A stretch of 43,912 bases of DNA. Source: Lentisphaerota bacterium. GTDB lineage: Bacteria > Verrucomicrobiota > Kiritimatiellia > PWTM01. The notes under the pieces were generated by a model. It was given only the letters and a program-made list of their open reading frames with translations, ran no database searches and was not told where the DNA came from. The position numbers were made by a program, and so were the translations under genes. Location: contig VGWF01000020.1 of the NCBI GenBank assembly GCA_016873715.1, positions 1 to 43,912 of the forward strand, given 5' to 3'. Below, one piece after another: positions 1 to 43,912 of the stretch (within the stretch, counting starts at the first letter, position 1; every line of letters starts with the position of its first letter).

Positions 1-18
1 CCCACACTCTCTTCCCAA

Positions 19-82
19 GGCATGGCATCCTCCGTTCTTCTCTTCTTGGCCTATCGTATAGGCCTACGGTTGATGCCGTGCC
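19..82 (+). other. Nested inverted-repeat structure upstream of the homocysteine methyltransferase
   Basis: An 11-bp outer stem (19-29 with 72-82, one G-U pair) encloses a 4-bp helix (32-35 with 66-69) and a perfect 7-bp hairpin (48-54 with 58-64, 3-nt loop). It lies about 140 bases before the start codon at 220. It could be part of a structured 5' leader or the terminator of a gene left of the window. I do not recognise it as a SAM or cobalamin riboswitch. Confidence 0.45.
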
Positions 83-111
83 CCCTTCTTTGATGGAGAG
101 CCAGGCTGTCA

Positions 112-150
112 CGCCTGCGCGGCCGGCGCCACGCGCCGGCCGCGCAGGCG
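112..150. terminator. Perfect 17-bp GC-rich hairpin
   Basis: Arms 112-128 and 134-150 are perfectly complementary around a 5-nt loop. No T-run follows on either strand, so it is not a classical intrinsic terminator. It may be a GC-type terminator or a leader element, lying 70 bases before the start codon at 220. Confidence 0.45.
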
Positions 151-219
151 GACCCGACCCCCCCTTGGACATCCTTCCCCGGATGCGTTACGGTGCGCCC
201 GGCAAGCATCGGAGCAACC

Positions 220-1131
220 ATGGGCTTTCGCGACCACGAGATCCTGATCCTCGACGGCGCCTGCGGGACCACCCTGCAGCGGATGGACATTCCCGCATCG
301 GCCTGGCCGGGTCGCGAGGGCTGCAACGAGTGGCTCAACGTCACCGCGCCCGAGATCATCACCGAGATGCACCGGATGTTCCTCGACGCCGGCGCCATGG
401 TTCTGGAAAGCAATACCTTTGGCGCCAGCTCGATCGTCCTCGCGGAGTATGACCTGCAGGATCGCGCCGCCGAGATCAACGCCGCCGCCGTGGCCAGCGC
501 GAAGCGGGCGATCGCCGGCCGGCCGGGGCGCTACGTCGCGGGGTCCGTCGGCCCGACCACCAAGCTCGCCTCGCTCGGCCAGATCGCGGTCGAGACGCAG
601 GCCGCCGCCTTCCGCGAGCAGATCCGCGCCCTCCTCGACGCCGGGGCCGACGCGCTGATCGTCGAAACGTGCCAGGACCTGCTGCAGGTGAAGACCGCGG
701 TCGTCGCCGCCTTCGAGACCATGGAGGCCGTGGGGCGCGAGGTTCCGTTGATGGTGTCCGTCACGATCGAGCAGACCGGCACCATGCTCGTCGGAACCGA
801 CATCGGCGCCGTGTGCGCGACGCTGGAGCCCTTCCCGGTCTTCTCCCTCGGCCTCAACTGCGCGACCGGTCCGCAGGCGATGGAGTCGCACATCCGGTAT
901 CTCGCGCACAACTGGCCGCGCCGCGTGTCGTGCGTTCCCAACGCCGGAATGCCCGCGGTGGAGGACGGGAAGACCGTCTACCGGCTCGGCCCGCAGGAAT
1001 TCGCCTCGCACCTGCGGCACTTCGTCGAACGCGACGGCGTCAGCGTGGTCGGCGGCTGCTGCGGGACGACCCCGGAGCACATCGCCTCCCTCGTCCGCGC
1101 CCTCGAGGGCGTGAAACCCGCCCGGCGATGA
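220..1131 (+). CDS. Stand-alone homocysteine S-methyltransferase domain (MetH N-terminal module)
   Basis: 303 aa. Transfers a methyl group to homocysteine in methionine synthesis; it matches the N-terminal Hcy-binding TIM barrel of cobalamin-dependent MetH. Visible are the opening DGACGTTLQ, the NTFGA motif and the zinc-thiolate cysteines in GLNCATGP and GGCCGTTPEH, so the active centre is intact. The ATG at 220 is preferred over a GTG at 193 because GGAG lies 5 bases before it. Full MetH is about 1200 aa with folate, B12 and reactivation modules; here a clean stop follows the first module and the next gene is convergent. Either a split MetH has its other parts elsewhere, or this enzyme uses another methyl donor or corrinoid partner. 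The fold call is firm; the methyl donor is unknown. Confidence 0.88.
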   Translation: MGFRDHEILILDGACGTTLQRMDIPASAWPGREGCNEWLNVTAPEIITEMHRMFLDAGAMVLESNTFGASSIVLAEYDLQDRAAEINAAAVASAKRAIAGRPGRYVAGSVGPTTKLASLGQIAVETQAAAFREQIRALLDAGADALIVETCQDLLQVKTAVVAAFETMEAVGREVPLMVSVTIEQTGTMLVGTDIGAVCATLEPFPVFSLGLNCATGPQAMESHIRYLAHNWPRRVSCVPNAGMPAVEDGKTVYRLGPQEFASHLRHFVERDGVSVVGGCCGTTPEHIASLVRALEGVKPARR

Positions 1132-1133
1132 CA

Positions 1134-1149
1134 GCCGGAACGTTCCGGC
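1134..1149. terminator. 16-bp palindrome between convergent genes
   Basis: A perfect self-complementary 16-mer fills nearly all of the 19 bases between the stop codons of the methyltransferase (plus) and the thioredoxin gene (minus). Its position suggests a shared bidirectional terminator, though there is no T-run. Confidence 0.4.
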
Positions 1150-1150
1150 C

Positions 1151-1633
1151 CTACGCTCCCGCCGCCTTCTTGTCGCCGCCCGCCTTCGCCTTGTGGGCGT
1201 CGATGAACTCGCGGATGTGGGTCACGTAGGCCTCGGGGCCGCCGGGCTTGTACCCGGTCTTGCCGATGACCTCGCCGTCGGGGCTCATCACGAGAACGGT
1301 GGGGAACGCGCGGACCCCGTGCTTCTTCGCCAGCGCCTCGTTGCGCTCCTTGTCGATCTTGTCGAGTTCCTTCCGCCGTGGGAAGTCGACGATGGAGAGA
1401 ACGAGATTGTCCTTCGCGTAGTCCTTGAAGGCCTGCTTGGAGAAGACCTCCTGGTCGAGCTTGATGCACCAGCCGCATCAGTCGGAGCCGCTGAAGTCCA
1501 CCAGCAGGTACTTCCCGCTCTGCTTCGCCGTCTCCGCGGCCTTGTCGAAGTTGGCCTCCCAGCCTGACGCCGCGCCGGCCACCGTGGCCGACAGCGCGAC
1601 CGCCACACCCATCAGTTTCGCGAACCGCTTCAT
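1151..1633 (-). pseudogene. Secreted thioredoxin-fold protein interrupted by an in-frame TGA
   Basis: Read through, this is a 160-residue protein: signal peptide (MKRFAKLMG...), the lead-in LLVDFSGSD, then CGWC followed by a thioredoxin body (FPTVLVMSPDGEVIGKTGYKPGG) to a TAG at 1151. Codon 52 (1480-1478) is TGA exactly where this family normally has Trp, in the usual DWCGWC active site. One base at 1478 (T on the plus strand instead of C) accounts for it. AAGGAG lies 7 bases before the ATG at 1633. The frame after the stop stays open for 108 codons with normal codon use, so the lesion is recent, a sequencing error, or a recoded codon. Stopped at TGA, the product would lack the redox cysteines. 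Other genes here end in TGA, so a changed genetic code is excluded. Confidence 0.75.
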
Positions 1634-1782
1634 GGTGGATCTCCTTTTCTCCGGCTTCCCGGACACGTCCCTTTAGGATACGCCGGAACGGCGCACGTTC
1701 AACCGCCGGACCGCCCCGCCGCCCCCCAGGCGGCGCATCGCCCGGTGACCGGCCGTGCGGGGACGGCCGGATTCGCCGCGCC

Positions 1783-1811
1783 TTGAAGTCGCCGGCGACG
1801 GCCTGTACTGT
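1783..1811 (+). promoter_or_regulatory. Promoter of the PEP-CTERM protease gene
   Basis: TTGAAG (1783-1788), a 17-bp spacer and TACTGT (1806-1811) fit a sigma70-type promoter. Transcription would start near 1818, about 28 bases before the ATG at 1846. Confidence 0.5.
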
Positions 1812-1845
1812 CCCGCCATACTCGAATCCGGAGCGGGAAACCACG

Positions 1846-2886
1846 ATGACGATCGATCTTCGGCGGACGGCACGGGCGGCGGCGATCGCTACCCTCCTCG
1901 GAACGGCGGGCGGCGCGCCGGCGCAGGAGCCGCTGGTCGTGGCCGACACGGTCTACGGAGACATCCGGTCGGTGATCGTGTCCGGCAGCATCACCGGCAC
2001 GCCTCCGGACTCCCCCGCGACGCGGGTCGATCCGAACACGACGACCTCCCCCTTCGCCGGGGTCGGCAGCGTCCGCGTGAACGTCGGGACGAACACCTAC
2101 ATCGGCACCGGGACCCCGCTGACGTCGACGCACATCCTGACGGCGGCCCACGTGCTGGACATCAACGGCGACGGCGCGCCGGACACGACCCCGGCGAACA
2201 CGATCTTCTACCTGAACTACGGCGCCGCCCTTTCCCACGCCGTCACCGCGACCGCCGTGCACGTCCACCCGGACTTCACCGGCTTCAACAACCCGTACGT
2301 CAACGACGACATCGCGATCGTCGAGCTGGCCACCCCGCTCCCCGCCGCAATCCCGACCTACGACATCCTGCGCACCCCGCTCGGGACCACGACCCTGCTC
2401 ACGCTCGTCGGCTACGGGCTGGCGGGCTACGGCGACGTGGGCTACACGGTCAACCCGAGCTTCTCGGTCAAGCGCGCCGGCACCAACAGCCTCGACGGGA
2501 TCTGGAGCGTCGACGACGAGGGGGTCGGATCGGTGTTCGAGGTCTGGTACGCCGACTTCGACGCCCCGAACGGCTCCGTGGGCTTCGTCGGGGGGGCCTC
2601 GTACGGGAACGCCCTGGAGACGACGCTCGGCGGCGGGGATTCGGGCGGCCCCGGGTTCGCCTTCGTCGGCGGCGTCCCGGTCGTCTACACCGTGAACACG
2701 TTCACGTTCACCGGCACGACCAACGCCCCGCTGTTCGGATCGGGCGCGGCCGGCATGCACGTGGCCGCCTACTCGAACTGGATCGACGGCATCACGGGCA
2801 TCCCCGAGCCGCACGTGGCGGGACTGGCGCTGTTCGGGCTGGCCGCATTGCGCGGCCTCCGGCGCCGCGGGCTTCGCCGCCGCTGA
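1846..2886 (+). CDS. Exported trypsin-like serine protease with PEP-CTERM anchor
   Basis: 346 aa. A chymotrypsin-fold (S1) protease exported through an N-terminal signal peptide (residues about 8-28, ending APAQ). The triad is visible: His102 in LTAAHVLD, Asp155 in NDDIAIVELA and Ser266 in GGGDSGGPGF. The C-terminus reads IPEPHVAGLALFGLAALRG followed by an Arg cluster. This is the PEP motif, membrane segment and basic tail of the PEP-CTERM sorting signal, normally cleaved by exosortase in exopolysaccharide-producing bacteria. No exosortase gene is in this window. The ATG at 1846 starts directly before the signal peptide. Substrate unknown; both catalysis and sorting look functional. Confidence 0.88.
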   Translation: MTIDLRRTARAAAIATLLGTAGGAPAQEPLVVADTVYGDIRSVIVSGSITGTPPDSPATRVDPNTTTSPFAGVGSVRVNVGTNTYIGTGTPLTSTHILTAAHVLDINGDGAPDTTPANTIFYLNYGAALSHAVTATAVHVHPDFTGFNNPYVNDDIAIVELATPLPAAIPTYDILRTPLGTTTLLTLVGYGLAGYGDVGYTVNPSFSVKRAGTNSLDGIWSVDDEGVGSVFEVWYADFDAPNGSVGFVGGASYGNALETTLGGGDSGGPGFAFVGGVPVVYTVNTFTFTGTTNAPLFGSGAAGMHVAAYSNWIDGITGIPEPHVAGLALFGLAALRGLRRRGLRRR

Positions 2887-2905
2887 CCGCCGTCGCCGGC
2901 GGTCA
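2884..2905. terminator. Hairpin containing the stop codons of two convergent genes
   Basis: Perfect 9-bp arms (2884-2892, 2897-2905) around a TCGC loop. The left arm begins with the TGA of the protease gene and the right arm ends with the TGA of the minus-strand TPR gene. Probably a compact bidirectional terminator. Confidence 0.5.
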
Positions 2906-3640
2906 GGGCGCCTTCGCGGGCGCGACGGGGGCCGCCGCGGGCGCGGGGGCCGGGGGCGGCGCCGGCAGGCCGACGTTCACCGCGACCTTCGCCGCGCGCT
3001 TCTTCTGATCGATCGTCTTGAGCGCCGCCTCCGCCGCGCCCGACCACGGGCCCTCGGGATCGGCCGCGAGGATCTCCTCGTACGCCGCGCGCGCGTCCTC
3101 GTACTTCCCGAGCTGTTCGAGACAGCGGGCGCGCCCCAGCCGGGCCCCGGAGTCGACGAGCGTGCCGCTCTTGCGCGCCACCACGGCGTCGTAGGCCTTC
3201 AGCGCGTCCTCCACCCGGCCCAGCGCCTCGATGCACTGCGCCCGGTTGATCTCCGCCGCCTCCCGGAAGGCGTGCTCCGGATGCTTCGCGACGAAGTCCG
3301 CGTAGCGTTTCTCGGCCGCGTCGTACTTTCCGTTGTGGAAGTCGAGCCGGGCGAGCGCAAGGAGGGCGACCGGGGCGCTCGGGGTCTTGGCATGCTGCGC
3401 GACGAGCGCCTCGAGCTGCTCGGGGCGGCCGCTGCCGAGCATGCGCCCGGCGTCCTCGTCCGCCTGGCGCTTCTGCCCCCGGAAGTAGCTCGAGCCGGCC
3501 ACGATCACGGCGGCCACGGCGGCGCCCAGGAGAAGCGGCCGGGCGTAGGTCCGCACCAGGTCCTGCCAGTCGGCCGGGAGGGTCTCGGCGGCCGGCGCCT
3601 CCGCTGCGTCGTTTTTCGGGTCCGTCACTGGGTCTGCCAT
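2903..3640 (-). CDS. Membrane-anchored TPR protein, YfgM-like
   Basis: 245 aa. A cytoplasmic N-terminus (about 30 residues), one membrane helix (PLLLGAAVAAVIVAGSSYF, about residues 36-55), then a chain of tetratricopeptide-like helices with the pattern LARLDFHNGKYDAAEKRYADF and repeats at LGRVEDALKAYDAVV and LGKYEDARAAYEEIL. It ends in an Ala/Pro-rich tail. This layout resembles YfgM/TPR_21 proteins, which assist the Sec translocon or periplasmic assembly. The ATG at 3640 has GAGG eight bases upstream; Mets further upstream lack this. It lies 100 bases downstream of the sulfatase gene on the same strand and could be co-transcribed. Function inferred from architecture only. Confidence 0.75.
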   Translation of the reverse strand: MADPVTDPKNDAAEAPAAETLPADWQDLVRTYARPLLLGAAVAAVIVAGSSYFRGQKRQADEDAGRMLGSGRPEQLEALVAQHAKTPSAPVALLALARLDFHNGKYDAAEKRYADFVAKHPEHAFREAAEINRAQCIEALGRVEDALKAYDAVVARKSGTLVDSGARLGRARCLEQLGKYEDARAAYEEILAADPEGPWSGAAEAALKTIDQKKRAAKVAVNVGLPAPPPAPAPAAAPVAPAKAP

Positions 3641-3740
3641 GAGTGTGCCTCGCATCCGTGCTGAACCGCGCATAGTGGACGCCCCGGGCGCCGGATTCAA
3701 GCCTGCAATGGCGGCCCCGGGGGCGTTCTCCCTCGACCCA

Positions 3741-5336
3741 TCAGGGGCCCCGCGCCGGGCCGCCCTTCCTGCCCTTCTTCGCGCCGCCCGGGCCGGGGGC
3801 CGGCTTGACCTGGGCGCGGACCGCCCATGCCTCCCATGCGGCGGCCATCTCGCGGGCCTTCTCCGGCATCGAGGCGGCGAGGTCGTTCAGCTCCGTGCGA
3901 TCCTTCTTCAGGTCGTACAGCTCCCACGGGCCGTTCGCGCCCTGGCGGACGAGCTTCCAGTCGCCGGCGCGGATCGCGGCGTTGCCCTCGTGCTCCCAGT
4001 AGAGCGCCTCGCGCGCGATGGGCTTGTCGGCGAATGCGGGCGCGAGGCTGCGGCCCTCCATCGGCTGGATCACGCGGTCGCCGATCTTCGCCGGGTAGGC
4101 GGCGCGGCCGACGTCGGCCGCCGTCGCCATGATATCGACGAGGTGGCCCGGTTGGCGGCGGAGCCCGCCTTTCTCGGCGATACCGGCCGGCCAGTGCGCA
4201 ATCAGCGGCGTTGCGATGCCGCCCTCGTGGTTGAAGTGCTTGTAGCGCCGGAACGGCGTGTTCTCGAGCACCGCCCAGGACTCGCCGCAGAACCAGTCGG
4301 ACTCCGCCTTCGTGGGGTCGCCGTTCGTCCGGCCGTTCGGACCCGCCTCGGCGTTGCCGCCGTTGTCGCTCAGGAAGAGGATCAGGGTGTTGTCGAGCAG
4401 GCCGCGCGACTTCAGGCCGTCGACGAACGTGCCCATCGCGCGGTCCATGCGCCAGACGACCGCCGCGTACACGGCCATGATGCGGTCGAACCGGTCCTTC
4501 TCGTCCGCGGAGAGGCTGTCCCACGCCTTCACCGCGTCCGGTCGCGGCGACAGCTGCCAGGCTTTGTCGACGAGCCCCATCTCGATCTGCCGCCGGTGGC
4601 GTTCCTCGCGCAGCCGGTCCCACCCGGCCTTGTACGTCCCGCGGAACCGGGCGATGTCGGCCTCGTCGGCCTGGAGCGGGAAGTGCGGCGCGTTGTGGGC
4701 GAGGTAGAGGAAGAACGGCTTCTTCGCCGCGACGGCCTCGTCGACGAACCGCAGTCCGAACCCGGCCCAGAGATCGCTCGAGTACCAGTTCGCCGGCAGC
4801 TCGGCGGCCCCGCGCGGCAGCTCCTTCCCGTTCAGGAAGAGCGTCGCCTTCGGCGACCCGGGACGGTAGAACCCGCCGGCGGCGGCGTTGAGGCTGCGGT
4901 CGAAGCCCCGTTCCCACGGCACGACGCCGAGGTTCTGGCCGACGTGCCACTTGCCGACCATCGCGGTGAAGTAGCCGGCGGGGCGCAGCACCTCGGCCAT
5001 CGTCACGCACCGGTCGTTGAGCCGGCCCTGGTAGCCCGGCTGGCCGCGGTCGTCGGTCATGTGGCCGACCCCGGCCTGGTGGGGGTAGAGGCCGGTCAGC
5101 AGCGAGGCCCGCGTCGGGCAGCAGCGGCCCGCGTTGTAGAACTGCGTGAACCGGAGCCCGTTCGCGGCGAGCGCGTCAAGGTTGGGCGTCTCGATCTCGC
5201 CGCCGTAGCAGCCAAGGTCGGCGAAGCCCATGTCGTCGACGAGCACCACCGCGATGTTCGGCCGCTCCGGCTCCGCCGCGCACGCGGCGACCGCGCCGAA
5301 CCCGATCGCCACGGCCAGACCCAGGAACCTCTTCAT
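3741..5336 (-). CDS. Secreted arylsulfatase (type I, formylglycine-dependent)
   Basis: 531 aa. Hydrolyses sulfate esters, probably on polysaccharides, outside the cytoplasm. A signal peptide (MKRFLGLAVAIGFGAVAACAAE) is followed by the metal-binding VLVDDMGFADLGCYGG and the sulfatase signature CCPTRAS. Cys72 is the residue converted to formylglycine (C-x-P-x-R). The alkaline-phosphatase fold continues with LFLSDNGG, and the C-terminal subdomain contains ALYWEHEGNAAIRAGDWKL, typical of the family. GGAGG lies 6 bases before the ATG at 5336. No formylglycine-generating enzyme or anaerobic maturase is in the window, so activation depends on a gene elsewhere. It is divergent from the DUF6485 gene across 133 bases. 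Substrate cannot be read from sequence; glycosidases nearby suggest a sulfated glycan. Confidence 0.93.
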   Translation of the reverse strand: MKRFLGLAVAIGFGAVAACAAEPERPNIAVVLVDDMGFADLGCYGGEIETPNLDALAANGLRFTQFYNAGRCCPTRASLLTGLYPHQAGVGHMTDDRGQPGYQGRLNDRCVTMAEVLRPAGYFTAMVGKWHVGQNLGVVPWERGFDRSLNAAAGGFYRPGSPKATLFLNGKELPRGAAELPANWYSSDLWAGFGLRFVDEAVAAKKPFFLYLAHNAPHFPLQADEADIARFRGTYKAGWDRLREERHRRQIEMGLVDKAWQLSPRPDAVKAWDSLSADEKDRFDRIMAVYAAVVWRMDRAMGTFVDGLKSRGLLDNTLILFLSDNGGNAEAGPNGRTNGDPTKAESDWFCGESWAVLENTPFRRYKHFNHEGGIATPLIAHWPAGIAEKGGLRRQPGHLVDIMATAADVGRAAYPAKIGDRVIQPMEGRSLAPAFADKPIAREALYWEHEGNAAIRAGDWKLVRQGANGPWELYDLKKDRTELNDLAASMPEKAREMAAAWEAWAVRAQVKPAPGPGGAKKGRKGGPARGP

Positions 5337-5469
5337 CGAAGACCTCCGGACGTTCGCCGCATGATGGCGCATCCACCGCGCCGCCGCCACGGGAAAACGC
5401 GGACGGCGCCGGATGCGCGCTGTCCGGCGCCCGGCGATCGGTGGTAGGATGGCGCCGGAGATCCACGCC

Positions 5470-5673
5470 ATGGACTGCAAGAAAGACGCCAACCGGCGAC
5501 GCTGCACCTGCACGTACGAGCCCTGCTCCCGGAAGGGCTCCTGCTGCGACTGCCTGGGCTATCACCTGGCCGCCCGCGAACTTCCGGCGTGCTGCTTCCC
5601 CGCCGGCGTCGAGCGCACGTTCGACCGCAGTTTCGAGCGCTTTGCCCAGCTCGTGCAAGCCGGCGGCGTGTGA
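5470..5673 (+). CDS. Small cysteine-rich protein, DUF6485 type
   Basis: 67 aa with nine cysteines (3, 12, 14, 19, 25, 26, 28, 41, 42) and the pattern MDCKKDANRRRCTCTYEPC, then CCDC, YH and PACCFP. This matches the DUF6485 family as I remember it; its function is unknown. The cysteine spacing suggests metal (zinc or Fe-S) binding in the cytoplasm, since there is no signal peptide. GGAG lies 9 bases before the ATG at 5470. A TAGGAT at 5445-5450 may be the -10 element. The stop codon overlaps the GTG start of the next gene, so the two are translationally coupled. Confidence 0.75.
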   Translation: MDCKKDANRRRCTCTYEPCSRKGSCCDCLGYHLAARELPACCFPAGVERTFDRSFERFAQLVQAGGV

Positions 5674-6134
5674 GCGGAGAACCGCCCAGCCTGCCGGACG
5701 CCGGACGGTGGATTCTCGTCGACCGGCCGCCCTGGCCCGAGCTCCTGCGCGCGCACCTTCCGGGCGCCGCGGTGGCCGGCGGCGTGCTGCTCGCGGCGCG
5801 GGTCTACCCGTTCCGCGAGCACCCCGTCATCACCTGCCAGTTCCGCAAGTGGACCGGCCATCCGTGCCCCGGCTGCGGCTACACGCGCGCCTTCCAGTCG
5901 ATCGCGCGCGGCCGCGCCGCGAACGCGGTGCGCGACGCACCCGCCTCCCCGCTGCTGTTCGCGGGCGTCGCCCTGGTGCTGGCCTGGAACCTCGCGGGGC
6001 TCGTGCTGCGGCGCCGCCTGCGCCCCGGCCCGCGGCTGACCCCGGACCGGCGGACATGGCGCGCGCTGATCGCCGCGGGCGTGGCGGCCCTTCTGGCAAA
6101 CTGGGCCTGGCGCCTCGCCCACGGGCTGCAGTAG
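5670..6134 (+). CDS. DUF2752 membrane protein
   Basis: 154 aa. The motif HPCPGCGYTRAFQSIARG is the hallmark of the DUF2752 family, small inner-membrane proteins of unknown function. Hydrophobic segments lie near AAVAGGVLLAARV, LLFAGVALVLAWNLAGLVL and LIAAGVAALLANWAW, separated by an Arg-rich loop. Translation starts at GTG 5670, sharing bases with the TGA of the DUF6485 gene (GTGA overlap). The coupling suggests that the Cys-rich protein and this membrane protein act together, perhaps through the two cysteines of CPGC. The role is unknown. Confidence 0.8.
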   Translation: MSGEPPSLPDAGRWILVDRPPWPELLRAHLPGAAVAGGVLLAARVYPFREHPVITCQFRKWTGHPCPGCGYTRAFQSIARGRAANAVRDAPASPLLFAGVALVLAWNLAGLVLRRRLRPGPRLTPDRRTWRALIAAGVAALLANWAWRLAHGLQ

Positions 6135-6151
6135 GTCCCCGCCCGGCGGGC

Positions 6152-6180
6152 TTGCCGCGGAATCGCGGCGCGCATAGTCT
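6152..6180 (+). promoter_or_regulatory. Promoter of the CAU tRNA gene
   Basis: TTGCCG (6152-6157), 17 bases, TAGTCT (6175-6180). Expected start of transcription near 6187, eight bases before the mature tRNA 5' end. Confidence 0.55.
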
Positions 6181-6194
6181 TGCCCCGCCGCCGG

Positions 6195-6271
6195 GGGCCC
6201 GTAGCTCAGTTGGTCAGAGCTGGAGACTCATAATCTCTAGGTCGCAGGTTCGAGCCCTGCCGGGCCCACCA
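6195..6271 (+). tRNA. tRNA with CAU anticodon, probably tRNA-Ile2 (lysidine), possibly tRNA-Met
   Basis: A 77-nt cloverleaf: 7-bp acceptor stem (6195-6201 with 6261-6267), D arm starting GCTCAG, anticodon stem 6222-6226/6234-6238 with loop CTCATAA (anticodon CAT at 6229-6231), T arm with GGTTCGA, and encoded CCA (6269-6271). CAU occurs in initiator Met, elongator Met and Ile2. The C4-G69 and C5-G68 pairs and the GGTCGC variable region resemble tRNA-Ile2, whose C34 is modified to lysidine by TilS to read AUA. An initiator is unlikely because the acceptor end begins with a paired G-C. Confidence 0.85.
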
Positions 6272-6758
6272 GCCCCGCCCGGCACGGAACCGCGGGCGGA
6301 CGATGGGGCCCTCCATGGCGCCGCCGGAACGCGGGTCGTCCAAGTCCAGGGCAGACGCATCTTGTTCCCGTCGAAACCGAGCCGTGTGCTCGGGATCCTC
6401 AGGATTCCCCTTCCATCGCCGGGAAAGGGAGATCCCAGCCGAACGATCCTTGAATCAAGGCGAAGGCGATGCCGCGGCGCGCACCGGGTGGCCCCGAGCC
6501 CGCGAGGGGCCCGGCCGGGAACGCGGCAGACCGCCCCGGATGCAAGGCGACGAAGGGGGCGCTGGACTCGTGTCCGCGCCCCCTTCGGCAACGCCGCAGG
6601 CGGGGCGGGATCCCGCGCGATCCGGCCGGCCTGGTGCGCGTCGCACCCCCGCAACCGCAAGGGCTCCTGCGTCCACCAGCCACTCCGCGCCCCGCCGACC
6701 GAAAGGTGCCACGACCTCGAGGAAGATGCGTATGCCTTGCGGCCAGGCCCCGTCGAGG
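6272..6758. other. Non-coding stretch with a long hairpin
   Basis: No reading frame here has a convincing start, codon use or recognisable product. The one clear structure is a hairpin at 6551-6587: a 12-bp perfect stem (6551-6562 with 6576-6587), a bulged T, then 4 more pairs and a TCGT loop. It has no T-run. It could be a processing site, a GC-type terminator or part of an unrecognised RNA. I see no match to tmRNA, RNase P RNA or SRP RNA. Confidence 0.4.
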
Positions 6759-6787
6759 TTGATTGGCGCATCGAAGTAACCGATACT
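6759..6787 (+). promoter_or_regulatory. Promoter of prc, placing transcription start at the start codon
   Basis: TTGATT (6759-6764), 17 bases, GATACT (6782-6787). The predicted start of transcription (about 6794-6796) coincides with the ATG at 6796. No Shine-Dalgarno sequence is present, so the mRNA is probably leaderless. Confidence 0.5.
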
Positions 6788-6795
6788 GTCCCGCT

Positions 6796-9045
6796 ATGCG
6801 CATCAGGACCATCCGATGGAACCGTACGGCCCCGGCGGGCATCCTGGCCTTCACCGCGGCCCTGGCGGCGGGCGTCCTCGGACTGGCCGCCCCCGAACGC
6901 AACGGCGGCGCCAAGGCGGAGTCGGACGCCGAGATCCTCGCCTCGGGCCAGAAGGCCGCCCGCATCCTCGGCCTCATGCTGCCCCGCGCCCACCTCCACC
7001 ACCGCGACCTCGACGACACGATGGCCGCGCGCGCGCTGGACCTCTACCTCGACTCGATCGATTTCGACCGGACCTTCTTCACGGCCGTCGATGCCGACGA
7101 GTTCCGCCGCGATGCCGAGCGCCTCGACGACATGCTGAAGGACGGCGACCTCTCCTTCGCGTTCCGCGTCAACGACCGCTTCCTCGTGAACGTCAGCAAT
7201 CGCATGGACTTCGTCGAGACGCTGCTGAAGAAGGGCTTCGACGTCAAGGACCGCGAGGTCTACCCGTGGAAGCGCAAGGACGCCCCCCGCGCCGCGAACG
7301 CGGAGGCCTGGGACGACCTCTGGCGCCGCAAGATCAAGAACGAGTACGTCGCGCGCCTCGTCGCCGTCGAGATCGCGAAGGCCGAGGCGACCAACGCTCC
7401 GGCCGCCAAGGCCGCGGGCGGCGGCGCGACGAATGCGCCGGCGGCGAAGCCGGACGGGGCGGCCGCGGAGGATCCGAAGAAGGGGAAGGATCTCGAGAAG
7501 ACCATCGTCCAGTCCGACGGCGACCGGAAGGATCTGCACCTCTCGCCCGAGGACTTCATCCGGAAACGCTACAAGCAGTTCCGGATGGTCCTCGAGGACA
7601 GCGACGAGGAAACCGTCATCGACCGGTTCCTGTCGGCCTTCACGCAGGCCTACGATCCCCACTCCGAGTACATGACCGCGGCGCGCACCGAGGACTTCGA
7701 CATCAGCATGCGGCTCTCCCTCGTCGGCATCGGGGCCCAGCTCAGCAGCGAGGACGGCGCCGCCAAGATCGAGCGCCTCATCCCCGGCGGCCCGGCCGAG
7801 CGCGACGGCACGCTCAAGGTCGGCGACAAGATCATCGCCGTCGGCCAGGGCGACGAGGAAACGGTCGACACGCTGCACTGGCCGCTTTACAGGGTCGTCC
7901 GCCTCATCCGCGGCGAGAAGAACACGAAGGTCACCCTCGTCTACTGGCCGGCCTCCGACGTGTCCGGCGGGACGGAGAAGACCGTCCGCCTCGTCCGCCA
8001 GGAGGTGAAGCTCGAGGAGCAGGCCGCCAAGAGCAAGGTCCTCGAGACGGACGGCGACGGCGGCCGCAAGCTCAAGCTCGGCGTCGTGACCCTCCCGGAG
8101 TTCTACTCCGACTTCAAGGCGAAGGGCGGGGAGCCGCGCCGCAGCGCGACCGACGTCCGGAACCTCCTCGAGGAGCTCAAGAAGGCGGGCGTCGACGGCA
8201 TCGCCCTCGACCTGCGCAACAACGGCGGCGGTTCGCTGCCGGACGCGATCGAGATCGCCGGCCTGTTCGTGAAGAGCGGTCCCATCGTTCAGGTGCGCGA
8301 CTCGCGCAATGTCCAGGTCCTCAGCGACCCCGATCCCGAGCAGGTCTACGACGGGCCGCTCGTCGTGCTCGTCAGCCGCATGAGCGCGTCGGCCTCGGAG
8401 ATCGTCAGCGCCGCCCTCCAGGACTACGGCCGCGCCATCGTCATCGGCGACCGCAAGACCCACGGCAAGGGCACCGTGCAGACGCTTCTCCCGCTGGACG
8501 GCCGCAACGACCGCCTCGGCTCGTTCAAGGTCACCACCGCCAGCTTCTACCGCATCGCCGGCGGTTCGACCCAGATGAAGGGCGTCGCCTCCGACATCGT
8601 CGTGCCCTCCTTCTTCGACGCGATGGAGCTCGGCGAGGAGTTCCTTCCGCACGCGCTCGCGTGGACGGTGATCGACCCGGCCTTCTACGCGGTCCTCGTC
8701 GACCAGGTGCCCCCGCTGGACCTGCTCCGGGAACGGTCGGAGAAGCGGCGCGCCGACAGCCCGTCGTTCCGCGTCCGGAACGAGCTCGTCGAACGGCTGG
8801 GCGCCCGCATGAACGCGGAGACGATCCCGCTCAACATCGACGAGCGCATCGAAAGCGCCCGGGCCGACAAGGAGCTCGACGACGCCCAGCGCGCGGGCAT
8901 GCCGGCCGCCGCGGCGGGCGACGACGGCAAGGACGACGCAAAGGACCTCGTCCTGCGCGAGGCCCTCGAGGTTCTCGGCGATGTCGTCCGCTGGCGCGAG
9001 GCCGGCCAGTCCGGCCGGGCCGTCGCGAGCCAGGCCCCCCAATGA
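6796..9045 (+). CDS. prc: C-terminal processing (tail-specific) protease Prc
   Basis: 749 aa, close to the long Prc subfamily length. An S41 serine protease of the periplasm that degrades or trims proteins from their C-termini. Order: N-terminal signal anchor (about residues 12-33), helical Prc N-domain (LDLYLDSIDFDRTFF), PDZ (about 300-395, GIGAQLSSEDGAAKIERLIP), then the S41 core with DLRNNGGGSL. The catalytic Ser532 is in MSASASEIV and the Lys558 in THGKGTVQ. A DUF3340-like C-terminal region follows. An Ala/Lys-rich insert near residues 195-235 carries the octapeptide ATNAPAAK twice, probably a flexible linker. The start at 6796 sits on the predicted transcription start. The stop overlaps the purU ATG (ATGA). 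Confidence 0.93.
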   Translation: MRIRTIRWNRTAPAGILAFTAALAAGVLGLAAPERNGGAKAESDAEILASGQKAARILGLMLPRAHLHHRDLDDTMAARALDLYLDSIDFDRTFFTAVDADEFRRDAERLDDMLKDGDLSFAFRVNDRFLVNVSNRMDFVETLLKKGFDVKDREVYPWKRKDAPRAANAEAWDDLWRRKIKNEYVARLVAVEIAKAEATNAPAAKAAGGGATNAPAAKPDGAAAEDPKKGKDLEKTIVQSDGDRKDLHLSPEDFIRKRYKQFRMVLEDSDEETVIDRFLSAFTQAYDPHSEYMTAARTEDFDISMRLSLVGIGAQLSSEDGAAKIERLIPGGPAERDGTLKVGDKIIAVGQGDEETVDTLHWPLYRVVRLIRGEKNTKVTLVYWPASDVSGGTEKTVRLVRQEVKLEEQAAKSKVLETDGDGGRKLKLGVVTLPEFYSDFKAKGGEPRRSATDVRNLLEELKKAGVDGIALDLRNNGGGSLPDAIEIAGLFVKSGPIVQVRDSRNVQVLSDPDPEQVYDGPLVVLVSRMSASASEIVSAALQDYGRAIVIGDRKTHGKGTVQTLLPLDGRNDRLGSFKVTTASFYRIAGGSTQMKGVASDIVVPSFFDAMELGEEFLPHALAWTVIDPAFYAVLVDQVPPLDLLRERSEKRRADSPSFRVRNELVERLGARMNAETIPLNIDERIESARADKELDDAQRAGMPAAAAGDDGKDDAKDLVLREALEVLGDVVRWREAGQSGRAVASQAPQ

Positions 9046-9905
9046 CCGTCCCGGCCCCCACCGCCGTCCTGCTGGCGTCCTGCCCCGACCGCAAGGGCAT
9101 CGTCGCCGCCGTCACCCGCTTCATCGCCGACCGCCACGGCAACGTCGTCGATCTCGAGCAGCACGTCGCCCGCGACGAGGCCGTCTTCTTCATGCGCCTC
9201 GAGTTCGAACTGCAGGGCTTCGCCGTCCCGCCGGAGGCCTTCGCGGAGGCCTTCGCCCCGGTCGCGCGGGACTTCTCCATGACGTGGGATCTCCGCCCCT
9301 CCGCGCGCCGGCAGCGGATGGCCCTTTTCGTCACGCGCGAGGCCCACTGCGTCTACGACATCCTCGGCCGCCACCAGTCCGGCGAGTGGGAGGTCGACAT
9401 CCCGCTCGTCGTCGCCAACAACGACGCCCTCCGGCCCGTGGCCGAACGGTTCGGCATCCCGTTCCATGTCTTCCCCATCACCGCCGAGACCAAGGCCGCC
9501 CAGGAGGCGCGCGAGCTCGATCTGCTTCGGTCGAACGGCGTCGACTTCATCGTTCTCGCCCGCTACATGCAGATCGTCAGCGCCGACTTCATCGGCCACT
9601 TCCCGAACCGCATCATCAACATCCACCACTCGTTCCTGCCCGCCTTCGCGGGCGCGAAGCCCTATCACGCCGCCCACGAGCGCGGCGTGAAGATCATCGG
9701 GGCGACGAGCCACTACGTGACCGCCGAACTGGACCGCGGACCGATCCTCGAACAGGACGTCATCCGCGTGTCGCACAAGGACTCGGTCGGGGACATGATC
9801 CGCAAGGGCCGCGACAACGAGAAGGTCGTCCTGGCCCGCGCCATCCGCGCCCACCTCGACCACCGCATCCTCGTCCACGGCAACCGCACCGTCGTGTTCG
9901 GGTGA
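9042..9905 (+). CDS. purU: Formyltetrahydrofolate deformylase
   Basis: 287 aa. Hydrolyses 10-formyl-THF to THF and formate, balancing one-carbon pools and supplying formate for purine synthesis. An N-terminal ACT domain (residues 1-85, LLASCPDRKGIVAAVTRFIA) is followed by a formyltransferase-fold domain. The catalytic triad is visible: Asn193 and His195 in INIHHSFLPAF, Asp231 in TAELDRGPI. The start overlaps the prc stop by four bases, so translation is coupled although the functions are unrelated. The ACT domain is the known site for Met/Gly regulation in E. coli. The SHMT domain encoded at 31.4-33.6 kb belongs to the same folate pathway. Confidence 0.95.
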   Translation: MTVPAPTAVLLASCPDRKGIVAAVTRFIADRHGNVVDLEQHVARDEAVFFMRLEFELQGFAVPPEAFAEAFAPVARDFSMTWDLRPSARRQRMALFVTREAHCVYDILGRHQSGEWEVDIPLVVANNDALRPVAERFGIPFHVFPITAETKAAQEARELDLLRSNGVDFIVLARYMQIVSADFIGHFPNRIINIHHSFLPAFAGAKPYHAAHERGVKIIGATSHYVTAELDRGPILEQDVIRVSHKDSVGDMIRKGRDNEKVVLARAIRAHLDHRILVHGNRTVVFG

Positions 9906-10046
9906 CCCCCGCCGGACGGGGCCGGGGTTTCCGGCTCTGCGTCCCGGGTTTCAGGTTCCGGGCGTGCCGTCCAACCCCGGGCCGGGCGCGCCCTCGGGAA
10001 CGCCGTCACCTCGCCGGGGTGCGACACCGGGACGGCGTGGCCCGGC

Positions 10047-13000
10047 CTATTTCGGCTTGCCCTTCGCGAGCACCGCCTGCGCGTGGCGGGCGTAGTGGCC
10101 GTGGAGGTCGGCCGCGTAGGCCTTGAGGATCGACTCGCCCAGGCCCTCGTGGTCGCCGCAGCGGTAGAGCGCGCGCGCCAGGCCGATCTCGCGCAGCGCG
10201 TCGCGGCGGACCTGCGTGTCGACTCCTCCGGCGAACTTCTTCGCCTTCGCATCGCCGATGCGGGCCAGCGCGTGGCCGCACATGCCCGGCTTCTTCAGCA
10301 CCTCGGCGAGGACCGGCGCGGCCTTCGGATCGCCCAGGGCCTCGAGCGCGAGGGCGACCGCCCGGTGGTGCGAGAAGACAACCGAGCCGTCGAGCATGTC
10401 CGCCTTCTCCAACAGCGGGTCGAGGGCGGCGGGCGAGCGCGTGCGGCCGAGCGCGACCATCATCGAGTCGGTCGGCGTCAGGTTCGGGCCGAACTGGCCC
10501 ATCGCCTTGAAATCCCAGCCGCCGGAGAGATCGCCCTGGCGCACGGCGGCAGCGAGCACCTCCGCGCCGGCGGGGTCGCCGAGCATGCCGAGGGTCTGCG
10601 CGTAGACGAGTTTCGCGGCGCCGTCCGTCGCCTTCGCCAGCGCGGCGCGCAGCTTCGGGATCGCCGCGTTGGTGTGCGCGATGACGATCTCGAGGCCGGC
10701 CCAGTCCTCCGGCAGCGCGTTGACGGCCCACTGGACCCGGTCGTCCGGCAGCGGCAGGTTGTCCTCGTCGGTCAGCACGCGCTCGGGGACGATGCCCTTC
10801 TCGACCGCGTGCTGCTGGAGCGCGCGGATGTCGATCGCGCGCGAGGCGAGGTTCTTCTTCGCCATCCACGCGGCGGCGACGCCCGCGGCGTAGCCGTGGT
10901 TCTGGATGTCCGGCTGCATGCGGAGGATCGGCACGGAGTCGCGGTGCGTGCTGATGCCCAGCCCGATCACGAGCAGGCGGTCGATCCCGCGCGGCAGCAG
11001 GGCGCGGTACGGCACGTTGACGGTCATGCTGCTCTTGTCCGGCGGCCGCAGCGAGAAGATCGGATGGATCGTGTACCCATGGCTGTCGAAATTGCTCTGC
11101 GCGAGCGCGATCGTGTCGGGCCACGTGCGGCCGAGGAACATGTCGGTGGGCGTGAGGATCACGTCGCCGATGATCCGCCGCCGCTCGCGCGTGTCGATCA
11201 GGCGGCCCTGGTCGTAGGCGTTGGCGAAGAGCTCGCGTCCGACGACGAACGCGCGCCAGATGTCGAAGATGTCCGTCTCGTCGACGAACGTGTAGTCGGT
11301 GTTGATGTACTGCCGCGAGAGGCTGCGGGGCGGCAGGCCCGTGCCCTGGACGGCGATTTCGGCCTCGTCGGTGTAGGTGCATTCCGCGCCCGCCGCCGCG
11401 GCGACGTCGGAGTTCCCGGTGCCGTCGATGACCGCCTTCGCGCGCACGACGACCCGCCCGTGCGGCGTCGCGACCACCACGCCGCGCACCACGCCCTTCT
11501 CGACCAGCGCGCCGCAGCCGACCGCGCCGAACCAGATGTCGCCGCCCGCCTTGCGGATCTCGCGGCGCAGCCACTCGCTCTTGTGCTCGACGTTCCACTT
11601 GTGCCCGGGGCCGTTCGTGACCCCGCCGATCGCCATGACGCCCTTGTCGATCTCCGCGCAGAAGCCCAGCCGGTAACCGTGGTAGTAGGTCGCGATCTGG
11701 CCCCAGGTGCCGACGCCGCCGAGGCCGTGGATCGACTCGATCACCAGCGTCCGCGCGCCCTGCCTCGCCGCGCCGATCCCCGCCGGCGCTCCGCCCGTGC
11801 CGCCGCCGACCACGACCACGTCGACCTCCGCCTCCACCGGCAGCCCGCGCTCCGCCTCCTTCACCACCGGCAGGCCGGCCAGCCGCGGATTGGCCGCCAG
11901 CGGCTGGTCCGAGACCTCCGGCCCGCCCGCGGGGGCCGGAGCCGCGGCGACGACCGAGGCCGCCGTGACCGCGGGCAGCGCCTTCGCCTCCCCTGCCACC
12001 TCGCGGCCCACTCGCGCGCCGAGTTCGAGGAACTCGTGCGGACGCAGCATCGCCGCCGCCGCCTCGCGTGAAACCTCCGCGCAGCCGCCGAGCACCCACA
12101 GGCGGTCGACGCCCTTCGGCCGCAGCGCGGCGAGCGACGCCTTCTCCGCGCCCGGCCACGCGCCGGTCACGGCCCCGCGGGACGCCATCGGGTCGGGCGG
12201 CACCAGGAAGAGCGTGTCGGAGGAATCCCTCAGGTCCTGCGTCCATGTCCCGTCGCGGGCAATCTGCTCGGCCTCGGCGAACGAGGCGAACGAGCCGTCC
12301 TTCATCGGGATCGCCAGGTCGTACTCGATGACCGGCACGCGCCGGCCCTCCTCGTCGCGGACCACCGGCCGCACCGCCCGCGCCACCGGCGTCACGCCGG
12401 GCTTCGTCACCGGCTCGCCGCCGATCACCGCGCGGCGGAAGACGTGGGTCCCCGCGGGAAACGGGGCGAACGCGGCGCCCGCCATGCGCGCGACCGTCGC
12501 GCGCGGCGTCGCGTCGATCACCGCCTTGGCGCGGACCGCCTGCCGCCCGGACCGGTTGGCGATCACGACGCCCGCGAGGTCGCCCTTCGCGTCACGCAGC
12601 ACGTCGACGACATGACAGTGGAGAAGGAACGGCACGCCGGCGTGGATGAGAACCTCGTCGAGCGTCTTCTTCACGTGCAGCGGCCGCGCCACCGCCGGCG
12701 CGACGGCGGACGGCGCGGCGCCGGGTTCGGGCACGCCCTCGACGACCAGCTCTGCGAGGAGGATGCGGGGGACGTCCTTCCCGGGACGCACCGCGAAGCG
12801 CACGTAGCGCGTCTCGACGGCCAGGTCCGCGCCGATGTCGACCGTCGAGTCCTCGCGGCCCGAGCCGGGGTCGGGATTCTCGGCGACCACGGGCTCGGAC
12901 CACGTCTTTCCGTCGTCGCTGACGGAGATGCCCACCGCCCCGACGACGAACTCGCGCGGCCGCTGGTAGGCCTTCACCGACGCGCGCGCGATCTTCGTCC

Positions 13001-13487
13001 GGGCCCCGAGGTCGGCGACCAGCGTCACGCGGTCGTCGTACTGAACGCTGTCCCGCGTCGCGTCCTCCATCTTCCCGTCGGTCAGGCGCGACGGCGGCTG
13101 GGTGTCGGCGTGCTTCGGGCTCGCCTTGAGATCCGCCGTGTAGGTCAGCGGCAGCCCCTTCCCCTCCGGCCGCTGCGGCTCGCCCGCGAACAGCGCCTTC
13201 GCCAGCTCGCCGCGCGGCGCCTCGCCCGGCTCGAGCCACAGGCGGTAGGTGGCGCAGAGATCGTCTCCAAGGAACGGATGCGGCGTCGCGAGGAAGACCT
13301 TCGCGCCGGTCTTCGCGGCCTCGGCCGCAGCGGCGACGCCCGCCGAGGCCCCGCCCACGACGACGACGTCGACGTCGTGGATCACCGGCAGGTCGCGGGC
13401 CGGCGAGCGGACAAGCTCCGCGGCCGGCGCGGACAGGGCGGCGGCGAGAAGGGAGGCGATGGCGGCGGACCGGATCGATGTCGTCAT
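10047..13487 (-). CDS. Exported FAD-dependent oxidoreductase with two FAD domains and an internal discoidin-like domain
   Basis: 1146 aa. A signal peptide (about residues 1-23) leads into a first Rossmann FAD motif (DVDVVVVGGASAGVAAAAEA, about residue 40). A beta-sandwich of F5/8 type C character interrupts it at roughly 130-250 (SRLTDGKMEDATRDSV ... SVSDDGKTWSEPVV ... RYVRFAVRP). The rest of the first oxidoreductase domain follows, then a second FAD motif (VDVVVVGGGTGGAPAGIGAA, about 555-575), an FAD_oxidored catalytic region and a C-terminal HEAT-like helical part (about 960-1140, e.g. VVFSHHRAVALALEALGDPK). Single-domain FAD_oxidored proteins are common in Planctomycetes and Lentisphaerae; duplication in one chain is less usual. 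GAGG lies before the ATG at 13487. Substrate unknown, likely a carbohydrate. The gene is monocistronic by spacing. Confidence 0.82.
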   Translation of the reverse strand: MTTSIRSAAIASLLAAALSAPAAELVRSPARDLPVIHDVDVVVVGGASAGVAAAAEAAKTGAKVFLATPHPFLGDDLCATYRLWLEPGEAPRGELAKALFAGEPQRPEGKGLPLTYTADLKASPKHADTQPPSRLTDGKMEDATRDSVQYDDRVTLVADLGARTKIARASVKAYQRPREFVVGAVGISVSDDGKTWSEPVVAENPDPGSGREDSTVDIGADLAVETRYVRFAVRPGKDVPRILLAELVVEGVPEPGAAPSAVAPAVARPLHVKKTLDEVLIHAGVPFLLHCHVVDVLRDAKGDLAGVVIANRSGRQAVRAKAVIDATPRATVARMAGAAFAPFPAGTHVFRRAVIGGEPVTKPGVTPVARAVRPVVRDEEGRRVPVIEYDLAIPMKDGSFASFAEAEQIARDGTWTQDLRDSSDTLFLVPPDPMASRGAVTGAWPGAEKASLAALRPKGVDRLWVLGGCAEVSREAAAAMLRPHEFLELGARVGREVAGEAKALPAVTAASVVAAAPAPAGGPEVSDQPLAANPRLAGLPVVKEAERGLPVEAEVDVVVVGGGTGGAPAGIGAARQGARTLVIESIHGLGGVGTWGQIATYYHGYRLGFCAEIDKGVMAIGGVTNGPGHKWNVEHKSEWLRREIRKAGGDIWFGAVGCGALVEKGVVRGVVVATPHGRVVVRAKAVIDGTGNSDVAAAAGAECTYTDEAEIAVQGTGLPPRSLSRQYINTDYTFVDETDIFDIWRAFVVGRELFANAYDQGRLIDTRERRRIIGDVILTPTDMFLGRTWPDTIALAQSNFDSHGYTIHPIFSLRPPDKSSMTVNVPYRALLPRGIDRLLVIGLGISTHRDSVPILRMQPDIQNHGYAAGVAAAWMAKKNLASRAIDIRALQQHAVEKGIVPERVLTDEDNLPLPDDRVQWAVNALPEDWAGLEIVIAHTNAAIPKLRAALAKATDGAAKLVYAQTLGMLGDPAGAEVLAAAVRQGDLSGGWDFKAMGQFGPNLTPTDSMMVALGRTRSPAALDPLLEKADMLDGSVVFSHHRAVALALEALGDPKAAPVLAEVLKKPGMCGHALARIGDAKAKKFAGGVDTQVRRDALREIGLARALYRCGDHEGLGESILKAYAADLHGHYARHAQAVLAKGKPK

Positions 13488-13587
13488 GATGCACCTCATG
13501 CTGCGAAGCGCCATGATGAACGCCCGGAAGGCCGCGGGCAAGCGCGGACAACAAGAAGACGCAAAGAGAAGTCCGCGGAGCCGAGGC

Positions 13588-13710
13588 GCGGTCCCGCCGG
13601 GCTCGTCTGCGGGACTCCGCTCCTAGCGGTCCCGCCGGGCTCGTCTGCGGGACTCCGCTCCTAGCGGTCCCGCCGGGCTCATCGGCGGTCCCGCCGGGCT
13701 TGTCCCGGCG
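13588..13710. repeat. 38-bp tandem repeats, two exact and two partial copies
   Basis: Units 13588-13625 and 13626-13663 are identical. Two shorter degenerate units follow (from 13664 and about 13685), all built around GGTCCCGCCGGGCT. A related piece lies at 36276-36302. The array is in the gap upstream of the FAD oxidoreductase gene. Unit recombination or slippage is likely. Confidence 0.8.
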
Positions 13711-13737
13711 GGGAGCCAAAACGACCCGCGCGCGGGG

Positions 13738-14058
13738 TCAGGTTGACGATCGGCCGGAGCGCAGCGCAAAGGCGAGGAGCCCGCCTCCGAGCGCGAGGCC
13801 CCCGAGGATGAAGCCGATCTGCAGAACGCTTGAGATCGCCGCGTACCCCTGGTGCGGCAGCTTCTGGCTCATCAGCGCGGCCAGGGCGGCGGTGGAGGCC
13901 AGTCCCAGCACGGTCGTCAACCCCGCCCCCACGGCCATGACCACCGCCTCCGGCCGGCGGGTCCGCACGGCCAGGACGACGCAGCCGGACAGCGTGACCA
14001 GGTGGATCAGCAGGTGGATGACGCCCGGCAGAACCGCGGTCAGGAACGGCGCGTTCAT
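13738..14058 (-). CDS. Small membrane protein of unknown function
   Basis: 106 aa with three predicted membrane helices: FLTAVLPGVIHLLIHLVTLS, VVMAVGAGLTTVLGLASTAAL and AAISSVLQIGFILGGLALGG, and a short basic C-terminus. Not recognised. The start at 14058 (MNAPFLT) is chosen because upstream residues to an ATG at 14115 look non-coding (Arg/Gly/Ala-rich); neither start has a good ribosome binding site. It follows the barrel protein gene closely on the same strand and may share its transcript. Confidence 0.6.
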   Translation of the reverse strand: MNAPFLTAVLPGVIHLLIHLVTLSGCVVLAVRTRRPEAVVMAVGAGLTTVLGLASTAALAALMSQKLPHQGYAAISSVLQIGFILGGLALGGGLLAFALRSGRSST

Positions 14059-14125
14059 GAAGACGGGGGGATGGGCCGCGGCGCCGGCGGAACGGCCGCC
14101 GGCGCCGCGCCTCATCCCCGGGTTG

Positions 14126-14962
14126 TCAGAACGCCCAGGCGGCCTTCACGCCGCCGATGAACCACGAATCGTCGCCGAAGATGAGCTCGGCGGACGACTG
14201 CACCGGGTCCTCGATCAGCGCCGTGTACTGGCCGAGCAGCGACAGCGTGACCTTCTCGGTGACCTGCCACGCAAGTTCCGCGGAGACGTTGAGGTCGTTG
14301 AACGCGTCCTGCTCGGCGCCGTCGTACACCTCGCCCTCCGCGACCACGTCGGTCGCATCGAAGAAGAAGGCGTTGTAGTCCTTCAGCCCGTATCCGACGT
14401 TCGCCGCCAGGCCGAGGCTCACCGTCTCCGAAAGGCCGAACGACTTCTCCAGCCCGAAGGAGAAGTAGAAGTCGTCGATCTCGAGGAACTCGTAGTACGC
14501 CGTCGCGAAGGGCGAGGGCAGCGCCGCGGCCCACGAGTCGCCGGCCTTCGACGGATCGAGCGAGAGCTTCAGGTAGCAGTCCGCCGTGGTCCCCGCCGCG
14601 CTCGCCGGCTCGGCGATCACGTAGGTGGCGGCGCCGATCTCGGCCTGCAGCACGCCCTCGAGCGGCAGCCCGTAGTAGATCGTGAAGTCGATCTCGCCCG
14701 GGTAGCCCTGCGTGCTGTTCTCCGGCGTCGAATTGACGTCGGTGAGGTCCATGTTCATCCACGCATTGAACCCGAGCCCGAAGTCGGTCGAGACGCCCAG
14801 CGAGGGCTGCAGGACGGCATCGTCCGTGTAGACCTGACCGCGCCAGATGTACTTCGACCACACGCTTGCCTCGAAGGTCGCCTCGGCCGCCTGCGCGACC
14901 GCCGCGCCCGCCAGCATCGCCCCGATGACCGCCGCCGTCCGACCGCCGGATTTCCGATTCAT
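14126..14962 (-). CDS. Outer-membrane beta-barrel protein (TorF-like putative porin)
   Basis: 278 aa. A signal peptide (MNRKSGGRTAAVIGAMLAG ... AQAAE) is followed by alternating amphipathic strands: ASVWSKYIWRGQ, LGFNAWMNMDL, EIDFTIYYGLP, YEFLEIDDFYFSFGLEKSF, VTLSLLGQYTAL. It ends in Phe (VKAAWAF), the outer-membrane insertion signal recognised by BamA. The W-S-K-Y-x-W-R-G start resembles the TorF-type putative porin family. GGGGAGAGG precedes the ATG at 14962. Hairpins at 15001-15043 separate it from the upstream Gfo/Idh/MocA gene. Likely a channel in the outer membrane; substrate unknown. Confidence 0.75.
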   Translation of the reverse strand: MNRKSGGRTAAVIGAMLAGAAVAQAAEATFEASVWSKYIWRGQVYTDDAVLQPSLGVSTDFGLGFNAWMNMDLTDVNSTPENSTQGYPGEIDFTIYYGLPLEGVLQAEIGAATYVIAEPASAAGTTADCYLKLSLDPSKAGDSWAAALPSPFATAYYEFLEIDDFYFSFGLEKSFGLSETVSLGLAANVGYGLKDYNAFFFDATDVVAEGEVYDGAEQDAFNDLNVSAELAWQVTEKVTLSLLGQYTALIEDPVQSSAELIFGDDSWFIGGVKAAWAF

Positions 14963-15000
14963 GGCCTCTCCCCGTGTTGTGCCCCGCCCCTGCGGACCTC

Positions 15001-15043
15001 CCGGACCGATCCCGTCGGTCCGGCACACCGTCCGCCCGGACGG
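15001..15043 (-). terminator. Paired hairpins downstream of the Gfo/Idh/MocA gene
   Basis: Two adjacent hairpins: 9-bp arms 15001-15009/15015-15023 and 7-bp arms 15028-15034/15037-15043. They lie 45 bases past the stop codon at 15088 and before the next start at 14962. They are placed as a terminator or processing barrier; no T-run follows. Confidence 0.45.
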
Positions 15044-15087
15044 AACTCCTCCCTCTTCACTCTCCCGAACCCCGGTCCCCGCTCCGC

Positions 15088-16383
15088 CTACACCAGCGCC
15101 CACGGCCCTCGGTACGCGCGGGACATCATGCGCGCCGCCTGCAGGTCGCCCTCGAAGGCCTCCTTCGCCGGGTTCCACTTCAGCGGCCGGCGGAGCTGCA
15201 TCGCGATGTTGCCGAGGTTGCAGACGGTGGTCGTGCGGTGCCCGATGGCCAGGTCCGCGACCGGCTTCGCGCGGCTGCGGATGCAGTCGAGGAAGTTCGC
15301 CATGTGCGCGTTGCCGCTGTCGCCGCCCTTGCCCGCGCCGCCGTCGATCGCCAGCAGCGCCTCGTCGCTGGCCTTGAGCTTGGACCGCGAGACATCGATC
15401 CAGCCCTTCGTGCCGAAGAACTTCACGTTGCCGTCGTAGACGCCGTCGGTGCGCGTGCGGACGCGCAGCCGGACGCCGCTCGCGTAGGTCGCCGTGAAGT
15501 CGACGCGCGTCGGAGCCGTGAAGAGGCCGGAGCCGGGGAACTCGCCGAAGCCCTCGACGCCGACCGGGCCGGACTCGTCCATGCCGAGCGCCCACTGGGC
15601 GATGTCGACGTAGTGCGCGCCCCAGTTGGTCGTCTGCCCGCCCGCGTAGTCCATGATGTAACGGAACTGGTAGTGCGTCCGCTGCGACGTGTACGGCGCC
15701 CACGGCGCGGGGCCGAGCCAGAAGTCGTAGTCGAGCCCCTCGGGCACGGGCACGGGCGCCCAGGTGGCGCCGACGTGCTTGTTGTTCGCCGGGATCAGGA
15801 TGTCGATGTGGTCGATCGTCCCGAGATGGCCCTTCGCGATGATGCCGGCGACGTAGCGGAAGGAGGCGTCGGACCGCTGCATCGTGCCGGTCTGGCCGAC
15901 GCGGCCGTGCTTGCGCAGCTCGGCGACGAGGACCTGGCCCTCGCGGATGCTGTGGGTCAGCGGCTTCTCGACGAACACGTCCTTGCCGTTGCGGATCGCG
16001 TCGAGCGCCGGCAGCACGTGCCAGTGGTCGGGCGTCGACACGACGATCGCGTCGAGGTCCTTCCGCCGCGTGATCTCGCGGAAGTCGCCGACCGCCGCGC
16101 AGCCGGTGTCGCCCTGGCCCGCGTCGACCTTCTTCGCCGCCTTCGCCGCGACGATGCGGTCGACGTCGCAGACCGCGACGATGCGCGCGCCCTTGTCGCG
16201 CAGCTTGAGGACCCGCTCGATGTTGCCCATCCCCATGCCGCCGACGCCGACGAAGCCGAACGCAACCTGCTTCGAGGGGGCGTCCGCGCCGAGCACGCGG
16301 GAGGGGATGATCTGCGCGGCCGCGACGGCCGCCGCGGCGGCCGAGGAGGACTTGAGGAAGCTCCGACGGGAAACCGGGTTCAT
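15088..16383 (-). CDS. Tat-exported Gfo/Idh/MocA family oxidoreductase
   Basis: 431 aa. A twin-arginine signal (SRRSFLKSSSAAAAAVAAAQ) is followed by the NAD(P)-binding Rossmann motif FGFVGVGGMGMGNIERV and the family EKP motif (VFVEKPLTHS). The C-terminal alpha/beta domain holds NWGAHYVDIAQWAL, with its catalytic-type His. Export by Tat implies folding with tightly bound cofactor before transport, typical of PVC-group members. The likely reaction is oxidation or reduction of a sugar or glycoside hydroxyl. Its ATG overlaps the stop of the upstream HEAT gene (ATGA). A DUF1080 gene lies just upstream, so this is probably one operon for periplasmic 3-keto-sugar chemistry. Substrate unknown. Confidence 0.9.
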   Translation of the reverse strand: MNPVSRRSFLKSSSAAAAAVAAAQIIPSRVLGADAPSKQVAFGFVGVGGMGMGNIERVLKLRDKGARIVAVCDVDRIVAAKAAKKVDAGQGDTGCAAVGDFREITRRKDLDAIVVSTPDHWHVLPALDAIRNGKDVFVEKPLTHSIREGQVLVAELRKHGRVGQTGTMQRSDASFRYVAGIIAKGHLGTIDHIDILIPANNKHVGATWAPVPVPEGLDYDFWLGPAPWAPYTSQRTHYQFRYIMDYAGGQTTNWGAHYVDIAQWALGMDESGPVGVEGFGEFPGSGLFTAPTRVDFTATYASGVRLRVRTRTDGVYDGNVKFFGTKGWIDVSRSKLKASDEALLAIDGGAGKGGDSGNAHMANFLDCIRSRAKPVADLAIGHRTTTVCNLGNIAMQLRRPLKWNPAKEAFEGDLQAARMMSRAYRGPWALV

Positions 16384-16934
16384 GCCGCACCTCCGCCCAG
16401 GATCTTGAAGGCCGCGCGCGCGGCGATCGTTCCGGCCAGCCCGTCGCGGGCGGGGCCGGAGAGTTTCGAAAGGGCCGCCTGGAGCGCCGCGTCGACCTCG
16501 GCGCCCGGGATGTTCTCCAGCGCGTACCGGGCCACGTCGCTCGTCTTCGCGTTCTCCAGCAGCGGCGCGAGGGCCGGGACGGCGGCCGCGGAGCCGATCA
16601 CGGACAGCATGCGGCAGGCGAAATCGCGCGCGGCGGCCGTGCAGCCGGCGTCCGCGAGGATGGCCAGCACCTTCTTCTCGAGGGCGGGATACTGGGCGGG
16701 ATCGGCGTCGAAGATCAGCGTCTGGAGACCGGAGGCGAGCGTGCGGTCGCCGCCGAACTCCATCTTCGCGACTTCCTTCCACGGATCCGGCGACTTCTTG
16801 AACTCGTCCATCCGCTTGTCCACGTCGGCGTTCTTGAGCGGATCGCTCGACGCCCGCTTGTCCTGCGCCTGCGCGGCCACCGCGGCGATCCCCGCCGCCG
16901 CCAGCGTCAGGCCGGCCGTTGCTCGTTCGTTCAT
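16380..16934 (-). CDS. Secreted HEAT-repeat-like helical protein
   Basis: 184 aa. A signal peptide (MNERATAGLTLAAAGIAAVAAQAQ) precedes helical repeats such as [21 protein letters not shown] and VARYALENIPGAEVDAALQAAL, the HEAT/PBS-lyase pattern often found in PVC proteins. Probably a scaffold or adaptor in the periplasm. It sits between DUF1080 (upstream) and Gfo/Idh/MocA (downstream, 4-base overlap), so translation is coupled with the oxidoreductase. It could be a partner or assembly factor of that enzyme. Similar HEAT segments occur fused to PVC dehydrogenases and cytochromes. Confidence 0.75.
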   Translation of the reverse strand: MNERATAGLTLAAAGIAAVAAQAQDKRASSDPLKNADVDKRMDEFKKSPDPWKEVAKMEFGGDRTLASGLQTLIFDADPAQYPALEKKVLAILADAGCTAAARDFACRMLSVIGSAAAVPALAPLLENAKTSDVARYALENIPGAEVDAALQAALSKLSGPARDGLAGTIAARAAFKILGGGAA

Positions 16935-17007
16935 CCGGATGTCTCCCGAGGTTTCAGTATTAGGTTTCAGGAAGGAGGAGTTTGAAGCTGAAGACGCGCC
17001 TTATGAA

Positions 17008-17049
17008 CTCCGCTCTTGGCTCTCCGCTCTCCGCTCTTGGCTCTCCGCT
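17008..17049. repeat. Heptamer repeat array (6 units)
   Basis: Six consecutive 7-mers alternate CTCCGCT and CTTGGCT. The last one runs into the stop codon of the DUF1080 gene (17048-17050). A degenerate heptad stretch (GGTTTCA, GTATTAG, GTTTCAG) lies nearby at about 16953-16975. Confidence 0.75.
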
Positions 17050-17764
17050 ACTTCAGCGCGCGGATCTTGAGGTTCCGGTACGCCACTTCGTCGTTGTGAT
17101 CCTGCAGCAGCAGGTGGCCGTCGGGCCATTCGCCGAAGCCGGCGATCTTGGAGAACTTGCTCTTGGCGACCTCGGCGCGGAAGGCGTCGGAGCCGCGCTC
17201 GTAGTCCACGACCTTGGCGCCGTTGAGCCAGTGCTCGACGTGCTTGCCCTTCACGACGACGCGCGCGGAGTTCCACTCGCCGATCGGGTTGACCTTCTTG
17301 TCCTTCGCTGCCGGCAGGATGTCGTAGAGCGAGCCGACGGTGCGGTTGCCGTCGCGGCCGAGCTTCGCGTCGGGGTGGTTGTCGTCGTCGAGCACCTGGA
17401 ACTCGCAGCCGACGCCATGGCCGCCCTGCGCGCGGGTCGGGTCGATGAAGTACTTCAGCCCGCTGTTCGCGCCCTTCGTCAGCCGGAACTCGAAGCAGAG
17501 CTCGAAGTCGGCGAAGCGGTCCTTCGTGATGATGTCGCCGGATTTCGCGGCCTTGCCGATGGTCAGCGTGCCGTCGACCGCTTTCCACCCCGCGCCGATC
17601 TCGGGCTTCGCGAGACCCTTCCACGCGTCGAGGCTCTTGCCGTCGAACAGCAGCTTCCAGCCGTCCGCCATTTCCTGCGAGGTCAGCGTGTTGGACTCCG
17701 CCGCCCCCGCGACGCACGCGACGAGAACCGCACCCGCCATCCACCCGGCCATCCGCTTCATCAT
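17048..17764 (-). CDS. DUF1080 protein (3-keto-disaccharide hydrolase-like)
   Basis: 238 aa. A signal peptide (residues 1-22) precedes a jelly-roll domain of the DUF1080/PF06439 type: GWKLLFDGKSLDAWKGL at the start, FELCFEFRLTKGANSGLKYF, CEFQVLDDDNHPDAK in the middle and EVAYRNLKIRAL at the end, all typical. Characterised relatives cleave 3-keto-glycosides made by Gfo/Idh/MocA-type or other sugar-3-dehydrogenases. Here a HEAT protein and such an oxidoreductase lie downstream on the same strand. GGGGAG precedes the ATG pair at 17764/17761. A second DUF1080 protein at 22.6 kb is only distantly similar. Confidence 0.88.
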   Translation of the reverse strand: MMKRMAGWMAGAVLVACVAGAAESNTLTSQEMADGWKLLFDGKSLDAWKGLAKPEIGAGWKAVDGTLTIGKAAKSGDIITKDRFADFELCFEFRLTKGANSGLKYFIDPTRAQGGHGVGCEFQVLDDDNHPDAKLGRDGNRTVGSLYDILPAAKDKKVNPIGEWNSARVVVKGKHVEHWLNGAKVVDYERGSDAFRAEVAKSKFSKIAGFGEWPDGHLLLQDHNDEVAYRNLKIRALK

Positions 17765-17870
17765 GCGATCTCCCCGGCAGCCGGACGCGCCGGCGCCCGG
17801 ACAAGCCGTGGCGATCCTAGCACGCCCGCCGCGCGCGGATAAACCCCGAATCGCGGGGCGGACGCGGACT

Positions 17871-18030
17871 CAACATCCAACATCCAACAGCCAACGCCCA
17901 ACAACCAACATCCAACTCCGCTCCGAGTTCTCCGCGCTTGGCTCCGGTCCGACACTCGTCACCCGCCACTTGCCACTGTCGCCCCCGCCCCTCGTCCCTC
18001 GTCCCTCGCCCCTCGTCCCTCGCCCCTCTC
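17871..18030. repeat. Heptamer repeat arrays upstream of the toxin-antitoxin cassette
   Basis: Seven units of the CAACATC type lie at 17871-17919 and six of the CCCTCGT/CCCTCGC type at 17989-18030. Degenerate heptads (ACTCGTC, ACCCGCC, ACTTGCC, ACTGTCG) lie between. This fills most of the 345-base gap 17765-18110. No coding sequence is seen in that gap. Confidence 0.8.
17944..17992. repeat. Left direct repeat flanking the TA cassette
   Basis: 49 bases nearly identical to 18767-18816 (two substitutions and one C-run length change). The pair brackets the promoter, antitoxin and toxin genes. Confidence 0.8.
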
Positions 18031-18036
18031 CGTCGA

Positions 18037-18064
18037 TTGACGGATCCTGTTCTCGTGGTAGACT
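18037..18064 (+). promoter_or_regulatory. Promoter of the toxin-antitoxin operon
   Basis: TTGACG (18037-18042), 16-bp spacer, TAGACT (18059-18064). A good sigma70-type match, immediately followed by the palindromic operator. Confidence 0.65.
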
Positions 18065-18070
18065 TCGAGT

Positions 18071-18088
18071 CAGACCAGATCTGGTCTG
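18071..18088. promoter_or_regulatory. 18-bp perfect palindrome, probable operator for TA autoregulation
   Basis: CAGACCAGATCTGGTCTG is fully self-complementary and lies at the expected transcription start, 7 bases past the -10 element and 22 bases before the antitoxin ATG. A further GTCTG follows. Phd/VapB antitoxins usually bind such palindromes to repress their own operon. Confidence 0.65.
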
Positions 18089-18110
18089 GTCTGTGATTGG
18101 AGTGGCTGAA

Positions 18111-18365
18111 ATGATCGTGAACACCGTGACGGAAGCTAAGGCTCATCTGTCTGAACTGCTTGATCTTGTGAGTCGTGGGGAGGAGGTCATCCTGAGCCGT
18201 GCCAGGAAGCCTGTGGCCGTCCTTCAGCCCTATCGTCGGTCCGGACGGCCGCGTCAGCCGGGTGGTCTGCGGGGACAGATACGGATTTCCCCCGACTTCG
18301 ACTCCCTGCCGCCGGAGATCGCGGAGGCCTTCGGAGCAAAGGCGGATGGAGGCGCGACGCCGTGA
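18111..18365 (+). CDS. Phd/YefM-type antitoxin
   Basis: 84 aa. The N-terminal part (MIVNTVTEAKAHLSELLDLV, then GEEVILSRARKPVAVLQPY) is the Phd/YefM fold, a dimeric DNA-binding domain. The C-terminal third (ISPDFDSLPPEIAEAFGAK) is the usual toxin-neutralising tail, which resembles FDELPEDI-type endings of VapB partners. GGAG lies 8 bases before the ATG at 18111. The stop overlaps the toxin GTG, coupling translation so that antitoxin is made first. Its likely operator is the palindrome at 18071-18088. Confidence 0.88.
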   Translation: MIVNTVTEAKAHLSELLDLVSRGEEVILSRARKPVAVLQPYRRSGRPRQPGGLRGQIRISPDFDSLPPEIAEAFGAKADGGATP

Positions 18366-18739
18366 ACCTCCTTCTCGATACCCATGTCGTCCTTTGGTGG
18401 CTGGCGGACGCCCCGGAACTGGGCGCCGGGGCGCGCGACGCGATTGCCGACCGGGCCAACATCGTTCACGTCAGTGCCGCCACCGCATGGGAGATCGTTG
18501 TGAAGCGCGCCCTGGGAAAACTGGAGATCCCGGACCGATGGGAGCAGGCCCTGGCGGAAGAGCCGTTCTCGCAACTGGCCGTTTCCTGGCGCCATGCGTT
18601 GCAGGTCGGGAAGCTCCCGGATGTCCACCGCGACCCCTTTGACCGGCTGCTCGTCGCCCAGGCGATCGTCGAAGGCCTGACGCTGGTCACCCGCGACGAA
18701 GTCCTCAACCGCTACGGCATCGCCACACTGAAGGCGTAG
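18362..18739 (+). CDS. vapC: PIN-domain toxin (VapC family)
   Basis: 125 aa, normal VapC length. A PIN-domain ribonuclease that cleaves RNA when free of antitoxin. The acidic metal site is visible: Asp6 in LLLDTHVVLWW, Glu in SAATAWEIVVK, Asp in DPFDRLLVAQA and Asp in TLVTRDEVL. The YGI ending is typical. GTG start at 18362 overlaps the antitoxin stop. This VapC subgroup (LLDTHVxLWW) usually pairs with Phd-type antitoxins, as here. No trace of a transposase is seen; the flanking ~50-bp direct repeats are the only sign of transfer. Confidence 0.92.
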   Translation: MNLLLDTHVVLWWLADAPELGAGARDAIADRANIVHVSAATAWEIVVKRALGKLEIPDRWEQALAEEPFSQLAVSWRHALQVGKLPDVHRDPFDRLLVAQAIVEGLTLVTRDEVLNRYGIATLKA

Positions 18740-18766
18740 CCACGCGTTCTCCGTCCCCACCCCTAC

Positions 18767-18816
18767 CCGGTCCGGCACTCGTCACCCGCAACTTGCCACT
18801 GTCGCCCCCCGCCCCT
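18767..18816. repeat. Right direct repeat flanking the TA cassette
   Basis: 50 bases matching 17944-17992. It ends six bases before the stop codon of the Mrp gene. Confidence 0.8.
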
Positions 18817-18821
18817 GATCC

Positions 18822-20159
18822 TCACTCCGCCAGCGCCGCGAGCGTGTCGTAGGGGTAGATGGACGATGTGTGGCCGTCGGACCAGTGGATCGCGACGGCG
18901 TAGTTGCCCATCGGCTCGATGTGCGTCGGCTCGACGGCTTCGGGCACCGTGGCGGGGTCGAGCTTCTTCTCGCCCGTCCGTTCGTCGACGCACAGCGCGC
19001 AGGAGCAGGCGCGGCGAAGCAGGGCGGGCGACACGACCGACGCTGCGCCGTCCGTCGGCGCGACGACGATCCCGCGACCCGGCTCCCAACTCACCGCGGG
19101 CGGAGCGCCGGCGCCGTGGCGCAGGCGGCTGACCTCTCGCACGACCGCCGCGCCGAGCTCGCGGAACGCCGCGGCGGCCGGCCCCTCCGGCTCGGCCAGC
19201 ACGACTGGGCGTCCGCCGTCGCTCCACGTGGAGATCTCCTCGCGGATCGGAAGGTCGACCGCCGTGCGGATGCCGAACTGGTTCACCAGCCGCTCGCGCG
19301 CACCGGCGCCGAAGGGGCGGTGGCGCGTGCCGCAGCCGGGGCAGTCGTACCAGCTCATGTTCTCGACGACGGCGACGACCGGCACCCTGAGCTTGTCGAA
19401 CATCTGGATGCCCTTGACGACGTCGACGAAGCTGAGCTTCTGCGGCGTGGTGACGATCACGGCGGCGGAAACCGGCACTCGCTGCATCAGCGTGAGCTGG
19501 ATGTCGCCCGTGCCCGGCGGCATGTCGACGACGAGGTGGTCCAGCTCGCCCCACTCGGTCTGCGTGAGAAGCTGGTCGAGGACCTGGCTGACCATCGGGC
19601 CGCGCATGATCGCCGGGCCGCCCTGCGGTGCGGCGAAGCCGAAGGACATCAGCTTCACGCCCTCGTAGACCAGGGGTTGGATGCGGTTGCCGCGCGCGTA
19701 GACCTCGGTCTCCGCCGGCGAGACCATTGTCGGCAGGCTCGGGCCGAAGATGTCGGCGTCGAAGAGCCCGACGCGCGACCCGAGGCCCGCGAGGGTGTAG
19801 GCAAGGTTGACCGCGACGGTCGACTTCCCCACCCCGCCCTTGCAGCTCGAGACGGCGAGGATCGTCCCGACGCCCTCGAGCCCGTTTCCGGAGGGCGACG
19901 GCGGGCGCGGGCGCGCGGCGGCGGAGAGGGTCACGTCGACCGACTTCACCCACGGCAGGGCGCGCAGCGCCTCGACGCATTGCGTCCGGAACTGCTCCTT
20001 GATCGGACAGGCGGGCGTGGTCAGTTCGAGGGTGAATCGCACGCGGCCGTCGTCGAGCCCCGCCAGGTTCTTGACGAACCCGAGCGAGACGATGTCCCGC
20101 CCGAGGTCGGGGTCGATGATGACGCGCAACGCATCCAGCGCTTCCGATTCGCGGTTCAT
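18822..20159 (-). CDS. Mrp/ApbC-type Fe-S carrier ATPase with C-terminal DUF971 domain
   Basis: 445 aa. Three parts: an N-terminal MIP18/DUF59 domain (about 1-80, IIDPDLGRDIVSLGFVKN and TTPACP), a P-loop ATPase of the Mrp family (about 95-345) and a C-terminal DUF971 domain (about 355-445). The ATPase has the deviant Walker A CKGGVGKST (106-114), FDADIFGPSLP and MPPGTGD. CPGCG near residue 267 is the CxxC that bridges an Fe-S cluster in the dimer. The DUF971 domain carries LLRRACSCALCVDERTG and IHWSDGHTSSIYPYDTL. Such proteins bind and deliver Fe-S clusters in the cytoplasm. The DUF971 tail, known in Mrp fusions, adds three cysteines. The start at 20159 has GGAAGGG upstream. Confidence 0.92.
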   Translation of the reverse strand: MNRESEALDALRVIIDPDLGRDIVSLGFVKNLAGLDDGRVRFTLELTTPACPIKEQFRTQCVEALRALPWVKSVDVTLSAAARPRPPSPSGNGLEGVGTILAVSSCKGGVGKSTVAVNLAYTLAGLGSRVGLFDADIFGPSLPTMVSPAETEVYARGNRIQPLVYEGVKLMSFGFAAPQGGPAIMRGPMVSQVLDQLLTQTEWGELDHLVVDMPPGTGDIQLTLMQRVPVSAAVIVTTPQKLSFVDVVKGIQMFDKLRVPVVAVVENMSWYDCPGCGTRHRPFGAGARERLVNQFGIRTAVDLPIREEISTWSDGGRPVVLAEPEGPAAAAFRELGAAVVREVSRLRHGAGAPPAVSWEPGRGIVVAPTDGAASVVSPALLRRACSCALCVDERTGEKKLDPATVPEAVEPTHIEPMGNYAVAIHWSDGHTSSIYPYDTLAALAE

Positions 20160-20191
20160 GGCAGCCCTTCCGAAAGGGATGAATCTACCGC

Positions 20192-21085
20192 ATGCGGCGC
20201 GCGCGTTCCACGCCGCGGCCGGTTGCCCTGGTGCTTATGGTCCCGACCGCGACGGAGCGCGGCCCTCCAGATCGGATTCCACGGGGACATGAGAGGACGG
20301 ACCTGGAGGGCGCCGCTCCGTCGGCGCCGTGCAAGAGACCCTCGAAGCAAGGTCCGTCGCTGATCGCCTCACATCATGCGGCGCGCGCGTTCCACGTCGC
20401 GTCCGGTTGCCCTGGTGCTTATGGTTCCGGCCGCGACGGAGCGCGGCCCTCCAGATCGGATTCCACAGGGGCACGAGAGGACGGACCTGGAGGGCGCCGC
20501 TCCGTCGGCGCCGTACAAGAGACCCTCGAAGCAAGGTCCGTCGCTGATCGCCTCACATCATGCGGCGCGCGCGTTCCACGCCACGTCCGGTTGCCCTGGT
20601 GCTTATGGTTCCGGCCGCGACGGAGCGCGGCCCTCCAGATCGGATTCCACAAGGACACGAGAGGACGGACCTGGAGGGCGCCGCTCCGTCGGCGCCGTAC
20701 AAGAGACCCTCGAAGCAAGGTCCGTCGCTGATCGCCTCACATCATGCGGCGCGCGCGTTCCACGCGGCGGCCGGTTCCCGGATCCCCGCCTGGGTGCTTG
20801 CGGTTCCGGCCGCGACGGAGCGCGGCCCTCCAGATCGGATTCCACAGGGACACGAGAGGACGGACCTGGAGGGCGCCGCTCCGTCGGCGCCGTGCAGGAG
20901 ACCCTCGGAACAGGGTTCGTCGACTCACAGCATGCGACGCGCGCGCTCCACGCCGCGTCCGGTGGCCCGGATCCCCGCCTGGGTGCTTACAGTTCCGGCC
21001 GCGACGGAGCGCGGCCCTCCAGATCGGATTCCACAGGGACATGAGAGGACGGACCTGGAGGGCGCCGCTCCGTCGGCGCCGGCCG
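20192..21085. repeat. Five ~184-bp tandem repeats built on a long inverted repeat
   Basis: Units start at 20192, 20376, 20560, 20744 and 20932 (lengths 184, 184, 184, 188 and a last partial of about 150). Units 2 and 3 are nearly identical; 4 and 5 carry a small insertion near GGATCCCCGCCTGGGT. Each unit contains 21-nt arms, in unit 1 at 20250-20270 and 20303-20323, pairing at 19 of 21 positions around a 32-nt loop. The array fills the gap between the Mrp and agarase-like genes (20160-21133) with no supported coding sequence. Single copies occur at 26776, 30190 and, degenerate, 33700. Confidence 0.9.
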
Positions 21086-21133
21086 GGGCCGCCGGCCCCG
21101 GCTGCAGAAGGCGGCCTGCCGCGCGGGATCGCC

Positions 21134-22510
21134 TCACCGCCGGTCGAGGACCGGCCAGACGCGCTCGTTGAGGGCGCGCATGCGGTCGAGCAGGTCCGGG
21201 TAGGGCTTGAACACGTTGTTGACGATGCCCTTGTTGGAGTCGCGGTTGGACGGATCGGAGCGGGTGTCGGTCGGATCGTTGTCGATGTACTTGAACCAGT
21301 GCCAGCCGACGAAGTGCGGCGATTCGAGCAGGCCGAGGGCGAAGTTCTGGTAGTAGAGCCCGCGTTCGCGCTGGGTCTTCACGGTCCAGCCGGCGCCGGA
21401 GATGTTGCCCATGCCGGAGTCCATGCCCTTCGCGTACCACTCGGTCACCATCAACGGCCGGCCGGCGGCGGCGGCAAGCGGCGCGAGCTTCGCGGGATCG
21501 GGGCTCCAGACGCCGTAGTAGTTCATCGAGACGATGTCCACGTGCGCCCCGCACGCGCGGTACAGGTCCGGCTTCCGGTGGTCCGAACCGTGGAGCCGGC
21601 TGCCGAGGTAGAGGTGGTTCGGGTCGGCGGCGCGGATCGCGGCGGCGCAGATGGCGAAGTAGCGGTCCGCGACGACGGAAAGGAAGGAGGAGCGGTCGGC
21701 GTCGCCCCAGCCCTTCGGTCCCTTCGCCGCGCCGCGCTCCTTCACCCACGCCTCGGCGGCCTTCCGTCCCGGATCGCCGGCGGGCAGCGCGAGAAACCGG
21801 TCCAGCGCGTCGTCCGGGAAGGGAAGCTCGTTGTCGGAGAAGTGCCCGACGCACAGCGGGTCGTCGCGGACCTCCGCGAGCGCGGCGGCGGCGTTGGTGC
21901 GCGCATGCGTCTCGAACGCCGGGTCGAAGACATGGATGCAGTTGTTGCTGAAGGCGAGGTGACCGGAGGTCTGCCACGCGCCGCGGTGCCGGCTGCCGTA
22001 GCGGGCCATCATGTTGAGCTGCGTCATGTAGGGCAGCGCGTTCGTGGCGCGGCGGAGGGTCGCCCAGTCGGAAAAGCAGGCCGTGGTGTTGAATCCGTTC
22101 GTCCGTAGCAGGTCGAGGGTCGCCCGCGCCCAGCCGTCCTCGTCGCCGAACTTCTCCTTCAGCGCCTCGCGACCGCGCCCCGACTTGCCCGGGGACACGC
22201 TGCAGACGCCGACGCTGTACCACGCGCAGCCGTCCGGGTCGGCCATCGTCCAGCCCTCCGCGTTCTTGAGCACGCGGAAGAAGCCGGGGGCCGCGAGTTT
22301 CCGGTCGGTCCGGCCGCCGTAGCGGTTGAGCGGCGGCGCGCGCATCGACTCCCAGCCGTCGACGGCGGCGACCGACCGCGTCTCGCGCGGGGTCCAGGTC
22401 TTGTCCGTGGGCTTGCGCTTCGTGTCGACCGTCACGACGGCGGGGTCGGCCGCCATCACGGCGGGCATCGCGAACAACAGGCAGCCGATCACCGGCCGCA
22501 GGCGGCTCAT
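21134..22510 (-). CDS. Secreted glycoside hydrolase resembling GH50 agarases
   Basis: 458 aa. A signal peptide (MSRLRPVIGCLLFAMPAVMA) is followed by a (beta/alpha)8 catalytic domain. Landmarks are GFFRVLKNAEGWTMADPDG near residue 75, HFSDNELP (candidate acid/base Glu), YGVWSP, PLMVTEWYAKGMDS (candidate nucleophile Glu) and the C-terminal FVGWHWFKYIDNDP with SNRDSNKGIV. This arrangement resembles clan GH-A enzymes of the GH50 agarase type, but the family call is from memory of motifs. Substrate could be agarose-like or another beta-galactan. GAGG lies before the ATG at 22510. A DUF1080 gene and its hairpin lie directly upstream. Confidence 0.72.
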   Translation of the reverse strand: MSRLRPVIGCLLFAMPAVMAADPAVVTVDTKRKPTDKTWTPRETRSVAAVDGWESMRAPPLNRYGGRTDRKLAAPGFFRVLKNAEGWTMADPDGCAWYSVGVCSVSPGKSGRGREALKEKFGDEDGWARATLDLLRTNGFNTTACFSDWATLRRATNALPYMTQLNMMARYGSRHRGAWQTSGHLAFSNNCIHVFDPAFETHARTNAAAALAEVRDDPLCVGHFSDNELPFPDDALDRFLALPAGDPGRKAAEAWVKERGAAKGPKGWGDADRSSFLSVVADRYFAICAAAIRAADPNHLYLGSRLHGSDHRKPDLYRACGAHVDIVSMNYYGVWSPDPAKLAPLAAAAGRPLMVTEWYAKGMDSGMGNISGAGWTVKTQRERGLYYQNFALGLLESPHFVGWHWFKYIDNDPTDTRSDPSNRDSNKGIVNNVFKPYPDLLDRMRALNERVWPVLDRR

Positions 22511-22555
22511 GGGGGACCTCGATTCCCGGGCGAGGGCGGATTCCGGGGGGATCTT

Positions 22556-22598
22556 CCAAGGATTGGAAGCCGCTTCGCACGCGGTTTCCAACCCTTGG
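22556..22598 (-). terminator. 18-bp imperfect hairpin after the DUF1080 gene
   Basis: Arms 22556-22573 and 22581-22598, with one mismatch and one G-U pair on either strand, around a 7-nt loop. The core is a TTCCAA/TTGGAA palindrome. It lies just past the stop codon at 22607 and likely ends that transcript. Confidence 0.55.
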
Positions 22599-22606
22599 AC
22601 AACGGC

Positions 22607-23305
22607 CTACTTCAGTTCCTGGATCCGGATGTTGCGCCAGCGGACCTGGAGATCCGCCTCCTTGGATCCATGGACCTGGAAGCCGATGAAGCCCTTCGCG
22701 ACGCGCGAGTCCTTCGCATCGACACGCGCCTCGCCGTTGAGCCACGTCTTGATCGAGTCGCCGCGGCACTCGATGCGGACCTTGTTCCAGTCCTCGACCT
22801 TCGTCACCTTCGCGCCCTGCTCGGTGAAGGCCTTGCCGTCGCCGCCGCCGAAGCCGGGGAAGATCCAGCCGCGGCAGCCTTCCTCGTAGAGGCCGGCGGA
22901 CCAGAAGCGCGCGCGCTTGGGCTCGTTGTCGATCTCGATCTGGTAGCCGTGGACGCGCTTGGGCGCGACCTTGATCGTCTTGCCGTTGTGCTCGACCTGC
23001 GTCTCCTCGTCGAAGCACTGGCTGCGGATCTGGACGCCGGAGTTGAGGCTGGGGTCGACCTTGTACTCGTACTCGAGGATGAAGTCGCCGTACTCCTTCG
23101 GCGGGCACAGGAACGAGTTCGGCTCCTTGAGCACGGTCCGGCCGACGATGCAGCCCTCCTCGACGCGGTACGAGGCCTTGCCGCCGCGCTGGATCCAGCC
23201 GTCCGTCGACTTGCCGTCGAACAGGGGCTTCATCTCGTCGGCGGCGAACGCGCCGGCGCCCAGGACCGTTGCCGCGACCGCCGCGGCCTTCGCGAACGTC
23301 TTCAT
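22607..23305 (-). CDS. DUF1080 protein (3-keto-disaccharide hydrolase-like), second copy
   Basis: 232 aa. A signal peptide (MKTFAKAAAVAATVLGAGAFA) precedes a single DUF1080 jelly-roll domain: MKPLFDGKSTDGWIQRGGK, LEYEYKVDPSLNSGVQIRS, VHGYQIEIDNEPKR, DWNKVRIECRGDSIKTWLNG and a terminal VRWRNIRIQEL. All are family signposts. AAGGAG lies 6 bases before the ATG at 23305. Likely a periplasmic hydrolase of 3-keto-glycosides. The divergent neighbours to the right (DoxX, Gfo/Idh/MocA) supply a possible dehydrogenase partner. Confidence 0.88.
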   Translation of the reverse strand: MKTFAKAAAVAATVLGAGAFAADEMKPLFDGKSTDGWIQRGGKASYRVEEGCIVGRTVLKEPNSFLCPPKEYGDFILEYEYKVDPSLNSGVQIRSQCFDEETQVEHNGKTIKVAPKRVHGYQIEIDNEPKRARFWSAGLYEEGCRGWIFPGFGGGDGKAFTEQGAKVTKVEDWNKVRIECRGDSIKTWLNGEARVDAKDSRVAKGFIGFQVHGSKEADLQVRWRNIRIQELK

Positions 23306-23545
23306 GCGGAACTCCTTCGTCGGCGCCGGGCTCCCGGCGCGGGTTGAACGTCCCGGGGATCGTACGCCGGCCGCGGCGGCGTGCAATGCGATTCGTGCGG
23401 GTCCGTTCTCCTGAATACGGCGGCCTCGGCGGACGTCTGAAGGATGAGGGCGGCCGGATTCCGCGCTGGACGCGGCCCGGGCGGGTTTGCCATACTGGCC
23501 GGGATTTGTGCCGGGGTCCGGGGCGGGCGCCGGGAAAGGAGCAGC

Positions 23546-24034
23546 ATGACAGACGGAGCGGAGCAGGCGGCGGAAGGGAAGAAGGGGTTCTTCAGCGGCT
23601 GGACGGACGAGACGTGGGCCTTCCTGGTCCTGCGCCTGTGGCTGGGGATGCGGGCGGTGGTCACCGGCCTGCAGAAGTTCTGGGGCAAGGACGAGGCCAA
23701 CCAGTGGGCGTTCGGCACGAAGTACTACAAGGCCGTCCCGGATGCTCTGAAGACCAAGTTCGCCGAGGATCCGATGTTCCCGGCGGCGTTGTCGGGCCCC
23801 TTCTACGCGCTGCTCGGCTACGTGCTGATCCTCTCCGGCCTCATGACCCTGATCGGCCTCGGCACGCGGATTTCGCTCGTCGTGCAGGGATTGCTGTATG
23901 TTGCCCTGACCTTCGGCCTGGTCCTGATCAAGCAGGACGCGGGCGTCGCCTGGCTGGCGATCCACGTCGCGCTCGTCGCCATGGCGCTGGTGTGGGCGAA
24001 GCACAACAAGCTCGCGGTGATGAAGAAGTGGTAG
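23546..24034 (+). CDS. DoxX-family membrane protein
   Basis: 162 aa with four hydrophobic helices: WAFLVLRLWLGMRAVVTGLQ, FYALLGYVLILSGLMTLIGL, LVVQGLLYVALTFGLVLI and VAWLAIHVALVAMALVW. The helix-1 RLWLGM and QKF motifs are DoxX-like; relatives include thiosulfate:quinone oxidoreductase subunits and small electron-transfer membrane proteins. A cytoplasmic N-terminus and a long loop between helices 1 and 2 are present. AAGGAG lies 5 bases before the ATG at 23546. The Gfo/Idh/MocA gene follows after 8 bases, so they form an operon. It might pass electrons from that periplasmic enzyme to the quinone pool (inference). Confidence 0.8.
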   Translation: MTDGAEQAAEGKKGFFSGWTDETWAFLVLRLWLGMRAVVTGLQKFWGKDEANQWAFGTKYYKAVPDALKTKFAEDPMFPAALSGPFYALLGYVLILSGLMTLIGLGTRISLVVQGLLYVALTFGLVLIKQDAGVAWLAIHVALVAMALVWAKHNKLAVMKKW

Positions 24035-24042
24035 GTTGACCC

Positions 24043-25467
24043 ATGAAGGATCCCACGAAGACATCGTCCGGGGCGATCCCCGGGGCAGGCTCCCGCGTGA
24101 GCCGCCGGAACTTCCTCCGCACCGGCGCCGCGGGCGCCGGGCTGGCCGTGATCGGCGCGGGCGGGGCGCGGGCGCAGTCCAACGCCCCGGCCGCCGGGAC
24201 GGTCCCCGCCGCGCCCGGGGATGCGGCCGAGCAGATCAAGGTCGGGCTCGTCGGCTGCGGCGCCCAGGGCCGCGTGCTGCTCGAGGCGTGCGTCGGCATC
24301 CCCGGCCTCAAGTTCGTCTCGGTCTGCGACATCTGGCCGACGAACCTGAAGTACGGGCAGAACTACCTGAAGAAGTTCGGCCACGATCCGTCGGCCCACG
24401 AGGAGTTCGAGAAGTTCCTCGACGAGGGGAAGAGCAACGGCATGCAGGCCGTCGTCGTCGCCGTGCCGGACATCTGGCATTCGCCCTACACGGTCGCCGC
24501 CCTCAAGGCGGGGTTCCACGTGTACTGCGAGAAGATGATGTCGAACACCGTCGAGGGCGCCCGCGCGATGGTGAAGGCGATGAAGGAGACCGGGAAGCTG
24601 TGCCAGATCGGCCACCAGCGGCGCAGCAACCCGCGCTACATCTTCGCCCTGCAGAACATCATGAACGGCTCGAAGATGCTCGGCCGCATCGTGAACGTCA
24701 ACGCGCAGTGGAACCGCTCGATCCGCGGCAGCGTGGACCTCGAGTGGCCGAAGAAGTACGAGCTGCCGCAGGCGACGCTGGAGAAGTACGGCTACGCCAA
24801 CATGCGCGAGTTCCGCAACTGGCGCTGGTTCAGGAAGTACAGCGGCGGCCCGATCTCGGACCTCGGCGCGCACCAGATCGACATCTTCAACTGGTTCTTC
24901 GGCGCGAAGCCGAAGACGGTCATGGCCTCCGGCGGCAGCGACCACTTCACGGACCGCGAGTGGTACGACAACGTCATGGCCATCTACGAGTACGAGCTGC
25001 CGGACAAGACGCGGGCGCGCGCGTTCTACCAGGTGCTGACGACGACCAGCGCCGGCGGCGGGTACTTCGAGCAGTTCATGGGCATCGACGGGGCGATGAA
25101 GATCTCGGAGAACGCCTCGATCACCCGCATCTACAAGGAGAGCCACGCCGACTGGACGGAGTGGAAGACGAAGGGCCTGCTCAAGGAGATCGTGAAGGCC
25201 GAGACGATCCCCGCGAGCATCGAGTCCGTCGCGCTGCTCGACGTCCGCGCGTCGGCGGATCTCGACGCCTACGACCTGCCCGTCGAGCTGAACAAGAAGG
25301 CCCACCAGCCGCACCTGGAGAACTTCTTCTCGGCGGTGCTGGGCAAGGCCAAGCTCAACTGCGCGGCGGACGAGGCCTTCGAGAGCGAGGCCGCCGTGTT
25401 CAAGGTGAACGCCGCCGTCGAGGCGCGGACGCAGCTCAAGTTCGAGCACGCCGACTTCGAGGTCTGA
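24043..25467 (+). CDS. Tat-exported Gfo/Idh/MocA family oxidoreductase, second copy
   Basis: 474 aa. Twin-arginine signal (SRRNFLRTGAAGAGLAVIGA) after a 19-residue lead, a linker, then the Rossmann motif VGLVGCGAQGRVLLEA. Further on come the CEK version of the family EKP motif (YCEKMMSNTVEG), IGHQRRSNPRYIF, DLGAHQIDIFNWFFG with the conserved His, and the long C-terminal sheet. EKM instead of EKP is a conservative departure. Probably oxidises a sugar in the periplasm and works with DoxX (upstream, 8 bases) and the DUF1080 gene (divergent). The 6-residue stretch before its ATG has no strong Shine-Dalgarno, so translation may depend on the DoxX gene. Confidence 0.9.
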   Translation: MKDPTKTSSGAIPGAGSRVSRRNFLRTGAAGAGLAVIGAGGARAQSNAPAAGTVPAAPGDAAEQIKVGLVGCGAQGRVLLEACVGIPGLKFVSVCDIWPTNLKYGQNYLKKFGHDPSAHEEFEKFLDEGKSNGMQAVVVAVPDIWHSPYTVAALKAGFHVYCEKMMSNTVEGARAMVKAMKETGKLCQIGHQRRSNPRYIFALQNIMNGSKMLGRIVNVNAQWNRSIRGSVDLEWPKKYELPQATLEKYGYANMREFRNWRWFRKYSGGPISDLGAHQIDIFNWFFGAKPKTVMASGGSDHFTDREWYDNVMAIYEYELPDKTRARAFYQVLTTTSAGGGYFEQFMGIDGAMKISENASITRIYKESHADWTEWKTKGLLKEIVKAETIPASIESVALLDVRASADLDAYDLPVELNKKAHQPHLENFFSAVLGKAKLNCAADEAFESEAAVFKVNAAVEARTQLKFEHADFEV

Positions 25468-25499
25468 GAAACCCCGGATCCAACGGAAGGAGAATGACG

Positions 25500-26165
25500 A
25501 TGAAGAAGATGATGATGCTGGCCGCAGCCGCCGCGGTGTTCGCGTCGGCCGCCACCGTGTACGCGCAGGACAAGGTCGAGCTGAAGCTCGACCTGCCGAA
25601 GCCGATGTTCGTCGGCACGCCCGTCCCGACCAAGGTCCCGAACCTCGAGCCCGCGGGCACGAAGCCGCCGGTGATCATGGTCCCGAAGGACGCCGCCGTG
25701 AATGTCGCGAAGGGCAAGACCGTCACCGCGAGCGACGCCCTCCCCGTGATCGGCGAGCTTGAGATGGTGACCGACGGCGACAAGGAAGCCGCCGACGGCA
25801 GCTACGTGGAGCTTGGCCCGGGCCTCCAGTGGGTCCAGGTCGACCTCGGCGCCGTGAACGAGATCTACGCGATCGCCTTCTGGCACTACCACCAGCAGGC
25901 CCGCATCTACCACGATGTGATCGTGCAGGTCGCCGACGACGCGGACTTCCTCCAGAACGTCCGCACGCTCTACAACAACGACCACGACAACTCCGCCGGC
26001 AAGGGCGTGGGCAAGGACCTGGCCTACGTCGAGGTCAACACCGGCCGCCTCGTGGACGCCAAGGGCGAGAAGGCGCGCTTCGTCCGCCTGTACAGCAAGG
26101 GCAGCACGGCGGGCGAGATGAACCACTACATCGAGGTGGAGGTCTTCGGCCGCGCGGCGAAGTAG
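25500..26165 (+). CDS. Secreted discoidin-like (F5/8 type C) protein
   Basis: 221 aa. A signal peptide (MKKMMMLAAAAAVFASAATV) precedes a beta-sandwich. Its pattern is MVTDGDKEAADGSYVELGP, WVQVDLGAVNEIYAIAFWHY, VIVQVADDADF and ARFVRLYSKGS, that of galactose-binding discoidin domains. Likely binds a carbohydrate. AAGGAG lies 7 bases before the ATG at 25500 but only one base before an ATG at 25494, so 25500 is the start. It follows the Gfo/Idh/MocA stop by 32 bases and is probably in its operon. A GC hairpin follows at 26190. Confidence 0.78.
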   Translation: MKKMMMLAAAAAVFASAATVYAQDKVELKLDLPKPMFVGTPVPTKVPNLEPAGTKPPVIMVPKDAAVNVAKGKTVTASDALPVIGELEMVTDGDKEAADGSYVELGPGLQWVQVDLGAVNEIYAIAFWHYHQQARIYHDVIVQVADDADFLQNVRTLYNNDHDNSAGKGVGKDLAYVEVNTGRLVDAKGEKARFVRLYSKGSTAGEMNHYIEVEVFGRAAK

Positions 26166-26189
26166 GCCGCACAGGCCGTTGATTCCGCC

Positions 26190-26222
26190 GGGGCCGGCGC
26201 GTCCGCAGGGACCGCCGGCCCC
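26190..26222 (+). terminator. 10-bp GC hairpin after the DoxX/Gfo/discoidin operon
   Basis: Arms 26190-26199 and 26213-26222 pair perfectly around a 13-nt loop, 25 bases past the stop codon. Downstream runs are GTG-rich rather than T-rich. Confidence 0.45.
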
Positions 26223-26325
26223 GTGTGGTTTCCGGCCCGGCGGCCGGGCGGTCCGGCTTGCCAGCCGGGGCCCGCTGGCTCATGCTGGCATCGCCGCGGA
26301 CGCGATTCCGCGGGGAGGGTGTTTC

Positions 26326-26724
26326 ATGAGAATGCGCGTGGCGATGGCGGTGCTGGCGGTGGCCGCGTTCGCGGTTCCCGCGGCGTGGACCGGCGAGGAC
26401 AAGCCGAAGGAGTCCGCGGGCGGATTCGCGGGCATGATCGCCGGGAAGGTGCTCTCGAAGGACGGCGGCAAGCTCGTTGTCGAGGTCACCGGCGTCGAGA
26501 AGACCTGGAAGCACAACAAGATGGAGAACCCCGGCAGCCTCGTCGGACGCGAGGTCGTCATCCTGCCCTCGAAGAAGGCGAAGAACGTCGCCCGCCTGGC
26601 GGAGATGCTCAAGCCCGGCGACACCGAGTCGTTCGACGTCCGGCAGGACGGCAAGCTCATGGTCTGGCTCGAGCTGACCGGCCCGCAGCGCGAGCGCGTC
26701 GGCGACGGCGAGAAGAAGCGCTGA
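26326..26724 (+). CDS. Small secreted protein of unknown function
   Basis: 132 aa. A signal peptide (MRMRVAMAVLAVAAFAVPAAW) precedes a mature domain of about 110 residues with strands AGKVLSKDGGKLVVEVTGVE, GREVVILP and FDVRQDGKLMVWLELTGPQ. This suggests a small beta-barrel (OB or SH3-like). The C-terminus is charged. GGGGAGGG lies about 9 bases before the ATG at 26326. Not recognised. A dispersed hairpin repeat begins 50 bases after its stop. Confidence 0.7.
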   Translation: MRMRVAMAVLAVAAFAVPAAWTGEDKPKESAGGFAGMIAGKVLSKDGGKLVVEVTGVEKTWKHNKMENPGSLVGREVVILPSKKAKNVARLAEMLKPGDTESFDVRQDGKLMVWLELTGPQRERVGDGEKKR

Positions 26725-26775
26725 CGCCTTATCAGCCGGCACGTGGCCCTCAGTCTTCATCAGAAGAGCTGAGAC

Positions 26776-26903
26776 AGATCAGGCCGCGACGGAGCGCGGC
26801 CCTCCAGGTCCTATTCCAAGGAGATACGAGAGGGAGGTTCTGGAGGGCGCCGCTCCGTCGGCGCCGTTCGGGAGATCCGCGAAGCGTCGTCCGTTCCTGA
26901 TCT
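26776..26903. repeat. Dispersed hairpin repeat, single copy
   Basis: One copy of the family amplified at 20.2-21.1 kb. Inner arms are 26787-26807 and 26840-26860. The element is bounded by an 8-bp inverted repeat, AGATCAGG (26776-26783) and CCTGATCT (26896-26903). It has no coding capacity and lies between convergent genes. Confidence 0.8.
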
Positions 26904-27013
26904 CTCCCGCTCCCATCCTATGACTCGCGCGGGGCAAGGCGAGCAGCCTCTGTAGGCGTAGTCCCTTTGCGGTCCGTCCGGATCGAAGAGATTGTCGCGG
27001 AAGAAGCCTCTCT

Positions 27014-30000
27014 TCACGGCGAGGACTGCGATGCGGCGACGGCGGGGCGCTGGGGGCGCGGGGTGTAGTCGGGCCAGAGGGGGCAGTTGAGGTCGATCCA
27101 GCACTTGACGGCGTGCATCTCGTCGCGCGTGAGCTTCACGTCGTGGTGGCCGGCGTCCAGCAGCGTCCACAGGCGGCTCTTGAGCGTGCCGAAGCTGGCG
27201 GGCTCGGCCCTGGCGTGGCGCAGGCGGTAGGTCATGTCGAAGTAGTGGACCCACCCGCCGGCGACGAGCGTGCGGTAGGAGGCGGGCACGCGCTCGGTGT
27301 CGAGCGTCGCGGTGAGATTGACGCCGCGCTTGTGGGTGGCGTCGTGGCAGCGGACGCACTTCGCGTCCCAGACCGGCTGCACGACGCGCTCGTAGGCGAA
27401 GGGCACCGCGCCCCACGGCGGCGGCTCGGGCACGGCGGGCGCGCGGCGCGAGGCGGCGGTCGGCCTCGCCGGCGGCGCGGAGTGGCGGTGCTCGTGGCAG
27501 CCGATGCAGCCGCGCTGCTCGCCGGGCTGGAGCTGCACGACGCTGCGCATGCGCTGCAGTTCGTTGAGGTCCGCGTCGAGCGCCTGGAAGTAGAGCACCC
27601 TCCCCGCCGGGACCTCGAAGACGGCCGAGCCGTCGGGCGCGACGGGAACGAGGCCGAGCGAGGCCTTCGCAACGTAGCTCGGCCAGCCGGCGGGCCCGTT
27701 CACCTTGTGGATCGGCGTCGCGTAGAAGTCCTGGAAGACCGGCCCGTGGTCGCGCCGGTACTCGCCGCTCTCGAGCCGCTCGAGGTCGGCGCGCACCTCC
27801 TGGCAGACGCGGATGAACTTCACGCGGCCGCGCGCCACGGCGGGCTCGAGGCCCTGGTGCACGTCGGCCAGCATCAGGCGCCCGGGCGGATCGTCGCCCG
27901 ACGCCGGCACGCCGGTGCCGAGCACGGGCGGGCGCGGTTCGGGCCGCAGCAGCGTCGGCGTCATGCTGCCGATGTCCGGGTCGAGATGGAGCAGTTCGCG
28001 GTTGCCCCAGCGGTCGGCGAGGAAGAGGCCGAAGCGGTCGCCGGGCGCGTGGCTCGCGAGGAAGACGTCGCGCGAGACGGGCACCGGGTCGCGCCAGCAT
28101 TCCTGCCGCGGCCAGTTCATGTTGTAGTGCGGCGTCGTGTCGGGCGTCAGGTTGACGATCGCGTTCGTGTCGAACGGCGACGCGGCGCGGGCGAGGTCGA
28201 CCAGGCCGAGCGGCCCGTTGTGGTCGCCGCCGTGGGAGAAGAGCGTGCAGAGGATCTCGCGCGTGCCGGGCACCTCGCGGGCGTTGATGTAGCAGTTGGG
28301 CGTGTTGTTGCCGAAGACGAGTTCCGCGTGGGTGCCGTCGGGGCGGACCGCCCACAGCGTGTGGCCGAAGTCCGCCCCCTTGTCGACGTACTCGGAGCGG
28401 GTCCACAGGATGCGCCCGTCGCGCATGACCGCGGGGGTCCATTCGCTGAGGTTCGCGAAGGAGAGCGGGCGGACCTCCCCGTCGGTCTCGCGGCGGAAGA
28501 GCACGAAGGCCTGCGGGCGCCAGCAGAGGAAGCGCGCGCGGCAGCGGGTCGAGACGAACGCCAGCGCGCCGTCGGGAAGCGGGCACGGGTAGTAGTCGTG
28601 GAACGGGCCGTCGGTGAGCTGCTCGCGCGCCGCGCCGTCGGCGTCCATCGCCATCAGGTGCCACGTGGGCTCCTGCGCGCCGGGCGCGGCAGCGCCGGGC
28701 CGGTAGGCGAAGTAGATCCGCCTCGCGTCGAAGTCCGCCGCGGGGTCGCGCGCGATGCCGCCGCTGGCGTCGAAGAGCGTTTCCACCCGCGCGGCCTCCG
28801 GGTCGAGCCGGCCGTCGCGGCGAGGCGTCTCCAGCACGCAGACGCCGCCGCCGGGTGTGAAGCGGGAGTCGAGGATGTCGCTGTAGTTGTGCGACGACAG
28901 GTAGGGATGGCGCTTCACGAACAGGATCCGCTGCAGCGGCGCGAGGTCGGGGTCGGCGAGCATCAGCCGGCGCTTGGCGGCGCGCGCGTCGAGGTAGAGC
29001 GCCTCGCCGTCGCCCGCCGCGAGCCGCGCGCGGAGCGAAGCGAGATCGGCGCGGGCCTGCGCGACGTCCACGCCCTTCGCCCCCAGCCGGCCGATCATGT
29101 CGTCGAACTGGACGAGCGTCCGTTCCGTCGGACCGAGCCGCGCGATGCGGGTCCAGTACGGGATCTCCTTCGCGAGCGGCGAGAGGTGGTCCGCCGCGTT
29201 CATCCGCCCCCACGTCGCGCGCTCGCAGAGGAAGGCGTAGCGGACGAGCGCCTCCGGCGTCGGCGGATCGGGAAGCGGAACGGCCGGCGGACGCGGCGCG
29301 GGCGCCGGGCGGCCGGCGACCGACGCAGCCTCGCCCGTGGCGACGGTGCGCCACGCGACGCCGTCGTCCGAGAGCTGCACGGTCCACGCGGTCGGCACGC
29401 GGTCGTGGTAGTGCCCCTCGCGGTCGCGCGAGACGACGACCTTCGCAACCGGCGCGGGCCGCGCGAGCTCGATCTGCGCCCACTCGGCGCCGCCGGAGGC
29501 GGCGATCCAGCTTTGCGCGTTGCCGTAGCGCCCATCGTTGAGGTGGTCGATGCGGTGGATCGCGTAGCCCGCGAGGCACGACGAGGCGGACGCCTTCGCG
29601 CCGTCCTTCGCCAGCGCCAGGTTCGGGCCGTCGCCGGGGCCGTACACCTCGAGTTCGTCGATGCACGGCTGCGAGGAGCTGCTGGCCCGGATGACGAAGC
29701 GCACGAATCGCGCCGGCTGCGGGGCGAATGCGACCGCGTTCGGACGGTCGGCATGGACGGCGATACCGGCCGCGAGGACGGGTGCGCCGGCCGGCAGGGC
29801 CGACAGCAGCAGGAGGAGCACCCGCCGGGTGCTCCACATCTCGCGCGCGTGGTTCACCCGGACCAGCCAGACGATCCCGCCGATGAGGATCAACAGCCCG
29901 ACGGGCACCACGAGGAATCCGGCGGCCGAGAACCACAACGACTTCCCCACATCCGCGGAAAGGGCTTCCGGCGTCGCCGGCCCGCCCGCGCCGAGGGCGG

Positions 30001-30124
30001 CGAAGGCGCGGATCATCCCAAGCCCCGTGCCGATCATCCCCCACAGCGGCCCGAGGGTCAGCAGGGCTCCGACGGCCACCAGGGCGACCGGCGCCGTTCT
30101 CGATCGCGTTCCGCCCATACGCAT
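27014..30124 (-). CDS. HzsA-like di-haem protein with discoidin domain and ExbB/TolQ-like N-terminus
   Basis: 1036 aa. Residues 1-95 carry two hydrophobic segments with MotA/TolQ/ExbB character (LGPLWGMIGTGLGMIRAFAA; SLWFSAAGFLVVPVGLLIL). A second signal-like segment follows at residue 96 (MWSTRRVLLLLLSALPAG). Next are a discoidin-like domain (about 130-250), a TolB/PD40-type propeller and hydrazine-synthase-alpha-like middle region (MDADGAAREQLTDGPFHDYY, TFSHGGDHNGPLG). Two c-type haem motifs follow, CIGCH (about 870) and CVRCH (about 924), and a terminal HAVKCWIDLNCP. This family is widespread in PVC bacteria that make no hydrazine. The part from residue 96 resembles an independent exported protein, so the real start may be ATG 29839, with the first 95 residues a separate small protein joined without a stop. 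Predicted periplasmic electron-transfer or dehydrogenase role. Confidence 0.75.
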   Translation of the reverse strand: MRMGGTRSRTAPVALVAVGALLTLGPLWGMIGTGLGMIRAFAALGAGGPATPEALSADVGKSLWFSAAGFLVVPVGLLILIGGIVWLVRVNHAREMWSTRRVLLLLLSALPAGAPVLAAGIAVHADRPNAVAFAPQPARFVRFVIRASSSSQPCIDELEVYGPGDGPNLALAKDGAKASASSCLAGYAIHRIDHLNDGRYGNAQSWIAASGGAEWAQIELARPAPVAKVVVSRDREGHYHDRVPTAWTVQLSDDGVAWRTVATGEAASVAGRPAPAPRPPAVPLPDPPTPEALVRYAFLCERATWGRMNAADHLSPLAKEIPYWTRIARLGPTERTLVQFDDMIGRLGAKGVDVAQARADLASLRARLAAGDGEALYLDARAAKRRLMLADPDLAPLQRILFVKRHPYLSSHNYSDILDSRFTPGGGVCVLETPRRDGRLDPEAARVETLFDASGGIARDPAADFDARRIYFAYRPGAAAPGAQEPTWHLMAMDADGAAREQLTDGPFHDYYPCPLPDGALAFVSTRCRARFLCWRPQAFVLFRRETDGEVRPLSFANLSEWTPAVMRDGRILWTRSEYVDKGADFGHTLWAVRPDGTHAELVFGNNTPNCYINAREVPGTREILCTLFSHGGDHNGPLGLVDLARAASPFDTNAIVNLTPDTTPHYNMNWPRQECWRDPVPVSRDVFLASHAPGDRFGLFLADRWGNRELLHLDPDIGSMTPTLLRPEPRPPVLGTGVPASGDDPPGRLMLADVHQGLEPAVARGRVKFIRVCQEVRADLERLESGEYRRDHGPVFQDFYATPIHKVNGPAGWPSYVAKASLGLVPVAPDGSAVFEVPAGRVLYFQALDADLNELQRMRSVVQLQPGEQRGCIGCHEHRHSAPPARPTAASRRAPAVPEPPPWGAVPFAYERVVQPVWDAKCVRCHDATHKRGVNLTATLDTERVPASYRTLVAGGWVHYFDMTYRLRHARAEPASFGTLKSRLWTLLDAGHHDVKLTRDEMHAVKCWIDLNCPLWPDYTPRPQRPAVAASQSSP

Positions 30125-30189
30125 GCGCGCTCCCGTGCGCGATGCTCGCACGCGCCGGGAGGACTGGCAAGTGCCGACCGTGCAGGGGC

Positions 30190-30300
30190 GATCAGGACCG
30201 GACGAAGCTTCGGGGGGCTTCTGCACGGCGCCGACGGAGCGGCGCCCTCCAGACCCGTCCTCCCATATCGCCATGGAGCGGGACGGGAGGGCCGCGCCCT
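30190..30300. repeat. Dispersed hairpin repeat, inverted copy
   Basis: Opposite orientation to the 26.8-kb copy. The outer GATCAGG is at 30190-30196, the conserved arm at 30232-30252, and a degraded partner arm at about 30284-30300. It lies upstream of both divergent neighbours and may affect their expression. Confidence 0.7.
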
Positions 30301-30386
30301 TTCCCGCGTGCGTCGCCCCCGGCATCGTGGCAGACTCGCGGGTGCGGACCGACGCCGCGGCGCCGCGCCGCGAAGGGAGAACGGCC

Positions 30387-31268
30387 ATGATCGCACGACG
30401 CGCATTTCTGGGGCACGCCGCCCTCGCCGCCGCCGCGACCGCACTGCCCGGAGCCGCCCCCGCCGCCGGCGCGCCATGGCGCATCGGATGCTACACGCGG
30501 CCGTGGGACAAGATGGACTACCCCGTCGCCCTCGACGCCATCGCCGAGGCCGGCTTCAAGCACGCCGGCCTCATGACGACGAACACCAAGTCCCGCCTGG
30601 TCCTGTGCCTCGATTCGACGCCGGACGACGCCGTGCGCGCCGGCGACGAGGCGAAGAAGCGCGGGCTGGCGATCCCGTCCATCTACGGCGGCGGCTTCGG
30701 CGCCGAGAAGTCCGTCGCGGACGGCATCGCCGGCCTGCGTCACCTCGTCGACCTCTGCGCCCTCTGCGGCTGCCCCAGCCTGCTCCTGGGCGGGAACGGG
30801 AAGGCCGAGGTCCAGGAGGCCTACTACAAGTGTGTCGCGGAGTGCTGCGCCTACGCGGCGGAGAAGAAGGTCGAGCTCGTTCTCAAGCCCCACGGCGGCC
30901 TCAACGCGACCGGCCCGCAGCTGCGCGACATCCTCCGCGGCGTCAACCACCCGAACTTCCGCGCCTGGTACGACGCCGGCAACATCCTCTACTACTCCGA
31001 CGGCGCGCGCAGCCCGGTGGACGACGCCGCGCCGCTCGCCGGCATGGTCACCGGCTGGTGCATCAAGGACTGGCAGCCGCCGAAGGATGTCGCCCTGACG
31101 CCCGGCGACGGCAAGGTCGACTTCCCGGCGGTCCTTGGCGCCCTCCGCCGCGGCGGCCTTTCCGGCGGCTCGCTCGTCGTCGAGTGCCTCAAGCCCGGCG
31201 ACCCGGCCTCCCTGCTCGCCGAGGCCCGCCGCGCGAGGCTGTTTGTCGAGCAACTTGTTGCCGGATAA
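30387..31268 (+). CDS. Tat-type exported TIM-barrel sugar isomerase/epimerase
   Basis: 293 aa. The N-terminus (MIARRAFLGHAALAAAATAL) is a Tat-like signal (RRAFLG). It is followed by an AP-endonuclease-2 fold TIM barrel (xylose isomerase-like, PF01261 type): RIGCYTRPWDKMDYPVALDA, AGFKHAGLM, LLLGGN, VELVLKPHGGLNATG, FRAWYDAGNILYY, GWCIKDWQPP and SLVVECLKPGD. Metal-binding Glu/Asp/His residues at the strand ends are in the expected places. Such exported members accompany Gfo/Idh/MocA enzymes and act on keto-sugars. AAGGGAG lies 9 bases before the ATG at 30387. Confidence 0.82.
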   Translation: MIARRAFLGHAALAAAATALPGAAPAAGAPWRIGCYTRPWDKMDYPVALDAIAEAGFKHAGLMTTNTKSRLVLCLDSTPDDAVRAGDEAKKRGLAIPSIYGGGFGAEKSVADGIAGLRHLVDLCALCGCPSLLLGGNGKAEVQEAYYKCVAECCAYAAEKKVELVLKPHGGLNATGPQLRDILRGVNHPNFRAWYDAGNILYYSDGARSPVDDAAPLAGMVTGWCIKDWQPPKDVALTPGDGKVDFPAVLGALRRGGLSGGSLVVECLKPGDPASLLAEARRARLFVEQLVAG

Positions 31269-31367
31269 TACCCTGCGACGCGCCCTGGCGTTCTCTGTCC
31301 CCTCCCCGCGCCTCCCCTCCCCGCGCCCTCCGCGCCGGGCGGCAGGGGGATCTCTGTCCCCGAGCGA

Positions 31368-31396
31368 TTGCCTTGCGTCCCCGGGGGCGGTAGTCT
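31368..31396 (+). promoter_or_regulatory. Promoter of the tri-domain fusion gene
   Basis: TTGCCT (31368-31373), 17 bases, TAGTCT (31391-31396). The -10 is identical to that of the tRNA promoter at 6175. Expected start near 31403, 25 bases before the ATG. Confidence 0.55.
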
Positions 31397-31427
31397 GTCA
31401 CGCCTTGCCGCGGAAGCGGCGGGAGCC

Positions 31428-33626
31428 ATGGCAGCCTCGATCCAACCGAAGACCGTCCTGTTCGTGTGCACCGGCAATTCGTGCCGGAGCCCGATGGCGG
31501 AGCACTTGTTTCGTCTCCGGGCGGGACCGGAGGCCCCCTGGCGGGCGGAATCGGCCGGGCTGGCGGCGGCGGACGGCTGGCCGGCGAGCGACGGGGCCGT
31601 CACGGTCATGCGCGAGGCCGGCGCCGATCTCTCCACCCACCGCAGCCGGGGAATGACCCGCGCCATCGCGGAGGCGGCGGACCTTGTCCTCGTGATGACC
31701 GCCGGCCACCTTCGGCACTTCCAGGCCCAGTTTCCCGGGGCGGCATCGAAGGCGCGCCTGCTGGCGTCGTACCGGACCGGCGACGCGGCCGGGGACATCC
31801 CCGACCCGATCAGCCAGTCGGTCTTCGTCTACCGGCGCGTTCGAAACGACATCGACAGCGCGATCGCCGACCTCCTGCTCGCCCTGCGGGCGGAGGCCCC
31901 GGCGGAGGGGAAGGACCGGACGGCGGCAGCGACCCACGGAGGACCCATGAAGATCGTCATCGGCGCGGACCACGGCGGATTCGAACGCAAACAGGAGATC
32001 GTCGGCCTGCTCAAGGCCCGGGGCCTCGAGGTGGAGGACATCGGCACGAGCTCGAAGGAGTCGGTCGATTACACCGACTACGCCGCGGAGGTCGCCCGCC
32101 GCGTCGCCGCCGGCTCCGCCGACCAGGGCATCCTCGTCTGCACCACCGGCCTCGGCGTCTCGATGACGGCCAACAAGGTGCCCGGCGTCCGCGCCGCGCT
32201 CTGCACCTCGCCGCGCATGGCCGAGATGGCCCGAAAGCACAACAACGCGAACGTGCTCGCGCTCGGCGGGGCGATCGTGTCGAAGGACGAGGCCACCGCG
32301 ATCCTCGACACCTGGCTCGGCGCCTCGTTCGAGGGCGGCCGCCACGAGCGGCGCATCGGCAAGATGGGCCTCGTCGAGGGCGAGGCCGGCGCGCTCGGGG
32401 CCGTCGCCGCGAACGACCCCGCCCTCTTCGCCGCGATCCTCGCCGAGGGGCAGCGCCAGCGGGACAACCTCGAGTTGATCGCGTCCGAGAACTACACGAG
32501 CCAGGCCGTCCGCGAGGCCGCCGGCTCCGTGCTGACGAACAAGTACGCCGAGGGCTACCCCGGCAAGCGCTGGTACGGCGGCTGCGAGCACGTCGACGAG
32601 GCCGAGCGCCTCGCGATCGAGCGCGCCAAGGCCCTCTTCGGCGCCGAGCACGCGAACGTCCAGCCGCACTGCGGCAGCGGCGCCAACATGGCCGCCTACT
32701 TCGCCCTGCTCCAGCCCGGCGACACGCTGATGGCCATGAGCCTCGCCGACGGCGGCCACCTGACGCACGGCCACAAGATGAATTTCTCCGGGCGCTTCTT
32801 CAACGTCGTGCCCTACGGCGTCGCGCGCGACGGCGAGCGGATCGACTACGACGCCCTCGAGAAGCTCGCGCTCGAGCACAAGCCGAAGATGATCTGCGCC
32901 GGGGCCAGCGCCTACCCGCGCATCATCGACTTCCCGCGCCTGCGCGCCATCGCCGACCAGGTCGGCGCGCTGCTGATGGTCGACATGGCCCACATCGCCG
33001 GCCTCGTCGCGGGCGGCGTCCACCCCAGCCCCGTGCCGTACTGCGACGTCGTCACGACGACGACCCACAAGACCCTCCGCGGCCCGCGCGGCGGACTGAT
33101 CCTCTGCCGCGAGAAGTTCGCCGCGGACATCGACAAGCAGGTCTTCCCCGGCATCCAGGGCGGCCCACTCATGCACATCATCGCCGCCAAGGCCGCGTGC
33201 CTCGGCGAGGCGCTCAAGCCTTCGTTCAAGGACTACGCCGCGCAGATCGTGAAGAACGCCTCCGTCCTTGCCGGCGTGCTGGCCGCGGGCGGCCTGCGCA
33301 TCGTATCCGGCGGCACCGACAACCACCTGATGCTCGTCGACGTCACCTCGGCCAGCCTGACCGGCAAGGAAACCGCCGCGGCGCTGGACAAGGCCTGCAT
33401 CACGGTGAACAAGAACGCGATCCCGTTCGACACCAAGAGCCCGTTCGTCACCTCCGGCGTCCGCGTCGGGACGCCCGCCGTCACCACGCGCGGCATGAAG
33501 GAGGAGGAGATGAAGACGATCGGACGCTGCATCCTCGATGTCGTCGCGGCCCCCGCCGACGAGGCCGCCATCGCCCGCGTCCGCGAAGCCGTGCTCGCCC
33601 TGACCGCCCGGTTCCCGGTGCCGTAG
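31428..33626 (+). CDS. Tri-domain fusion: low-molecular-weight phosphatase, ribose-5-phosphate isomerase B, serine hydroxymethyltransferase
   Basis: 732 aa in one open frame. Residues 1-155 are an LMW protein-tyrosine/arginine phosphatase with loop [13 protein letters not shown] (Cys14, Arg20) and acid Asp126 in DIPDPISQS. Residues 174-312 are RpiB, with ADHGG at the start and Cys238 (position 65 of the domain, matching the catalytic Cys) in [13 protein letters not shown]. Residues about 320-732 are [13 protein letters not shown], the PLP Lys548 in [26 protein letters not shown]. In Bacillus the same three activities are neighbouring separate genes. GGAGG lies 4 bases before the internal ATG at 31947, so RpiB-SHMT could also be made alone. 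The RpiB-SHMT link (residues 305-325) has no such site. Cytoplasmic; links pentose phosphate and one-carbon metabolism. Confidence 0.88.
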
Positions 33627-33664
33627 GGGCGGCAAGGAGGCGGGGGCAGTCCTCCTGTCCGCCG

Positions 33665-33840
33665 GCGGTAGCCGCGGCCACGCGCGGCTTCGCGTCGAGC
33701 GGCAGGCGGAGCCGCGGCCCTCCAAGCCGATTCCGTCAGATGCGGGAGGACGGGTCCGGAGGGCGCCGCGGTGACTGCCCTGCGAAGCGTCTTCGTGAAG
33801 CAGGGTCGGTGCCGTGCGCAAGGCCCTCGAATCAACATTC
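33665..33840. repeat. Degenerate dispersed hairpin repeat
   Basis: Arms at about 33705-33724 and 33755-33773 match the GGAGGGC/GCCCTCC core of the family, and the flank GCGAAGCGTCTTCGTGAAGC resembles the downstream part of the unit. The rest is diverged. With leading sequence it fills most of the 338-base gap 33627-33965, where no gene is seen. Confidence 0.55.
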
Positions 33841-33965
33841 GAGGCCGATCTCCGGGCTTGGCCGGGGACCTGGGAGCACTCAAGCTCCTTGGCGGCGGCG
33901 GTGGGTTCCCGTATTCTCCGGCCTTCATCCGTGCAATCCTCTGAATCCGTGGTTGGTTCTCTCGT

Positions 33966-34709
33966 ATGTCACGTGATGTGGATCTTCCCATGCGGGCGAG
34001 CGCGGCCGACGCGGGGCGGCGCGCCGCGTTCAACCGGGCGCTGTTCACGCGGCTGGCGCCGGACTACGACCGGCTGAACCCGTGGATCTCGTTCGGGCGC
34101 GATGCGTCGTGGAAGCGCGCGATGATCGGGCGGCTGCCGGACCCCGCCGCGCCGGTCTGCGTCGACCTCGCGTGCGGCACGGGCGACCTCACGATGCTGC
34201 TGGCGGCGCGCTACCCGTCGGGCCGCGTGGTCGGCGTCGACCTGACCGAGGCGATGCTGGAGCAGGCGCGGCGGCGGCCCGGCGCGGACCGCATCGAGTT
34301 CCGGTGCGCGGATCTCGCGTCGACCGGCCTGCCCGACGCCTCGGCGGACATCGTCACCGGGGCCTACGCGCTGCGCCTCGGACCCGGCGTCGGCGCGGGC
34401 CTCGCCGAGGTCGCGCGCATCCTGCGGCCCGGCGGCACCGCGTCGTTCCTCGACTTCGGCCGTCCGGACTCGCCCGCCGCGTACGCGTTCCTGCTGGCGC
34501 TGCTCCGCCTCTGGGGCGCCGTGGCCGGCCTCTTCCTCCACCGCAGCCTGCGCGTCTACACGTACGTCGCCGAGACGCTGAAGCACTACCCGACGCGCCG
34601 CGGCATGCGGGAGCATTTCCTCGCCGCCGGCTTCCGCGATCCGGTCCGCCGCTCGTGTTTCTTCGGTGTGGTCGACATCTGGACCGCCACCCGCCAATTC
34701 CACTCCTAA
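33966..34709 (+). CDS. UbiE/COQ5-like SAM-dependent methyltransferase
   Basis: 247 aa. Class I methyltransferase with motif I VCVDLACGTGDLTMLLAARY (about residue 58), acidic VVGVDLTEAMLEQA, RCADLASTGLPDASADIV and RILRPGGTASFLDFG. The N-terminal FNRALFTRLAPDYDRLNPWI and C-terminal YPTRRGMREHFLAAGFRD match the UbiE/MenG menaquinone or ubiquinone methylase family. The post-II region reads TGAYALRLGPGV instead of the usual FGLRN, so the substrate could differ. The start at 33966 has no clear ribosome binding site; a Met at residue 9 is an alternative. Confidence 0.75.
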   Translation: MSRDVDLPMRASAADAGRRAAFNRALFTRLAPDYDRLNPWISFGRDASWKRAMIGRLPDPAAPVCVDLACGTGDLTMLLAARYPSGRVVGVDLTEAMLEQARRRPGADRIEFRCADLASTGLPDASADIVTGAYALRLGPGVGAGLAEVARILRPGGTASFLDFGRPDSPAAYAFLLALLRLWGAVAGLFLHRSLRVYTYVAETLKHYPTRRGMREHFLAAGFRDPVRRSCFFGVVDIWTATRQFHS

Positions 34710-34819
34710 ACCCGCAACAGCCCCCGCCTGCGGCCGTCCGGACGGGGGCACACATCTTCTCAAGTCTGTCCCCCTGTCTTCAGCAACCCGACCGTCGCTC
34801 CCGGCCGCGAGCACGGTGT

Positions 34820-35075
34820 CGGAGTTAATTAACACCGACACGCCCCCGGCGCCGTCGGGCGTCGCCGGAATCCCGAAGCGCTCCGGATGCGTCACCTTCC
34901 CGACGCAGTGGTCGCGGCAGGCATCGAGCGCCTCGGCGTGACGACCGGCGCGGAAGTGCTCGACCGCCGGCCCGACCCCCTTCGCCGCGGGATCGAGGAT
35001 CCGGAAGAAGTTCGTCGCAAGCGCCGCGAGCTCCCCGGGCGAGTTCCGGTCCGCGAACGCGCGCGCCGGCGTCCG
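34820..35075 (-). pseudogene. Remnant of a coding sequence
   Basis: In one minus-strand frame a coding-like stretch can be read, with GC-rich third positions: SPGELAALATNFFRILDP, VEHFRAGRHAEALDACRDH, THPERFGIPATPDG, up to VSVLIN. It lacks a start with a ribosome binding site. Past about 34820 it breaks into sequence antisense to the methyltransferase gene. The helical FRxLD...VEHFRAGRHAEAL pattern recalls N-terminal parts of heparinase II/III-like proteins, but this is only a resemblance. A TTAATTAA at 34828-34835 marks the break. The remaining 34710-34819 shows no gene. Confidence 0.35.
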
Positions 35076-35148
35076 TGGCCGCGGCCGGCCCGTCCTGCGT
35101 GGAGAGACGCGCGAAGCGGCGTGGCCGCTGCTGGGCCCGCGTCCCCGT

Positions 35149-36162
35149 TCATTCGTACGGCATCACCACGGGCCGCTCGTCGCGGAACCCGATGCGCGCC
35201 CACGAGAGGAACCACGTCTTCCCGCGGTCCTTGTTGGCTTGGAAGAAGAGGTAGACCCTGCCGTCGGTGTCCTCGAAGACGCCGGGGTGGCCGGTCTCGG
35301 AGGCGTTCCATTCGCCGGGGGCGCCGTTGGGGATCAGCGGCCGGTCCGAAAGGCGCGTCCATTTCACGCCGTCGGTGCTGACGGCAACGCCCACCTGCTG
35401 CGGAGCGTTGTTGTAGGCGCCGGCGTAGAACATGAGCAGGCGGCCGCCGCGGCGGAGGATCGTCGGCGCCTCGATGCACTTCTGCTCCCACGGCAGCTCC
35501 GGCGCGAGGATCGGGCCGTCGCGCAGCAGCGTCCACGACGCCGGGCCGAGGTCCGAGGCGGCGGCCGCCGCCGCGACGCCGACCATCTGCGTGGTCATCG
35601 TGGGGTCGCGGGTCGCAAAGTAGAGCAGCAGCCGGCCGTCGTACGGGAAGATCTCCGCGTCGATCGCGCGCCCGGAGTTCCACGCGCCGGTCGGGCGGAA
35701 GACCGGGTTCGCCGCATGGCGCCGGAACGTCACGCCGTCGTCCGATACGGCATGGCAGATCGCATCGCGCGGGCCGTTGCCGTAGGTCTGGTAGACGAGG
35801 TGGACGCGGCCGTCGATCACGCACGCGCCGGGCGCGCAGAGGCCGTTGCGGTCGCACTCCTGCTCGGGCCGCATCTCGGCAACCTTGGTCCACCGCACGA
35901 GGTCGCGGCTCTCGGCGATGCCGATCGACCATCCCCTCGGCGCGACGGCCGGCGCGAGGTTGGCCGCGAACGGCGGCAGCGAGAAATACATGAGATAGCG
36001 GTCGCCGAGCCGGATCACGCTGGGGTCCTTGGAGAATGGACGCCCGAGCCGCGTCTCGTCGCCGAAGCGCATCGGCGCGTTCAGTACCGGGTTCGCCGCC
36101 GGCTCCGCCGCGCCCGCCGCCGTCGCGATCCACACCCCCACCGCAAGCCACCGCACGTTCAT
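35149..36162 (-). CDS. Exported five-bladed beta-propeller glycosidase (GH43/GH130-like)
   Basis: 337 aa. A signal peptide (MNVRWLAVGVWIATAAGAAE) precedes a beta-propeller with repeated blades: KDPSVIRLGDRYLMYFS (candidate catalytic Asp), GACVIDGRVHLVYQTYG, AEIFPYDGRLLLYFATRD, CIEAPTILRRGGRLLMFYAG (candidate Glu) and HPGVFEDTDGRVYLFFQ. The layout fits the GH43/GH32/GH130 superfamily; I cannot pick one. GGGGGA lies before the ATG at 36162. It is followed on the same strand by a gene remnant. The HzsA-like gene lies 152 bases upstream on the same strand, with GGTCCC-type repeats between (36276-36302). Confidence 0.75.
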   Translation of the reverse strand: MNVRWLAVGVWIATAAGAAEPAANPVLNAPMRFGDETRLGRPFSKDPSVIRLGDRYLMYFSLPPFAANLAPAVAPRGWSIGIAESRDLVRWTKVAEMRPEQECDRNGLCAPGACVIDGRVHLVYQTYGNGPRDAICHAVSDDGVTFRRHAANPVFRPTGAWNSGRAIDAEIFPYDGRLLLYFATRDPTMTTQMVGVAAAAAASDLGPASWTLLRDGPILAPELPWEQKCIEAPTILRRGGRLLMFYAGAYNNAPQQVGVAVSTDGVKWTRLSDRPLIPNGAPGEWNASETGHPGVFEDTDGRVYLFFQANKDRGKTWFLSWARIGFRDERPVVMPYE

Positions 36163-36314
36163 CGTCCGTCCCCCGGTCCGCCGCAGCCCGCGGCGCGACG
36201 GGATTGTCCACGGATGGCCCCGCGCACTCCAGTCCCGAATCGTCCCGTCCTTGGACGCCGCCCCGCGGCGCCCCGGTCCCACCGGGCTTGCCCCGGCGGG
36301 CCGCGAAACCGGAC

Positions 36315-39300
36315 CTACCTGGCCGCGACGCCGGCCGCCGCCTGTTCGTGCCAGAAGAGCCCGCGCAGCCGCACGGCCCCGGATTCGACGCCCGTGACGT
36401 TGGCCGGATCGACGTCCAGCGACGGCCACACGAGTTCGCCGCGGAGCTGCGCCTCCTCGTTGTCGTAGGCCCCGAGCCGGTTCGAGTTGCAGTCGAGCCA
36501 CAGGATGACCCGGCGCCGTTCCGTCTCCGGCACGGCGGCGAGGTGGCGCGGCGTCAGCAGCGCCTGCCCGATGCGCGACGCCCGTGCGCCGAAGCGGCCG
36601 GGGATCGTCCGCGAGCCGCCGTGGACGCCGCTGTAGGCCGTCGTCATGGTCCACGCCATCCCGCCCGAGAACCAGAAGGTCCAGCCCTCCCGCAGCGCCT
36701 CGTAGCCCATGTCGCGCGGCCCCTTCCCCTCCTTCGCGTGGCACGGCACGCAGGTGCGCTCGACGATCGGACGGACCTGCCGGGCGTAGCTGACCGGCTC
36801 AACCGGACCGCACTCGGGTTCGAGCCGCGACGGCGCGCGGCGCATCGCCAGCGGCGGGGCGGCGGGCGGCGAGGCGCGGTGCGGGTCCTCGTGGCATCCG
36901 AGGCAGGAGAGCTGCTCGCCGGGATGGACGAAGGCGACGGACCGCATCGACTGGATCGCCATGAACCGCTCGTCGAGCACCTGGAAGATCAACTGCTTCG
37001 CCACCGGGGCCTCGAAGTGCGCGCTGCCGTCGGCCTCGACCGGCACGATGCCGAGCGGAATGCGCGGCGTGCTCTCGCGCTCGTAGCCGATCATCGGCTC
37101 GCCCATCGCGTGGTTGGTCTTCGGCACCGCCTGCACCACGCGCAGCCACTTCGGCTTCAGGCCCGGCGGAAACGGGAGGTCGGAATCGGCGACGTTCATC
37201 ACCGCGATCGTCGCCGGCGGGGCATCCGGCCGCTCCGCGCACCGGACCGCGGGCGGAATCAAGGGCGGGCGGGGCCGGGCGCGGAGCGGAACCGGGTCGA
37301 CCAGGCGGAGCCGCTCGTCCTGCGGCCCCGGCAGCTCGCGCAGCGCGACGAGCAGTTCCTGGTTGCCGAACCGGTCGACGAGGACCACGTCCTCCCACCG
37401 GTTGCAGAGGATGAAGTCCGCGTCCAGCGGCCACGGCATCCCGTACTTGTAGTGCTTCCGGCCCGGGATCTCGCTCTCCGGAAACGGCTCGTCCGGCGTG
37501 AAGCGGCGCACCTGCGACATGTGGCGGTCGTCCGGCACGCGCAGGTCGAGCAGGCAGAGCGACCCGAACACCTCGCCGTGGTGCGGGGCGGCGGTGAACG
37601 CGAAGAGCGGCGAGCCGGGCACGGCGCGGATCCCCATCTCGACCAGCGGGGCCCCGCGACGGCTGTCGATCTCGCGCCCTCCCTCGACCGCCCACGGCTC
37701 GTGGTCCGGAAACGTGTGGTAGGGATGCGGGTAGTTGCCGTGCGGCGCGCGCGGGTTGGTGCCGTCGGGGTTGCAGACCCAGTGCCGCGTGCCGAGGCAG
37801 TTCTCGCGATCGACGTAATCCCAGCGCGTGAAGGCGAGGCGGCCGTCGTTGTCGACGGTCGGGTTCCACTCGGCGGTTTCGAAGTAGCTCAGCGCCCGGA
37901 GGTCGGTCCCGTCCGCAGCGACGGACATCATCGTGTAGTTGCGCACCTTGAGGTACGCCGCGAAGCAGCGGATGTAGCCGCCGCGCCGCTCGGACACGAA
38001 CGCGATGCGGCCGTCGGGCAGCCAGCACGGGTCGAAGTCGTTCCACGCGCCGTCGGTGAGCTGCCGGAGGTCCGACCCATCGGCGTTGACGCGGAAGAGG
38101 TGGAAGCAGGTGTTCGTCTCGTAGACCCAGCGGTGCTCGCGGTTGGCGGTCCACGCGAAGACGATCGACCGCCCGTCGGGCGCGAGGTCGGGCGTCGCGA
38201 CGGCGCCGCCCTGGAGCCGCCGGCCCTTCATCGGTCCGTTCGCCACGATGGACGTCGCGAGCAGGTCGACGGCCTCCGGCACGCCCCCGAGGTTGCGGAC
38301 GACGTAGAGCCCGCCGCCGGGCAGCGCGTTGCAGCCGAAGTACTGCGTCACGAAGTGGCCGCCCTGGATGTCCGCGGTGACCGGATTGGACCGCACCGAT
38401 CCCGCGAATGTGCCGCGCGCCGCGCAGAGAAGCGCGCCGAAGTCGAGGCGCGGATTGCCCATCGCGATGCTCCGCCGCACCGCGCAGACGGCGAGGTGGA
38501 GACCGCGGTCGCCCGGCGCCGCCGCGACCGCCTCGCGCAGGCGCCCGAGATCCGCGCGGGCCGGGGCCCAGCGCTGGCCGCCGTGCCCGACGGCGAGATG
38601 GTCGAGCAGTGCGGTCGCCCGGCGCAGCGCCGTCCCGGCGGGGCCGCCGTCGCTGTCCCACACCAGTGCATGCCGGTCGACGACCTCGCGTTCGAGCTTG
38701 GCGCGGTCGGGGCCGCCTCCGCGGCTTTCCGCATGGTCGCACCGGTTCCAACCGTCGAATTCGCGGTTCCACGCGCGGAGGACCTCGTCGCGCACGTCGT
38801 TCGCCCGCACCGTTTCGAGTCCCAGCCGGCGCGCCGTCTCCCCCAGCGCGGCGCGCAACGGCGCGGCGTCCTCCGCGGGCGGCAGCGGCTGGAACGCCGT
38901 GGACATGCCGCCGGCCATCCCCTCGCCCGCGGCGGTACGCTTGACCTGGGTCCGCCGGACGCCCGCCCGGCGGCTCGTGGAGGCGTCGGCGAGCGGAGCG
39001 GCCGGATCGAAACGCCAGTCCGCGAGGACCGCCTCCGGCGACGCCCCCGCCGCGCCGGGCGGATACGCCCCGCGGAGGATCCGCACGTCGTCGAGAAGCC
39101 CGTCGCACCCGAAGCCGTCCTCCGAGAGCCCGCCGACCGCGAGCGGCCCCGGCGCCGACGTGCCGCCACGGGACGCGGTCGCCACAGCGCCGGCCTCGGC
39201 CCCGTCGACGAAGAGGCGCACGCGGTCCGCCTCCAACACCATCGCGACCGCGGTCCACCGGCCGGTGGACAGCACGGTCCCCGTGCGGAGATGATCGGGC

Positions 39301-39584
39301 ACCCGTCCCGGCAGGTAGGCGTGAAGCCGGCCGTCCTTCGGCGTCGTGAAGATCTCCCAGTGGGTCGCGGAGGACTTCGGCTCGTTCGCGACGAGGATGT
39401 TGTAGCCGCCCCACGAGGCCAGGCACACGCGACATTCGACCGTCAGCGGCGTCGCGCGGAACGCGGGATCCGTCGGCACGACCAGCGCCCCGCGCGCGGC
39501 ATCGAGCGCGTCCCCGGCGGCGGCGCCCGACGTCGCGAAACCTAGCGCCCCGGCAGCGGCTCCCACCCAGCGGTTCCAATCCAC
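36315..39584 (-). CDS. HzsA-like di-haem protein with N-terminal LamG domain
   Basis: 1089 aa. After a short signal-like N-terminus comes a LamG/concanavalin-like domain (about 45-175: TVECRVCLASWGGYNILVAN, VRLFVDGAEAGAVATA, LLDDVRILRG). A helical linker follows (about 220-380), then a PD40 propeller and hydrazine-synthase-alpha-like region (RVNADGSDLRQLTDGAWNDF, HPYHTFPDHEPWAVEGG). Two haem motifs are present, CLGCH (about 894) and CVPCH (about 944), and the end is LWLDCNSNRLG. It is a paralogue of the 27-kb protein, with LamG in place of discoidin. GTG start at 39584 with AGAGG 5 bases upstream. Probably a periplasmic electron-transfer or redox enzyme bound to glycans; no hydrazine role is implied. 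Confidence 0.8.
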   Translation of the reverse strand: MDWNRWVGAAAGALGFATSGAAAGDALDAARGALVVPTDPAFRATPLTVECRVCLASWGGYNILVANEPKSSATHWEIFTTPKDGRLHAYLPGRVPDHLRTGTVLSTGRWTAVAMVLEADRVRLFVDGAEAGAVATASRGGTSAPGPLAVGGLSEDGFGCDGLLDDVRILRGAYPPGAAGASPEAVLADWRFDPAAPLADASTSRRAGVRRTQVKRTAAGEGMAGGMSTAFQPLPPAEDAAPLRAALGETARRLGLETVRANDVRDEVLRAWNREFDGWNRCDHAESRGGGPDRAKLEREVVDRHALVWDSDGGPAGTALRRATALLDHLAVGHGGQRWAPARADLGRLREAVAAAPGDRGLHLAVCAVRRSIAMGNPRLDFGALLCAARGTFAGSVRSNPVTADIQGGHFVTQYFGCNALPGGGLYVVRNLGGVPEAVDLLATSIVANGPMKGRRLQGGAVATPDLAPDGRSIVFAWTANREHRWVYETNTCFHLFRVNADGSDLRQLTDGAWNDFDPCWLPDGRIAFVSERRGGYIRCFAAYLKVRNYTMMSVAADGTDLRALSYFETAEWNPTVDNDGRLAFTRWDYVDRENCLGTRHWVCNPDGTNPRAPHGNYPHPYHTFPDHEPWAVEGGREIDSRRGAPLVEMGIRAVPGSPLFAFTAAPHHGEVFGSLCLLDLRVPDDRHMSQVRRFTPDEPFPESEIPGRKHYKYGMPWPLDADFILCNRWEDVVLVDRFGNQELLVALRELPGPQDERLRLVDPVPLRARPRPPLIPPAVRCAERPDAPPATIAVMNVADSDLPFPPGLKPKWLRVVQAVPKTNHAMGEPMIGYERESTPRIPLGIVPVEADGSAHFEAPVAKQLIFQVLDERFMAIQSMRSVAFVHPGEQLSCLGCHEDPHRASPPAAPPLAMRRAPSRLEPECGPVEPVSYARQVRPIVERTCVPCHAKEGKGPRDMGYEALREGWTFWFSGGMAWTMTTAYSGVHGGSRTIPGRFGARASRIGQALLTPRHLAAVPETERRRVILWLDCNSNRLGAYDNEEAQLRGELVWPSLDVDPANVTGVESGAVRLRGLFWHEQAAAGVAAR

Positions 39585-39732
39585 GCGATCCTCTCCGGCC
39601 CGCCGTACCGTGAGATCGAGACGGGCCTGCGGGCGAAGGCTACCATTCCAGCCCTGCCGCGCAACGGGGGATTTCCCGCGGCTTCAGGCCCGCGGATTCC
39701 GCCGTCGGGGGCCGGTCCGCCGCGGCGCCGGG

Positions 39733-41067
39733 CTAGTCGATCCCGAGCCGCTTCTGGATCTGCTCGAGCGAGACGCCCTTCGTCTCGGGCATCGCCTTCA
39801 GCACCCACAGGAGCTGGCCGACGCAGCAGATCGCGTAGAACGCGAACGTGTGGCCGCCGGACTTCGCCGCGATCATCGGGAAGGTCCACGAGATCACGGC
39901 GGCCATGATCCAGTGCGTGAAGCTGCCCAGCGCCTGCCCGCGCGCGCGGACGCGGTTCGGGAAGATCTCGCTGATGAAGACCCAGATCACCGCGCCCTGG
40001 CCGAAGGCGTGCGCGGCGATGAAGACGACGAAACTGGCGAGCAGCAGCGCGCCGCCCGTGCCGGTGTAGAAGGAATACGCCACCGCGCCGAGGCTCAGGA
40101 TGTAGCCGACGGACCCGATGAGCATCAGCCTGCGGCGGCCGAAGCGGTCGATGACCGCCAGCGCGGCCATGGTGAAGCCGAGGTTCACCAGCCCGATGAT
40201 CACCGACTGCAGCAGGGCCGACTGCCCGCCCGCGCCGCCCATCTTGAAGATGTGCGCGGTGTAGTAGATCAGCGCGTTGATGCCCGAGAGCTGGTTGAAC
40301 GCGGCGATCGCGACCGCCAGCAGGATCGGCTGCGCGTACTTGCGCTGGAAGAACGGCTCGCGCAGCGAGTGGTGCTCGACGTCGATCGAGGCCCGGATCT
40401 CGGCCAGTTCCGCCTCGACCGCGCCGGCCTCCGGAGCCAGCCGCATCATGATCGCGCGCGCCTCGTCCGTCCGCCGCTGCGCGACGAGCCACCGCGGGCT
40501 CTCGGGCGTCAGGAAGAGCAGGAAGAAGAACGCCGCGGCCGGCACGGCCTCGACGCCGAACATCACGCGCCATTCCGCCGCGCCGAGATCGAAGCCGGCG
40601 ACGATGTAGTTCGACAGGTAGGCCAGCAGGATGCCGAGCACGATGTTGAACTGCGTCACCGCGACCAGCCGGCCGCGGGCCGCCGCCGGGGAGATCTCGG
40701 CGATGTACATGGGCGAAACGACCGAGGCCGCGCCGACGCCGATGCCGCCGATGAACCGGAAGAAGAGGAAGGAATACCAGTCCCACGGGAACGCGCTGCC
40801 GACCGCGGACACGAAGTAGAGCACGGCGATGGCGACGAGGACCGCACGCCGCCCGAAGCGGTCGGCCGGGCGGCCGGCGATCAGCGCGCCCAGGATCGTG
40901 CCGATCAGCGCGCTGGAAACCGTGAACCCGAGCTGGCCGCTGGTCAGGGTGAAGACCTTCGTCAGCGCGTCGGTCGTGCCGGAGATCACCGCGGTGTCGA
41001 ACCCGAAGAGCAGTCCGCCGAGCGCGGCGATGATGGTGCTGGTGAGAAGCGTGCGGTTCAGATTCAT
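39733..41067 (-). CDS. MFS sugar porter (SP family)
   Basis: 444 aa, 12 predicted membrane helices. SP-family signatures are all visible: FGFDTAVISGT in helix 1, GRPADRFGRR in loop 2-3, ISPAAARGRLVA, PESPRWLV after helix 6, FNQLSGINALIYYT in helix 7, DRFGRRRLML in loop 8-9, and PETKGVSLEQI at the end. Similar to XylE/GalP-type proton-sugar symporters. It lies 13 bases downstream of the DUF6807 gene on the same strand, so the two form an operon. It would import monosaccharides, possibly products of the glycosidases nearby. Confidence 0.95.
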   Translation of the reverse strand: MNLNRTLLTSTIIAALGGLLFGFDTAVISGTTDALTKVFTLTSGQLGFTVSSALIGTILGALIAGRPADRFGRRAVLVAIAVLYFVSAVGSAFPWDWYSFLFFRFIGGIGVGAASVVSPMYIAEISPAAARGRLVAVTQFNIVLGILLAYLSNYIVAGFDLGAAEWRVMFGVEAVPAAAFFFLLFLTPESPRWLVAQRRTDEARAIMMRLAPEAGAVEAELAEIRASIDVEHHSLREPFFQRKYAQPILLAVAIAAFNQLSGINALIYYTAHIFKMGGAGGQSALLQSVIIGLVNLGFTMAALAVIDRFGRRRLMLIGSVGYILSLGAVAYSFYTGTGGALLLASFVVFIAAHAFGQGAVIWVFISEIFPNRVRARGQALGSFTHWIMAAVISWTFPMIAAKSGGHTFAFYAICCVGQLLWVLKAMPETKGVSLEQIQKRLGID

Positions 41068-41080
41068 GGCGCCCCCAAGT

Positions 41081-42010
41081 TCAGCGGCCGTCCGACGCCC
41101 ACGCGCGGTACCGGGCCTCGATCCCGGCGGCCTTCTCGTCGCCCTTGTGGAAGAGGAAACGGTAGCGGAAGGTCGCCGAGCCGCCCTTCGGAATCACGAA
41201 GGGATCGTCCTTGTCGGCGAACTTGAAGGACTTGATCGCGAACGGATTCACGGCGAAGAGCCCGTAGGTGCGAGCGTGCCAGCCGGTCGGATGGCGCGGA
41301 TTGGCCGGATGATCGAAGATCGCGATGCCGACGGTCCCGCCGCCCAGCGGTCCGCTGGCGTCGCACCACCGGGCGCGCCGGCCCCAGGCGTCCTTGCCGG
41401 CCTCGCCCTCGGAGTTCACGAGGCGCCCGGCGCCGGGCGGATCGACCTGGAGCGACGTCGCCAGCCGGATCGCCATCGAGCCCTCCTTCGTGTCGTTGAA
41501 GGCGACCTCGCCGTTCGGCGCATGGATCGTGATCGCGATGTCCATCTCCGCGCCGCCGTCCGCCGCCGCGCGGAACGCATAAGCCCGCGTGTCGGTGCAG
41601 ACGACCGCGTCGCCCGCGCGCCATTCGTTGCTCACGGTGAAGCGGCCGGCCTTCGGGTCGATCGAAAGGAGGCCGGCGTGGACGATCCGCTCGCCCTTCT
41701 TGTTGCTCCAGAAGTCGTGGCCGTTGACGTCGCCGTGGGTGAACCAGAGTCCGCGGTGGTGCGGGTGGTCCGTCTTCTCGCCCTCGACGGTCCGCATCGG
41801 GTAGTTCCGCATGACGTTCGTCCCGGTCGGACCGATCAGCGGGTCGAAGTGCGGAAACCGCTCCGCCAGGAAGTTGTAGTCGGTGAAATGCCGTCCGCCG
41901 ATCGTCACGCGGATGCGGCCCTCCTGCTGCTCGAACGCGACGCCGTCCGCCGCCGCCGCGCTCCCTGCGATCACCGCCGCCAGCAGCCCCCCCGCGATGT
42001 GCGTCTTCAT
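41081..42010 (-). CDS. Exported DUF6807 (PmoA-type) protein
   Basis: 309 aa. A signal peptide (MKTHIAGGLLAAVIAGSAAA) precedes a beta-rich domain with DHPHHRGLWFTHGDVNGHDFW (a His cluster), SNEWRAGDAVVCTDTRAYAF, MDIAITIHAPNGEVAFNDTK and IAIFDHPANPRHPTGWHART. This family carries the old name PmoA (methane oxygenase), but it is unrelated to particulate methane monooxygenase and occurs in PVC and Bacteroidetes glycan loci. Function unknown; the His clusters suggest a metal or sugar site. Directly precedes the MFS porter gene (13 bases), so it is likely linked to use of the imported sugar. Confidence 0.82.
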   Translation of the reverse strand: MKTHIAGGLLAAVIAGSAAAADGVAFEQQEGRIRVTIGGRHFTDYNFLAERFPHFDPLIGPTGTNVMRNYPMRTVEGEKTDHPHHRGLWFTHGDVNGHDFWSNKKGERIVHAGLLSIDPKAGRFTVSNEWRAGDAVVCTDTRAYAFRAAADGGAEMDIAITIHAPNGEVAFNDTKEGSMAIRLATSLQVDPPGAGRLVNSEGEAGKDAWGRRARWCDASGPLGGGTVGIAIFDHPANPRHPTGWHARTYGLFAVNPFAIKSFKFADKDDPFVIPKGGSATFRYRFLFHKGDEKAAGIEARYRAWASDGR

Positions 42011-42088
42011 GGCCGGCGAGTGTAGCGCGATCCCCGGCCGCAGGCCATCGCGGAAAGCGCGTCGCGCCCCGGTACGGCGCCGGGGGAC

Positions 42089-42117
42089 TTGCCGACGCCA
42101 ACCGCGGACGATAGGGT
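42089..42117 (+). promoter_or_regulatory. Promoter of the 42.1-kb membrane protein gene
   Basis: TTGCCG (42089-42094), 17 bases, TAGGGT (42112-42117). The start of transcription near 42124 leaves a leader of about 8 bases before the ATG at 42132. Confidence 0.5.
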
Positions 42118-42131
42118 CGCGCCGGGGAATC

Positions 42132-43313
42132 ATGATCCACGGCCACCAACGGGCGGGACGCGGGCTGCATCCCGCGCTGCGGACCGCCGCGCTGATCGCG
42201 CTGCTGGCGGTGCCGCTGTTGCTGTTGCGCGCGACGCCCGGCATCCCCGGCGGCCCGATGCGCTGGCTGGGCGCGGGCGAAGTCCACCTGGCCCGGGCGC
42301 TTCCCGAATTCGCCGCGCTGCGGCCGCCGCCGGTCTCGGCGACCGGCTACGACGGGCAGTTCTACGCGCAACTGGCGCTCGACCCCGCCCTCCGCCGCGC
42401 GGACGAGCTGAAGCGCGCGCTCGACTCGCCCGAGTACCGCGCCCGCCGCATCGGACTGCCCGCGCTCGCGTGGGCCGCCGGCCTCGGCCGGCCCCGCACG
42501 GTCGTCACGGCCTACGCGCTGTCGAATCTCCTCTTCGCCGCCGTCCTGGCCGGACTCCTCGCCGCGCGAACGCGGCTGGAGCGGCCGCGCGACCTGCTGC
42601 TTGCGGCGGCGCTGCTGTGGACGACCGGCACGCTGACGTCGATGGACCGGGCGCTGTCCGACCTGCCCGCGTCGGTGCTGATGCTTGCCGCCGTCTGGAT
42701 GGCCGGCCGGCCCGCGGGCCTGGCGGGCGCGCTCGCGGCGGCGGCGCTGATGCGCGAGACGTCGGTCCTCGGGCTCGCGGCCGCCGCCCCCGCATCCTTC
42801 CGCCCCCGCGACCTGCTCCGGTCGGCGGGCGTCGCCGCGGCTGTCCTGCTGCCGCTCGGCCTCTGGCTGGCCTGGTGCCGGATGCGGCTCGGCGGCGCGG
42901 GCGCGTCGCCGACCGACGCCTTCGGCCTCCCGCTGGTCGCGTGGGCGGAACGGATCGCCGGAGCCGCGGGCGACCTGGTGCGCGACGCACCGGCCGCCGC
43001 CTGGAACCAGCGCGGCCGGCTTCTGTTCGAACTTCTCGCCCCGCTTTCCCTCGCGGTCCAGGCGGTGTTCTTCGCCGTCCGCCGCGAGCCCGGCGACGCG
43101 GTCTGGCGGTTCGGCGCGGTCTGGGCGGTGCTCTTCCTCTTCCTGGGCCCCCAGGTCTGGGGCGAGCAGTACGCCTCGACGCGCGTGCTGCTGCCGCTGA
43201 CCTTCGCGTTCAACGTGCGCCTTCACGCCGCAGCGGGCGCGCGCGGCGAACTCGCGTGGTTCATGGCCGGCAACGCCGGACTGGCCTGGATGGCGATCTG
43301 CGCCGTCCTCTGA
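42132..43313 (+). CDS. Polytopic membrane protein of unknown function
   Basis: 393 aa with about 8-10 hydrophobic segments. A YDGQFYAQLALDP motif after the first helix resembles a family of bacterial membrane proteins with DGQFYY sequences and a glycosyltransferase-like (GT-C) layout. Segments include LRTAALIALLAVPLLLLRA, TVVTAYALSNLLFAAVLAGL, DLPASVLMLAAVWMAG and FGAVWAVLFLFLGPQ. An Asp and Arg lie in outward loops (DSPEYRARRIGLP). Possibly a lipid-linked sugar transferase; this is a guess. The gene has a near-leaderless promoter and ends 25 bases from the convergent gene at 43339. Confidence 0.7.
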   Translation: MIHGHQRAGRGLHPALRTAALIALLAVPLLLLRATPGIPGGPMRWLGAGEVHLARALPEFAALRPPPVSATGYDGQFYAQLALDPALRRADELKRALDSPEYRARRIGLPALAWAAGLGRPRTVVTAYALSNLLFAAVLAGLLAARTRLERPRDLLLAAALLWTTGTLTSMDRALSDLPASVLMLAAVWMAGRPAGLAGALAAAALMRETSVLGLAAAAPASFRPRDLLRSAGVAAAVLLPLGLWLAWCRMRLGGAGASPTDAFGLPLVAWAERIAGAAGDLVRDAPAAAWNQRGRLLFELLAPLSLAVQAVFFAVRREPGDAVWRFGAVWAVLFLFLGPQVWGEQYASTRVLLPLTFAFNVRLHAAAGARGELAWFMAGNAGLAWMAICAVL

Positions 43314-43338
43314 CGGCGACGGCCCGGACCCCGCCGCC

Positions 43339-43912
43339 CTACGATCCGTCCCCGTGGGAATCGGACGGGAGCGCCCGGCGCCGGCGCAGCATGCACGCGA
43401 TCGTGAAGACGACGAGGCCCGCCGGGACGAGCGGCAGGCAGAGCAACGGCCACGCCACGTACCACTCCGCGCCCTCGATGCCGGCGACGTCGTAGAAGAA
43501 CCGATGGCCGCCGGCGTACGCGAGACCCGGCGCGCCCGACGCCTCCGAGAAGACCATCTCGTAGTACGGGTAGTGGTCGTTCTCCACCTGCCCGCCGCCG
43601 AGGCCCATCACGACCAGGCGCCGGCCGGCGCCATCGACCGCGTCGATGATCACACCGCCGAGCCGGGCCGCCTCCTCCTCGTAGCCGGCCTCGGGGGCCG
43701 CGAGGAGCCCCGTGGACCGGATCAACGGCAGCAGGTCCGGAAGATCCGGCGGCAGCGCCACCGAATGGACCGCCGGAAGGAGACCCCGCCGGTCGAGGTC
43801 GATCAGAAGGCGTTCCTCAAGGCAGTAGTACGGATCGTTCCGCCCGGAGGCGAGGGCGTTCGTGAGCGAGAAGTCCTCGCGGATCGCGAGGGCCGGGGCG
43901 CCGCCGGCCGCG
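43339..43912 (-). CDS. C-terminal part of a membrane-anchored protein (runs off the window)
   Basis: At least 191 aa, open to the window edge on its 5' side. Readable parts include ALAIREDFSLTNALASGRND, PYYCLEERLLIDLDRRGLLP, GVIIDAVDGAGRRLVVMGL, HRFFYDVAGIEG and a single C-terminal membrane helix (WPLLCLPLVPAGLVVFTIAC) followed by RRRR. The layout is an outside domain with a C-terminal anchor and basic tail. Not recognised. The two genes meet at 43313/43339 with a 25-base gap. Confidence 0.7.
   Translation of the reverse strand, partial: AAGGAPALAIREDFSLTNALASGRNDPYYCLEERLLIDLDRRGLLPAVHSVALPPDLPDLLPLIRSTGLLAAPEAGYEEEAARLGGVIIDAVDGAGRRLVVMGLGGGQVENDHYPYYEMVFSEASGAPGLAYAGGHRFFYDVAGIEGAEWYVAWPLLCLPLVPAGLVVFTIACMLRRRRALPSDSHGDGS

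Follow-up and report, generated by a model that had tools for sequence, protein, structure and literature searches.

A five-unit tandem array upstream of an mrp-type gene in a Lentisphaerota genome is very probably a cluster of REPINs from a REP/RAYT lineage with GGAG tags

The tandem array at positions 20191-21081 of the 43,912-nucleotide stretch of Lentisphaerota DNA analysed here (the window) is very probably a cluster of REPINs belonging to a GGAG-tagged REP/RAYT lineage, in which the REPs (repetitive extragenic palindromes) would act as folded single-stranded DNA sites for a RAYT (REP-associated tyrosine transposase, HUH/Y1 family) encoded elsewhere in the genome. Observed here were the palindromes, their copy number and extragenic location, covariation of their stems, a physical as well as a phylogenetic link to RAYT genes and a link between arrays and RAYT-associated palindromes. 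A sequence-only reading of the same DNA had offered an RNA structure, a protein-binding platform or a recombination hotspot without choosing among them; the evidence points to the substrate of a mobile element, namely REPINs of a RAYT.

The array was delimited by TRF (20191-21081, strand not assigned) with a period of 184 bp, 4.8 copies and a score of 1337, and start-to-start spacings were 184, 184, 195 and 189 bp, in agreement with the five units of about 184 bp first noted, although the count of five is provisional because the source assembly is fragmented (289 contigs) and comes with no reads. All units were taken on the + strand. With unit 2 (20375-20558) as reference, identity was 96% for unit 1 (20191-20374) and 98% for unit 3 (20559-20742), as opposed to 87% for unit 4 (20743-20931), which has a longer left flank and a diverged tail, and 86% for unit 5 (20932-21081), which is without the tail and extends no further than the base of its type A hairpin. 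The high similarity ascribed to the units is therefore a property of units 1-3 and not of units 4 and 5. In the unit alignment, the left flank of the near-identical units 1-3 was about 11 bp shorter than that of units 4 and 5, and units differed at up to 9 of 53 positions in the left flank and up to 13 of 40 in the tail, while the REP pair was identical across units 2-5 (50/50 positions) and differed by one base in unit 1. Judged from these alignments, units 4 and 5 appear to be older copies and units 1-3 the most recent expansion, i.e., nested younger duplicates, and it is for these three units that the recent expansion proposed earlier was borne out.

No genes were predicted by a codon-model gene caller between 20160 and 21133; the array is wholly intergenic, as expected from the lack of visible coding content remarked on before. 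A coding repeat was ruled out, since 184 bp cannot be divided into whole codons and no gene was called in the array, and a known structured RNA was ruled out by an Rfam search of the window, in which the sole match was a tRNA (6195-6268). On one side, the array is bordered by a gene for an Mrp/ApbC-type Fe-S carrier (18822-20159, - strand; Pfam PF10609, 5.2e-86), upstream of whose start it is situated, and the gene on its other side (21134-22510, - strand), which is without a Pfam match, ends at 21134. In the Mrp-type protein, a FeS_assembly_P domain lies at the N-terminus and a GBBH-like_N domain at the C-terminus. In another part of the window (31428-33626), a single open frame matches a low-molecular-weight phosphatase, an RpiB isomerase and a serine hydroxymethyltransferase in a row, an apparent three-domain fusion.

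Each unit of the array contains two palindromes with the architecture, read on the tag strand, 5' [C/T/A]TGGAG - GGnnnCG - CTCCGT - CGn'n'n'CC, i.e., a 7-bp stem without mismatches that closes a 6-nt loop. The genome has three versions of the stem (types A, GGCGCCG; B, GGCCGCG; C, GGGCACG), and tag and loop are identical in all of them. A type B REP on the - strand is followed in each unit, 34 bp away, by a type A REP on the + strand, with tags facing inward, at 20245-20269 and 20304-20328 in unit 1, 20429-20453 and 20488-20512 in unit 2, 20613-20637 and 20672-20696 in unit 3, 20808-20832 and 20867-20891 in unit 4 and 20997-21021 and 21056-21080 in unit 5. Inward-facing B-A pairs of this kind qualify as REPINs, and a gap of 32-34 bp is the commonest class. 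The published REP definition and finder use GTAG or GTGG (PMC6006769); here the tetranucleotide conserved at the corresponding place is GGAG, and the REPs are filed as a variant for this reason. Assignment to the CGTC-tagged REPs, which have an unpaired CGTC end, an 8-9 bp stem beginning with AT and no transposase link, was ruled out by a 7-bp stem beginning with GG and by the presence of a transposase link.

The 21-nt inverted arms described earlier are exact, the arm CGACGGAGCGNNGCCCTCCAG being matched 10 times within the array and 3 times in the rest of the window (0.18 expected in shuffles), but they belong to two palindrome types that differ at the centre, each within its own 7-bp hairpin. 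Folding, too, was correctly foreseen but takes the form of two REP hairpins; as single-stranded DNA, either can form alone (-9.8 kcal/mol), and the two can also pair into a single longer structure (about -30 kcal/mol, z = -3.7). Evidence for a further stem enclosing the type A REP was unconvincing (z of -1.7 and -0.9). The tag was GGAG in nearly all of 127 REPs picked by stem and loop alone, and among REPs of this genome picked by tag and loop alone, the 7-bp stem was perfect in 109 of 116.

As had been stated, single copies also occur elsewhere, including, in the window, a lone intergenic B-A REPIN (26782-26865, + strand) and a solitary intergenic type A REP (30227-30251, - strand). The 21-mer with up to 2 mismatches had 233 copies in the genome and none in a reversed-pattern control, and two stricter REP patterns had 228 and 221, so that the genome search suggested earlier returns some 220-230 copies, many of them in other tandem arrays. 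At a coding density of 90%, 103 of 110 tested REPs lay outside genes predicted by the codon-model caller, which was seeded on confirmed genes, and 78 of the 95 extragenic REPs that could be classified sit between co-directional genes. Tandem arrays of whole REPINs were found at other loci (contigs C43, C63, C73, C119, C130 and C139), as were arrays of single REPs with their 3' flank (contigs C23, C37, C40, C75 and C128); unit length varied with locus from 69 to 245 bp and several arrays lay at contig ends. The dispersed stretch around the REPIN corresponds to unit positions from about 50 to 176 (own-genome matches span from 47/54 to 174/178, with spacer and tail conserved), which in unit 2 is represented by 20428-20552 (+ strand) and comprises REP B, the 34-bp spacer, REP A and a tail of about 40 bp. 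Since these positions recur elsewhere, the mobile core would be about 125 bp (REPIN plus tail), and the remaining 60 bp or so of the 184-bp unit would be local flank caught in the amplification. The idea of a dispersed element amplified in tandem is upheld as regards amplification, but the unit as a whole is not one dispersed element.

Several Y1/RAYT proteins are encoded in the same genome. The RAYT on contig C147 has HUH and Tyr motifs and a profile match to the solved E. coli TnpA-REP (4ER8; E 1e-9), and against NF047646 (REP_Tyr_transpos) it scored 80 bits, at and not well above the curated cut-off of 80, and 81.1 bits, above the cut-off, in a second search. Around its gene lie five exact type C REPs, which occur on both sides and form a 142-bp array, and one exact type A REP, the whole constituting a REPtron; no RAYT flanked by type B REPs was found in the assembly. 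Related RAYTs have palindromes of their own, TGGAG-GGGCGAGCTACCGCGAGCCC on contig C170 and CTCCGT-loop REPs on contig C11. The contig C11 gene includes two REPs (a REPIN, L071 1648-1708) in frame, which lengthen the segment separating its HUH motif from its Tyr motif by about 32 residues; in-frame palindromes inside the gene are known for another RAYT subclass (PMC6006769). A RAYT reading frame on contig C35 (33300-34100; L073) has internal duplications that repeat its own C-terminal part together with palindromes.

A scan with these three RAYTs (C147, C170 and C11) returned 80 loci, mostly from Kiritimatiellae, Verrucomicrobia, Lentisphaerae and Planctomycetes, a distribution from which the source of the window would probably belong to the Kiritimatiellia. 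An unbiased hairpin search of their 700-bp flanks found 871 hairpins, compared with 66 in shuffled flanks; the commonest loop was CTCCGT, and the tetramer preceding the hairpins was GGAG at 43 of the 80 loci, GTAG at 12 and the next most frequent tetramer at 7. At the other RAYT loci, selection on tag and loop alone gave 124 REPs, of which 84 had a perfect 7-bp stem; these perfect stems were of 24 different kinds. The stem covariation score for 57 distinct REPs was 0.629, as opposed to 0.151 in shuffles (0/500 as high) and at most 0.142 for slid structures. In the sequences compared across the phylum, the stem covaries and tag and loop are constant, and palindromes of this kind lie beside RAYT genes in many PVC bacteria. 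Tag type (i.e., GGAG or GT[AG]G) follows the RAYT tree, with 4 changes compared with 15.4 for shuffled labels (0/500). Further, among 145 genomes of the phylum, a RAYT was called at E <= 1e-20 in 16 of the 20 with at least 5 such REPs and in 14 of the 125 others (Fisher p = 6e-10, a value that overstates independence because related species share phylogeny); at the cut-off used, none was found in 4 of the 20 REP-rich genomes.

The occurrence of arrays was surveyed with TRF in 444 kb of this genome, i.e., the window and 20 stretches of 20 kb chosen regardless of REPs. Arrays with a period of at least 50 bp were found at four places, comprising the window array, two places with palindrome D (CCGGGACAAGCCCGG), which flanks a Y1 gene on contig C27, and a fourth with palindrome E, found on either side of the contig C170 RAYT; three palindrome families, each associated with flanks of Y1 transposase genes, thus account for every one of these arrays. 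At the 80 RAYT loci, arrays with a period of at least 30 bp numbered 41 per 185 kb within 1 kb of the RAYT and 13 per 258 kb further out, and 26 of the 41 RAYT-near arrays held at least two tagged hairpins. The density of arrays near RAYTs and the palindrome-family membership of all sampled arrays indicate that array growth is tied to RAYT-linked palindromes. Roughly 7 of 30 TRF array edges lay, by eye, within 2 bp of a REP edge (about 3 expected), a weak excess.

Other arrays and palindromes of these kinds were noted in passing. A shorter array in the window (13588-13708; period 38, 2.7 copies) lies beside an exact-type copy of palindrome D, and another palindrome D copy lies at 36276. Palindrome E (TGGAGGGGCGAGCTACYGCGAGCCC), the stem of which contains a tandem G-A/G-A mismatch, forms a tandem array on contig C29 (L172 2998-3750). 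The longest REP array seen (14 copies of 61 bp; L085 2043-2899) comes from an Opitutales genome, where it lies upstream of a RAYT. Arrays of period 142 flank a proteobacterial RAYT on both sides (L115 2557-2950 and 3514-3835); this period is shared with the array around the contig C147 RAYT, and the stems differ.

A single-strand DNA transposase (RAYT) encoded in this genome has probably spread the REPIN. Other RAYTs have been shown in vitro to cut and join single-stranded REPs, and they cut at CT or CA sites selected in part through the GTAG tag (PMC8266576); the RAYT of this lineage would likewise cut and join single-stranded REPs. One REPIN would have been placed between mrp and the neighbouring gene, and repeated events at REPs, either RAYT nicking with re-replication or hairpin slippage, would then have duplicated the REPIN and, with it, some 60 bp of local flank. 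Units 4 and 5 would be the older copies, and units 1-3 would have followed once about 11 bp had been lost from within the left flank. A host function for the array need not be assumed. That the tandem copies were made by the transposase is what we infer, and replication slippage at hairpins is the alternative. A bolder proposal is that a PVC-centred RAYT clade uses GGAG REPs with a CTCC loop complementary to the tag, that tag-loop pairing, not seen in GTAG systems, may guide the choice of target or cleavage site and that these RAYTs, besides dispersing REPINs, actively build tandem arrays at their sites (e.g., by nick-initiated re-replication); this is conceivable but, taken as a whole, rather doubtful.

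The tandem step, as distinct from the identity of the elements, is where the closest competitor lies. Slightly short of an even chance is assigned to a reading in which the elements are REPINs but the array grew by RecA-dependent or slippage-type duplication at hairpin-stalled forks, with no part for the RAYT in that step. The strong REPIN folds (-30 kcal/mol, z = -3.7) favour this course, as do the nested younger duplicates represented by units 1-3 and array units whose length depends on the locus (69 to 245 bp) and which take in local flank, a pattern that slippage between neighbouring repeats would produce. It is countered by the clustering of arrays beside RAYT genes in other species, by the involvement of RAYT/Y1-flanking palindromes in all sampled arrays of period at least 50 bp and by genome G013, a member of the same class with many such REPs, the listed copies of which lie mostly as pairs. 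The association of arrays with RAYTs is, however, also predicted by hairpin-driven slippage and does not exclude it.

Maintenance of the array by selection as a regulatory RNA or protein-binding platform for mrp (i.e., an attenuator, mRNA stabiliser or gyrase or IHF-type site) is unlikely. Roles of this kind are on record for E. coli BIMEs (review, PMC8266576), and both the position of the array, upstream of mrp and between co-directional genes like most extragenic REPs of this genome, and the identity of REPs between units at 49-50 of 50 positions, with flank and tail differing by up to a third, would fit. Co-directional intergenic space is, however, simply common, and REPs that had recently spread as transposase sites would be expected to be just as conserved; nor did Rfam provide a match for the array, and such REPs were absent from 4 of the 5 high-completeness genomes of the same family that were sampled and from 7 of 8 in a wider set. 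Collapse or multiplication of a single unit by short-read assembly, as might be suspected in a genome of 289 contigs with several arrays at contig ends, is highly improbable given differences specific to units, including the 11-bp length difference and the diverged tails, which an assembler would not invent.

With the array read as a REPIN cluster of this lineage, the findings bear on REPIN spread and ordered tandem clustering, both open questions in the REP literature. The lineage constitutes a natural series in which at least 30 different perfect stems share one tag and loop and many cognate RAYT genes are available, and one of its genomes holds over a dozen arrays of differing unit length. 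The recognition rules (tag and loop fixed, stem changing by compensation) and array growth become directly testable. REP finders limited to GT[AG]G tags miss this large PVC family.

Among known systems, GTAG-tagged REPs have been reported for PVC bacteria, e.g., Opitutus terrae (PMC3733652), and are alike in superphylum and in being tagged palindromes; the survey in question divided REPs into those with GTAG and those with CGTC ends, and GGAG does not appear in its text, figures and supplements aside. Nor is a GGAG tag mentioned in the text, figures and supplements again aside, of the REP literature searched. Enterobacterial BIME/REP elements share extragenic inverted REP pairs in tandem but differ in tag, and the stem here is perfect, without a bulge. 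The E. coli TnpA-REP/RAYT (4ER8) and RAYT groups 2 and 3 (PMC8266576) are alike in HUH and Tyr motifs, in the 4ER8 profile match and, for group 3, in short perfect palindromes; the tag here is GGAG as opposed to GTAG, and none of the subclass strings given in PMC6006769 is the same as the motif string DH[VI]H / WQ / YVRRNP of the present RAYTs, 2.7 being the nearest. Tandem stacks of REPINs are thus known in other bacteria, whereas the recognition tag and loop of this family are undescribed in the text of the REP literature searched. The closest parallel is Pseudomonas fluorescens SBW25 (Bertels and Rainey, 2011; PMC3116915), in which REPINs likewise consist of two inverted REPs as a unit, are extragenic, number in the hundreds and form tandem clusters that include flanking sequence as well as clusters beside RAYT genes; the present elements are distinguished by the GGAG tag, the CTCCGT loop, different stems within one unit, additional arrays of single REPs with 3' flank and their PVC lineage.
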